From Carya illinoinensis (taxonomy: Eukaryota > Streptophyta > Magnoliopsida > Fagales > Juglandaceae): a stretch of DNA of 64,000 nt. The stretch covers positions 25,354,501 through 25,418,500 of the forward strand of contig NC_056757.1 of the NCBI RefSeq assembly GCF_018687715.1, in the 5' to 3' direction. A program made the translations under genes and the position numbers. Below the pieces are notes generated by a model. That model saw only the letters and a list, made by a program, of their open reading frames with translations. It was not told the origin of the DNA and made no database searches. Positions 1 to 64,000 of the stretch are shown piece by piece. Each line of letters starts with the position of its first letter. The first letter of the stretch is position 1.

Positions 1-240
1 AGACAAACTTTTGCTCAAGAGGTTATTCCTTTGTAATGTTTCCATCTTTGGAGAAAGTAATTATAAGTTGTTGCACTGAGATGAAGACTTTCTATCACGA
101 AGTCTAGAGAATTACACTAAAATTGAAAGGTGTACAAGCAACAGAAGATGAAGATGATTTGTATTGGGAGCATGACCTTAATACCAGCATACATTGGCTT
201 TGAGAGGTAGATTATGATACTCGATTTTTATTTACACAAA
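1..240 (+). pseudogene. C-terminal LRR piece of an NBS-LRR (RPS2/At4g27190-like) resistance gene
   Basis: This stretch closely matches 6540-6775 in the same window: both read FPSLEKVI, then a cysteine pair, then EMKTF, KGVQAT and WEHDLNT. These are the last leucine-rich repeat and tail of coiled-coil NBS-LRR intracellular immune receptors. No NB-ARC domain (P-loop, GLPL, MHD) is present in the window. The reading frame is broken around 105-125, so this is probably a remnant or the 3' end of a partner lying upstream of the window. A decayed Copia element follows it. Family assignment is from motif memory; a functional product is unlikely. Confidence 0.6.
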
Positions 241-267
241 AGGTAAGTTTGCATATTCACAATTTTT

Positions 268-341
268 ATTACAGCTACCAAATCCTATGATTTTAGCAAT
301 CTCTATTACAGCTACCAAATCCCATGATTTTAGCAATCTCG
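268..341 (+). repeat. Two-copy 37-bp tandem repeat
   Basis: The unit beginning ATTACAGCTACCAAATCC and ending TTTTAGCAATCTC occurs twice back to back with one base difference (CCTATG versus CCCATG). It lies between the LRR remnant and the Copia primer-binding site, so it may belong to the 5' LTR or to the gene's 3' flank. Confidence 0.7.
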
Positions 342-349
342 CCAATTTA

Positions 350-3300
350 GCTCTTTCTTTCCATGTATAACTCATCAAACATGTCTATATATTTGTAAAT
401 GAGATCAATGAGAAATAAGAGGAATTATTCTACCAATTTATTTCTCAACATGGTATCAGAGCAAAATCGTTCCTGCATACATTTCCCTTGCCATGGCTTC
501 CTCCGACGATGCTTCCCAAATTTCCTCCCCATACCTTCTCCATCCCTCTGATTCTCCTAGTCTCGTCCTCGTCTCCGGTTATCTCACTGGAGATAATTTC
601 TCCAAATGGCAACGTGCACTTCACCGAGCCCTCAATGCCAAAAATAAACTCTGTTTTGTTGACAGCACTCTCAAAGCTCTTGCTAATACCTCATCCGACT
701 ATGCCCAATGGAGCAGGACCAAAGATATGGTCCTCACTTGGGTTTTTAACACCATAACCCCTTCCCTAGCCAATTCTCTGGACTAACACGATGACCCTAG
801 AGCTGTATGGCTCAATCTTGAGTCTCGTTTTTGCTATGGCTACAACGCCCGTCTCTTCCATCTCGAACGAGAAATTTTCAATCTCCATCAAAACCAACTC
901 TCCATACATAACTACTACAATACCATCAAACAACTCTGGGATGAATTGGGCAATCTCCAACCACCAACCGATGCCAGCACCTTGGAGAAGAGAGCTAAGG
1001 ATGAACATGTGTTCCAATTTCTACTGGGACTCAACGATTCATTCGTTGCTCTTCGAACCCTAATTCTCGCCACTGATCCTCTCCCATCCCTGAACAAAAT
1101 TTTCTCAATCCTCTTTCAAAAGGAACAGTAACGTCTTCTCCAAGTTTCCTGTACGCCCTCCGAAAATCTTGCCTTGCTGATTGAACTTCGCACACCAATC
1201 GTCCACCCATTAAGTGCACTGAATGTGGGAAATATGGTCATCTACGTAATCGTTGTTGGCTCCTTGTTGGATACCCTCCTGGACGTGAACCTCATCATCA
1301 ACGCCAACCCTCACTTCTTGGCAAAACACCTACTGCTGCTGCTACCAATCTCGTTGGATCCACCTTAAGCCCAGTTCCAGGCCTTTTGCCAAAAAACTAC
1401 CAGCAACTCATGAACCTCTTTCGGCCTTCCTAATTTTGTGGGTGATTCTTCAACCCTCCACTGTTCTCTCGACTCCATGATGGACTGGATAATCGACAGT
1501 GACGCTAGTGACCATATGAGTCATTGCCGATCCTTCTTCTTGAGCCTTCGACAGCCACCCACGACTCGCACGATCCGATTACCCATGGGAGAAATTGTTC
1601 CCATTGAAGGCATTGGCTCTGTTTCTATATCCGAATATCTCATCCTCCCAAATGTCCTTTACGTCCCCACCTTTTGTTATAATCTCCTTTTCATCCCTCA
1701 ACTTACTAATACTTTATCCTGTGTAGCTATTTTCTCATCTTCTAAATGTTTTTTTCAGGACCTTTAGTTGAAGAGGCTAATTGAAGCGGGTGAAGCTTGA
1801 AATGGGCTCTATATCGTTCGGCCCCAACAGCTCGCTGCTTTCTCTGCTCACAACCTTGATAATAAGACCCTCTGGCACCAACGTCTAGGTCATCCTTCTA
1901 GATTTACTATTCCTAATATTTTTTATAGTCCATGTACTCTTTCTCATTGTGATATTTGTGCTCGTTCTAAGCACACTCGCTTACCTTTTCAAATCATGTT
2001 AATAAAAGTACGACCCCTTTTAAGCGCCTTTATTGTGATATTTGGGGTCCACTGCTTTTATTTGTGGTGTCCATTATTTTTCGACTATTGTTGATGATTT
2101 TTCATGCATTACATGGATTTATTTAATGCGTTTTAAATCCAAAACATTTAGTCTTTTGATGCATTTCGTCGCACTTGTTAAAACTCAATTCAATTCAACG
2201 GTTAAAGTTATCCGTACCGACAATGGCCAAGAATTTATTTCTCATAATCTCCAAACTTATTTTCATGATCACGACATCATTTATGAGCGTACTTGTGTTG
2301 AAACTCCTTAACAAAATGGTGTTGCAGAGCTTAAACATCGGCACCTCTTGAATGTTGCTCGCAGTCTTCGCTTTTAGGCATCTCTTCCCCTTAAATTTTA
2401 GGGAGACTGTGTTCTTACTACTGCATATCTTATCAATAGGACTCCTAATTGCTCTCTCCATAATCAAACCCCTTTTCAACTTCTTCTCAACACTCCACTA
2501 GCCTATGCCCACCTCCGTGTGTTTGGTTGTCTTTGCTATGCTCAGACTCTTACTACTCATCGGGTTAAATTTTCACCCAAAGCATCCCGTTTGGTCTTTC
2601 TCGGTTATCCTAACAATCGTAAAGCTTATAAATTATATAACCTTGACACAGACACCATCTTCTACTGGCGTGATGTCACTTTTCATGAAGACCAATTTCC
2701 TTTTCAAAATTATGTGCCTTCTCACACACCCAACTCCAACATTCTTCCTTTACCTATCCCAGAACCCATTCCTCCTTCCAACCCCTCCTCCGTCATCTCT
2801 TTAAACCCTACACCCACCGTCCCTACTTCTTCACGTCCCTGTCGCAACATTACTCGTCCAGCATATCTCCTTGATTATGTTTGTCCTACCATACCTATGG
2901 AGTCTATTGCTTCTTCGACCATTGTATAGCCCGTAGGTACTTTTCATCCCTTATCTACTTTTTTGTCATATTCTCATTTTTCTCCTGCTCATTATTCATT
3001 CTTAATTGCCCTTACTGCATCTGTTGAACCTACCTGTTACTCAGAAGCTACTCGCCACTCTCACTGGCGTGAAACTATGGCCTCTGAACTTCGTGCCCTT
3101 GAAGAAAATTCCACTTGAATGCTAGAATATCTTCCTCCTGGTTAGAAACCCATTGGTTGCAAGTGGGTTTTCAAGACCAAACTCCGAGCCGATAGTACTA
3201 TTGAGCGCTACAAAGCTCGTCTAGTAGCCAAAGGCTACACTTAAGTGGATGGCGTTGTCTATCATGAAACTTTTGCTCCTGTAGCCAAGATTACTACAGT

Positions 3301-3917
3301 CCACTGTGTTCTAGCCGTTGCCGCCACTAAAAATTGGATTATTCATCAAATGGATGTTCACAATACCTTTTTGCATGGCGAACTTGATGAAGAAGTTTAC
3401 ATGAACCCATCACCCGGTTATTGTCTTAAGGGAGAGACACGTGTATGCCACCTCAGGAAATCCATCTATAGCCTCAAGCAAGCCTCTCAGAACTGGTTTT
3501 TTAAGCTAACCTCTGTTCTTCTTACTGCAGGTTTTGTCCAATCTCAGGCCGATCATTCTCTTTACCTTGATCACTACTACCAGTCTCACCCTTATTCTTA
3601 TTTATGTTGATGACATCTTGGTTGTCGGCAATGATCTTTCTCAAGTAACTTATTTCAAGTCTGTTATCTCTACTCACTTCAAAACCAAGGATCTCGGCCC
3701 TCTCAAATATTTTCTTGGACTCGAAGTTGCTCACTCCTCTTCAGGCATTTTTCTTAATCAGCAAAAATATGCCTTAGACATTCTTGCCGATAGTGGCCAA
3801 CTTGGCTCTCGTCCTGCTCTCTTTCCTATGGAACAGAACCTGAAGCTCAACGACAACACTAGTGAACTTCTCTCTGATCCCGCTCCTTACCGACGGTTAG
3901 TTGGGCGTCTCTGTTAG
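350..3917 (+). mobile_element. Degenerate, 3'-truncated Ty1/Copia retrotransposon
   Basis: A primer-binding site at 451-462 follows an LTR end (...CTCAACA) at 450. The LTR start was not found, so the left boundary is approximate. Coding remains run in Copia order. Gag starts at 493 (PYLLHPSDSP, then LTGDNFSKWQ) and has in-frame stops at 784-786 and 1129-1131. Protease is near 1480, the integrase zinc-binding part (LWHQRLGHPS) near 1870, and the integrase core around 2040-2310. Reverse transcriptase spans about 3150-3900, with QMDVHNTFLHGE and YVDDILVVGND. It stops abruptly at 3917 after YRRLVGRL; RNase H and a 3' LTR are missing. Many stops and frameshifts show it is dead. The junction at 3917 passes into sequence ending in a CACTA terminus. 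Confidence 0.9.
451..462 (+). other. Primer-binding site (initiator tRNA-Met) of the Copia remnant
   Basis: TGGTATCAGAGC is complementary to the 3' end of plant initiator methionine tRNA, the usual primer for Ty1/Copia reverse transcription. It directly abuts the CA end of the 5' LTR and precedes the gag ATG at 493. Confidence 0.9.
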
Positions 3918-4285
3918 GGACCCCGGTCAAGTCCCTAGACAATAAGTCCTCCACGCTAATGGTGGTCTTGTGATGACCGGATCCTTGTTCCTCTCTTGCT
4001 TGGTTCTCGAGCAATGGTGGTCAAGATGACCACTTGGGTATGGTGTGGTTAGATGTTTGGGCAAAGATTGGTGTATGGAGTGATGGAAATGGGCAAGGGA
4101 TTGTGGTGGGTTCAATGGTGAGGGGCGCACGGCACTAGAGTGGGCTAGGGTTGGCGCCACTTGGAAGATGGATTTAGGGTTTGGAAGATGTATGATGGAC
4201 GGCTAGGATGGAGGTTAAAAAATTGGTTGCTAATAATCTTTTCGTTGCTATAAATTGGTCGCAAAAGTCCTTTTTTCTTGTAGTG
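3918..4285. mobile_element. Terminal segment of a CACTA (En/Spm) DNA transposon
   Basis: The right edge reads ...TTTTTTCTTGTAGTG, whose reverse complement is CACTACAAGAAAAAA, the canonical CACTA-superfamily terminus. The preceding 60 bp hold subterminal repeats on the theme TTGGTTGCTAATAA / AAATTGGTCGCAAAAG. The other terminus was not found in this window, so the element is truncated, or it flanked the Copia remnant before deletion. LRR coding sequence resumes directly after 4285. The left limit is set only by the end of Copia similarity. Confidence 0.7.
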
Positions 4286-6790
4286 AGTAGTTTTACAAAG
4301 GAGTGCATGTTTCAAAATGGTCGATGTTGAAAGAGATATGGATCAAAGAATGCGAGAAAGTTAAGATATTTGCTTCCGGAGTTGTGAATTTTCAAGAAAC
4401 AGTTGAAGAGAGGCAGTCTGAGATGTCCATTAAACAACCCCTTTTCTTGGTGGAAGAGGAAAAGAGACTAATTAAATTAATTACCTCTCTTAAGATTTCT
4501 ACTAGAAGATGTGATCTTTATCAAGACGAAATGAATTTTACATCCCAATATTATAAAATTATTTTGATCTCTGCATAAGTTGTTAAAATTAATTAATTAG
4601 TCTTTCTAAATTACATATTTAGTTGCAATATTAATCATTTTTAAAGAATACTCAAATCTCGTTATTCTGTATATGATCAAGCTCATAAAGAAACTATTAA
4701 ATAACATAAATATCTAAGCATATGAATTAGACGCAATCTCAAAATTCATATGCTTAGATATATTATGCAACAAGAAAAATGCTAATTGTACTTAATTTTT
4801 GTATGTTAAATTATAAATAAAATTGTTATTACATGTAGGACTACTCATGTGACAAACATATACGTACGTGTATGTAACAAATAAGCATATGAATTCCACC
4901 GCTAATTGTAAAATGGTCAAATTTTACATTACTACTTTTAAGAGGGAAAAAAAGGTGTTACTAAGATCGAAATATGCATGCATTCATTCAGTTTGAATTC
5001 CATGACGTACGAACTTTCATATATAGAAGTTATTGCTTAGTTGTTCCACATATATATATATATATATATATATAGCTTGAAATGTTAAGCCGCAAAACCA
5101 GAAAGATCAATTATTCCTTAATTGGTTAGTTATTTCTTGTAGGTTCTATTCTGTTGGATGGGAGTTATGTATTAACCACTCTTCCGATGTATTTTACAGC
5201 ACTCATTCCCGAGCCTGGAGAGTTTGTACATTTGGAGTATGGATATGTTGGAAATTATATGGCAGGATCAAGTCACCGCAAGTTCCTTTTCCAATATTCA
5301 AGAATTGTGGATTGATAGTTGTCAAAAGCTATTGCACGTCTTTCCATCTAATCTACTTACAACAACATTCATTCAAAGTCTAAGTATTCTACGCATAGAA
5401 GAATGCAGTTCGTTAGAAACTATATTTGAAAAGCTGGAGGCTGGACAAAATGGTAAAGAATCACAATCTTTAATAGCCCTAAAGTCAAGGACGACGGAAG
5501 AAAGTGTCACGAGAGAAGACGGAGGATCAGCCAGACATTTTGTGTTACCTACACTTACTCAAGTTACACTTATTCGATTGCCAAAACTCAAGTGGATTTT
5601 GGAAGGGGAGCATACTACTTTGGAATGGCCTTCATTGAAAATATTGAGACTCTGGGATATTTGTGAACAAGTAGTGAACATGATTTTCGTGATTAAGGAG
5701 GTTAACAATCCTATCAACTACTCTTCTCTCTATATATATTATTATTATTAGGACATGTGCTCTTTGGTTTCTCTATATATTCGTTATATATCCCCGCATA
5801 AGAACTGCTAAATGTTTAAGTTTCATATATATATCGAGAATTCTTCCCTTGCAACAAACTTTCACGCAATCTTGGATTTTATTCCACTTTGTTGACCTTA
5901 CAATAAATTCTAGCAATTAACCAACACATGATCTTGATGGAATTGAATACTAACTCTTTTGATCTCTTTTGTTCAATGTTTTTCCTTTACAGTCTTCGTT
6001 CCCCAACTCGGAGCTTTTGTCATTGGAATTCGATCGAACCGTAAGGCCTAGCAAATTTTCAGATTTTCCTCCATCTTTTCTTACAAGAATGCCAAATCTG
6101 TCACAATTTGAAGCATTTAATAGTGGCTGGGAGGAAATATTCTCTTACGAACTTCTTGATGCTGAAGTACAAGTTCTGACAGTCCCACGATTAAGACGAC
6201 TAGTGCTCGATCGTCTACCCATGCCTGCACATTTGTGGAAAGAAGACAACCCAGCCACGCCCACTTTTTTATAATTTGGAATTTCTTAAGGTGATGAAAT
6301 GCAACAAATTGAGAATTTTAATGCCATCCTCAGTATATCTTCAAAATTTGACCGATTTAGATGTATCAAATTGTCATGGATTGATCAATTTAGTTACATC
6401 TTCAACGGCCAGAACTCTGCTGCAACTCAAGAAAATGACTATAAGCAAATGCAAAAAGATTACAAAAATTGTAGCAATGGAGGATGGTGAAGCAAATTCA
6501 ACAAGTTAACATACTTAGAACTTGATGGCTTACCAAACCTCACAAACTTTTGCTCTGGAGCTTATTCCTTTGGGTTCCCATCTTTAGAGAAAGTAATTGT
6601 GAGTTGTTGTCCCGAGATGAAGACTTTCTGTCAGGGAATCTTAAGTACACCAAAGCTGAAAGGAGTACAAGCAACAAAAGATTATTCACATTGGGAGCAT
6701 GACCTTAATACCACCACACTTAGGGGGAGTCAAATCACGATGATACTCAATGGTTATTCAGAGAAATGGTAAGTATATTCTAAAGTACTT
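4286..6790 (+). pseudogene. LRR region of an NBS-LRR disease-resistance gene, fragmented
   Basis: Several open blocks read as irregular plant leucine-rich repeats. 4303-4578 has LKEIWIKECEKVKIF. 5224-5751 has MDMLEIIWQDQ, then IQELWIDSCQKLLHVFP, then LRIEECSSLETIF. 5969-6274 has LLSLEFDRTVRPSKF. 6276-6509 has LKVMKCNKLRILMP, then LTDLDVSNCHGLINL. A final block at 6520-6775 repeats the tail seen at 1-230. Such repeats form the ligand or effector-sensing C-terminus of CC-NBS-LRR receptors. Blocks may be exons separated by AT-rich introns (for example 5750-5985), but in-frame stops (6272, 6507) argue for decay. No NB-ARC domain is visible. The left edge is the CACTA end at 4285, so the 5' part may have been separated by that insertion. 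Confidence 0.7.
5048..5073. repeat. (TA)n microsatellite
   Basis: A pure TA dinucleotide run lies in the presumed intron between two LRR blocks. Confidence 0.95.
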
Positions 6791-7500
6791 ACAAAACCAT
6801 GAATTTTTATCTTTGAATGCAATGATATGTAGCTAGAAGTAATCAATATACTCTCCAAATTAACACTCTAAATAGTTGAAATATATAAGTATTCCAAACT
6901 TTGGTATTTTTAGCTACGAAATTACCACTTGTCCCAAAAATTTAAGTTGATGAGAAGAGGTAGATAGTTATGTATATCATTTCACACTCCTCCTCACAGA
7001 GTCACAGCTGGCTTAGACTCCTCCAAATAACTAGGACCATCACGTTGAATATTTAATTAATTGGATGAAGTATAGAGTTAGGATTCAAATTTAATTAGAA
7101 CATCCTCTACTCTGATACCATATAAAATCACTAATTGTTCCAAAAGTTTAAACTGATTGGAAGAGGTAAATCGTTGTGTATATCCTTTCACATTAGCAAC
7201 ACTTAATGCTCATGAATCACACAAACGTTTCTCTTCTTATACATACTATTAAACTGGCAAAAACAAAAAAAAAAAACAAAAAGAAATAAGAACAACAAAG
7301 AGCCAAGTGAGCGGGATGGTTTGTAGTCTAGAAAGATAGAAATTCAATTTATTTATTTCTTCTTTTTTTATGAAAAGCTTCCTTGATGATACTAATTTGA
7401 TATTTGAAGCTTTAATTATCTTTATAAATATATTGTTTTTTGTCAACGTGGAAGGTTGAGAATTCTAAAGAAGATGAAGATCATCCTTAATATGCACGCA
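6791..7500. other. Intergenic AT-rich stretch, no gene seen
   Basis: There is no ORF with recognisable similarity. The short phrase about a stretch of CAAAAGTTTAAACTGATTGG occurs in two diverged forms (near 6930 and 7140), suggesting a small old duplication. Nothing else can be supported. Confidence 0.5.
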
Positions 7501-7519
7501 GCAGCTAGCATGTCGCTTT

Positions 7520-7990
7520 TCTATGCAAAATTTGTGAATCCGATGATGATGTTTCTTTCCTTGGAAGTCAGTTGGGCAGGGGGTCGGTATTTTCTGTAAG
7601 ACTAGGCAAATTTAGAAGCTCAAATGATGGAGGAGGAATTGAAAGAAGAGGGGGAGAGACTAGAAATAGTAATTTGGATGCAAGAAGATGTTATTCTTTG
7701 GGATCATATCAATATGCGATTATTGATTCGGAGCTGCAAGTTGCCCTATGCCCCAATAGAATGGGTGATAGTACGAGGATTGTGAAAGGGAGAGGCATAC
7801 AACACAGGAAATCCACAATTGATGGAGAGGATGATGGGAAAAAGATTAACATTGGAACTAAAGCTGAAAGCTTCTCTATTTCTAAGATCTGGCAATGAAC
7901 CAAGAAGAGTAAATTCACAAGTTCATCAGAAAACCATATGGGCGGTACATCTGTTAGTGTGGGCTTACCATGGTCTGCTAGATCTTAGAG
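7520..7990 (+). pseudogene. C-terminal piece of an ATL-type RING-H2 E3 ligase gene, without the RING
   Basis: One frame (the ORF at 7572-7898, open upstream to about 7535) reads DDVSFLGSQLG, FSVRLGKFRSSND, LDARRCYSLGSYQYAI, LQVALCP, KKINIGTKAESFSISKIW. This resembles the C-terminal tail of ATL-family RING-H2 ubiquitin ligases of the ATL13/46/47 type, which place a similar SVRLG...RRCxSMGSYQY block after the RING. Here the tail is interrupted by TGA at 7896-7898, after which similar-looking residues continue to about 7980. No RING-H2 cysteine/histidine ladder and no transmembrane start are present, so this is a fragment. Identification is from memory of the family tail. Confidence 0.55.
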
Positions 7991-9150
7991 TGCATGAAGT
8001 GTTATTCAATGTGTATTCCATTTTTTTTTATGTTATTTCAATGAATCCATTTATCACAACGTTGAAGGGTAATTCCTTACCTCTGCTGACTGCTATCTCA
8101 TCGAAAGCTAGCGGCTTTTACCTTATCTCGTCAGTAAAATTCCTTATACTTTTGCAATTTTAAGAAATGCCTTCTCTTTCCGAATAGTTATAACTTTGAG
8201 CAAGACAATCAATCTTTATGATTTTCAGGTTAAGCTATTTCCCTCCATGTGTGAGACTGGATCGGATTGTCCTCATCCATTCTTGCAATATTTATTGCAA
8301 GTTGCAACTATAGTTGGCCAATGTCTCAAACAAATGAACATAATTTTTTTCATCATTTAAACTTCCCAGGTGGTGAATTTCAATAGACATAGGATGATTC
8401 TACATGCAAAAAATGTGCGAGTAAAGGATTGATATTGAAGTCAGATAACAAGTTGCTTTTCGGATGCTGAGACTCTCTAGACGTCTGCTTTTGTCTGCGG
8501 GAAGATAAAAAATAATCTTTTTTTTTTTTCCTTTTCTTCCTTCTAATGGAGATGGAGTCCCAACTCTATTGTGGGTTCCTTGTAAGGTGGTGAGGTAAAG
8601 CATACAGTGGGCCGTGGGGGTGGAAGTAATGTGCTTCTTCCCCCATGTTATGATGGTGTCTCTCCTAAAGTCACGTTTTGAGAACCTGAATCCAATGCTA
8701 AGAGTAGACGTCTTTGTAGCGTCTTTAGTGCGCATCGAAATAAATCATAAAAGCTACACTTTTAAATGGAATTGGGAGAAGTATTTTAGAGAAAAAAGAC
8801 TGGACATGCCGGTGCCAATAACGTGGAGAATAATCTCCCCAAGTTAAAAAGGTGATAGAGAGAGCATGTGAGGAGAAATCTAGAAGCAAATAATACCCAT
8901 ATGATTCTTTTTCCGAATAAAAATTTGATGAGTGATCACATTATTTTGACACGACTTTTTCTCACTTGAACAATCCCATAGAGAGAGAGAGAGAGAGAGA
9001 GAGGTGACATTGAAGCCACGATCTCATAACCACGTCAAACTTAAGTTAATTGTCACTTTACCATTCCAATACATAACTGATCAGAATAATACATTATAGA
9101 AAAGTTCATCTCCTAACCGCTACTTACACTCAGAATTTACAATAAACTAA
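7991..9150. other. Intergenic, no gene seen
   Basis: No coding region can be supported. A (GA)n microsatellite occupies 8980-9002. The small ORFs at 8400-8847 show no protein-like features I recognise. Confidence 0.5.
8980..9002. repeat. (GA)n microsatellite
   Basis: About 23 bp of pure GA dinucleotide repeat, downstream of the AP-1 gamma gene. Confidence 0.95.
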
Positions 9151-9337
9151 GAAAAGTAGAGATAAACACAAAGTAAAATTTGATGCTATTCACTGATATT
9201 GATGAAATATTACACAAAATCGCATTCGGAGTATGCTTATCAGTGTTTAAAGTCAAGAGACTTCAATACCAAAGAATAAAGCTCGCGAGTAAATTCAAAC
9301 TACAAGACAACACCTCAAGTACTCAATATGTCTCCAT

Positions 9338-9364
9338 GAGCTCTCTCTCTCTCTCCTCTCTCTG
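9338..9364. repeat. (CT)n microsatellite in the AP-1 gamma 3' flank
   Basis: A CTCTCTCTCTCTC run with one interruption, about 240 bp beyond the AP-1 gamma stop codon and probably within its 3' UTR. Confidence 0.9.
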
Positions 9365-9600
9365 CCTCTAATGGCAAAATCAATTTTAAGAATTCCTTAC
9401 TGGAATATCATGAAATAATGTACATAAAACACCTACAAAAGGAAGTAAAATATAAAAGGAAAAGAAGTGTGAAGCCATGTTTCAAAACTAATGCAGAATC
9501 AGCTTCAATAGAAACAGGAAATTGCACCAATGCCACAAGCAGCAAGAAAGTTATGTGCTTGTGCATCACAATCTTTAACACACTGAAAGACCATCCAATC

Positions 9601-12600
9601 TCACAAACCACGAGGGAAATTGTTGATCTGCCCTTCCTCCAAAATATCTTCGTTGTTGAACTTATAAGCTATCCTCATTCGCATCACAAGAGATTTCTGA
9701 AAATAGAATCAACTTTGTAATTTTGATTATCTAGCATCTCATACACAAACAAGGGTGAAAATTCCTTAAGACATGGGTTCAGTAGAACAATACAAGTCAT
9801 AGGATCCCTAATCACATGACAAAAAAAAAAAAAAAAAGTCATTATACCCAACACCAAGTAGCATAACAAAGTCTTTGTTGAGTAGAGCTTACTGGATTCC
9901 ACAAACAAGTAATAAACACCACGAAACCAGTCAGAAGCAATAATAACCTTAATTCATCTCATAAATTCCATTGAGTTGACAGGGTATTTCCAATAAAATA
10001 TAAGGATAAAAAGATCCCGACTTTCACCAACATTAGTGTCGGTTGTTTGTCTTCTTTGCTAAACATCAACTATAACATGGACTGTTGAAAGACGTTCCAT
10101 GCAGCTACAAAGGCTCCACTAAAAGAAAAGGACCAAAATTATCACAATTTTCCCAGATTATTGTTGGTTGTTTGTGTTCTTTGTGATATAATACTGATTC
10201 TACAATTCTGTCGATTTTAAGAATGCATTCTATCAGCAATATTAGAAATAGTGAAGTCTGAAGCAAAAATAAACCACAGTCCACTAAAATCTATTATGAT
10301 GGTTTCCACATCCCAGCAGCACTTTAATGGGGAATAATATAAACCTTAGTCTTCAAGTTTCAGTGAATTGTTAATCTAGATGATAATGGATTAAAATTTC
10401 CACTTCATTTATTAAGAAAACAACATTTTGAAATGAACTCTACGAACTCCATATATGTCTGCCTCTTGTACATTGACTCAGCTCCTAACAACATCTCTAT
10501 ATCTGGTACCACAGATCTAGGGGAAGTCAATGTGCAGTCCCACTTTCCAAGACCCCCATTACATCTTGCAAGTAGCTATATTTCAAGCTCTAGTCTCAGG
10601 GTAGGATTGATTCAAAGGCTCCCACACTCCCAGTAGTGTCCCTCAGAGCACGTTTTTACCCTGCTCCCTTGAGCCTTGCTACTTCTGATTGAGAAATCTG
10701 CATCCTCATTCAATTGTAACCTCTCGCTAGGTGTTTCCCATGTACGCTATCTGTTTACCTGGGCTTTGCCTATTTCTATGAATACAATATCTTGATTACC
10801 TATCAAAAAAAAAAGAAATCTGCATCCTCATCCCTCCAGCTACATCTCCTATCTTTCTAACAATCCACAAACAAGCCCCAACATATGCTCCTCAACAATC
10901 AGAAAATAAACAAAACACATAGCAAACTGCAACAAACTCCATCACCTCCACTACAGCACACAACCACTGAACAATGGTACTCCTCACAACTATCATCAAA
11001 TCACAGTTAATTTTCTAAGCCCCCTCATTTTTTCTTTTTTATCACGGACACAACTCCAGCCAACAGAAACATACTCATCAACCGAGTAAACTCTATAAAC
11101 TGGCTGGAGGATCTGATATCTCAAGAACCAGAGCCCCAGCTCGCCCATAAAATTTCCGATCTCAGCCTTGTGGGGAACACTATAGCAGGCTTCTGCCTTG
11201 AAGAATATGACAATTCCATCTACATTTCCACCCTCACAAATTCAGATGATAGATATAGAGATCTATGACACAGCCCATGGAACATTCAAGGCATTCTCTT
11301 GTTTCTTAAGGAGTGGTGAGCTGAACTACCCATTCACCAAATCTACTTCTCCCACCAGATCACATGCGCCAACGTGACCCTCATTGATGAACCTCTCCCA
11401 CCTAATATATTCCTTCAATTCTCCAATACCAGCAAAAATGTATCGGACCTTTGCCACAAGTGTGGAAGAATAGGACATCTAGACTACTACTGTACCTTCA
11501 ATCCAACCCACTCTCCAATCGAGTACCAATTCTACCGGCCACAAATGAAACTTGATTCGAGGAGCCCCAAAAAACCATCCGTCTACCCAGGCGACTGTGA
11601 ACAGCCACCAAATGCCAAAACCTCCAAACTAGTATCCCCCTGAAAGGGAAACGAACCCCCCCAGCCAGTTCAACCCAGCCTTGATCTGGTCAAACTGAAC
11701 CCATCATCTACAAAAACCCACCCTCCACAAGGATTCTTCCCATTTCTACCTCTGCCATCTCGATGCAACATGAAAATATGAACCCTCAAAACCTTCAACA
11801 ATGGCAACAGGAAATAGTGACGAATATTCTGAACCTTATTGAGGAAGATTTAAATATATCCATAATCAAGCATTGATTGAATCTTCTATATGAAATCGGA
11901 AACTGACCAGAAAATGGAAGGAGAAAATCGACCCATGCATAAAGGAGAAGCCATTGCTGATTGCTGAATATAAAGTGGAGGTTAGGCTGGATTACGTTCA
12001 CATATTTGATATATCATAGGGAATATGCTCAGGAATGCCTTTGGAGGAGAGATTTCTACTCAAATTCTCATCCAAAGCGAAATGTTAGAAAAGGGAATGG
12101 ACAAAAACACCTGAACTGGGGAGCTAAGCCCACTCAATTTGTCTGTTTTGCAGGAACACCAGATGGCCCAAAAGCGGACCTTGAAGATGGATGCAAACCA
12201 AAGGAAAAAGGAATCGATGGGTCAGAAAATTAACAAATGCTCCCAGCTCACCCACCATCTCAAACCAAGAAAAGAAGTTATTTGCAAGACCAAAACCTCT
12301 CACTTGGGTGGGCCAAAAAAACTTAAAAGATCTCAACTCATGATTGCTGAGGAGGCGATCCTAATCAAGCCCCAAATGTTGCCAAGATTGCATGAAATTG
12401 TCAATGGCTTGCCCATCCATTGAAATTCAAACTCCACATTCTCTTATCGGAAGTCAAAAGCCTGACTAATACCCCAAGTTTAAGAGGAGAGGGTGGTGAA
12501 TGGATCCCACAATACTTGAGAAAGAGAAGGTTTTACCCTTTATAATAATTTTAAGAAGCTCCAATCACAACTTTGATTAATCCTTTTGAGTATAGGCCCA

Positions 12601-15600
12601 GAAATGCCTTGGGCCATCCTTGGTCATTACAGATGATATCAAAGTGAATCCCAACCAAAGTCTGAGACTTGAGCCATGCTACCAATGGTGGAATAGTCAA
12701 AAATAATACCCCAAGTAAAGATTTTTACTTTACACGAGAGATGTGGCTTTGGTATGAAATGGTATACATGGATCCATCATTGTATCTCTACGGCTTCTTT
12801 CTCAATATTGGTGAATGGCACACCAAAAGGCCTATTTAAAAGCTCGCAAGGATTGAGACAAGGTGACCCTCTATCTCCAACTCTTTGTTTTTGTGATGGA
12901 AGCTTTTAGTAAGATGATTTCAGGTGTCATGGAGGGTGGTACCTTAATCAAACTTGAGCCTTGATGGGCCCTCCTATTGTTCTTTGAAGACGCATCAAGG
13001 TTGAAGGTGAAACTTGGCCAAATCAAAAGCAATGTCAGCAGGGGATGTTCCTAATGTGGTGGAGAGTATGGTTTCCATTTTGGGGTGCAAGATATCTCAG
13101 CTGCCCATGAAATATCTTGGCCTCCCGTTGGGTGCTACGTTCAAATCGAAATGGTGAGTGGGCCTTTTGAAGATTCTCAACTTTCTAACCCCCAAACCAC
13201 CACAAGATAAATGGGTACAGATCTTATCTCACTTTATCAAATGGTATTTTTTCTTATCCTCTAAAGACAAACTTGAGAAGTAAGATGAGATGAGAATTTC
13301 GTGAATAGTAGTAAAATAGTTTGAACCCCTAGGAGTTGGCTCAAGAGGTAAAGGCCTTGGGCTTGGGGGTATGCTCCCCCCAGGTCCAAGGTTCAAATCC
13401 CCTTAGATGCAAACAATCTCTAGAGGCCATCAAACTGGGAGATTTTCCCCTTGAATTACCCGAAGTGCACTTGCCGGAAACTCCTTACCGAGGGCCTATG
13501 CACTTTGGGGATTAGTCAGGACGCTGTTCTTGGACATTCGGTGCCAATTAAAAAAAAAAAAAAAAAAGTAAGATAGTTTGTTAATAGTAGTGAGATAGTT
13601 TGAGTTAATGTTTTATAGGGTTTTGGGAAAGAAGAGAGAAAAAGTTGAATAAAAAATATTATAAAGTTAAAATATTATTAGAATATAACTTTTTAATATT
13701 ATTTTTGTTTGTAGATTTGAAAAAGTTGAATTTTTTATTTTTTGTTTGAAAGTTTGAGAAAGTTGTAATGATTAGTTTGAAAAAGTTGTAATGATTAGTT
13801 TGAAAGTATTTCTATTTGAGTGATGTTTGGGAAGGAGATGGAATGAGATGAGATGAGAATTTTGGAATGAAAACTTTTTCCAAACAAGCCCTAAACCTCC
13901 CCACAAGAAATCACGAAAAATCTTCTCCAATCTATTCACCAATCCTACAGCCAAAGGAAATAGAGATAAAAAGTATATTGGGAGGTTAGATAACGTGCTC
14001 TTGATTAGGGTGATTCCGCCACTTTTGGACAAATAAATCCTCTTCCGACCCGCCAATCTACATTCAATCTTTTCAACAACTACATCCCCCATTACCTTGG
14101 ATTTATGAGGAGCCCCAAAGGGAAGACCAAGATACTTCATAGGCAAGGATGACACCTTGCAGCCCAAGATAGCAGCCAATTCGCCTAGGTTATGAACCGG
14201 GTCAACAGGAACCATTTCAGATTTTGAAAAATCCACCCTAAGATTGGAGACAACTTCAAAACAAAGCAATAGAGCCCTCAAGGAACAAATCTGGTCAGGA
14301 TCCGGCTCACAAAGAATCAATGTATCATCACCAAAAAGAAGATGAGAGACATTTAAACCACCATCCGATGAGCTGCACACCGAAATGCCCGAAATAGAGC
14401 CCCTATCCACCACCGCCTTCAACATTCTACTCAACACATCCATTACTAAGACAGACAAAAAAAGGGACAAAGGGCTCCCTTGTCTCAAACCCCGAGAACT
14501 ATTAAAGAAACCTTCGAGAGTGCCATTAACTAGAATCGAGAATCTGACAGTTGTGATGCAATGTTTCATCCACTAACACCATCTCTCCCCAAAACCAAAT
14601 CTACTAAGAATATGCACCAGAAAATCCCAATTAATGTGATCAAAAGCTTTCTCCACATCCAATTTACAAAGAATACCTGGGGTGCCGGCTCTAATCCTAC
14701 TATCCGAGCATTCATTAGCAATGAGAACCAAGTCAAGGATTTGTCTTCCCTTGACAAATGCATTTGTGACTTCGAGATGAATGGACCAAAACCAATAATA
14801 TTATTGGAAACATTCCCGCTCGGACCATCCCTCACATTCACAACCAAACCTTTAATTTCGACCCCCACCACCTTTATTTCTATAGCTTTATGTTTTGGCT
14901 ATAGCAGCACAAGCTCAGATTAACATCAATCTCCAACATGGGAGAGACCCAAAGGAAAATTCAAAACATTCTTAAAATAAGAAAATAAAAAAACAAACAA
15001 ACAAAGACCAGCTGGATGTGGATAAGTAAATATTACCAACATAACTACATTAAATCAAGGTTAAGAAAAAATGGGGCTATTTGGATAACAAAGTGAAGCA
15101 TGCTAAGCAGTGTCATAAAATTCAGGTTCGCGACCGCGCAGATATATAAAAAATATGCAAGTTACCTTTCCATGTTGGCTGTTAGTAACCCTCAAGTTTT
15201 GTGTTATGGATCCATTACCATTTGCAGGGAGAGTATTGCTGCTAGCTGGATCTAAGTGCAGTTGAAGAAACTGTGGATTCAAAATCACAAGAGATTTCAG
15301 AACTGCAATCTTGAAGGAAAGAAAATAAACCTAATGATTCAAGATACTTAGAAATCAGACAACATGAGTGATTAATCTACATTGAAATAAAATAATATCG
15401 CCTATAAATACAAAAGAAGGCAGGGGACATACATTAAAACAGCAAGTACAATACCACAGATCAAGGGAGCGTCCAATGATAAGTTCACAGATTAAACAAT
15501 AGTAAAATAGACATATTTAGTAGCCCATGAGCTAGCATTACCTTTGGAACTGCTGCCTGGAAAATAAAATCTGTATAGATATTCTGTGACAAATTCGTAA

Positions 15601-17278
15601 AAGTAGCCAGTATTGCTGTTGCCCGGGGGTTTCCAGGTGCCTTAGAGAAGTCAAATGTTATTCTCAAGGAGCTGCTCTCAAACGCAACAATAGGTGGATA
15701 AACTGGACCATTGCCTTCTGTTCAGAAAGAAAATGGCATCACTACTTTGAATGAAAATATATCTGCCAAAAAGATCTCCACATGACACAAAATATTACCA
15801 GGCATTGGTGGATTGGGGGCAAATCCATCCAACAAATCCATCATAGAAGTAGCCCCAGCACTAGTGGCTCGTGTAGAGAGTGAAGGCAGGGATGAAATTT
15901 CTCCCAATGATGCAACTGGTGATTTGTCACCTTGACTGCTAGATAATATGTCAGTTATGGATGATCTTTGTGCGGGTGGTGTTTCAATAGACAAGAGATC
16001 CAGTAGAATATCCGTGCCAGTTCTTGGAGCCTCATTTGTGCCAGAAATTGCTGAAAGAAAACACAAATGATATGCATTGGTTAAGACCATATCAATTCAT
16101 GACCATGTTGGAAAGGGCAGTTTGGAAGCCATTAGTGTGCAACACTGTGGAGGATGATCCCTCCGTGCTCATCCTGGTGTCTTTGACTCTGTGGAGAGAA
16201 AGAAATGACTGTAGTTTTGAGGACTTGAGAAATTAGTTCTGAAGCTCAAGTCTCTCTTCTTACTGCCCTCTTTCAAAAATGAGCCCTCCAGAAATGATAC
16301 ATCAAAGCTATCACTTGTTAATCATACAGAAGGGAATAGTTCCAGATCAAGGTCCAAAAACAAGGGCAGTATTTTGGAAAATGCTTCCTGTAGACTTATT
16401 TCATTAAAAGCCAAAAGATTTTTAAGAAAAAGTGGATTGTCAATGCCAAAAAAAGGTGCAAATGCTTAGAAAATAAAAGAATCAATTTCCAGTGTTTTAT
16501 AGACAATTTATGCCTTGGTATGTTCCAATACTAACCAGTTTGATTTAATCCTGGTGAAAGATCAACACCACCAAGAAGATCCTGAAGAAAACCACCACCA
16601 GAAGAGCTAGGTGCGGGGACATCATCTGAACTTAGATCAAGTAGATCTACAAGAGGTGCTGCAGGAGGTTTAGCAACTCCGTTGGGGAGATTAAGTGATG
16701 CTGAATTGGAAGTTGAAACCATTGCTGGCGATGAACCGGCCCTCCTTCCAATGAAAGTTGCCTCATCTAGAACAGGCATCCTTTCAACCAGTGCAGACCT
16801 AAACAGACTCATCCATCAGCTTTCTAATATAAAATCTGCTTCAATAAAGAAATCATTCCCAGTGGAAGCAGGGTGGGGAAGAAAAAAAGAAAGTATTAAA
16901 CGGAAACTCTTAATGATTTAAGTATAAGATTATTTACAGCATACCTAATATTCTGATGCTTCTCAATAACAGAATTGAATTCAATGGATCTCTGCTGCAA
17001 TTCAAGCACAAGACTTCCTCTGTTTTGAATGATTATATCTCGAATCCTCCTATCAAATTTGGTTAACAATCAAACTTTCATGACAAAAGGAGAGATGAGA
17101 AGGAATTTGTTTGATTCTTTTTTTTATTATTATTATTTAGAAAAGATTGTCTAACTTTAGGAGACTCGAGGAACTAGCAAGAACTAAGTCCAAAAATGTC
17201 ACATTATTAAAGATGAGTTCCAAAGCAAATCCACAAACCAATTTTATCTATATATAAACATATATATGTATATACAAA

Positions 17279-17320
<42 letters not shown>

Positions 17321-19697
17321 TTCAACCATATCAGAAGAAATTAAGCAACAAGTTGCAAAACCCGAAAGTGGAAAACCTCCAGCTATCAAAACGTACACTG
17401 TATACATTTTACTAGAACTCTACACCTTCAACAAAACAGCAGGGAAAATAGAAATAAACACATATCATGGCAAAAAAACTAAAGTGAAAATCATACCAAA
17501 AGTTGGAAGATTGTAAACATACTCTGAACAAGATGGAAATCGAGAAGAGAGCTTTAACAGAGCAATCAAAGACATTGATTTAGTTGTGAGATCTGATGTA
17601 TGGCGCTTAATGGCAAGCTCTACAATGTCCACAGCATCAGATCCTGTTACCTGTTTTCAAAGAACTTAAGTTAATTGGGAGAAACAAATACACGGATGAC
17701 AAACAAAAGGGTGTATAACATCCATTTATCACCAAACAATTTAATCAGATGCTGCAGTTATTGAAAGCTGAAGCCAGTAGACAGCCTCATTGTAGATTTA
17801 GCCCACATATGTTTATCTTTACGCAGATAACCTCGCATAATCCAGATGACTCATCTATGACATCATTTAACTTATCATTTCGATTTGAACCAATGAAATT
17901 ACAGTGAGCAAGGGGGACAAGCAAAAGATATTTGAATTCTCTCTCTTTTCTGTTGCAGAATCTTATTTTGCCGATGTTTCTATGTTAAATTATCACTAGT
18001 CCCAAAAGCTTGAGTTTTAGGAAAATATGAATTTAAACACTTGGTCATTATTTTAACACTTTTACTTACTGAATGGGCCCAAATGATGGAATTTTAACAT
18101 TTTTTAATGGGAGGCAAAGTAGAGTCGGGAGGCAAACTGAGGATCGATCACCTAGTCTAAAATCACGTTTAGTTAACACTTGTTCCAAAAGATTGAATTC
18201 CTAAAATATCACTTAACCATTATTTTAGCATTCCACACCCATTAAATCTGCAAGACATTACATTCTCTTGTATACTTCCAATGTACTTGGGCTATGCCTA
18301 ATTACGTGGTTTTAATAAATTTCTTACTTATAGAAAAAAAAAAAAAAAAAAAATAGCAAGACATTACACCATACCCCTGGACCCCCCCCCCCCCCCCCCC
18401 CCAACAAAACAAAAAACCAAAAAAAAAAGGAAAATTAGGAAACAACAAAGAAAAGAGAACTTATCCAAACACAATATCTACTGATTGCTTTATCCTGCAT
18501 TACACTGGAAATTCGCAATTTAACACATGGATGAGGTTGAACTCACAGTTATTGGATTCTCTATATCGAGCAACCCGACATTATTGATCAACATGTCACC
18601 ATATTCTCCTATACACCAAACTGCCACTCGAACAAGGGTTTCCTAGTGAAAATGTTGAAACAATCCTCTTAGGAAGAACAAGTCTGTATGAATGGAATGT
18701 ATGCTTAAATACCCGAGATGATTGGAGCTCATATTGATAAGTATATTGCACATATTTTCCAGTGGGGGGCAAAAACCAATTACCTGTTCAGCTGATGTTT
18801 GGAATGCTCTGTATAATGCCCTTACAGAATATCCATGGAGATCAGAAGCATTGCTTATCACAACAATAAGAGCATGCCAGGCTTCATCTTTCACAAAATT
18901 TCCAGCCTACTAAGCACAGCATAAAGATAAGTACCTCCTAAAAACAAAATACATAGTTGACTATGCTAAGAAAAATTGGCTTTGTTCTCAGACACCTGGA
19001 TCCAATTAAAAAAAAAAAAAAAGTATGCTAAGAAAAAAATGGATGAAAAGATTAACAAAATTCAACACTGCACTTTTATGCCGGAGCAAATTATATAGAT
19101 TGCATGATATAATTTTCTGTATGAAGTTTTGAGAAGAAGCATTAGGGCAGAAGGTGACAGAAAATGTGAATTGTATCTTATACACTTGAAAAAAAAGTGT
19201 GTTCAAAAATGTTTTTCAAGTGTTTGCTGAGGTGCAACCCCATCACCTTCATCTACAAAGAAAATGTCAATTGTATCTTATACACTAGAAAAAAAAAAAA
19301 ATGTTTTCAAAAATGTTTTCCAAGTGTTTGCTGAGGTGCAACCCCATCACCTTCATCTACAGAGATCCACATACTTCCATATTTCAACACAACCCTCCTG
19401 AGCAGGAGGTTAAAAGGCTCCCCAGAGACCAAATCTGGGTGAGAAAGGCATCGAAAGGAGACCCTACAGGTGGGTTGCTTCTGGCTGATCTCTGGTCCTT
19501 GCGAACAAGGCATTGCGGTGAAGGTGACAAATTTGCTGGCGGAGACATCTTTTACCTCGGGGATTAGTCAAGAACCAGAGCCTTATCTAAAGCAGTGGAA
19601 GTTCTCAGATACCTCGTCATCAGAAAATATTTCAACACAAAATGATGGATGACTAGAAAGATGGCCAAGGGAACGTTTGAGAGATATTGTGTTTTGG

Positions 19698-19736
<39 letters not shown>

Positions 19737-22700
19737 GCGGGTGGAGTTGTTAACCTGGAATTAGCATTTTTTTTATAGGTAAAAGTAAAATTTTATTGCT
19801 AAGAATTAGCATTTTTTACAAGTGCAATGTTATTCAAAGGGCTAAATCATGTTAGGGTGATGCCCTTTTAATCTTTGTAGGCCTGAGTCCTCATATATAG
19901 ATTAGTGAGATTTTATAAGAAGTTAAGATATCCGATAAGTTAAGGGTTCTAATCCAAGAGATATAAAAGTAAAAAATGAGTTGCATGCTTTTTTTGCCTA
20001 AAATAAAATAGGTGCCATGTTTTCATGTTACATGCAGTTTTATCCACAAGTCAAATTCAAGCAAATAAATGATTTGGCTCCACTAATTCAAGCCTAACTT
20101 GGAAAATGTCTACTTGTACATTTTGTAGATCCATTTAAACAGTTACTGTTAGTACCCCACCATGGTTTCTCTTATTAAAAAAATAGAAGACCGTTGACTG
20201 ATTGATGGCAACTGTAGTTATCAGAGTTCGACATTGTTATGATTTATAAGTAATCCAACTAATGCATTTAAAAGCAGGTAAGGTCCATGGATGTTAAAAA
20301 GTCAGTGGCCCATCATGATTTATCTCTTACTAAAAACTAGAAATAAAGTATACAGGAAGTATACAAGGGAATCTCATACACTTAGGATTTCATGAATCAA
20401 GAGAAGGCCAAGAAAATTAGATAAATCTTGAAGATTGAGCAGTACAGACAACTGCTTATACAACAATCTAAAGAATGAAGTCAACATATAACAGTAAGTT
20501 CTGTTGAAACTCAAATTATTACTATGCTTTTCATACCAGATTATCCACCAAGCAAAGCAGCCATCATAACATGGGAAGGACAGGGAAAAGTGAAGGTTAA
20601 AAGAACATCAGTGAGAGTCTGAAAAAGAAAATGGTAGCCTATGGCTTAATAGTACATATGGCCCTAAGTGGAAGCAGAATCACTATAGCTTTGGTCTAAC
20701 TAATTCCAAATGAAAATTGCTACAGATACAAAAAGATTACACAAAGTAAATCCACACACTAATATGGCTTCATGAAATCTATTAGATCTATTTTATAATA
20801 CAAGTACCATCTGACATACCATATTAGGCCACATCAGTTTGTAAGTTTGTTTTTGTGTAATCACTTTGTTGCTAAAGTATTTTCCATTCCAAATACAAAC
20901 GTAGTTAGAGATTAAATGCAATCAAGTAAAATTGCTCTCTTTGTGCTTCTTGGATTTGAGATGTAAGTCCTCTTTTCAACCTCTCGACAAATACAAACCT
21001 CTTGACACATAGAAACCAGATTTGAAGAAACCAGATTTGAGAGGAGGTTTTGAGCTTAAATGAGCTCTCTCCTTCAAGCCTGAGGGCTTTGACGTGCAAA
21101 AGTAAGATTTTCATCCTCTCCAAATTTGAGGTTGGGGTCCTGATGTTTGGTTTGGCTGGGTTTGGTTAGATCCATGAGGGATTCTTGTTCCCTCATGAAT
21201 GTGACTACTTACTAGTGTTTGGCAGCTGGAAGTGGTTGATTTGGTTGAATTTTCCTTAAGAGGGGTTTGGAGGTTCACAGAGGATCCTCAACAATGAGTA
21301 CCCTTTCATGTTTTAAGGTGGGAGAAACAGCAGTGAGGACTACTGCAGCCATAGAGGGTTGAAGCTTTATTACCATGAAGAATACCCCAACTACCGAAGA
21401 TCTTGATGCTCTTTTCTTTATGAATCCTCCTCTCAGTTGCTAGTGTAACATCTATTGACTCACCATTGAGAGAAATCACTCTGGTTATAGATGTTGAGCA
21501 CGTTAGGAATTTTTTTTTGCTTGCTGTCATCCACCCAATTTTAATTAGCAATTGTATTCTCTTAGTGCCAGCTTGTTTTTATCCGTATCAGGTCTTACAG
21601 CTGAAAGAATTGGAAGGTAGATTACTGTTTATACGGTGATCCTTCTGAGTTAATGCTATTTTTTTTTCGGATAGGTAGATGTAATGCTATTCACTTACCC
21701 CGGGACAAAAAGCAAGGAAGAAAATGTTCATTGACATAGTGCAGAAAACAACCAAGGGTACTGACATACGTTTTTTTTTTTTTTTGACAAGTGCCCAGAG
21801 TACAGACAGACTTATCAATATAAAAACACCGAAATGTTCCAGAAAAACATCAAACAAACAGCCTTTGATGTAATGAAACACAGAGGATATGGTACCATGC
21901 TTTATACCTCTGAGAGAACCTTGAGCATCTGATCAATGTACCATATCTTCTCAGGTGAAAACCTAAAGCACCAAGAAGTGAATGTAAATCAACTATTGCT
22001 GGCTAGGAATTCCAATTAGTTCATGCAATATACTTTGCTCAACTAATCCCACATTATGCAGCATATCATTATCAAAAGATTCAACAGAATTACATAAATG
22101 CATACCCATGTTCCAGATGCCACACAAAAAGGAAAAAGCATCTACACTTATTATATAAGTAATTAGGATTTCCTTCAAATCACCGACGAAACCCAAGTGT
22201 ATACAAAAGAAAGTACCCAATCAGAAAGAAGGAAAACAAGAACTAGGGAAGCCAAAGCTACTATGAGCCGACATCCAAACACAGTATTTTTAGCGCTAAA
22301 GAATTAGGCTCCTCCACTTTCTTTTCAAAATATTTAAAGTCTCGTGCCTCCAAGCTTACCACATCCGGACTCCTCCAAACAGTCAGTAACTCCAAGACCA
22401 TTTGAGGCATCACCCAAGTAACACCGTAAATATTGAACACTGAGGCCCAAACTCATATAGCTACATCGTAGTGCAACAATAACCGATCAATTATGTCCCC
22501 ACTCTTCTTGCATATACAACACCAATCCGATACTAATATTTCTCTTTCTCAAATTATCCACAGTAGGATATTCCCAATGCAGATGTCCATTCAAACCTGC
22601 AAACAGACTTTGTTCCTCCAAACTCCTTTACAAGGAAAAAGAATACTTGCAGAACGTAATGCATGATACATATTTATGACCTCAAAGCTCCTCATTTTGG

Positions 22701-25190
22701 ATGAAATCCACCTTATCTAACACCTCCCATCCAGGTAGAGTACAATATAATGAAGAATGACGAAAAGGACAACAATTCCCAACCAATTGCTGATCGGATA
22801 AGCATCTACATTGAAAAATAATAGATCCCAAAACTTAAACCATTAGAAAGCGGATCAACAATAAATATCAAGCTCACAAATACTTGCACCTCATGTGTAA
22901 GTCCACAGAATAATGATCAACAACTACAGGCATTGCGAGTCTAAAAAAGAAAAAATAAACAGCTTGGAGGTCAAAAAGACTTCAACCAAGGCATTTTAAG
23001 TTAAAAAAAAGGCTCCAATACCATCTTAGAAAACACAATCCATACTTATCAAAAAAAGAAAACATAGATCCCCAAAACACAAAGCTATTAAGAAGTGGAC
23101 AAGCTCACAAAATTGAACACTGACAAACTACATAATAAGGAGAATAAGGAGATTGATTCAAATCCCAATATGTGACAAAATACCTTGTTTGGAGGATAAT
23201 TAATGCTTAAGTTGCTTCAGAAGTACATAGAAAAACATGTGACTGAAATGGCCACAGCAAGTATTGGCAAGTGTACAGCTACCTCTCGAGGCTAGACATG
23301 TTACCGTATGAATGCCAAGTTCAACTTTTTCTTCTTCTTTTTTCCCACCGAGAAGGGGGGTTAAGAAGCAATTTTCATGTTTGCCACAAATTTTATAGCA
23401 AATATAAGGAAGCCATAATACAGTATCTCAAAGGAGAAAAAGAAAAGAAAGACATCAATTTCAATTTCAACTGTAACTTACTTCGCAATTATGGAACAAA
23501 TTTTGGCAGTAAGATCTCCCTTGAATTCCTGATCACTTACTTCCAGATATTCAATCAGCTCTTTTGTCAAAGGTTTTACATTGCTTTCGTTTACTAGAAG
23601 ATAAACAAGTTCAAGGGCCCTTTTCCGAATTGAAGCATCTGAATCCTGAAAGTGGAAAGGTCAAATGAAAACATACACTAAAGACCACAGCTTTTGTTAA
23701 TAATAGTAAAAATGGGTCAAATAAGAAGGCGATGCATCAATTCCACCTAGAACTGTATGTAAGAAAATGTTGGAAACTGTCAAAAGACGCATTCCAAAAC
23801 TCCTCATGTGTGAATAAGTAAAAAATAATGCTTGAAATAATAATATTTGATTCGTCAACAAGAGCAAAGGAAGAATATTGCATCATATGTTCCGCAGACC
23901 ACAACAGAATATACAGCCAGACTATCTTGGGAAAAAATACCATATCAAAAGCTGCTGTGTATATTTCAATCCACAAAAAAGAGGAAAATATAAGACAAAA
24001 GAGAGAGACTTCTTGATTGCTTACCAAGCAACAGTTCTTTTAGCAACCTTTTTCATTGTTCAGTACAACATTAATTATAACTATGAAATACCTTTACACA
24101 TTCCAAGATTGTTGCCCGATGTCGCTGCACTGCTTGACTATCTACTGTTATTGCCTTCATCAGCATGTTTAGTGCAACATATCTAAATAAACATGAATGT
24201 TAATTTTATAATTTAGCTGATCAAACAGCAAACTGAGAAGGATAGAGCAAAGGGCTAAAGCAATTAAGGTATTAATCAAATAAAATAATTACACTCAAGG
24301 AGAAATAACTATTAGGCCTGATGCGTAACAGGGTAAGACTTTAGTTTCAGACTTCAAAAAGGCCACAAAAAGCACAAGAAGAGAAGTCAACAGAAATTTC
24401 AGCAAAAGGCCTTTTAAACCAACAGTGAAGGCTCATGCAGTCAATTAGATCTTGGTGACTAGGTAAGAAGTTATTGAAGCTTAAAGAACGGATACATGCT
24501 ACCTTAATTTAGTTTCTAGCAGTTTCACTCTCTCTTGAGATAAATATAACTGCTGGACATTTGTACATTGTCTTACAAAGCTGGTACTATGGATTCTTTT
24601 CTTTGAGAAAAATTCTTAGGTAGAAACAGAGGTGATTGTCTCCTCTGATACAAATTAATCGTCATCTACAAATATCGTGCTTCACACAGGCAGAGAGAAT
24701 TAAGGATAGCTATTCATAGCATTGCTACATTTTTCATCATGTATCAGCCAACGTTTGAACAAACATCCCACATCTTCCTTCTAGTTCATATGTATGAATA
24801 AACATGCAATTCCTAAGGCAGTCTCAGGTTAGGTGGGGCAAACAGCCTTCATTACACTGCCTACAACCATCATCTAATCAAACCCCCAAGAAATATCATA
24901 CAGCATTCCTTGTTGCAACCTTGAATTATGATTTATATCACTAACCAGATATTCTTGGCTTTTATGAGCATAAAGGTTTATAGGAAAAGACCGCAACATA
25001 TAGACAAACAATAGATCCCTCAACATGTTTAGAAAGACGCCACTGGGATCAAGTAATCCATACTATACTAAGAAAAAGATGCATAATTTAGTGAAAAATA
25101 ATTCATGTAGAACCTGAAAAGAGACATAATTGATATCAAAAGGATGCCCAGCTTAAAGATATATATCAAAACCTGATATTGTTATCACGA

Positions 25191-25225
<35 letters not shown>

Positions 25226-28200
25226 AACGCGTAAGCCACCATTATCTTCAATGCTCATGATAGTTTCAACACATTCATACAGAATAGCATTGCCAGCATT
25301 TTTATTGGATTCAGTTTTTGTTGCCACCTAGGAAGACAAAATATGGTATGTCAATCATAAAAGAAAGTATTGTAAAGTTTGTAAGGTTGTGTCAAACATG
25401 AAACTAGATAATGTCAAGAATATTTTTTTTATGTAAAATTTATTGATAATAACAATAAGCATAGCCCGAGTACCAGAGAAACATCAAGTTAGAATTAGAA
25501 ACCAATACAAAAATTAAAAATTAAAAATCATAGAGGCTTAGTTCATTAAAATCTATGGCGACTGCCCAAAAGAACAAAGTTTTATACTAGAAAGTTTTGA
25601 GTTCATCCAATGACTATTCTCAATCTTTGAAATTTCTATCATTCCTTTCCTTCCAGATACACCACAGTAGACAAATGGGGGTCATCTTCCAAAAACTAAA
25701 ATTTGTATACTTCCACTTCATCCTCTCCAAGTAGCAAGGAGATATACTACCTTTCTTGGCATTGTCCTGCTAAACCAACTCAAGTAAAGAAATTATACCA
25801 TATGGCATTAGCAACCTGACAATGAAGTAGAATATGATCTACAATTTCCCCTCCCTTTCTGCACATAAAGGATCAATCCATAACAATAATCTGGCGTTTT
25901 CTTAAGTTGTCCATGCTGAGAATCTTCCTAAAGAAGCTGATAATGAATCACAACAAAGGGATCTTTTAAATAATATGACTGGACTTAAAACAAAGGATTT
26001 AGAGATTAGTATGCCTTTATAAAGGCAAGCAGAATTTGTGCAAGGTAGCCAGTATTGCAAGCATTTCAAAGACATACCGTGTGCCCTAATTCTGAGAATT
26101 TTCATCAAATACTAATCAATCAGCATACATAATACAAGTGACATAAGCATATAATCTTTAACAAATTTTGTCAGAACTTAAAAAAGCTTAAAGATAACTT
26201 AAATGTAAAAATTAAAGAAGATGCGAGACCTTTTTTATGGTATATCTAACTTATGCATTTGTACAACATTTAATTTGTGGCTCAACCCTCCATCCCCAAT
26301 TCATTGAGAAAAGATACTATTTGGTCCAAAGACGATAGGATAAAAAGTCATATTAGACTTCACGATTACATTTTCCATAGTATTATATAACCTCAAGCAT
26401 AATATATGCCAACTTTTAGAATCTCCTTCTCACCCCCTCAAAACCTCCAAAAACATTACAGTCGAAGTATTCAAATAAAGGTCATACATTTCAAAGACTG
26501 CTGAGACAAAGACATCACCATTGACCACCACTAAATTCTACCTGTTTCAGATCATGATTAACCACTCATCACACATCTGCATCCAGAAAAACCACATAAC
26601 ATTTTTACTGATTTCACTAAGATTCTCTAACTTGGCTTCCAATGACGGCTTGGTCTGCCTTCTACTAATAACTTGAGAACACCCCCCGCCCCCCAGGTGG
26701 GAGCACTTTCTTTTTTTAAAATCAATGTTCAAAGTCAATGCAAGAGTTTAGTACTTCATCCTATATATAGCATATACCACCCATAGAACACAAACTTATA
26801 AGTGGATAAGATCCTCTAAATTTAACGGGTTAATCTACAGGGTGGACTTTGCCAAATTCCAATTGTTGCTTTCAAATTCAATGGTAGAGTTTTGCCAAAT
26901 TGGCAACTATCGCATTAAAATCCAAATGATTATCATCTTATCATCTTAATATTTACAATGTTTAACATATTAAACTTGAATTTTAAAGCGATAGGAGGTT
27001 ATTTAGAAAAGTATATACATCATATTTAAAAGAAATGGTTAGGATTTGGCCAAATCCACATGGCAGATCACCTTCAAAATCTAGATGACCTTAATCCCCA
27101 ATAAACCACACTGATGTATATGCTCAGCAATCATGCAAAGTGGAAATTTTCTGAATAATCCAAGAATCATGACTCATATAACAAACAATTATAGCATGAA
27201 ATAACATTTGTGGGATAATATACCTGTGCAAGTATGTCGTTCATCAAATCACTGGCATCCGCATCTCCTTGGCCCAACACACGCAAAAGTCTAACCAATC
27301 TGATATGAAGGAAAGGGTCCGTGATGCCAGCAATATCATACTCAGGTGCATATGGGCTGTTCACAACATCCTTTAGAGTTCTGACCAAACCCTCTGTGCA
27401 TCTCTATAACCAGAGTATAAACACTTCTCGTTACAATTTAGGAGGAAGAATTATCTGAATCAGAGCTGAGCATTATTGTTTAGTTTTTTTCTCATAAAAA
27501 TTTACCAAAAAATAATAGTGTCATTTCTACAATACACAAACCCAATGCACAGTATGAATTTTACATGTAGCACCTTGAGGATTAAATTGGAGTGATGTCC
27601 GATGAACAACAAGATCAGGCCATAAAGAAAACGAATTGTGTAGAAGTCAACATGGATTCCCAACTTATGCGTCATTCCTCAATCTAGAACACATCTCCTA
27701 TAATCCGGATTGAGGATTATGATACATGAAACTTAACCCAAGATCCCATTAGCATCTAGAATATTTGAAATGGACTCCTTGTGTATTTTCTTTTCCAAGC
27801 AGACATGTACTTCGTCATGGATCACCCACCAAGAACAAAAAAACAGCAGCTTTATAATATACTTGGTGGGAAAAAAAATTGTCACACAAAAATATTAAAT
27901 TTCTGTATAAAATCATATACCACACAGAATGCCTGTGGCCAATTAAGAATAATAGGAAACATATTGGCTGCAGTCATGGTCAAGTTACCTTTCTGAAATG
28001 TTCAAGGGCTTCTGGACTAACTTTACATAGATCTGTACAAAGTTGAACTCCTGTTATTAAAACTCCATGATGTTTTTCTTTAAGTAAGGCAGCAGCAGGA
28101 TTTATAAAATTTTCCGCCAGGTCTGGTACTTTCTTTATAATCCTTATAGCACACAAAGCTGCCTATATAAAACATTGAGTATAGTCAACTTTCAAGAAAG

Positions 28201-31200
28201 AAAGACAAAAGGGAAACCCTTTAACCAATAGAAATTAGATAAGACAATATTCCAAGTATAAATGTTTGTCAACAATACATACATCAAATTGCAACAACTT
28301 AATTAGTTTTTTAACAACCAAAAAACCCCTAGAAATGACTGTAGGTCAAACATGTCTAAAATTGACATGTCAGTAAAGATCCCAACTAGAGACCACCAGC
28401 AACCATTATAAGAATGAAGTCAGCCAAAAGAAGTTGAAAAAATGAACTATTTTAATGTAATAATTTCACAACATAAATATGAGAACCGGATTTGTTTCAA
28501 GGTGAATATTACAGACTACAATAAGTTCAACAGATTGGCACATAAATTTCCTTTCCTTGTAGGAATAACTAGGGATGATTAAGGTCCCAACAGTGAAGAA
28601 AAAAAGGCAGGACTGCCTCAAGTCACTAAACAAAGAAGAGTAATAATACACAATAACATTTTCTTTTCTTTTTTTTCTTCTGTTCCAAAATGATTTTTCT
28701 TTCTCAAATATACTTTAGTGAGCTATGTGGACGGAAGGAGGTCAAGAATTAAGAAAATTTGCAAACAGATAGAAATGGGGGCAGATAAGTTTGATAGAGC
28801 TAACATCTAAATCTGCACAAAAGACTCACTTTTTTCCGAGTATTCGGATCTCGAAATTGCAACAATCTTTCTACTTCTGGTGCAAGATCACGGGCCATCT
28901 CTGCTGAACAAATATTTCCCAAAGCGCAAAGAGCAAGTCCTACAATATACTGATTTGCATGATTGAGATCTCTGTGCAGAGGTTAAGAATGCAACATAGT
29001 GTAGATATTATTCCCATTTTGTTTTCTTACAAGAATGCCAAACCAATGAACCATTCACTAAAAATAAACTTTAAAGTGCCAATAACAGGAACAAACACTA
29101 AAATAACAGGCAAGGTCAGGACAATGATAAAACAGAAAGGAAAAAAAAAAGAAAGAACTGGGTTTTACATGGAAAAATGATTTATCCAAAAGAAAAAAAG
29201 ATAAAAGAGTAGAAAAAATAGGATACTGTTTTAGTGAGTTTGTGACCAACATAAGGACTTCTTGTCTTTCATCAAGAAGCAACATGAGGCCAAGATACCC
29301 AATTCTCTTCTCAGGAAACTCAGCAGATGCAATCAACTTCAGGCATTCCATTTGACCAAAATGTGTGGGGTAGCCAAGCATATGTATGAACATGAGCTTT
29401 GCAATGTTACGGTGCCGATAATCTGGATCATTTTCATTAATTGAGGCACGAATAGCAGCACACTCTTTTCTAACAACTGCACGTTCCTCTGCTGCAGTTT
29501 TGCAGGCACGTATAGCCCGAATCATGTCCCTGCATTGAAATAGGTATACACCACAAAATAAAATTTAAAATGTTCAAAAAAAATAGTTAGGTCCATGAAA
29601 AATTGTCTTTGGAAGAAAATATAAAATAAATTAATTCTACTCACCATCCCTTTTACCACCATCCCATGATGTGGTATTAAATGACTGAAAACTATTCCAC
29701 TCATGGGCCAATCATTTAATGCCACATTAAATGATTCTAAGAGGATGATGATAAAAATGATGGCAAATAAAATTCTTCTTTTTTTATATAAGTGACAAAT
29801 AGAATTCTTCAATAAATAATATTTTTTTTTTATAAGTAAATCAAAGTATATTGGCAAAGCCATGTTCAGTACAATATAAATAATGTTACTTGGTGGTATA
29901 TAATCAAACTGAATAAAGTTCTTAAAAATTTTTGAAACAGAAGTAAAAAATTAAAAAAAAAATTATATATTAAAAAAAAAAAAAAAAAAAGAGTAAGCAA
30001 AACAGAAGAAAGCGAAAAGTAATGAACAGATATGGCATTTTATCTCAGCAACCAATTTTAGAATATCATTATTCATACCAAAAGACGCAAGTTCCCAATG
30101 TCTAGTTCGTTATTTGGCTAAACAAGCATCACCAATGAACCTCAGTTCTTTCATAAGCCAATCTTAACCCGCCATGTAGATCTATTCTTTGAGTATTACA
30201 TATGTATGGACCTAAGAAAGAAAGGGCCACTCATTTCCACTGCCTTATGCATTTATGAGAAACTCACTCAGAATGACCACAATAGTTGAACTACCTAAGA
30301 GATGCATTTGACAAAAGTATCAATCTTGGAGACTACTAGACTCAGATCATCTATTCCTGATATGGGTGAACTTCTATGAACCAACCTCAAAGGCTATCCT
30401 TAATTTAAATTTTAACATGTGCAATGAGCATTTCACTCCAACCTAATTCATCATCTAGATTGTTTTGCTACCTTACCCTGCCAAAAGATGGCTAATTTAT
30501 ACTGACAAAGGCAGAGAGGCATTGAAGGTAATAGCATCACTTTAGGTCCATTTTATAAGCACAATTAAACATAAAAATATGAATGAAGGATGGAAAAAGA
30601 AGTGGTTTCTTACACGTTTCATCAGAAAGGGGAACACTACAATGAATTAACTAGGACACTTCCTTCTTCTTCTTTTTTATTGGCACCAAGTGTCCAGGAA
30701 CAGTGTCCCAACTAATCCCGGGAGTACACAGGCCCTTGACAAGGAGTTTCCTACAAGTGCACCTTGGGTAATTCAATGAGAAATTCCCTCACTTCGTTCT
30801 CGTCATAAACTAAAACCAGAACTTTAAGGGTATGTTTAATTAAGGGAAATTTTGAGAATTTATGAGAACTTTTTTAGATGTATTACTAATTGGGTTTTGT
30901 GAAAGTAGATAAGAAATTTTAAATAAAATTTTTTTAAAATATTTTTGTATTGGGGTCTGTAAAAGTTGATTGGCAGAGCTGAAAATTTTTGTTTGAAAAT
31001 AATTTGTAAGGGTAATTTTTGTTTGGCTTTTGTAAAAGTTGAACTTTTTTATCGCTAAAAAAACGTATTTTTGAATTTCAATGAAATCTAGGAAAATGAT
31101 TGGAATAAAAGTTTGAATTAGAAAAATTTTTGGAGAATGAAATATTTTTTGAATTGAAGTTGAAAATAATTTTGAAAAATTTGGTGTTAACCAAATATGG

Positions 31201-32865
31201 CCTAAAATTGTAGAAACTTCCCTTATCTTTTTTATCGAAGTTGGTATTATCTCACCCATTTTAAGACATTGTAATACCTTGAACTGAGTATAGGAATGGG
31301 GTGAATGTCATCTCACACTGCCTAGAGGTAGAAATTCTTGCGGTTTATAATGAATTCCGATAAAGTCTAATCGTAACTTTGACTTATCCTCTTGGAAGAT
31401 AAGTCCAGATGTTACTTGGACCTTCATCAGGTTGTTAACATAAGCCAAAAGCCCAAACAAATTGTAGAATTAGCTCACATGTGGCAACCTAATTATAACA
31501 TGGCAATATGGCAACCATATTGTATGAATCAAAAGTTGCAAAGAGCAATAGTTCAAAACTTAAATCTTTTTTATGATAAGGAATCCTAGAGACCGTGGTA
31601 ACGCATCATGTCTTCAACACAGTTAAACCCAGAACCCGTGTAACGCATCCCATCACACGGATCAGGTAAGTCATTGGCTTTTCACCGATGGGGCATGGTC
31701 TCTATAAATTGTTTGCACCCAAAGGTTCGAACCTTATACCCAAAGTGAGCATACCACCAAGACCAAGCCCCTTACCATATTCTTGCTATTTGGGTTAAAA
31801 AGGACATACCAGATAAGCTATACTTTCCAAAAAAGAACAAAAATGTGATTTTTTTTATTCTTAAGATCACACTGTACATTTTGTAGACTTATAGGTTATG
31901 TCTCCAAGTGAGTTTTCTTTATTTTGTTTCTACGCTAGATTTTAATCTAAAACCATTCCCAATCCCTCCCCAAATGTTTACCACTTAATCCAAAGCTCAA
32001 GGGTGCATCCATGGTAATTGAATGCATATAAATACATATATACATAGGGACAACAGCTTCTTTTTAACAGTACTTCGGTGGTTTCTTTCTTTTCCATGGG
32101 CAGGGAGAGAATGGTTTCAACTTATATTCCTCTGGTGGGGGAAGTGGGGAGAATGGCTTCTCTTTACATTCCTCTAGAGGTCTCTTTCTTTTTTAGGGGA
32201 GGGGGCAAAGGGAGAATGGCTTCCCTTTCTATATATACAAACAACCTAAGGAACCGCCAGATGATTGTAAGAGATTGGTGTTGTGTGTGCAAGAGGAACG
32301 GGGAGACTGTTGACTACCAACTTCTACACGCAGAGATAGCCAAAACACTATAAAATTGATTTCTTTGATAGGGTGGGATTAGCATGGGTGATGCCTAGAA
32401 GAGTCGTTGATTTATTGGCAAGTTAGAGTGGCTTACATAGCAATCACAAAATGCAGTAATTTGGAAGATCACCCCCATTTGTTTATTGTGGTACATTTGG
32501 AGGGAAAGAAATGACTAAAGCTTCATAGACCGCAAGTGGACAACAGATGAAGTTAGAGATTTCTTCTTCAACAAATTATTTCAATGGTCAATTGTGGTAT
32601 TTTTAATGGACCAAGTGTCCATGAGTTTCTTGTATCGAATATCAATCAAGCATAGGAGTCTCTCTTGTATATGCGTGCATGGGCCATGCCTAGTATATTC
32701 ATCAATAAAATCCTTCATTACTTATCCAAAAACAAAACAGGAAGTCCATATCCACTTAATAACATGACTATTTTCTTTTTCCTTTTTCTTTTTTTGATAA
32801 GTAAAAAATTTTTTTACTCTTTGAACATTAAAAAAAGAGGGGGCAACTTATATATACTTGTGTGT

Positions 32866-32909
<44 letters not shown>

Positions 32910-33974
32910 ACAGTAGGTAAGTAAAATTGCACCCTTGAGCTTTGGCTTAAGTGGAAAACATGTGGGGAGAGGTTGGGATGGTTCTAAGTTAAGATCTAGT
33001 CAAAAAAAGCATTCACTTTGAAGTGTCTACATTGAGTGAATGACTCTGAAAAGCTGCTTCTCATATCAAATCCATCTCACTTCAACTTGTAATGCAGATA
33101 AACAAGAACTAGCATTTAAAATAAACTAAGATGAATTATATCATGATATGATCCAAGTTTCAGAATGTATGGTGCTAAAGTTCCACTATAAATTAGTCCG
33201 AAAACATACTTTAGAATCCTCACCAGGATTATCAGGCATTTCCAAATGCTAGAGCATCAACTTTCTTGGGATTGATTACATCTATGACCCCAATTAGCAG
33301 TGCAAACTGTTTCCTATTGGCACTGGTCCTCCTGGCAAACCTCTTAACCACCTTTTGGGGCACCACTTTTTCTACATTTGCCATATGCTAAACTAAGAGA
33401 ATCATTGCTCCAGCAAGATTCAAGGCGTTCTTCATAAATTTATTGTTCCATACAAATGAGATAGAGCGACAGCAGGATCGCATATCAAATACTGCATGCT
33501 CCTTCTAAAGTACGTATACCACTAGGCACATTTAAACATATGCTTCAACAATTCCCACTAAAGCCGACACTGCCGGGCCCATTTGGAGCACATCTCTATC
33601 GTGTCACAAAATGAAATCTAAAACATTTCACCGATGCAAGCTCGAATGTTCCACACATGCAGTATCAATCCCAGGGTTAAAGGTATCCACGAGCAAACAA
33701 CTCCAAATATTAAAACAACCACATAATAAAGAGAGAGGCATGCACTACAATTGTCAACCATAATCATCTTGAATTATGCGAAATAAGTAGCGGCAGCAAC
33801 GATTCTGATTCAATCTTAATTAGCGCAATCAATATGAACCAAAATTAACATATCTCTCCTGCTTTAGGGGGAAAAAACAAAAAGAGAGAAGGGATTCATG
33901 ACCAATCAAAATTAAATGGAAAAAGTACGGTTTAAAGCTAACCTCAGGCGCGTTTCGGAAGAGAAGGGATTCAT
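9601..33974 (-). CDS. AP1G: AP-1 complex gamma subunit (gamma-adaptin), 18 exons
   Basis: Large subunit of the AP-1 adaptor, which packages cargo into clathrin vesicles at the trans-Golgi/early endosome. Exons: 33974-33943, 29529-29227, 28971-28830, 28162-27989, 27403-27224, 25327-25173, 24182-24092, 23645-23482, 21962-21908, 18906-18784, 18642-18547, 17650-17523, 17049-16945, 16798-16536, 16050-15799, 15717-15542, 15270-15166, 9696-9601. Every junction is GT/AG, phases join, and the total is 2640 nt, giving 879 aa, the family's usual size. The start [11 protein letters not shown], then [17 protein letters not shown], is diagnostic. The alpha-solenoid adaptin domain spans about 20-590. A Ser/Pro-rich hinge follows (about 600-750) with acidic LLDLSSDD and LLDLLS clusters that may serve as clathrin-binding boxes. 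The gamma-ear occupies about 755-879 and ends [12 protein letters not shown]. The last exon lies 5.5 kb downstream, past LINE debris. Nothing looks broken. Confidence 0.95.
10692..10831 (+). mobile_element. Very short 5'-truncated LINE tail with 18-bp target duplication
   Basis: AGAAATCTGCATCCTCAT occurs at 10692-10709 and again at 10814-10831, flanking about 104 bp that end in TATC plus poly(A). The insert contains the GGGCTTTGCCTATT...AATAC motif that ends other LINE copies in this window. This is target-primed insertion of only the 3' end of a LINE. It sits in intron 17 of the AP-1 gamma gene, just upstream of older LINE ORF1 sequence. Confidence 0.85.
10832..13150 (+). mobile_element. Decayed LINE (L1-like) on the plus strand: ORF1 and RT pieces
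   Basis: An ORF1-like block at about 11090-11640 resembles the DUF4283 region and is followed by a CX2CX4HX4C knuckle ([14 protein letters not shown], from 11452), typical of plant L1 ORF1. Around 12770-12900 a reverse-transcriptase piece reads [19 protein letters not shown] and RQGDPLSP. At about 13090-13140 the piece [12 protein letters not shown] appears. Internal deletions, stops and frameshifts make it inactive. It lies in intron 17 of the AP-1 gamma gene, antisense to the host gene. Similarity to the minus-strand LINE at 13900-14890 is clear in the RT part. Confidence 0.8.
13260..13880. mobile_element. GATGAGATGAGA-type MITE with a SINE nested in it
   Basis: Sequence rich in AAGATGAGATGAGAATTT, AAAAAGTTGAAT and AAATATTATT motifs flanks the SINE on both sides and ends near GAAAACTTTTTCCAAACAAG. 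The same vocabulary recurs at 40430-40625 and 41278-41455, so this is a small non-autonomous DNA transposon family of this genome. Exact terminal inverted repeats were not resolved. The SINE at 13313-13580 split it after it had inserted. Confidence 0.6.
13313..13580 (+). mobile_element. tRNA-derived SINE, full length
   Basis: A Pol III promoter is visible: an A-box-like TTGGCTCAAGAGG near 13332 and a B-box GGTTCAAATCC near 13391. The body ends with GGTGCCAATT and poly(A) at about 13551-13567. Near-perfect target duplications AGTAAAATAGTTTG / AGTAAGATAGTTTG flank it. Three partial copies of the same family occur on the minus strand at 30668-30795, 31590-31800 and 38562-38630. Confidence 0.85.
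13900..14890 (-). mobile_element. LINE reverse-transcriptase fragment, minus strand
   Basis: Reading down from 14871, an upstream part has [11 protein letters not shown] (RT motif A) with frameshifts. Then 14569-13772 has [37 protein letters not shown] (motif C, FGDD in place of the commoner FADD) and [12 protein letters not shown], as in plant L1 LINEs. The endonuclease, ORF1 and 3' end are absent or rearranged. It lies in intron 17 of AP-1 gamma in the sense orientation of that gene, head-on to the plus-strand LINE copy at 12770-13150. Confidence 0.9.
16095..16330 (+). mobile_element. LINE 3' coding end, plus strand (intron 14 of AP-1 gamma)
   Basis: The reading [17 protein letters not shown] is the conserved end of plant L1 ORF2, after the zf-RVT domain. 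Flanking similarity fades quickly; no poly(A) tail or target duplication was found. Confidence 0.65.
17279..17321. repeat. (GT)n(GA)n compound microsatellite in AP-1 gamma intron 12
   Basis: About ten GT units followed directly by about eleven GA units. They create repetitive false ORFs on both strands. Confidence 0.95.
18250..18368 (+). mobile_element. Ultra-short LINE tail with 13-bp target duplication (AP-1 gamma intron 11)
   Basis: GCAAGACATTACA occurs at 18250-18262 and 18356-18368. The roughly 93-bp insert contains CTTGGGCTATGCCTAATT and AATAAATTTCTTACTTATAG plus poly(A), the shared tail of the window's LINEs. Confidence 0.85.
18382..18402. repeat. Poly(C) tract, 21 bp
   Basis: An uninterrupted run of C beside the LINE tail in AP-1 gamma intron 11. 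Long homopolymers of this kind are rare in plant genomes, and their length is unreliable in assemblies. Confidence 0.9.
19161..19362. repeat. Tandem duplication of about 100 bp in AP-1 gamma intron 10 region
   Basis: GAAAATGTGAATTGTATC...CACCTTCATCTACA at 19161-19257 is repeated at 19262-19361 with few changes and a longer internal A run in the second copy. No protein or element assignment. Confidence 0.8.
19700..19735. repeat. Poly(G) tract, 36 bp
   Basis: Uninterrupted G run in the intron between exons 10 and 9 of AP-1 gamma. It is capable of G-quadruplex formation on the plus strand. Exact length is doubtful because such runs are hard to sequence. Confidence 0.9.
19759..19816 (-). mobile_element. 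About 35-bp LINE tail insertion with target duplication
   Basis: GAATTAGCATTTTTT occurs on both sides of a tiny insert whose reverse complement reads AATAAAATTTTACTTTTACC followed by TAT and poly(A), the terminal motif of the local LINEs. This is one of the shortest recognisable retro-insertions here. Confidence 0.65.
22230..22880 (-). mobile_element. LINE ORF2 C-terminal fragment (AP-1 gamma intron 8)
   Basis: On the minus strand the zf-RVT region reads [18 protein letters not shown], then [15 protein letters not shown], as in plant L1 ORF2 C-termini. It lacks RT motifs and carries stops. Same orientation as the host gene. Confidence 0.75.
25425..26050 (-). mobile_element. LINE ORF2 C-terminus and 3' UTR (AP-1 gamma intron 5)
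   Basis: Minus-strand reading gives a zf-RVT block ([19 protein letters not shown]), then [15 protein letters not shown]. The 3' UTR follows with ACTCGGGCTATGC, AATAAATTTTAC and poly(A) (poly(T) at 25425-25433). It has several stops. Sense orientation relative to AP-1 gamma, so it is transcribed in the pre-mRNA. Confidence 0.8.
30668..30795 (-). mobile_element. SINE 3' fragment (AP-1 gamma intron 1)
   Basis: TTGGCACCAAGTGTCCAGGA...ACTAATCCC...GTGCACCTTGGGTAATTC is the reverse complement of the 3' half of the SINE at 13313-13580. Confidence 0.75.
30830..31216. mobile_element. MITE-like element (AP-1 gamma intron 1)
   Basis: The ends GGGTATGTTTAATTAAGGG and, inverted, TTAGGCCATATTTGGTTAAC form imperfect terminal inverted repeats around an AT-rich interior with repeated GTAAAAGTTGA motifs. 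No coding capacity. The 139-codon antisense ORF inside is low-complexity Phe/Ile/Lys and not credible. Confidence 0.5.
31590..31800 (-). mobile_element. SINE 5' part (AP-1 gamma intron 1)
   Basis: On the minus strand TGGTAAGGGGCTTGGTC and a B-box GGTTCGAACCTTTGGGTGC match the 5' tRNA-like region of the window's SINE family, followed by a body diverged from the 13313 copy. Confidence 0.65.
32220..32725 (+). mobile_element. LINE ORF2 C-terminus and 3' UTR (AP-1 gamma intron 1)
   Basis: [19 protein letters not shown] (zf-RVT) at about 32265-32330 is followed by a frameshifted WRERND-like region near 32500. The tail has CATGGGCCATGCCTAGTA, CAATAAAATCCTTCATTACT and A-rich sequence at 32715-32740. 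Antisense to AP-1 gamma. Confidence 0.8.
32868..32907. repeat. (GT)n microsatellite (AP-1 gamma intron 1)
   Basis: About nineteen uninterrupted GT units. Confidence 0.95.
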
Positions 33975-34160
33975 GGTTGGGTACGGAGGTGAGGTTCCGG
34001 GAAAGCTCGATCAGATCCAGTACGAAATCCCAAGATGGTCCCCGATCAACCACCGGTGGTATCGAATTCGAACTCCCCGAGATCCGAAAAGGTATAATCA
34101 GAGGGATCAGAGAGAGAGAGAGAATTTGGGGGGGGGGAGAAGCGAGATTTGGATCTCAGA

Positions 34161-34168
34161 GTATATAT
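34161..34168 (-). promoter_or_regulatory. TATA box of the AP-1 gamma gene (candidate)
   Basis: TATATAC on the minus strand lies about 190 bp upstream of the ATG at 33974. A CT-rich leader including a (CT)n run (about 34110-34122) follows, which is common in plant 5' UTRs. No ATG occurs in the leader between here and the start codon. Transcript start not determined. Confidence 0.5.
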
Positions 34169-34259
34169 GAGTACGTAGCGAGGGACTTTAACTGAGGTGA
34201 CGTTGAGTGCTTCTTTGTCTCTGTGGAATAAAAAAAAAATGAAAAATGAAAACACATTG

Positions 34260-36060
34260 CCTGCGTGTTTTGTGTCGACGCGAGGGAATGAATGGCTTTT
34301 TTATTTAACAAAGGCATTGGAGACAGATTTTCATCCATGAACCCGCTTTTACACGGGATGCTAAAATTGTACACCGTTATTTAGCTAGTGTTTACCTGAA
34401 TGAATAGTATTATTTTGCTTCTTTATTTTTCCCTTATCCCACTACATGAATTCACCTCGCCAGGGAACCTCAGTGGCCGACCAAAGGACTGCATGCCTTG
34501 GCTTATTGAGCAGTTGAGTCTTTGGAAATGCCAATTTTATAAAGTTTTTAAATAAGTTTAAAAATTTTTAAGGAAAAAATTAGATTAACTAATGTTTTTT
34601 TGAATAATCTAAAATTTAGTTCAAATTTTAAAAAGACCGCTAATAAGTAAAAATATCCTTATAATTTTTAAATTTTTAAAAATATAATCATAATATTTAA
34701 AAAATCAAATAATCGTCATTTCTATTTCAAAATACATTTTTTTAATTTGTTTAAAATATATATATATATAACATATTTGAAAATATTTTAAACAAATAAT
34801 TATTAAACAGGAATAACTTTTTAATAATAAAATTTATTACTTAAATTATAAATTATAAGACTTAAAACTATAAGTTATATTTTTCACTGTAATCTCAAAT
34901 TTAAAGCACCTCAAAGCTGGCCAAAATACTCTCAAAAGAGTACCCAAAGCTAAATATAAGTGGAAATGGCAACAGACAGATTGATGACTTGTTAGCAACT
35001 ATTGCTGCCCACAATGCTTTATCTCCTTTTAATTCCTTGATACTATCACTCTTTGGCTTGACGTTTGTTGGTTGTATTTAGAGTTCTCTTAGCACTTTAG
35101 AGATTTGATCTGATTAATCAACGTTATAGCCTAGATTGTCCAAATATTGACTAGATTTTGAGATGACAACTAGCAAGCTTGGCTTTTGCTTTTATTTATT
35201 GTGGATTCATGTGCAACTTAATTAATCATTTATTTTTTTATCTTTTTTTAAATAAATTAATAAAAATTATTTAAACTACTCAATTAAAATTAAGTGAATT
35301 ATTAATATGAATTATATAACTAAATTATTAAAAAAATATTTTACTATAATTATATTTATGTTATTGATAGTTACTACTTACTTAGACTTTACTCTTTAGC
35401 ATGCATAATTATTAATAATGTCATATATTTTGTATATGATTAATAAATATTAAACAATTTCATTGTACATAGATTATTTATGCTTGCTTGCAACTTAAGT
35501 ATTTTAAAAAAATTACCTAATTATTTTAATTAAATATAAATAATAGAGTATGTATGAATGTATGATGTATTAACCATTTATATATAATGACATAAATTAT
35601 CACATGATTTATTATTAATTAATAGTATATATTATTTTATATTTCATATGATCAATAATAATAAATTAAATAAAAATTACATTATTAACTTATATAATTA
35701 CTATATAAAAATAATATATTAAATTTTTAAAAATATTTTTAAAAAAAATATATAAAGATTCAGTCCGATCCAAAATTTATAAACCCCAAAACTATATCAA
35801 ATTTTATTAATCCCCGAAACGGACCGGTCTAGAATTCAGCCAAGTCTGGTCGGACTGAATTATTTACAGCCCTACCGAGTGGTAGGTAAATATTTTAGCT
35901 GCTGCTTGAACCCGAGCAAGTGATAACTGTTTAATTGCTAAAGCTCTTAGGTTTCAAACTTTCAAGTCTTGGGTAAGTTGATAATCTCTGATCACATCAA
36001 TTAGCATAACACATTTTTCAGTGATTTTTCATTTTAATAAAACCACTTCAAATATAAGTC
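34260..36060. other. AT-rich intergenic region, no gene seen
   Basis: Lies between the AP-1 gamma promoter and the NHL-gene 3' flank. Very AT-rich between about 34530 and 35800, with no credible ORF. A short GC-richer patch at 35760-35880 (CCGATCC...CGGACCGGTC...GTCGGACTG) may be an old repeat remnant; I could not classify it. Confidence 0.5.
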
Positions 36061-36444
36061 TGAAGACGGGAAGATTCTTCGTCGTACCATAAACAATTTC
36101 ACCAGGGGAGTAGGTGTTTTGCGCAGGATTAACACGATATTTCAACATTTGGCTTCTCGTTTTGCCCATTCTGATCGCTGAGATGACGGAGACGGCAGAG
36201 ATAAAGGATACGCAAGCATTCTATGGAAATAAGTCGAAGAATTAGCTACAAGCTCATCTCCTTGGATTTGGTAACAGGAAGGCCATGAATATTTTGGCCA
36301 GACTGATCATTTTCACATTGGAAATGCTCCCAACAGATGCATTTTTCAGAAGAAAAAAGCGATACCACCTGTAACCTAAATTTAGGACTGCTATGCAGAT
36401 GGAATGAGGTCAAAACTATGAATTGCTGCCTTGTATGCATATGA

Positions 36445-39400
36445 TCAATAGCCATGGCGACGGCCCATAGAATTACTTCGAGAGCGAATGTTGTGATGAT
36501 CAAACATGGGATCCCCATGATCAACAGGCTTTATCACCACAGCCTCAAGTTTTCCATCCTGCTCCTGAACTGCCCCAAAGACAATCTCATTGGTCTTTTC
36601 ACAGCTCTGCTCATAGTAAGTGTTTGGGATGGATGAATGATACCTATGACGATGACGCTGCTGATTCTGATTCTGATGCTGCTGCTGCTGAAGATTGCCA
36701 TCCCACCCATTAGAGAAAACTCGACTTTGCCGCAATTGGTGCATATTTTCTGCATCCTTGGACATGAAAGGATATGTTTTACGCGGAGTGGGGGTTCTGG
36801 TATCAATTGAAGGGGGCTGATCTTCTTCAGGTATCACAAAGCTCTCCTGCATGGGCCAAGTATTTGAGTGCTTTCCTTTCTGCTGTTGGCTTTGGTACTG
36901 ATAGATAAGTGGCTTCTTTCTAAACCCCAGAAATATTCCTCCCAGAATCTCCATTACTGACGCCCCAGTGTTGAAAAGAAGCTTTCCAATGGATCCAACA
37001 AAGCCTTCTTCTTGCTTCTCTTGTTCATCTTCTGCTGGGATTAATGGTGGCCTGACCGACTTCAAAGGCTTCTGAGATGGGCTAGGAGGAATGGTTGTGT
37101 CTGGTGCACCTTGATCCTTCAAAAGCATGAGATAAAAGGTGAATAAAGGTTTCATGCTGTCATAAAAGATGCGAGGAAACTAGAATTATGCTACAGTATA
37201 TGCAGGCATGAATTTTGAGAAGAAAAAATGTTTTCACTTCACACTTATGTTAAAGTTGCTCTTGCCATATAGGTAATGCATAATATGTAAAGAATAGGGT
37301 GTGAATCCAGTGCTATTTCATACAAGACGTAAGAGTAGACTGGTGGTATTCCTGGATCAAAATATTCAATTTCCAAACAGTCGTAAACAAGAATTATTGG
37401 ATAACTCACTCTCTTCAATGAGATGTCAAACTGGTCCGTAAATGGTATGAATTAAACACCATAAATAAGATGCTTATTTTATAGAGTGCAGAAGTCAGGA
37501 CATCATAATTAAATAGAAGACAATACTAAGTACTCACACTGTGGGAAGACACAATTGTACCCACTCTACGTTGCAGCAATGCAAGCATGTAACCAAAGAA
37601 GCCAGCCCCCAAAAGCATTGCAATTCCTGTAATGATTAAAAAAGTTTGGTTGCAGATGATGGTGCCAATAAGACATCCAGTGCATACATATTGATATGTA
37701 GCATAGACAAATATTGAAGGGTGAAATTTGGATGCGAACTAGCTTACCAAGAGGAAAACCGCTTTCATATTGATAAGCACAATCATTGAAGTGGAGTTGG
37801 ATCTCCCTGATAGCCTGGTTTCCTCTGTCGATAACAAGGAGGGAACAACTGCTACCAATGTAAACCACATCAAAATCGTCAGAAAATTTTGCATCTTCAC
37901 TTGGTCCATCAACATGACCCCCTCCACGGCTCCATCTTCCTCCCGCAATTGTTGTAACCCCTACAAGTAGAAATATCAATTGTATTAGAAGCATAAATTC
38001 TCAACTGTAATACCAATACTATAAAATTACAAATCATTTTATAGGATTTTTACTAATTACATTATTATCTTGTTTATTTTCTCTAATGATTATAAGAAAA
38101 CATAAAAAGATTTTCATATCAGATAAAATCCTAAATTTTCCCTGAGAGTTCAAAAGCAAAACAAAAAAGAGAAGAAGGGAAAATTTGGCAATGAGATTTT
38201 AAAATTGCAGAGTAAATGCTTGAACAATATAAATATAAAGCATTTACCAGCAACACTTATCTTCCTAATAGCCATATTCATAGTGTCCGCAATATAAATG
38301 TTTCCTCTGTCATCAACTGCAAGCCCCTTCGGCTGGTTCATCCTTGCCTCTCTGGGTTTTCCATCCACATGTCCAGAATAACCTTCAGGTGATCCTGCAA
38401 CCAGCTTTGGTCTGGTGTCTGCAGTTTTCCCATGAATTTAAGAATAATTATAATTGTGCGATAAGCAAGACATATATCATAGATATAGCAGAATTGGAAG
38501 TGCAAAGAAATAGACGTCCCAGATTCCCATTCGCTCCAATAAAATTTTCATTTTAGATGTTTTTGATTGGCACTAGGTGTCCGGAAAAAGCATCCCAACT
38601 AATCTCGTGAATGCATAGGCTTTTGGCATTCATTTTAGATGTTACAATGATCAAATATGAAAGAATCCCAGTATGGTTCTATTCCTCAAGCCTTTATTGA
38701 TTATGAATTATGGGGTTAGAATGTAAATACAGTAGCAAATGAAACGCATTACAGTGCCCAAGTTTGGGCATTATAGATAAGAAAATTTTAGAATTTCCAG
38801 ATAATGAGAACTCTCAGATATAAACTGAAGATAGTATTGTACTAAAAAAACATCAGAGTATGTTTAGATATCGAAATATCATGTTCTAGTAGTTACATAT
38901 ATGGAAGCCTCCCGTTATCTTGGTAAAAGTTTTCTTTGATAGAAAATTCTCGGTATTAATCTTTCCAGAAACCAGCAAATAGAAATAATAAATTGAATAA
39001 AAGTTGAGAGAGTATGGGGCATTGGGGGATCCAATATAAAGAAAGGACTTCTAGCTTCTACAACTTTGCTAGAAGGTTAGAAAGTGGAGCATTCAACGGC
39101 TAAAGAAAACTAATTGATGTTTTTCTGTTTTCTACATCATAGGCGTTCATTTCGAGACTCCAATATATGACACGGAGACTATAACTGAAATTAATAAACG
39201 TTCCAACTCATTTAAAATGAATCAGAGGTTTTGTTGTTAATTTTGTATAATTATTCAAGCCCATTTAACTTTTCAGAATAGCATGACCATTAGACGTCGC
39301 AACTTGACGGAAAAAAATACAAAAAATAAAAATCTCGAGCAAAACAGAAATGAATTCATTAAAACAAGATGAACCAATCAATATTTGGAAGCCATGACCA

Positions 39401-39996
39401 AAAGCATCCACTTACAGAGAGAAAGAGAGGCAGATATTCTGTAGATATTACTATTAGCAGAGTCCAGAAGCAAAAGTTCTTCATTGGGCAACACCTCAAC
39501 CGAATAAGGCTCAATCCCAAGCTTGCTTCCATCAAACACCGTCTCCACAGTATACCCACTCTCAAACTTCATCATCGGACGGCCAGAAACCGCTGCACAC
39601 ACAAACCCGATAAGCCCATCATTTCAGACTACATCTCCACAAACCCCTCCATCAAGACAGCGACCCAGAACATAAAACAAAGAAAATGTAGCTGCTTCCA
39701 GAGATCTATACCTGTTTTGGTTGTTGCTTTGAGTTTGAGTGACCACAACCGTTTCGTAAACACAGATACAGCATTTGAGAATAGCCCACTAACAATCTCT
39801 GCTTTAAAAAGAAGATAGATAGCAAACTCAGATCAAATAATTGAAAAAAAAAAATAGACTTAAGCAGTTAAGCTCATATTCACATAGAAACACAAACAAA
39901 ATAGGCTAACCCACTTGCAGGAGTAGTAGAAGCTGACGAGACACCTCCAAATAGAACCAAAAGAGCAAGACCCATAACCAGCACATTCTTCCCCAT
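36445..39996 (-). CDS. NHL-repeat protein with signal peptide and membrane segment
   Basis: Seven exons: 39996-39915, 39798-39712, 39592-39416, 38418-38248, 37960-37748, 37626-37538, 37116-36445. Splice sites are GT/AG, phases join, and the 1491-nt total gives 496 aa. The N-terminus MGKNVLVMGLALLVLF is a signal peptide. NHL beta-propeller units span about residues 70-235: LLLLDSANSNIYRIS, KGLAVDDRGNIYIADT and the following RKIS, then VVYIGSSCSLLVIDRGNQAIR. A hydrophobic segment (FPLGIAMLLGAGFFGYMLALL, about 240-262) likely anchors it. The 223-codon last exon encodes a polar tail with a Gln/His-rich run and a basic end (SMGRRHGY). It matches the plant family annotated only as NHL domain-containing protein; biochemical role unknown. 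NHL propellers usually bind proteins or RNA, but the signal peptide argues for the secretory route. Start chosen as the first ATG giving a signal peptide. Confidence 0.92.
38549..38643 (-). mobile_element. SINE 3' end with 13-bp target duplication (NHL-gene intron 3)
   Basis: CATTTTAGATGTT at 38549-38561 and 38631-38643 flanks about 69 bp that are the reverse complement of the SINE 3' end (GGCACTAGGTGTCCGG, then ACTAATCTC). A strongly 5'-truncated copy. Confidence 0.85.
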
Positions 39997-40020
39997 TGTA
40001 ACTGTGCTCAAAACGATCCC

Positions 40021-40059
40021 TTAAAACAGCTCAGAACGGCGAGGTTTAAGCTTCAGCAT
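40021..40059 (-). CDS. Upstream ORF in the 5' leader of the NHL-repeat gene
   Basis: A 12-codon ORF (MLKLKPRRSELF) starts at 40059 and stops at 40021, 24 nt before the main ATG at 39996. An even smaller ATG-AGC-TAG lies just upstream. If the transcript starts near the TATA box at about 40126, both are in the leader and could reduce or condition main-ORF translation. Conservation is not testable here. Confidence 0.4.
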   Translation of the reverse strand: MLKLKPRRSELF

Positions 40060-40121
40060 CACTAGAAACCCTAGCTCATTAGCAGAAATGGATCTGATAG
40101 GCAATGGGAGTCTAGAGAGAT

Positions 40122-40130
40122 GCTATAAAG
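40122..40130 (-). promoter_or_regulatory. TATA box of the NHL-repeat gene (candidate)
   Basis: CTTTATAGC on the minus strand, about 130 bp upstream of the main ATG. A pyrimidine-rich stretch lies further upstream. Confidence 0.45.
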
Positions 40131-40429
40131 TATGTGTGTGGCTTTGAATTCCAGTGAGAGTACAGCGTTTTGTGCGAGAGTGGGAACTGGGAAATGGTAA
40201 AGATGAAACAGACGAGGGAGAAAGGAGAAGGAGAAAAGGTGAAAACGAAAGAGCGGACCCGCGGAGTTGTAGCATACTTTTACACTGTTAATGAAACTTG
40301 AAATTACCGTGAGTAGGTTTAAATATTTAAAGTGAATTTTAAATTATTTATTATTATCTCCATAAATATATTAAATAACCTATAAATATTATATAATCTA
40401 TTTTATGTCTATATAACTCGATTACACAG

Positions 40430-40625
40430 TTTAAATGATATGAGATAAGATATTTTGTTAAAAGTTAAATAAAATATTGTTATAATATTATTTTTATTTT
40501 GAAATTTAAAAATTTTAAATTGTTTATTATATTTTATGTGAGAATTTAAAAATTTATAATAATTATATGAGATAAGATGATATGAGATGAAATAGTTTGA
40601 TTTTGTGTAACAAAACTAGCTCTTA
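40430..40625. mobile_element. GATGAGAT-type MITE copy
   Basis: TGATATGAGATAAGATATTTTG at the left and AAGATGATATGAGATGAAAT at the right surround an AT-rich core with AATAAAATATTGTTATAATATT, the same order as at 41278-41455. Confidence 0.6.
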
Positions 40626-40854
40626 GTTAGGATTATCAAGTTCTGCAATAATTTAAAGAAATTCTTTTTTTTTCGGTTTTATAAAAGAATTGTTATAGCT
40701 ATAAAAAGATTACATAAAAACAATCTCATAAACTGATATGGTTTCATATAATCCTTTATATCTATTTTACATTAAAAGTAATTCTATAATCTGACAAACC
40801 ACATGAAATCACTTCAATTTATGAAATTACTCTTATATAATCAAGTAATGTTGT

Positions 40855-41012
40855 ACAACACTCTCATCCTATTTTTATCCTACTAAGTAAAATATGACAT
40901 ATTCATCACTATTAGATGACAAGAAAGCATTCAATAAATGATCATTCAATGATAATAAATGTGTCACATCTTATTTAATACGATAAAAGTAGGATGGTAG
41001 TGTGGAGTATAG
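40855..41012. mobile_element. Fold-back (long inverted repeat) MITE
   Basis: TGTACAACACTCTCATCCTA, then TTTTATCCTACTAAGTAAAA, at the left is nearly the reverse complement of CTTATTTAATACGATAAAAG, then TAGGATGGTAGTGTGG, at the right. Arms of about 50 bp could form a hairpin. A third partial arm follows at 41025-41090. Confidence 0.65.
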
Positions 41013-41277
41013 AATTTTCATATCTTATTAGATTTTAGTGTAGAGTATACAATCCTACTTTCATCTTATTAAGTAAGATGTAACACATACGGCTCAAGTG
41101 CAATGTCACATCGGTCAGGTGACCCAAACTGCACCCCCTAGGCACGACTCAAGCCATCGTGCCTAGCCCTTTCAAGGCATTGTTCACTGATGTATTTTTT
41201 AATCTGTCTAAAGTTACGTTTGAATGTTGAGATTATTTTAAATAATTTGTGAATATTAATAAAAAGCTAAGTACAGT

Positions 41278-41455
41278 TTGGATAATGAGATGAGATAATT
41301 TTAAATAAAAATTGAATAAAATATTGTTAAAATATTATTTTTAATATTATTATGATTTGAAAAAATTGAATTTTTTATTATATTTTAAATGAAAATTTGA
41401 AAAAATTATCATAATGAGATAAGATGAAACATTTTCACAATCAAGACGGGGGCCA
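41278..41455. mobile_element. GATGAGAT-type MITE copy
   Basis: Starts TTTGGATAATGAGATGAGAT, has the AT-rich core AATAAAATATTGTTAAAATA, and ends AATGAGATAAGATGAAACAT. Family members at 13260-13880 and 40430-40625. Confidence 0.65.
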
Positions 41456-42741
41456 TTTAACCTTTATTTTAATAACACGGATGTGAATACAGAAAAGCTT
41501 GTGTACCGCCTCATGTTGACCACTCTAGTTGATCATGAATCAAAAAAAAAAAATTTACTGATTAAGAAAGTAATTTTAAGTCTATTGATATGGTTTTTTT
41601 TTTTAATTTTTTAAAAATGATAAAAAAAATGAGAATAAAAAAATAGAATAAAAATAAAAGATAAATTTTAGGCTAGCAGTCACTTACAGCAAGGTAAGCT
41701 ACATGCGGCACACTAGCCCAACTCATGTGAATAACCATGCATGGGAATGAACAGAATATAATTTTCAACGAAATGTCTATTTGTCTGAGACATAGATTTG
41801 AAGAACAACACACCATATTGGACCAACATTTATTGTGAATAATTTTAAAGATTGGTTCTGTGCATTAAGATGCTACAAGGATGCCCTCTTATTTCAATTT
41901 TTTTTTTTTTTTTAAATGCTACAAGGATGTCAGAATTATTGTTGTATATTTGTTGAGAAACACCACTCTGACCGAATTTTTCTACCGACTTGTATTTTTA
42001 TTTAAGGTTAAAAAAGTATTTTTTTTAATAAATTTGTAAATTTTATTTTTTTTAAATTGTTTAAAGTGATTTAAAAAAGAGTAATGATACCTTTCCAACT
42101 CGTTAACAATCGGTTTACAACTAAAGTGGTTCATATTATCATTAATAAAATAGATAAAATTATTTATTATTATTATTATATTTTAGATATTTTTCAACAT
42201 TTTTAACCATTAAAAAAATTTAAAAATATATATAATTTTATTAGGAGTCAATTCTTTAATTACTACTAAGTAAAATAAATAAATAAAAATAAATAAAATA
42301 CTCTAATAGTGACTTTAAAAAATTTTATCTTATAATATTTTATCTTACAAAATTATAAAGTAAAGTTACATAATTATTTATTAATTTAAAAAAAAATTTA
42401 ACCAAAGTTGTAAACTGGTTGTCAACCAGTGACAAGACTATCATTATTCTTTTAAAAAATGTTTGAAGAAAAAAAAAATTATACTGTTTTGAACCTTCGA
42501 TGAGCATATTGTGTTGACCATTTGATAGTGAAGGTTGCAATATCAAGATATAATCGACAAGAGGAAAAAGAAAGGATGAAGATATATGATTATGAAATGA
42601 ATAATTATATGGAACACGACAACGTTTTATCATATGCTTGGTATTATTCGAGATATCTGTCTATTTTTTTTATTTTTATGATACACGACACAATTTCATG
42701 CAAAGTACAAAATATTGTAAGAAGAAAATCAATTTATGGGT

Positions 42742-43035
42742 TCATTCATAAAAGAAATCGTCCACAGATTCTGTGAGCCATTCCATCTTTTTCTGTGAGT
42801 CCAGCTCCTTGATGTAACAGCTTCCTTTCCATGTCTCCTCCTTGTTTTGACATTCTGAATCTGAAAAGAACCTCTGATACCGATAGGCGATAACCATCTT
42901 ATCCTCCTCTGTCCATATATGGGATTCCCTTACCATATGTTCCATCCACATGAGCACATGGGATCCCAAATAATGTGGGTTTGGTTTTACTAATTTACTC
43001 AACACATCAAAATCCAGTAAATAGTTTTCTTTCAA
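42742..43035 (-). CDS. Unrecognised protein-like ORF, probable gene fragment
   Basis: Ninety-odd codons with balanced, protein-like composition: PNPHYLGSHVLMWMEHMVRE, then HIWTEEDKMVIAYRYQRFF, then ETWKGSCYIKELDSQKKMEW, ending VDDFFYE. I do not recognise the family. It contains no ATG start of its own at the 5' side (the open frame begins before a TTG at 43035), so it could be the last exon of a gene whose upstream part lay where the Sirevirus-like element is now inserted (43185). It could equally be an isolated relic. No splice acceptor convinced me. Confidence 0.35.
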   Translation of the reverse strand: MKENYLLDFDVLSKLVKPNPHYLGSHVLMWMEHMVRESHIWTEEDKMVIAYRYQRFFSDSECQNKEETWKGSCYIKELDSQKKMEWLTESVDDFFYE

Positions 43036-43773
43036 AAATAAAAAGATCGATCATTTCCAACCTAGAGAACAGATGAGAGAGAGAGTTTATCTGCAATGAA
43101 CAGATGGCACTGGGGAATTACGGAAGATGGAGGATGGGAAGGGAGTGTCAAGGCCTGTGTTCTAACGATACGCTGAAGAGGGTGTGTTGCCCAGATGACT
43201 AACACAAGAGGGGGGGTGAATTGAGTTGTATTAAAAAAAAATAACAATTATAAATCAAATATATAATATAAAATATAAACAAAATATGAAATAACAATAA
43301 ATATAAGGAGTAAGGGTAAGAGAGAAGCAAACTCAGTATGTTAACGAGGTTCGGCCCCACTGCCTACGTCCTCGCCTCAAGCTACCCCTTGAGGATTCCC
43401 AAATTCACTATTCAACCTCCTTCAGGTGGAGATAGAAACCTATTACACCTTTGAACAACACCGCTACAAAGGATCCGTGTAGAACACCCTCTACACTTGC
43501 AATCACCTTACACGTGGTGATTCAACTATTCCCTGTGTAGAATACTTTCTACACACACAAGGGTTATACACACCCTTTTTCTGATACAAAAGCTGATAGT
43601 GGGTAGGTTATCAGAAAACACTCCTCAACGAGTGAAATAAGAACAATACAGCGCAAGCTATATCTCTCAAAATGAACAAGGATTAAGGCTCAATGTTTAG
43701 AGAAGAGAGAATGAAAGCTTTGAATGAATGTTGTATGCTCTTGGTGTTGTGAATGTGAAGCTCTCAAATGATC

Positions 43774-43782
43774 TATTTATAG
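43774..43782 (-). promoter_or_regulatory. LTR TATA box (3' LTR copy)
   Basis: CTATAAATA on the minus strand, about 35 bp downstream (in element sense) of the tandem repeats; the matching site in the 5' LTR is 51617-51625. This is the likely U3/R promoter. Confidence 0.65.
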
Positions 43783-43816
43783 GCATATGAGACTTCATAT
43801 TCAAATTTAAAAAGAT

Positions 43817-43985
43817 TCACATGTCAAAGACAACATCATTCACTTTTTCAAAAAATTCAAATAAAAGGTTCTTCTTTTTCAATTGTCAAAGACAACATCA
43901 TTCACTTTTTCAAAGAATTCAAATAAAAGGTTCTTCTTTCTCAATTGTCAAAGACAACATCATTCACTTTTTCAAAAAAATCAAA
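43817..43985 (-). repeat. Three tandem ~62-bp repeats in the LTR, upstream of its TATA box
   Basis: Each unit starts TGTCAAAGACAACATCATTC (plus view) and continues CACTTTTTCAAA. The first two share GGTTCTTCTTT ends, and the third diverges after TCAAAAAAATCAAA. The array is duplicated in the other LTR at 51660-51828. Their position just upstream of the LTR promoter suits an enhancer array. In element sense each unit carries TTTGACA, close to a W-box core. Confidence 0.85.
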
Positions 43986-44525
43986 CCTAATATTTTACTT
44001 TTGGCATATGACAAAATGAGCACACTTTCATTTTCAAAAAATTCAAACCTAATCTTTTACTTTTTGTATAAGTCTAAAAAAGCATCAATCACTTTTGAAA
44101 ATATTCAAATAAAACATGCACATGTGAAAGATGACAATCAATCATCTTTAATATTTTCAAAGTTCAACCCTTTAATCAAGGCATGCACATGCAAAAGATG
44201 ACAATCAATCATCTTTCAAAATTTTCAAATTTAATTTTCAAAAATATTCATGCACATGTGGAAAATGTATTTTAATGCTTTATGATAAAATATTAATTTT
44301 GAGCATTAATCCTAATTTCGAATTTTGAAGAGATTTACAACATTACTCTATAATTTTAATGTGAACTTGTTCCCTTCTTGCTCATGCTTGTTTCCTTGAT
44401 GTGCTTGACTCCATTATGTAGACAACTTGAGCTTGAGACTTCTTTATTCTTTGAATTCATTTGTTATCATCAAAATCCATGTGTAGATTTATAATCACAT
44501 GAAACTTGAAATCTTGAGTTCAACA

Positions 44526-44715
44526 ATCTCCCCCTTTTTGATGATGACAAATATTTGATAGAACTTGAAACCTATATTAATACTTAAGCTCCCCCTGAAA
44601 ATATGCGTTAGTTTTTCAAGCAAAAGTATAAATATAATTCCAAGCATATATAACAAGTTTAGCAATTTAAACAATGTTAATGTTCTAGTCTAACACTTCT
44701 CCCCCTTTTGGCATC
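44526..44715 (-). promoter_or_regulatory. Polypurine tract and two polypurine-like repeats next to the 3' LTR
   Basis: In element sense, AAAAAGGGGGAGAT directly precedes the LTR (44526-44539). Two further purine blocks lie at about 44589-44596 (AGGGGGAG) and 44699-44708 (AAAAGGGGGAG). The tract primes plus-strand DNA synthesis; repeated GGGGGAG motifs here are a known feature of Sireviruses. Confidence 0.8.
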
Positions 44716-44917
44716 ATTAAAAAGGATCCGCAACAAGAAAATGGACTGAAGAAAACGATGCGTTTAATAGTCACTGTAGATAGTTGAAAAATGGAGCCGT
44801 CCGTGACCCGACAAGTGCTGCAAAGCCTCGAGGCCTAACTCTATGAATTTAATACGGCTGAAGATTTAAACAATCGCCTGATGTTGTTGACAAACGGGAT
44901 TGAAGGCTCCGAGTTTC

Positions 44918-44926
44918 TATAAAAAA
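44918..44926 (+). promoter_or_regulatory. TATA box of the first antisense ORF (candidate)
   Basis: TATAAAAAA lies 85 bp upstream of the ATG at 45003, on the strand opposite to gag-pol. Spacing allows a leader of about 50 nt. Confidence 0.5.
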
Positions 44927-45002
44927 ATGATCATTTTCATCTATCGGATGCCAAAAAAATAATCACTTCTTGACCTGAGTTCTGTTTTTCCACAACGATA
45001 GA

Positions 45003-45455
45003 ATGGCTGAGCAATTCTCTTCCACTAATGTTCCAGACTTGAATCAGGAACCCTTGACGCATCAATCATCAATCTTCTCTCCTGAGGCCGTCAATACCAT
45101 GATAGGAGCAGTGAACCGTTTTTCTAGTAAGGCTGATTCTGAGATTATTGCAGAATCAAGAATGCTCAGTAATCAATATGCCGCCTCTGTTACGATCATG
45201 TCTCGAAGGTTAATGGCGAGGGTGAGTGAGATTGATCATCTTAACATGCAAATATCTGAGTTACGACAGAAGCTTGCTAATAAGGATAGTGAGAATAAAA
45301 GGCTAAAGCAAGAAAACCAAGAGTTGAAAAAATTTGCAGATTGGTATGCTCATGATCTGCAACCACGAATAGAAGAGCTGGAACGAGAAAGGGTTCAGAT
45401 ACAAGGTCAACATCGGCAGATAACAGCAGAGGTTCATCGTTTACTAGAAAAATAG
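45003..45455 (+). CDS. Antisense coiled-coil ORF A inside the Sirevirus-type element
   Basis: 150 codons, opposite in direction to gag-pol, between the 3' LTR and the end of pol. I recognise no family. The N-terminal 35 residues are Ser/Pro/Gln-rich (VPDLNQEPL). They are followed by SPEAVNTMIGAVNRFSSKAD, a helical stretch with SNQYAASVTIMSRRL, and heptad-like coiled coil from about 75 to 148 (EIDHLNMQISELRQKLANKD, RLKQENQELKKF). No transmembrane segment, zinc finger or nuclease motif is seen. It has an ATG start, and a TATAAAA box lies 85 bp upstream. It resembles ORF B at 45699 in order and motif (acidic D-S/E-D, then S...S..RL, then coiled coil), so the two are probably tandem paralogues. 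It may be a captured host gene or an element-specific accessory protein; function unknown. Confidence 0.7.
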   Translation: MAEQFSSTNVPDLNQEPLTHQSSIFSPEAVNTMIGAVNRFSSKADSEIIAESRMLSNQYAASVTIMSRRLMARVSEIDHLNMQISELRQKLANKDSENKRLKQENQELKKFADWYAHDLQPRIEELERERVQIQGQHRQITAEVHRLLEK

Positions 45456-45587
45456 GGACAATCTACTGTTAATCTCGCTGGCTTAGTAAGAAAACTTTTG
45501 ACAATGTGTGTCCAGCATATCTTGTATTTCTTTTGACTAAATAAGATTTGAAGAGAAAATAGTTTGTCTTATTCTTTATGCTATCTC

Positions 45588-45594
45588 TATAAAA
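45588..45594 (+). promoter_or_regulatory. TATA box of the second antisense ORF (candidate)
   Basis: TATAAAA sits 111 bp upstream of the ATG at 45699, followed by a C/T-rich leader (TCATCTCATCTCTATAACTC) typical of plant 5' UTRs. Confidence 0.55.
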
Positions 45595-45698
45595 TCAGTC
45601 CTGAAGTTCATCTAATCCGCATCAAGTTTTCATCTCATCTCTATAACTCATTTGCATTCCTTCAGCATTCTCGTTTTAAGCCTTCTATTCTTTTCTCA

Positions 45699-46136
45699 AT
45701 GGCTCATTCTTCTAACATTTCTCTAGATCCATCCATGAGGCATTCTGCATCTCAACCTCCTGTTCTTTCTGCAGCTACCATTGGTGCCATGTTGCAGCAA
45801 GAAAATAATAATCTGACTAATAAGTCAGATTCTGATGCTATTTATGACTTGGTGAGTCTTGGGACTCGCTACTCTTCCTCTATTGTGGCTTTTTCTCAGC
45901 GGCTACAAGCCAAAAATCACGAAGTTGAAAAGCTCAAAGAACAAATTGTTGTACTTCAACAAATTGTTCAAGAGTCTCACACAAGGGAAGGAATCATTCG
46001 GCAGAAGAATAAACAGTTGAAATCTTTATTAGATTCTTCATTCCGCTTGCCGGTTCCCATGAATAAGAATGACATGATATTGTATGAAGAGAATGAGCGT
46101 CTCAAACATGAGGCTAAGAATCTCAAATTTATGTAA
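45699..46136 (+). CDS. Antisense coiled-coil ORF B inside the Sirevirus-type element
   Basis: 145 aa from the ATG at 45699. The open frame extends upstream to a TTG, but the TATA box and leader at 45588-45698 support the ATG. Order of parts: a Ser-rich N-terminus with SAATIGAMLQQENNN, then NKSDSDAIYDLVSLG, then YSSSIVAFSQRL, then coiled coil (HEVEKLKEQIVVLQQIVQES, IIRQKNKQLKSLL), ending EENERLKHEAKNLKFM. By eye it aligns with ORF A along its length, including (T/N)KSDSD versus SKADSE and SSIVAFSQRL versus ASVTIMSRRL. Its stop lies 50 bp from the pol stop, tail to tail. No known family recognised; oligomerisation through the coiled coil is the only safe prediction. Confidence 0.7.
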   Translation: MAHSSNISLDPSMRHSASQPPVLSAATIGAMLQQENNNLTNKSDSDAIYDLVSLGTRYSSSIVAFSQRLQAKNHEVEKLKEQIVVLQQIVQESHTREGIIRQKNKQLKSLLDSSFRLPVPMNKNDMILYEENERLKHEAKNLKFM

Positions 46137-46185
46137 AAGTATTAAAAAAAATCTATCTCTATTTTTATTGACTCTGGTCTATCTT

Positions 46186-49100
46186 TTAAGAGATATTCAT
46201 AGCATGCATCATACCTATTTCTCTTCTGATCATACATAATCTATCTTCTGGTAAAGGTTTTGTGAAAATATCTGCTAACTGATCGTGTGTGTTTGTGAAC
46301 TCTAACATTATATCACCTTTTTGCACATGATCTCGAAGAAAATGATACCTTATTTCAATATGCTTAGTTCTAGAATGTTGTATTGGGTTCTTTGAAAGAT
46401 TTATAGCACTTGTATTATCACATTTGATTGGAATGTGATTATACATGAGTTTAAAATCTTCAAGTTGTTGCTTCATGTAGAGAACTTGAGCACAACAACT
46501 ACCCGCAGCAACATATTCTGCCTCAGCAGTAGATAGTGCAACAGAATTTTGTTTTTTACTAAACCAGGAAACTAATGCATGACCTAAGAAATGGCATGCT
46601 CCACTAGTGCTTTTTCGATCTATTTTACAGCCAGCATAATCTGCATCTGTGTAGCTGATTAGATCGAAAGATGTGTGCTTAGGGTACCATAACCCTAAGT
46701 TAATTGTACCACTAAGATATCTAAGAATGCGCTTAACTGCAATTAAATGTGATTCTTTTGGAGATGATTGAAAACGTGCACATAAGCACACACTAAACAT
46801 AATATCTGGTCTACTGGCTGTTAAATATAATAAGCTACCAATCATACCTCGATATATCTTCGAGTCAACTGGCTTACCGGATTCATCTTTATCAAGTTTA
46901 GTTGATGGGCTCATTGGTGTTCCAATTTCCTTAGCATTTTCCATCCCAAACTTCTTCAGTAATTCCTTAATATATTTTGATTGATTGATGAATGTCCCAC
47001 TTTTTGCTTGCTTAATTTGCAATCCGAGAAAGAATGTAAGTTCACCCATCATGCTCATCTCAAATTCTTCCTGCATAGTCTTAGCAAAAACTTGACACAT
47101 ATTTTCATTAGTAGCACCGAATATTATATCATCAACATAAATCTGAATCAAAAGAATATCATCATTTTCATATTTAATGAAAAGAGTTGTGTCGATTTTT
47201 CCTCTTGAAAAACCTTTTTCAATCAAGAAACCACTGAGTCTCTCGTACCAAGCTCTAGGAGCTTGTTTAAGTCCATATAGTGCTTTTGTGAGTTTGAAAA
47301 CATGATTTGGGGAAATATGATTTTCAAAACCTGGAGGTTGCTCAACATATACCTCTTCATTTATAAAACCATTTAAGAAAGCACTTTTAACATCCATTTG
47401 AAAAAGTTTGAAATCTTTATAACAAGCATATGCAAGTAGCATTCGAATAGCTTCTAATCTTGCGACAGGTGCATATGTCTCATCATAATCGATTCCTTCT
47501 TCTTGATTAAAACCTTGGGCTACAAGTCGAGCCTTATTTCTAGTAATGACTCCAGACTCATCTTTCTTGTTTCTAAAAACCCATTTTGTTCCAATAATAG
47601 TATAATTTTTGGGTCTAGGAACAAGTGTCCAAACATCATTTCTTTCAAATTGATTCAACTCTTCTTGCATAGCTAGAATCCAAGATTCATCAAGAAGTGC
47701 GTCATCAATATTTTTGGGTTCAATTTGAGATAGAAAAGCAGTATGATTACAAATATTTCTAAGAGATGATCGAGTACTTACACCTTGTGAAGGTTCTCCC
47801 AAAATTTGTTCCACTGGATGATCTTTCACAAATTTCCACTGTTTGGTTGCATCTTGTATTAAATTTTGATGATCTTTCCTGATGGCTCCATGTTGAACTT
47901 CCTCTATTGCTTTCTCTTTGTTGAGATTGAGACTTTCTGTGTTATTTATACCTTCTATTTCTTCATCAATAGATTTCTTGGAGAGTGGAGAATTAGATTC
48001 ATCAAATACTACATGCATAGATTCTTGTACAGTTAAAGTCTTTTTGTTGAATACTCTATAAGCTTTACTATTAGTAGAATACCCGAGAAAAATACCTTCA
48101 TCAGATTTTGCATCAAACTTGCCTAAATTATCTCTGTCATTCAAAATAAAACATTTGCATCCAAATACATGAAAGTAACCAATGTTGGGCTTTTTCTCAT
48201 TCCAAAGCTCATAGGGGGTTTTATCTAATTTAGACCTTAACATAACTCTATTTATAACATAACATGCAGTACTTACCGCTTCGGCCCAAAAATAACTAGG
48301 CAAGTTGTTCTCATTGAGCATTGTTCTTGCCATCTCTTGAAGAGATCTATTTTTCCTCTCTACTACCCCATTTTGTTGAGGAGTTCGAGGAGCAGAAAAA
48401 TTATGAATAAAACCGTTTTCATCACAAAATGTTTCAATATTTTTATTAACAAATTCTTTTCCCCTATCACTTCGGATACTTGAAATAGTATAGCCCTTTT
48501 CATTTTGAATTCTCTTGCATAACTTGGTAAAGGCATTATGTGCCTCATCTTTATGAGCAAGAAAGATGACCCAAGTATATCTAGAGAAATCATCAACAAT
48601 AACAAATGCATAATATTTTCCTCCTAGACTTGCAACTCTATTTGGTCCAAAAAGATCCATGTGTATCAGTTGCAATGGTCTAGTAGTGGAAATATGTTTC
48701 TTAGTTTTAAAAGAAGTTTTTGTTTGTTTACCAAATTGACATGCATCACAAATTTTGTCTTTAAGAAAATATGTTTTTGGTAAACCTCTCACAAGATCAT
48801 TTTTTGAAAGTTTGGAAATAAGTTCCATGTTGGCATGACCTAATCTTCTATGCCATAACCAACTAGTTTCATTTTGAGCTGACAAGCAAATAGCATCTTG
48901 TGAGGTAATTTCTTCAAAATCAATTATATAAACATTATTGTTTCTAAAAGCAATAAAACAAATATTACAATCATGATCATTCAAAATAATGCATTTATCC
49001 ATTTTAAAAGTAACTGTAAATCCTTTATCACATAATTGACTTATGCTCAAAAGATTATGTTTTAAACCTTCAACAAGTAGAACATCTTCAATTATGAGAG

Positions 49101-49275
49101 AAGATTCATTACCAATTTTACCTATTCCCACGATCTTCCCTTTCGAGTTGTCTCCAAATGTCACGTGTCCTTCTTCTTTAGATCTAAGATCAAAGAACTT
49201 AGTCTTGTCTCCCGTCATGTGTCTTGAACATCCACTATCTAAAAACCACTTATTTTTACTTGTGGATGACTTCAT
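46186..49275 (-). CDS. pol: Pol polyprotein of the Sirevirus-type element (PR-IN-RT-RH)
   Basis: 1029 residues with no stop. Protease active site [10 protein letters not shown] at residues 18-27. Integrase zinc-binding HRRLGH...CDAC around 140-180; integrase core from HMDLFGP, with SDRGKEF and the following [11 protein letters not shown], around 205-310. Reverse transcriptase includes [11 protein letters not shown] and IYVDDIIFG (near residue 711). RNase H has YTDADYAGC and [11 protein letters not shown], and the protein ends HAMNIS. All catalytic motifs look intact, so the element may be able to act autonomously. It is in a different frame from gag: gag stops at 49334, 59 nt before this ATG, and a TAG lies in the pol frame 9-7 nt before the ATG. 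Pol must therefore be made by frameshift, splicing or reinitiation. Confidence 0.95.
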
Positions 49276-49333
49276 GCATACCTATAAAAACAATTAAAAT
49301 GATTTTTCTTGGTACCCAAGTTCTTTGGGTCCT

Positions 49334-50968
49334 TTATTTATTAGTATTAGAAGAAACAAGATTTTTAGGTACCCATATGGCCCTAATAGTCATTGTATGA
49401 TTTCTTCTAATAGGACAAGTATGATAATTATGACCATTTCTATTACAAAAATTACAAATAGCATGTGACATATATGAAAAACTTGAATGATTATAATAAT
49501 ATCCTTTTTTGACAAAATTATTTTTATGAAAAGAATTTTGAATATTAGTCTTTGAGGTAGAATGATTATCAAAGAAATTTTTATAAGGTTTGTATTTTTG
49601 TTTTGGCATATATCCCAAACCTGCCTTGTCAAAAACACATCTTTGACTACCAAGAAGTTTTTCAAAATTTCTTTTTCCATTCGTAAAGTTTTCAACAATA
49701 TTTTCTAAATCGGTTTTCTTCTTATTCAATTCAAGATTTTCATCTTTCAAAATGATACTTTCTTTTCTTAAAATTTCAATTTCGTTTGTTAAAGAAGAAT
49801 TTTTCTTTTTCAAAGCAGTATACTTTATACCCAATTTTTCAAATTCCTCATAAATCTCTTCTAAAACATTTTGCAATTCTTCATATGAAGGATTTTCAAT
49901 ATTATCAAGATTTGTTACCTCAATGTCATCTTTAGCCATAAGACAAAGATTTGCTGATTCTTCATTGCTTGCTTCACTATCTGAGCTACTTGAATCATCA
50001 TCCCATGTAGCTTTCATTGCTTTCTTGCCCTTGTTTCGATTTTTTTTTAGCAGAGGACAATCTGGCTTGATATGACCAGGTTTATTGCATTTATAACAAA
50101 TTAAAGTGTCGTTTTTACCTGAATCTTTCTTGAAAAACTTTTTGAAAGATTTCCTCGGAGGAGTTCTATTTTTCTTCAAGAACCTCTGAATTCTTCTTGT
50201 TATCATCGCAACTTCTTCATCTTTATCGTCATTTTCCTCATCTTCATCACTTTCACTTTCATGAGGAACAGCTTTAAGTGCTAAGCTCTTCTTTGGCTTT
50301 CCTTCTTCTTCTCCTCTTTTCAATGTGTACTCATGGGTGATAAGTGACCCGATGAGTTCATTGACTTCGAGCTTCTTGAGGTCTCTAGCTTCAAGAATCG
50401 CTGTAACTTTTGATTCCCAACGTTTTGGTAAAGAGTTGAGAATTTTTCTTACTATCTCCACCTTGGAATAAACTTTGCCAAGAGCTGTCAAGCTGTTTAT
50501 GATGTTAGTAAAACGAGTGTGCATACTAGAAATAGATTCATCATCATTCATCTTAAACATTTCATATTCATGAGTAAGAATATAAATTTTTGATTCCTTG
50601 ACTTGCGAAGTTCCTTCATAAGTTACTTCCAAGTTATCCCAAATTTCCTTTGCCGTAGCGCAATTCATTATTCTATTAAACTCATTTCCATTAAGAGCAT
50701 TATATAATAAATTCATAGCAGTTAAATTTAAAGTATAAAGTCTATCGTCTTCACGATCAAACTCTTCTTCTTCCTTTTTGACCTTTACTCCACCAACTAC
50801 TTTTGTTGGAATATAAGGTCCATTTACAATACATTTCCATATTTCTCTACCTTGAGCTTGAAGAAATATTCTCATTCTAACTTTCCAGAATGAGTAATTA
50901 TCTCCACAAAAGAGTGGAGGCCGACTACTAGATTGACCTTCACCAAATGAAGCTGCAATGTTAGCCAT
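49334..50968 (-). CDS. gag: Gag polyprotein of the Sirevirus-type element
   Basis: 544 residues. The start MANIAASFGEGQSSSRPPL, then FWKVRMRIFLQ, is the UBN2-type Copia gag. An acidic tract (SDEDEENDDKDEE, about 236-248) precedes one CCHC knuckle, CYKCNKPGHIKPDC, near 290. A Ser/Asp-rich block (DDDSSSSDSEASNEES) and a long coiled coil follow (about 345-430: LEEIYEEFEKLGIKYTALKK). A second, C-terminal cysteine motif CNFCNRNGHNYHTC lies near 505-518. Gag forms the virus-like particle that packages element RNA. Long acidic and coiled-coil C-terminal regions are characteristic of Sirevirus gag. Confidence 0.95.
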   Translation of the reverse strand: MANIAASFGEGQSSSRPPLFCGDNYSFWKVRMRIFLQAQGREIWKCIVNGPYIPTKVVGGVKVKKEEEEFDREDDRLYTLNLTAMNLLYNALNGNEFNRIMNCATAKEIWDNLEVTYEGTSQVKESKIYILTHEYEMFKMNDDESISSMHTRFTNIINSLTALGKVYSKVEIVRKILNSLPKRWESKVTAILEARDLKKLEVNELIGSLITHEYTLKRGEEEGKPKKSLALKAVPHESESDEDEENDDKDEEVAMITRRIQRFLKKNRTPPRKSFKKFFKKDSGKNDTLICYKCNKPGHIKPDCPLLKKNRNKGKKAMKATWDDDSSSSDSEASNEESANLCLMAKDDIEVTNLDNIENPSYEELQNVLEEIYEEFEKLGIKYTALKKKNSSLTNEIEILRKESIILKDENLELNKKKTDLENIVENFTNGKRNFEKLLGSQRCVFDKAGLGYMPKQKYKPYKNFFDNHSTSKTNIQNSFHKNNFVKKGYYYNHSSFSYMSHAICNFCNRNGHNYHTCPIRRNHTMTIRAIWVPKNLVSSNTNK

Positions 50969-51013
50969 AAGATCTTAACTCAAAAGATAGTTAATCTTAT
51001 AATAGAGCTCTTA

Positions 51014-51025
51014 GCTCTGATACCA
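51014..51025 (-). other. Primer-binding site of the Sirevirus-type element
   Basis: TGGTATCAGAGC in element sense, two bases downstream of the 5' LTR end, complementary to initiator tRNA-Met. Confidence 0.95.
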
Positions 51026-51027
51026 AT

Positions 51028-52368
51028 TGTTGCCCAGATGACTAACACAAGAGGGGGGGTGAATTGAGTTGTATTAAAAAAAAATAACAATTATAAATCA
51101 AATATATAATATAAAATATAAACAAAATATGAAATAACAATAAATATAAGGAGTAAGGGTAAGAGAGAAGCAAACTCAGTATGTTAACGAGGTTCGGCCC
51201 CACTGCCTACGTCCTCGCCTCAAGCTACCCCTTGAGGATTCCCAAATTCACTATTCAACCTCCTTCAGGTGGAGATAGAAACCTATTACACCTTTGAACA
51301 ACACCGCTACAAAGGATCCGTGTAGAACACCCTCTACACTTGCAATCACCTTACACGTGGTGATTCAACTATTCCCTGTGTAGAATACTTTCTACACACA
51401 CAAGGGTTATACACACCCTTTTTCTGATACAAAAGCTGATAGTGGGTAGGTTATCAGAAAACACTCCTCAACGAGTGAAATAAGAACAATACAGCGCAAG
51501 CTATATCTCTCAAAATGAACAAGGATTAAGGCTCAATGTTTAGAGAAGAGAGAATGAAAGCTTTGAATGAATGTTGTATGCTCTTGGTGTTGTGAATGTG
51601 AAGCTCTCAAATGATCTATTTATAGGCATATGAGACTTCATATTCAAATTTAAAAAGATTCACATGTCAAAGACAACATCATTCACTTTTTCAAAAAATT
51701 CAAATAAAAGGTTCTTCTTTTTCAATTGTCAAAGACAACATCATTCACTTTTTCAAAGAATTCAAATAAAAGGTTCTTCTTTCTCAATTGTCAAAGACAA
51801 CATCATTCACTTTTTCAAAAAAATCAAACCTAATATTTTACTTTTGGCATATGACAAAATGAGCACACTTTCATTTTCAAAAAATTCAAACCTAATCTTT
51901 TACTTTTTGTATAAGTCTAAAAAAGCATCAATCACTTTTGAAAATATTCAAATAAAACATGCACATGTGAAAGATGACAATCAATCATCTTTAATATTTT
52001 CAAAGTTCAACCCTTTAATCAAGGCATGCACATGCAAAAGATGACAATCAATCATCTTTCAAAATTTTCAAATTTAATTTTCAAAAATATTCATGCACAT
52101 GTGGAAAATGTATTTTAATGCTTTATGATAAAATATTAATTTTGAGCATTAATCCTAATTTCGAATTTTGAAGAGATTTACAACATTACTCTATAATTTT
52201 AATGTGAACTTGTTCCCTTCTTGCTCATGCTTGTTTCCTTGATGTGCTTGACTCCATTATGTAGACAACTTGAGCTTGAGACTTCTTTATTCTTTGAATT
52301 CATTTGTTATCATCAAAATCCATGTGTAGATTTATAATCACATGAAACTTGAAATCTTGAGTTCAACA
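51028..52368 (-). repeat. 5' LTR of the Sirevirus-type element
   Basis: 1341 bp, same length and apparently the same sequence as 43185-44525. The ORF within it at 51664-52044 gives exactly the same translation as 43821-44201. TATA box at 51617-51625; three-unit repeat at about 51660-51828. Confidence 0.97.
51617..51625 (-). promoter_or_regulatory. LTR TATA box (5' LTR copy, the element promoter)
   Basis: CTATAAATA on the minus strand. It drives the genomic RNA if the element is expressed; about 590 bp remain to the LTR end, implying a long R-U5. Confidence 0.65.
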
Positions 52369-52373
52369 GGGTG

Positions 52374-54300
52374 GAAGAATATGTTCGACCCACGTTGACG
52401 GTTCAGCCTCCATCAATAATACAATATGGTATGGGGTCACGGTGGTGGTTTAGAGCGGTGGTGCGGTGTCCATACGTACGCATATTACAATAAATAGAAT
52501 ATAAATACAGTAAATATAAATAAAGAGTAAACATATATGTACAAGATTCAGCACAAAAACTACGTCTATAGATCGTTTGAATGTAAATTCATTATAATAT
52601 GAATATTTTACACTCTCTTATAACTCATTATATAATAAAACTAGAGTTTCCGTCTAAAAATTGAAGAAACTCTCTCTCTCTCTCTCCAGTTACCCATAAG
52701 TCTAAAAGCTGATGTTTGATCTTAGATCCATTTTATTCGCCCCTGTTAATATTGGTGAAAAATTCAATTTTACATCACTTCACCGTTCTTTCTCACGTGC
52801 CTACCCCTCCTTTTCCGTCACCTACTTTCTTTTCCGTTACACATTTTCCCTTCCTCACCTATCCTACCCCCTTATCCTTTGCTTGTCCCTTCCTGATTAT
52901 ACCTCACGGGTCGGGCTTGGGGCTCCATATGGCCAAGGATTTTATCCCTTTCGGGAGGAGTATCTCTCCCCCCTCTGCGAGGGGGCTGGTTTGAGTGAAT
53001 TTAATAGAATTCTAGGGAGAATGGAGAGAGCAAGAGCATTAACAATAACTTCCAAATATCAATACAAGTCTAAATTTTAGTTAGATGTGAGAAAAAACCT
53101 CTACATTAGATTAGCCAACGGTCTAAAGTTCAACACTTAAGTTACAGTCATTTTTAGATACTCTTTAAACTTGAAGAGTTAATTATTCACATGCCAAAAG
53201 ATTATTTTATGAATTTTCACATTATACAATTTTCTTATTAATTGCTTCCGTCCATTACATTTTATCATTTGTCCAATATATCTGTTTTATGCATCCACCT
53301 GGGATGATCATGTTGTTTTGTTGGTTCATGTTATTAGTTAGTTTCATGAAATGGATTTTTTAAACAATAATAAAAGTACTACAAATTATTAATTAATATT
53401 TTTTTGATAAGTAAAATAAATATTTTATTTAATTATTAATTAATATATGAGGTGTATTTGTAAAATATAAAAAAAAAAATTCAAATTTTATTAAAATATA
53501 TAATATTATATTATTATTTTACCTTTAAGATGGCTAATCCAATGTGGTCTCATCTAGTTAAAACTTGATGCTATGGCCAAAATGGGAGATTCTAGCTAAA
53601 CTTTGGACTTGGCAATTACTAGACCATTGCCAATGCTCTAGAGATAGAAATGCAACTCTAATAGCAGGCTTAAGTCATTGATATGAAAGGAATATGTTGA
53701 AGAAACTATTTAGGACATGGAATTAAGGGCGAGTAAATACATTCTTCCAGTGTTATTTTCCTGCCGCTTCTGCACAAGATCCATTTTCTCCAAAACTAAT
53801 CAGGAAATAAATTACCGACCATCTTTTCCACAAATATCAAAACTGATCAGACTCACAAATCTGAAAGCATTACCATTTACAAAAGCATTACTAATTCAGT
53901 GTCACCTATAATCAGGAAATAATTATAGTATCGAATTTAGAAGTTAGAAAGGAGTACCGGGTAATCAGATCAAACTGGCGTTATGTATTGTGTCAAAAAG
54001 TAGTGTACCTATACATTGTAATGGTGCCCTATTAAATAGAAACAGCCATTATAGACAACAACAACAGATTACTTTTCAAATTCTCTATGATCCTCTGACA
54101 ATCCCACCAAAATCAACTTCTACTAAATTGAAAAAAGGTTCGAATGTAAGAACTGCAAACCTGCAATGTCCCACAATTGTGTCAGATTTGGGAAGGTTAT
54201 AACCAAATCTTTTCTCCCGATTCATGAAAGAGATCCATCAGAGCAAAACACTGGTTTGTGTGTAAATGGAGCTCCCACATCTGTGCCAGTCACTCGGTTG
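52374..54300. other. Intergenic region between the Sirevirus-type element and the TPS gene
   Basis: No gene supported. It holds a (CT)n run at about 52670-52687, a pyrimidine-rich stretch (52770-52900) whose two overlapping ORFs are not protein-like, and a MITE-like element at 53030-53645. The TPS 3' UTR probably occupies the right end. Confidence 0.5.
53030..53645. mobile_element. MITE-like element with GAGCATT...AATGCTC ends
   Basis: AAGAGCATTAACAAT at the left and, inverted, AGAGCATTGGCAATGG at the right form short terminal inverted repeats around an AT-rich, non-coding interior. Similar GAGCATTGGCAATGG ends are common in plant MITEs. Boundaries approximate. Confidence 0.5.
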
Positions 54301-54304
54301 CAAT

Positions 54305-57066
54305 TCAAACAACACTCTCAAAAGAAACCTGGATATGGGCAATATGCCTAGGCTTCGGACTTGAAGCAGTAGCTAGCCCTTGAAGCAATTTCACAACATC
54401 AGCAGTATCCTCGAGGTAATACTTTGCCTTGCTTGGTTTTCGACCAACAGTGCAAGCGAAGATCTCTGGGGCTGCAGGCAAGGATGGACTAGAAACTGTG
54501 CTTAATATGCGCTCGAACATATCTTCATCGGATCTATCATCTCCAATGCACATCACAAAATCCGGTGGAGCCCCAACATTGACCATTCTCAAAAGAACCT
54601 TTTCGGCAACCAACCCCTTGCTGACTCCCTGAGCATGAAATGTGACATTAATCAGAAATTTCGCTCCCAATTGATGGACAAGAGAAACAACAAAAGGGGC
54701 AGGGAACAATCATACCTGTGGCTTAACTTCAACAATATGCTGGCCCCTGTGAACAACTGCGGGTTCATTAGAAAGTACACTTTCCAGATGATCCAACAAC
54801 TCCTTTGCTTGGCAAGATCCAAAGTCAGGGTCAGCATCCTGATGGTGCCATACCAAAGCACTTTCTTTATTATCTATGTTGGAGCCATCAGTTGCCTCTG
54901 TATACAATCTCATCACAGGTTCCACAATATTTTTCCAATCAAGATCAGCACCAACTGGACTTGTTTCCCACTCAGAGGATCGATTTGACCTGCAAGAAGA
55001 AAAGAGCAAAAGAATCTCAGTTTCTCTGGAAAAGAACTTCAAGAGGCCAACTGGTTGCCCAAACCAGCTAACTTAGCGTACCTCAAGAAGTACCCATGTT
55101 CGGCTGCTATTCCCAGCATCTCACACGGAGCAAACCACTCACTCAGAGGACTCCGCCCTCTCCCGCTAACAATAAATACAGTGTTCTTGGGATCATTGCA
55201 CAGAACATTCAGAACAGATATGACTTCAGGGCTGGGAGTTTTAATAATAGAAGTTTGTGGAACAACAGTACCATCATAGTCCAGAAATATTGCTCTTCTG
55301 TTAGTCCTTTTATATGCTGAGACAATGTGGTCAATGGACAACTTCTTAAATCCAGGAGAGAGAGAAACAACTCTAAATCCCAGACCCAAGCCCATCTTCC
55401 AGCATCGTTTACTGTAATGATCCTGGCATGCTCTGTCTAAGTCCTGCATAAAGCTGCGAGCCCAATAAGCTACATCATGAGAGCTGACATACCGATAGTG
55501 TTTCTCATGTCGCAACTGCTTCTCAGTATCACGCAAGGTGATGGCTGATTCCAAGGCATCAGCCACAGCATCAATGTCCCAGGGGTTAACCCTGATTGCT
55601 CCACTTAAAGAAGGCGAGCAGCCAATGAACTCAGACACAACAAGCATGCTTGTTCGAGGAGAATCAGATTTTATACCCATAGCTTCATCCATATATGGAG
55701 TGCCCTGTCTGCATACAATATACTTGTAAGGCACCAAGTTCATGCCATCCCTCACAGCACTAACTATACAACATTCTGCTACCGCATAATAGGCAGACTT
55801 CTCAAAACGTGGAACAGGACGATCGATTAGAATCACTGGTTCATAATTAGGTGAACCATAATCCTTATTAATCCTTTCGGCAATTAAATAGGTTTCTCTC
55901 TTTGCTTCCTCGACATCTTTGCCCAAGCCCCTTGCAGGGTTCACTATTTGAACCAGAACAATCTTTCCCTCCAGCTCTGGATGCTGCTGCAATAGCTGTT
56001 CCACAGCTAGAAGTTTAAGACTAATACCTTTAAATATATCCATGTCATCAATACCAAGAATCACCTTTTTCCCTTTAAACTGTTCTTGAATTTCTTCAAT
56101 TTTGGCAGAAGTCGAGGGAAGATTCAGCACAGATTCAAGTCGACCCATATGAACACCTACAGGAAGAATTTTAATATAAACCATGCGGCCAAAGTAATCA
56201 AGCCCAATGTGTCCTCGCTTTGATTCATAATCCAGACCCAACATTCGACTGCAGCATGAGAGGAAGTGACGTGCATAATCAAATGTATGGAAACCAATTA
56301 AATCACAATTTAGCAGTCCCCTCAAAATTTCATCCCGAACGGGGAAAGTTCGGTATATCTCTGATGATGGAAAGGGGCTGTGAAGAAAGAAACCAAGCTT
56401 GACTCGATTATATCGCTTTCTCAAAAATGTTGGAAAAACCATTAAATGATAATCATGAACCCAAACAGAATCGTCCTCAGGATTAATTATTTCCATGACC
56501 TTGTCTGCAAATATCTTGTTTGCAGAAACATAGGCCTGCCAAAGCAAGCGATTAAAACGATCACCATGGTCTGGGCACATAGGTAACATATAATGAAAAA
56601 GAGGCCAAAGTTGCTGTTTACAGAACCCAAGATAAAACTTATTCTGCAGGTCATGGGGTAGAAAAGTAGGCACACAATTGAAGTCCTCCAGTAGTTTTTG
56701 TGCAACCTCTTCTTGTTCATTAGCATCTATTTCAACCTTAAGAGAACCCACATAAAGTACCTCTGTTTCAGAAGAGAAACCATCCTTTAACTGTAATAGA
56801 ATTGAATCCTCATCCAAACTGAAGCACCATTTATTATTTTCTGTATCCCTTTTGGCATGCAAAGGTAGCATATTTGCCACTACAATTTTCCTCTCACAAA
56901 AAACATCAGAATTCCCATCATTACTGCCATAACCATCCAAGTCAGAGATGATTCCTGGAGCAGTCATGACCCGTGGAAGCATTCTGGGAGTATGAGGAAC
57001 ATCCAATAGGTCTCCATAGGCCAAGTCTAAGAAATTGGCACCTGATCTTAATGCCATTAATGACAA
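54305..57066 (-). CDS. TPS: Class II trehalose-phosphate synthase/phosphatase-like protein (TPS9/TPS10-like)
   Basis: Coding exons 57066-55082, 54989-54716 and 54628-54305 join in phase: 2583 nt, 860 aa, the usual class II size and exon plan. Start region MALRSGANFLDLAYGDLLDV, followed soon by PRVMTAPGIISDLDGYG, as in TPS9/TPS10. A GT20 glucosyltransferase-like domain spans about 60-545 (KQQLWPLFHYMLP, VWVHDYHLM, FFLHSPFPSSEIYRTFP, RDGMNLVPYKYIVCRQG). A HAD phosphatase-like domain follows from about 590: FLDYDGT at 594-600, VSGRG, and GDDRSDEDMF in the last exon. Class I TPS makes trehalose-6-phosphate; class II proteins generally lack measurable activity and are thought to regulate sugar/SnRK1 signalling in the cytosol. 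That role is family knowledge, not shown here. Two in-frame ATGs (57066, 57057) compete as start. Confidence 0.95.
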
Positions 57067-58625
57067 GTGAGAATTATTTCCACCTAATCATAGAGGAACA
57101 CTTCCAAACAGAATCTTTTCTGGCTGAGCTATCCAAAAACCTAGAGAAATAAAATGGATTACCCACATCATTATGTTGTTGACAATAGAGCTCCAAAATC
57201 CACATAAAAACATATTCATACAAATAGATCAGCCAGCATAAATATATATATATATATAATAGAATGTTCTCTGATTGCTCAAATGTAGGATCAGGTAGGT
57301 CATTCCCTACAGACATTTTTCATAATTCCACAAACAAGTCCAAAACCCAAGCTTCCTCAATCATATGTCAGGGCATTTCAAACAAGCTCTCTGTTCAATA
57401 CCAGCTATAACAAAAGCATCATTGACTAATGTACAACTGAAAATTACTTAAAAAAAAAACCATAAAAACAGAGGCACTTTAGTTGCTCAAAGGATAATGG
57501 TGGAATAACACAGAGAATTTCCATTTAGCTTCAAAAGCAGGGAAAATTAGTTAGCTGGGAAAAGGTGTTGAAAAATATATGAACTTTCCACCAGAAGTTG
57601 AAAAACCTTTCAAATAAAATACAGTATTATGCAATTTGCTTAACCAATAATGAATGTGAGTCCAGCAGAAATTTTCAGAAAACCAAAATTAGAAGCCACA
57701 GGCCCACGACGCCTGAATAATCTTCTTAAAACTGAAGTCAAAGACCCCTAAATCGAGAGGATCCTAACCATTGATTGTCAGCCATAACTTTCATATTTGT
57801 GCTAGAGCTAAAAAATGGTAATCAGATATTCCTTGTGATGATAAAAGAAGCTTCTAGCTCTTTCAACTGGCTTCCACTGCAGAGGGAAAAGAATTAAACA
57901 TATTCCTCCCCACAGACCACATAATCTATCTGGGCATCCAAAACCAATCTATGAGAGACCAGCCAACATATAAAGTGTTTTAATAGACTAAGTGACATTT
58001 TTTTTTATTGATAAACAATATTTTATCGAGCATGAAATAGACAAAGGCCCGAGTATATGAGACATATACAAGAGCATCGCCTATGCGTGCTAGTTTAGCG
58101 ATACGAGGAAGACATGAAAAAACATGCCATTAAAATCAATTACAATCAACCAACTAAGTGACATATTAACATCATAACATGGTGATACACCAATCTGTAT
58201 TCTCTTAGGTGATCTCCTTAACTGTGATTTCGATATTCATAAAATTCACCAGCTTTAGAAATGGGATCCCTCTTTGCAATCAATTAATTAGATTTTAGTC
58301 TTGCCTAAGAATTTATCAAGATGTAAACAATATAACCTCAAAAACAGGAGGGAAAAGAAGTGTTTCAAGTTCAAGAAGTGGGGATAAGTGATCAGATGGG
58401 CTTGTGGACCAAATGTACTGTGGGCTCCTAATGAACTCATTAATTTATTTGACTTCTATCATATAGACGCTTTTTTAAACTACCGGTAAAATATCAAATT
58501 TATTGGTAGGGCTGAACCTAGGGCAAGCTGATCTGTGTTGGCGGCCAAACCAAGGCTCAGCCCAACCTTTCCAAACACTAAGCCTTTATCCAATCCAACT
58601 TGACATACAGCCTCTACAATTCGGC
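57067..58625. other. 5' flank of the TPS gene; possible 5'-UTR intron
   Basis: No ORF. Class II TPS genes often carry an intron in the 5' UTR, and a CT/AT-rich stretch here could hold it, but I could not fix the splice sites. Includes a (TA)n run at 57242-57258 and a short retro-insertion at 57987-58164. Confidence 0.5.
57987..58164 (-). mobile_element. Short LINE tail with 12-bp target duplication, upstream of TPS
   Basis: ACTAAGTGACAT at 57987-57998 and 58153-58164 flanks about 154 bp. Its minus-strand reading ends GGGCCTTTGTCTATTTCATG, then ATCAATAAAAAAAA, the local LINE tail. It may lie in the 5' UTR intron or promoter of TPS. Confidence 0.8.
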
Positions 58626-58630
58626 CCAAG

Positions 58631-59027
58631 TGTCACGGACTTAGAATTTCTTCACTCGACCCGTGCGGCCTTAGGAGGCTTTCTCTCCCACAAAGCTCCT
58701 AAGTAAGCCTTCTAAAGGACTCAAGACAATAGAGAACAAACTAGAGAGAGAAGATAGAGAGAGATGCTCTAGAGAACTTGTTTCTCTTATTGCTTGGTGA
58801 TTTACACAAATGAGAGCCCCTCTATTTATAGGGAACTCTTGGTACAAAGAATGGTTAGGATTGTGACACTTGTCATCAATCCAAGGGTAAAGAACTTTCT
58901 AGATTCCTACTCTAGAATTGTCTATAACGCCCCTTCTAGATGACTCCACACAATTCCACAAGATTACAAAGGACTTGGAGGCTTCTAGAAGGTTGGCAAA
59001 TTCTCTAAAAAACCCTAGGTGGTGACA
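58631..59027 (-). repeat. 3' LTR of the chromovirus
   Basis: Begins TGTCACGGAC and ends GGTGGTGACA in plus view, with a TATA box CTATAAATA (minus strand) at 58823-58831 and an AG-rich stretch. The polyprotein stop codon lies inside it. Confidence 0.95.
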
Positions 59028-62000
59028 TTCTCCCCCACCAAGCTTCGCGACGTCCTCGACGCGGTGTCCTCATGGAACCTTCGGATGTGATCTTCAAATT
59101 GCCACAACGTCTCCTTTGGTTCCCAAGTTGTCTCGCTCTCGGGCAATCCCTTCCACTTGATCAAGTATTCTTGGCGTGGCATATGACTCTTTCGCCTGAT
59201 GACACGGTCCGCCAAGATTTCTTCTACTTCTTTGTCGAAAGTGGTAGTTATGCCCAAAGGTGCACGCTTAGACTCTCCCCGTGTTGGCTCTTCTTCATCA
59301 CCATGGTAAGGCTTCAAGCAGCTGACATGGAAGACTGGATGAAGTTTGAACTTGGAGGGTAAGTCCAGCTTGTAGGAGACCTTCCCTACTTTCTTGATGA
59401 TTGGGAATGGTCCCTCGTAACGTCGTACAAGCCCCTTGTGTAGCTTTCTTGTGAACTTGTGTTGGCTCGACAAGATCTTTACTAACACCAAGTCGCCTAT
59501 ACGATACTCTGCGTGCCTCCTCTTCTGATCAGCCCACTTCTTCATCTTCTTGGTTGCTTTGTCTAAGTAGGAACGGGTCACATCCAATTGCTCGTTCCAA
59601 GATTTAGCAACCTTGAAGGCTGTCGGACAATTCCCCGCGTAGCTTGTCTCCAATGACTGGGGAGTAAGTGGCTGTTGTCCCATTACAATCTCAAATGGGC
59701 TCTTGTTTGTGGACTCGCTTCTTTGTAAATTGTAGGAGAATTGAGCGACATCCAATAACTTGGCCCAATCGGATTGGTTGGCACTAACAAAGTGCCTCAA
59801 GTATAACTCTAACAAGGCATTCACCCTTTCAGTTTGCCCATCTGTCTGAGGGTGAAAGCTGGTAGAGAAATGTAGGGCAGACCCCATAAGCTTGAATAGT
59901 CCTGACCAGAACTTTCCTGTGAAGCGAGGGTCTCGATCACTGATGATGCTCCGTGGTAAGCCCCAATACTTCACCACATGCTTGAAGAATAATTTTGCAG
60001 TTTCTTTAGCTGAGCAATCTTTAGGAGCCGCGATGAAGGTGGCATACTTGGAGAATCGATCTACCACCACAATGAGGGTACCGCAACCCTCGGATTTAGG
60101 TAGAGCCACTATGAAATCCATGCTCACACTCTCCCATGGATGTGAAGGAATGGGTAGTGGTTCTAGCAATCCTGCAGGACTCTGATTCTCCCCCTTATCT
60201 TGTTGACACACAAGACAGGTCTTCACGAAGAGTTCCACCTCGTCTCTCAGTTGAGGCCAATAGTATGAAGCTTCCAGCAAAGCTCGAGTACGTCGTTGGC
60301 CCGGATGTCCAGCCCACAAGGAATCATGGCATTCCTTGATAAGGTTCCTCCGTAGGTTTCCCCACTTTGGAACAGAGATTCTCCGCCTGATGGTGTAGAG
60401 AAGACCGTCTTCTACCCAGAATCTCTTAGTCTTCCCTTCCTTAGCCATGCTCACCAGGTTCTTGGCTAAGGGATCATGCTCCATGCCTTCACGGATCACA
60501 TCGAGTAGCTCCCCTTGAGCTTGAGTGATAGCAGCAAGTTCACCCTTCCTACTCAATGCATCAGCAACAAGGTTGGCCTTCCCGGGTTTGTACTCCAAGA
60601 CAAAATCAAATTCTGCCAAGAAGTCTTGCCATCTAGCTTGCTTTGGACTTAGTTTCTTCTGACTCTGGAAGTAACTAGTGGCAATGTTGTCTGTCTTGAC
60701 CACAAAATGGGAGCCAAGCAGATAGTGTCGCCAAACTCTGAGGCAATGGATGATGGCCGTCATCTCCTTCTCTTGCACGGTGTATCTCCTTTCAGTCTCA
60801 TTGAGTTTGCGACTCTCATATGCAATGGGATGTCCCTCTTGCATGAGAACTCCCCCTATGGCAAAGTCTGATGCATCGGATTGTACCTCAAAGGGCTTGG
60901 TACAATCTGGTAAGGCCATGACCGGTTTCTCCGTGATGGCTGTCTTCAGATCGTCAAAAGCTTCCTGACACCTTGATGACCACTCCCAGGCCCTGTTCTT
61001 CTTGAGCAAGTCGGTGAGGGGGGATGCTCTTGTGGAGTATCCCTTTATAAATCTCCTGTAATAGTTGACAAGCCCAAGGAAGGATCGGAGCTCGGTAACC
61101 TTAGTGGGAGGCTCCCACTTCTTGATTGCCTCAATTTTTCCCTCCTCCATGCTGAGTTTTCCACCTTGGATTTTGTGGCCAAGGAAATGGACTTCGTTTA
61201 GAGCGAATGAGCACTTCTCCTTCTTGACATAGAGTTGGTTTTCCCTTAAGACACGGAAAACAACCCTTAGATGCTCCACATGTTCTTCAAGGGTAGAACT
61301 ATAGATGACAATATCATCTAGATAGACTACCACGAACTGATCAAGATAGGGATGAAAGATCTTGTTCATGAGCGTGCAGAAGGTAGCTGGAGCATTTGTG
61401 AGGCCGAAGGGCATCACTAGGAACTCGTATGCCCCATAGCGAGTTACACAAGTTGTTTTGGCTTCATCTCCTTCCGCAATTCTTACTTGATAATATCCCG
61501 ATCTTAGATCAAGCTTGGAGAAGTACTTTGCATGGCCTAGTTGATCAAATAAATCAGCAATCAAAGGAATAGGGTACTTGTTTTTGATGGTTACCTTGTT
61601 TAGAGCTCGGTAGTCGATGCACAGCCGCAACGACCCATCATGTTTCCTTTGGAACAACACAGGTGCCCCGTATGGTGCCTTTGAGGGTTGGATGAATCCG
61701 GCATCAAGTAGCTCCTTTAGTTGCCTCCTTAGTTCTTCAAGTTCTGGAGGTGACATGCGATAAGGGGCTTTGGCGGGTGGTTTGGCGCCGGGTTCCATCT
61801 CGATCTGATGATCCACCTCTCTCCTAAGTGGTAGTTGCTTGGGCAACTCGGGAGGCATGACGTCCTCATAGTCCCTGAGGACCCTTTGGATCTCCTTGGG
61901 TGGAGGGGAGGAACTCTTCACTTCATCCTCCTCCATGGAGGCCAAGTAAGACACCTCTCCCTTCTTCCATCCTTTCTTGAATTGCATGGCGGATAGAAGT

Positions 62001-63715
62001 TGGGTGGTGTTTGGCTTGGACACGGTGGGTATCATGCATGGACCCCCTTCCAAGATGCATACCGAGTTATAGTGGGGAAGAGACACTACATTGAACTGTC
62101 TCAAGAATTCCATCCCCAACACGATGTCGAAATCATCCATAGGAGCGACCGAGAAATCCACCGTTCCTTTCCACGTGCCAAGTTGTAGCTCCACCCCGTG
62201 AGCTACGCCATCAAGGGGTTTGGCTTCAGAATTCACAGTCTTCAGCCATCCTTGACCCTTCTTAAGAGGAATCCCTAGCCGTGTGGCCTCTTCCTTCTTA
62301 ATGACGTTATGAGAAGCTCCTGAGTCGACCATGGCGTGACTCTTCTTCCCATTAACTAACACTTCTACAAACATCAAAGACCCATCCTTGGTGGTTGGCT
62401 TTGTGCTTGCCTTTAGGGAGTTGAGAAGTTGTAGACACCCCAGGTGCGACTTCTCTTGAACTTCCTTCTCCTCCAACATAGCGTTGAGGGCCTTCCGCTT
62501 GGGACAATCTCTAGCCCAATGTGGGCCGTTACAAAGGAAGCAAGCATCCTTTGGCTTCTTGTCCTTTGAGTAGTCCTTCTTGCCCTCCTTTGATGTTGAA
62601 GGCTTGTCTCCACGGTCTTTGTATTGTGGCGGCTTGAACCCCTTCGCTCCCCCACCCTTAGTGTGATTGTCCTTCGAAGACTTGGGTTTTGAAGAGTTGT
62701 CACTCTTATGGTACTCAAATTCTTCTAAGGTCTCTGCCACGGTCAGGGCGGTGGAGATGTCGTTGACTCCATGACGCTTGAGTTCTTGAGCCACCCAAGA
62801 TTTGAGACCATCGATGAAGTTGAAGAGGAGATCTTCTTCACTCATGTTTGTAATTTGAAGCATGAGGGCAGAAAATTCCTCAACATAGTTGCGGATAGAA
62901 GAAGTGTGCTTCAACTCCTTCATTCTCTTCCGCGCATGAATTGCCACATTCTCGGGATAGAATTGCCTCTTGAGTTCACGCTTGAACTCTTCCCAAGAAT
63001 CAATGGAGCAAGTACCCTTCTCTATCTCACTATGCTTACGACGCCACCAAGTACCAGCAAGATTAGTAAGATAGAGGGAAGCAGTACGTACCTTGACACG
63101 CTCGTCTTGCATGTTCAAAGCTTCAAAGTAGCGCTCCATGTGCCACATGTAGTTGTCAAGTTCTTTGGCATCCCGCTTGCCATCGAACTCTTTTGGTTTG
63201 GGGGTATCCACCCTTGGTGTCGCCATCATCCCAGCTCCGACGACGCCCCCATTGGCCACTGCACGCTTGCATATAGCCCAATCCGCCTTGGTCTCCTCCA
63301 GACCGACGCGGTATTCCTCCATTTGTCCTTGGAGTTTTGTTAGCTCCCCCAAGACCCGGTCTTGGAAAGCAACGTTCTCAACACGTTGTGCTTCGATGGT
63401 AGGGTGGATGGTGCTTAGAATGGACTCCTTGAGCGATTCGGATTGTCCCTCCAATCCTAGCTCCTCCATACCTTGCTCCACGATGTCAAGTCGGTCCCTG
63501 ACATCCGCTACCGCCACCTCCATCCTGGTCACCGTGTTGTCGAGGGTGCTCACCTCCCTGTGAGACTGATCCCATTCCTCGATCTTAGCCAATATCTTGG
63601 CCATGGCCCTCTCGATCCCATCGAGACGAGACTCCATAGATGAGCTTGAGTCCTTCGACCTCTTGCTCTTTCTTGTCTCCTGGACCTCCATGGTGATCTC
63701 ACTTGGATCCGCCAT
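59015..63715 (-). CDS. Gag-pol polyprotein of the chromovirus
   Basis: One uninterrupted frame. I take the ATG at 63715 ([11 protein letters not shown]); the open frame begins 11 codons earlier, at 63748 inside the LTR, too early to be in a normal leader context. The result is 1566 aa. Gag core with WWRRKH and the following [17 protein letters not shown]-like knuckle [13 protein letters not shown] (CX2CX3HX4C). Protease VDSGASH near residue 465. Reverse transcriptase with [23 protein letters not shown] and [11 protein letters not shown] (near 795). RNase H with [11 protein letters not shown]. Integrase with [10 protein letters not shown]...CLVCQQ, then SMDFIVALP and SDRDPRF; GPF-type module [19 protein letters not shown]. 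Chromodomain [18 protein letters not shown] near 1515-1535. All catalytic motifs present. The frame runs through the polypurine tract and ends 13 bases inside the 3' LTR. Confidence 0.95.
59028..59042 (-). promoter_or_regulatory. Polypurine tract of the chromovirus
   Basis: CTTGGTGGGGGAGAA in element sense, directly before the 3' LTR TGTCACC. It is translated as part of the polyprotein C-terminus. Confidence 0.85.
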
Positions 63716-63728
63716 CCTAACTTGGTTG

Positions 63729-63740
63729 GCTCTGATACCA
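63729..63740 (-). other. Primer-binding site of the chromovirus
   Basis: TGGTATCAGAGC in element sense, two bases after the 5' LTR end at 63743, complementary to initiator tRNA-Met. Only 13 bases separate it from the chosen ATG at 63715. Confidence 0.95.
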
Positions 63741-63742
63741 AC

Positions 63743-64000
63743 TGTCATGGACTTAGAATTTATTCACTCGACCCGTGCGGCCTTAGGAGGCTTTCTCTCC
63801 CACAAAGCTCCTAAGTAAGCCTTCTAAAGGACTCAAGACAATAGAGAACAAACTAGAGAGAGAAGATAGAGAGAGATGCTCTAGAGAACTTGTTTCTCTT
63901 ATTGCTTGGTGATTTACACAAATGAGAGCCCCTCTATTTATAGGGAACTCTTGGTACAAAGAATGGTTAGGATTGTGACACTTGTCATCAATCCAAGGGT
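63743..64000 (-). repeat. 5' LTR of the chromovirus (partial)
   Basis: 258 bp of the LTR visible; begins TGTCATGGAC in plus view. Two substitutions relative to 58631-58888. Confidence 0.95.

Follow-up and report, generated by a model that had tools for sequence, protein, structure and literature searches.

Why does a plant LTR retrotransposon carry two open reading frames on the strand opposite gag and pol, and do these frames encode genes? The question is raised by the window, a 64,000-nucleotide stretch of the pecan (Carya illinoinensis) genome to which all positions below refer. A preliminary description had proposed that a Sirevirus-type element in the window bears a duplicated, independently promoted pair of antisense coiled-coil genes, either captured from the host or acting as an accessory module. 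The antisense pair itself was confirmed, and the interpretation as a whole was partly supported by the analysis reported here.

Anatomy of the element and of its antisense frames

The window holds a complete Sirevirus-type Ty1/copia element of 9184 bp (43185..52368, minus strand) with the target site duplication CACCC on both sides. Its 5′ LTR (51028..52368) and 3′ LTR (43185..44525), both on the minus strand and 1341 bp long, are 100% identical, and the gag ORF (49334..50968, minus strand; 544 aa, with Retrotran_gag_2 and a zinc knuckle) and the pol ORF (46186..49275, minus strand; 1029 aa, with rve, RVT_2 and others, an ORF of its own apart from gag) are both open, in keeping with the young, intact Sirevirus-type element described earlier. 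Retrotran_gag_2, rve and RVT_2 scored above the Pfam cut-off, the domain content of a copia-type element, and the PBS is TGGTATCAGAGC. Three minus-strand octamers AGGGGGAG lie near the 3′ LTR (44528..44535, 44589..44596 and 44699..44706); the one at 44528..44535 forms the PPT and is followed by AT and then by the TG of the 3′ LTR, and the PPT/LTR junction sits inside an inverted repeat with 17 bp arms (94%), a further Sirevirus character. Octamers of which the last precedes AT and the LTR TG are the marks of a Sirevirus in the definition available from PMC2829016. No env-like sense ORF was seen between pol and the 3′ LTR, where ATG-initiated ORFs on the gag-pol strand do not exceed 44 codons. 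The LTRs contain tandem repeats with a unit of ∼62 to 67 bp (43822-44258 and 51665-52101), and an imperfect 22 bp tandem repeat occupies the 3′ end of pol (46208-46250).

As described, two plus-strand ORFs antisense to gag-pol occupy the stretch that separates the 3′ LTR from the pol stop (46186): A (45003..45455, 150 aa) and B (45699..46136, 145 aa from its ATG, with the frame open for 49 codons farther upstream). Chance ORFs were ruled out, since 5000 sequences simulated from a first-order Markov model of the region never contained two ORFs of at least 145 codons and contained one in 9 cases. The reported TATA boxes are present on the plus strand, with TATAAAA starting 85 bp upstream of the start codon in A (44918..44924) and 111 bp upstream of it in B (45588..45594). 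A promoter conserved between A and B was rejected, the upstream stretches of the two not being alike (208 of 500 shuffles reached the score), and the comparison of the region upstream of A with that of the B-type gene at locus L053, described below, gave a score reached by 52 of 500 shuffles. Comparison of B with the L053 gene over the 200 bp that precede the ATG gave a score above those of 499 of 500 shuffles (1 of 500 reached the score), and TCTCTATAAAA stands 108 bp before the ATG of the B homologue at all eight inspected loci of the non-autonomous type, as against 111 bp in B. The predicted promoters are thus suggested by the position of the TATA motif and by the upstream similarity of B and its relative.

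A and B as duplicates and their retention in the Sirevirus family

BLASTP aligned A and B with E = 2e-10 and 27% identity over 107 residues, and their alignment score of 116 was reached by 0 of 2000 shuffles (35.3 ± 6.3). Shuffles of the whole sequence, shuffles within windows and shuffles that preserve the heptads all failed to reach the score (0 of 2000 each), which rules out similarity driven by composition. Restricted to the N-terminal 72 residues, the alignment scored 67 against 25.6 ± 4.8 for shuffles, again reached by 0 of 2000, so the homology is independent of coiled-coil composition; the score of the C-terminal part was reached by 9 of 2000 shuffles. Judged by these alignments, A and B are old tandem duplicates, with A the diverged copy and B the core member of the gene family, and the claim of a duplicated pair, for which lack of A-B similarity had been named as the counter-evidence, is upheld.

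The preliminary description assigned a coiled coil to both frames. This is plausible for A, whose heptad score was reached by 16 of 500 shuffles, and is not borne out for B by the same score (220 of 500). The AlphaFold model of B (mean pLDDT 79.8, pTM 0.40) predicts helices at residues 25-40, 44-114 and 123-143, the second being a 71-residue helix with high pLDDT, and an N terminus (1-19) of low confidence. A known domain was rejected for either protein, the Pfam matches being all below the curated cut-off or absent: A gave sub-cut-off matches, the best to ZapB (PF06005), B gave none at E 0.01, and B at E 0.1 and its homologue from L083 (below) gave sub-cut-off matches only. A protein 99% identical to A (P0001) is annotated as PF06005 in the protein database, and we read such matches as a likeness between coiled coils. 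Transposase_28 (PF04195) was matched neither by A or B at E 0.01 nor by B at E 0.1, and it is not among the 25 families listed, of 43 matched, for 15 members at E 0.1. A search of the PDB by sequence with the B-type profile gave one match, at E 0.25.

Other copies of the element keep both frames. A DNA query of the genome gave 2037 first-look candidates, of which the best 40 were scored, each 100% identical (rounded) over the whole query; these 40 include the window's own copy and four in a tandem array. Both frames are open in 38 of the 40, the window's own included, with a stop in A in one copy and a stop in B in another, so that the retention in other family copies expected earlier was found. 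Antisense orientation, a place between pol and the 3′ LTR and presence in most family copies are the marks of an aORF-3R, and A and B show all of them. Distinct substitutions among these young copies (A: 10 nonsynonymous (N), 4 synonymous (S) and 1 stop; B: 2 N, 3 S and 1 stop) are too few for a test and would fit decay that followed insertion. When A served as the protein query, 148 of the best 150 of 4263 candidates lacked a stop, all of them 99 to 100% identical, a proportion biased by the ranking of candidates by protein score. In the array, at G000:C1:15282137-15306903 (L004-L007, L015-L018), the region occurs four times with a regular period of 7842 bp, roughly the length of one LTR and the interior, and the young element has probably formed a tandem LTR-interior array there; runs at 4.7 to 6.2 kb spacing also occur among the genome matches of two B-type proteins, P0010 and P0004.

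Both genes are still present in L120, an older, broken Sirevirus copy, where a stop falls early in A. Compared with the window, its dN and dS are 0.027 and 0.166 for B, 0.011 and 0.073 for pol, and 0.035 and 0.044 for A; substitutions per site are fewest in pol (0.023), followed by A (0.038) and B (0.053), and reach 0.078 and 0.099 in two non-coding stretches, which have 5 and 0 indels respectively; A and B have none. The differences from L120 are spread evenly over codon positions in A (p = 0.94), and the same test gave p = 0.07 for B. Nineteen loci with open frame 194, L120 among them, were taken as Sirevirus-like, and eight of these older copies were read (L120 and seven more). A is colinear and free of indels in all eight over the stretch read, which at L123 lacks the first 10 bases, and has a stop in five. 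Substitutions shared among the eight copies (N 16 : S 7, p = 0.47) and single ones (42 : 18) do not deviate from the expected 3.18 : 1, and amino-acid constraint on A is accordingly unproven.

B-type genes in other repeated elements

A homologue of B (P0010; 142 codons, 54 to 55% identity to B) has its TATA motif at a nearly equal distance from the ATG. When it was used to query the genome, the best 150 of 4610 candidates were scored and 149 of these lacked a stop, a figure biased by the ranking by protein score. Thirty P0010-type loci are mutually alignable over most of 3.4 kb; dN/dS among them (mean dN 0.0014, dS 0.0127) was not used because of that same ranking. The element was read whole at one locus, L083, where the LTRs are 3562 bp long (the left one read in part; the shared 3076 bp are 99.9% identical). 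It has the PBS TGGTATCAGAGC, a purine tract before the right LTR and an interior of ∼2.4 kb devoid of gag-pol, which is the make-up of a LARD-like element. No ATG-initiated ORF of the interior is longer than the 142 aa B homologue, which lies in antisense; the next is an 83 aa sense ORF, and two small sense ORFs matched no Pfam family. The LTR of L083 carries an ORF of 153 aa; of the four other loci examined there, L056 has an ORF of 83 residues and L057, L058 and L063 have none of at least 80. The ends of L083 and a gag remnant may resemble those of Ty3/gypsy Tekay-type elements. By blastn, L053 (3.4 kb of such an element) has only the B-type ORF and a short AT repeat in common with the window; by this comparison the L083-type element is unrelated to the window Sirevirus, yet carries a homologue of B.

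A third repeated element was reached through a protein 83% identical to B (P0004), whose genome match is L121, or L122 with a wider flank, one locus of C15. Here, direct repeats of 1104 bp (99.3%) surround a 2.06 kb interior that matches the window at 44770-44817 (three times), 44856-44936 and 45559-46154. These matches identify the interior as the 3′ region of a Sirevirus without ORF A, so that at this one locus B is kept and A is missing. A piece of ∼50 bp akin to window 44770-44817 stands three times in tandem at L122:3728-3882. Among 1203 candidates found with a non-coding probe of L122, the best 40 each match at least 843 of 921 bases, a count that does not extend to gene content. Both ends of L122 can be read as TG...CA, and neither a matching target site duplication nor a standard PBS was seen there. 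In the orientation that we found likelier, B would be in sense in L122, and antisense placement would then not be universal. The presence of B-type genes in two other repeated element types means that the gene is not peculiar to the window Sirevirus.

The substitution pattern argues for moderate purifying selection on B-type genes. Between B and the L053-type gene, NG86 gave dN 0.35 and dS 1.04 (ratio ∼0.34) and two other methods gave ratios of 0.25 and 0.44; between B and the L122 gene, NG86 gave 0.085 and 0.318 (0.27) and YN00 gave 0.097 and 0.223 (0.44). A dN/dS near 1, which had been named in advance as evidence against the genes, is therefore not found for the B-type, while A stays without significant constraint. 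To avoid choosing copies by protein similarity, we sampled the L083 family with a non-coding flank query (best 40 of 1836 candidates, minus four tandem duplicates), which left 36 copies, 23 with an intact frame and 13 with a stop or frame break. Among substitutions found in two or more copies the count is N 44 : S 31, and among those found in a single copy it is N 75 : S 16 (Fisher p = 0.00095); compared with the 2.97 : 1 expected, the first class departs significantly (p = 0.002) and the second does not (p = 0.12). Parsimony on the tree that joins the 34 distinct sequences, with the neutral expectation taken from their own mutation spectrum, gave N 31 : S 26 on internal branches against a neutral 41.8 : 14.3 (p = 0.0011) and N 119 : S 61 on terminal branches against 130.7 : 50.3 (p = 0.08, leaning below neutral). 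The contrast of internal with terminal branches was not significant on the tree (p = 0.12), stop counts equalled the neutral ones (internal 2 against 2.8 expected, terminal 14 against 13.0), and the ORF DNA of this family is not better conserved than its flank (flank 95 to 97%, ORF mostly 90 to 96%, the closest copies aside). This pattern moderately favors the view that B-type genes are selected in replicating lineages and are freer to decay in inserted copies.

Origin, role and relation to known systems

We consider it somewhat probable, at roughly 60%, that A and B are coding accessory genes of a young Sirevirus and that the B-type module has been exchanged between elements and kept by selection. 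A and B would be transcribed from their own antisense-strand promoters, B being the constrained core and A a duplicate copy. Recombination would have moved the B-type module between element types, as its presence in two others indicates, and selection on replicating lineages would keep it, with inserted copies decaying thereafter. The product may act outside the Gag particle, lowering silencing or raising transcription of element copies. Since element types with and without gag-pol keep the gene, such a host-facing role is likelier than one tied to a single Gag particle, a mechanism that we hold only tentatively and with considerable doubt. A wider proposal is possible, if short of an even chance. 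Under it, a gene family for helical proteins of ∼145 residues, with its own promoter, would pass by recombination between unrelated LTR retrotransposons within a single plant lineage; selection would keep it even where gag-pol and any other interior ORF of that size are missing, because it benefits its carriers, for instance by relaxing host silencing.

Sharing could also follow from recombination and amplification without function. A rival reading is that the stretch is kept for a role in cis (an antisense promoter, dsRNA control or the PPT region) with the ORFs incidental. This fits the ORF DNA of the non-autonomous family, no better conserved than its flank, the want of significant amino-acid constraint on A, an expression of A and B that is read from sequence, and the antisense RNA control discussed for such elements in the accessible text of PMC7264820. 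It is nonetheless unlikely, given that blastn between the Sirevirus and the non-autonomous type aligns the gene alone, at a dN/dS of ∼0.34, that shared substitutions are poor in amino-acid changes, that L122 keeps B without A, and that so few shuffles (1 of 500) match the upstream similarity of B and the L053 gene.

Capture of a host gene, the origin put forward in the preliminary description, would have B derive from a cellular gene that entered one element and spread from there. A small, single uninterrupted frame with its own TATA box and an ATG in Met-Ala context would suit such an origin, and capture of this kind is known for plant retrotransposons, as stated in the part of PMC7264820 available to us. 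However, protein searches returned Carya hypothetical proteins and unnamed records only and no named cellular gene, and we regard capture as improbable; a single-copy host source could be hidden, since own-genome searches scored at most the best 150 of thousands of candidates. Searching with a profile of the B-type family brought up 21 proteins at or below E 0.1. Carya illinoinensis is the named source of two relatives of B, which are 97% and 88% identical to it over 79% of its length. Another protein, P0014, from a source labelled 'lgn', has best-scoring matches in the pecan genome that are 62 to 64% identical and contain stops, and it therefore probably comes from another species. Partial B-type ORFs stand in public pecan records as hypothetical proteins (gene models I3843_15G138400, I3843_07G083100 and I3842_10G111900), so genes of the element may have been counted among host genes. 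Equally improbable is a particle or env-like component, that is, a helical protein aiding the assembly, packaging or movement of particles: the model of B is indeed mostly helical, with its 71-residue helix, and sense eORFs occupy the same place in 74% of SIRE elements according to the available text of PMC6317226, yet A and B are antisense to gag-pol, no viral structural or membrane Pfam family is among the matches listed, and a B-type gene also resides in an element without gag-pol.

Antisense extra ORFs are already known from Ty3/gypsy elements. The accessible parts of PMC7264820, PMC11963269 and PMC4093653 describe aORF-3R in Grande (gene23), RIRE2, Retand (TRP28) and PvRetro13 (ORF2), with an own promoter and a nuclear protein reported for the antisense ORF of Grande, and no function of the antisense extra genes of plant retrotransposons is given as established in what PMC7264820 makes available. 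The present case differs in that the carrier is a Ty1/copia Sirevirus, that the ORFs are tandem duplicates of 150 and 145 codons, that TRP28 is not matched among the families listed, and that the gene is common to other, non-autonomous elements. The sense eORF-3′F of SIRE elements lies, like A and B, between pol and the 3′ LTR, whereas A and B are on the opposite strand (PMC6317226, as available). Sharing of accessory ORFs is likewise known: in bdelloid rotifer LTR elements and Terminons, ORF3 modules have been exchanged between highly different retroelement types; these are other proteins in another host, and antisense placement is not described in the accessible text (PMC5408684). The aORF proteins of sunflower Tekay and Athila are conserved extras in active plant LTR elements, that of Tekay having been proposed to act on RNA silencing, and differ from A and B as far as their description in PMC11728184 goes. 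The passages covered from the open-licence literature contained no antisense gene of a Sirevirus, subscription papers lying mostly outside that scope.

The SIRE survey predicted eORFs of at least 250 codons only, and the SIRE eORFs it reports are sense in the text available (PMC6317226). Because of this minimum, ORFs of the size of A and B would have gone uncounted there, and surveys with such a cut-off would miss genes of this size. The relatives of B in elements without the usual genes suggest a helper gene common to genomic parasites. If the gene is constrained in elements that lack gag-pol, its role is separable from gag-pol and directly testable, and any benefit should then stem from the gene itself.
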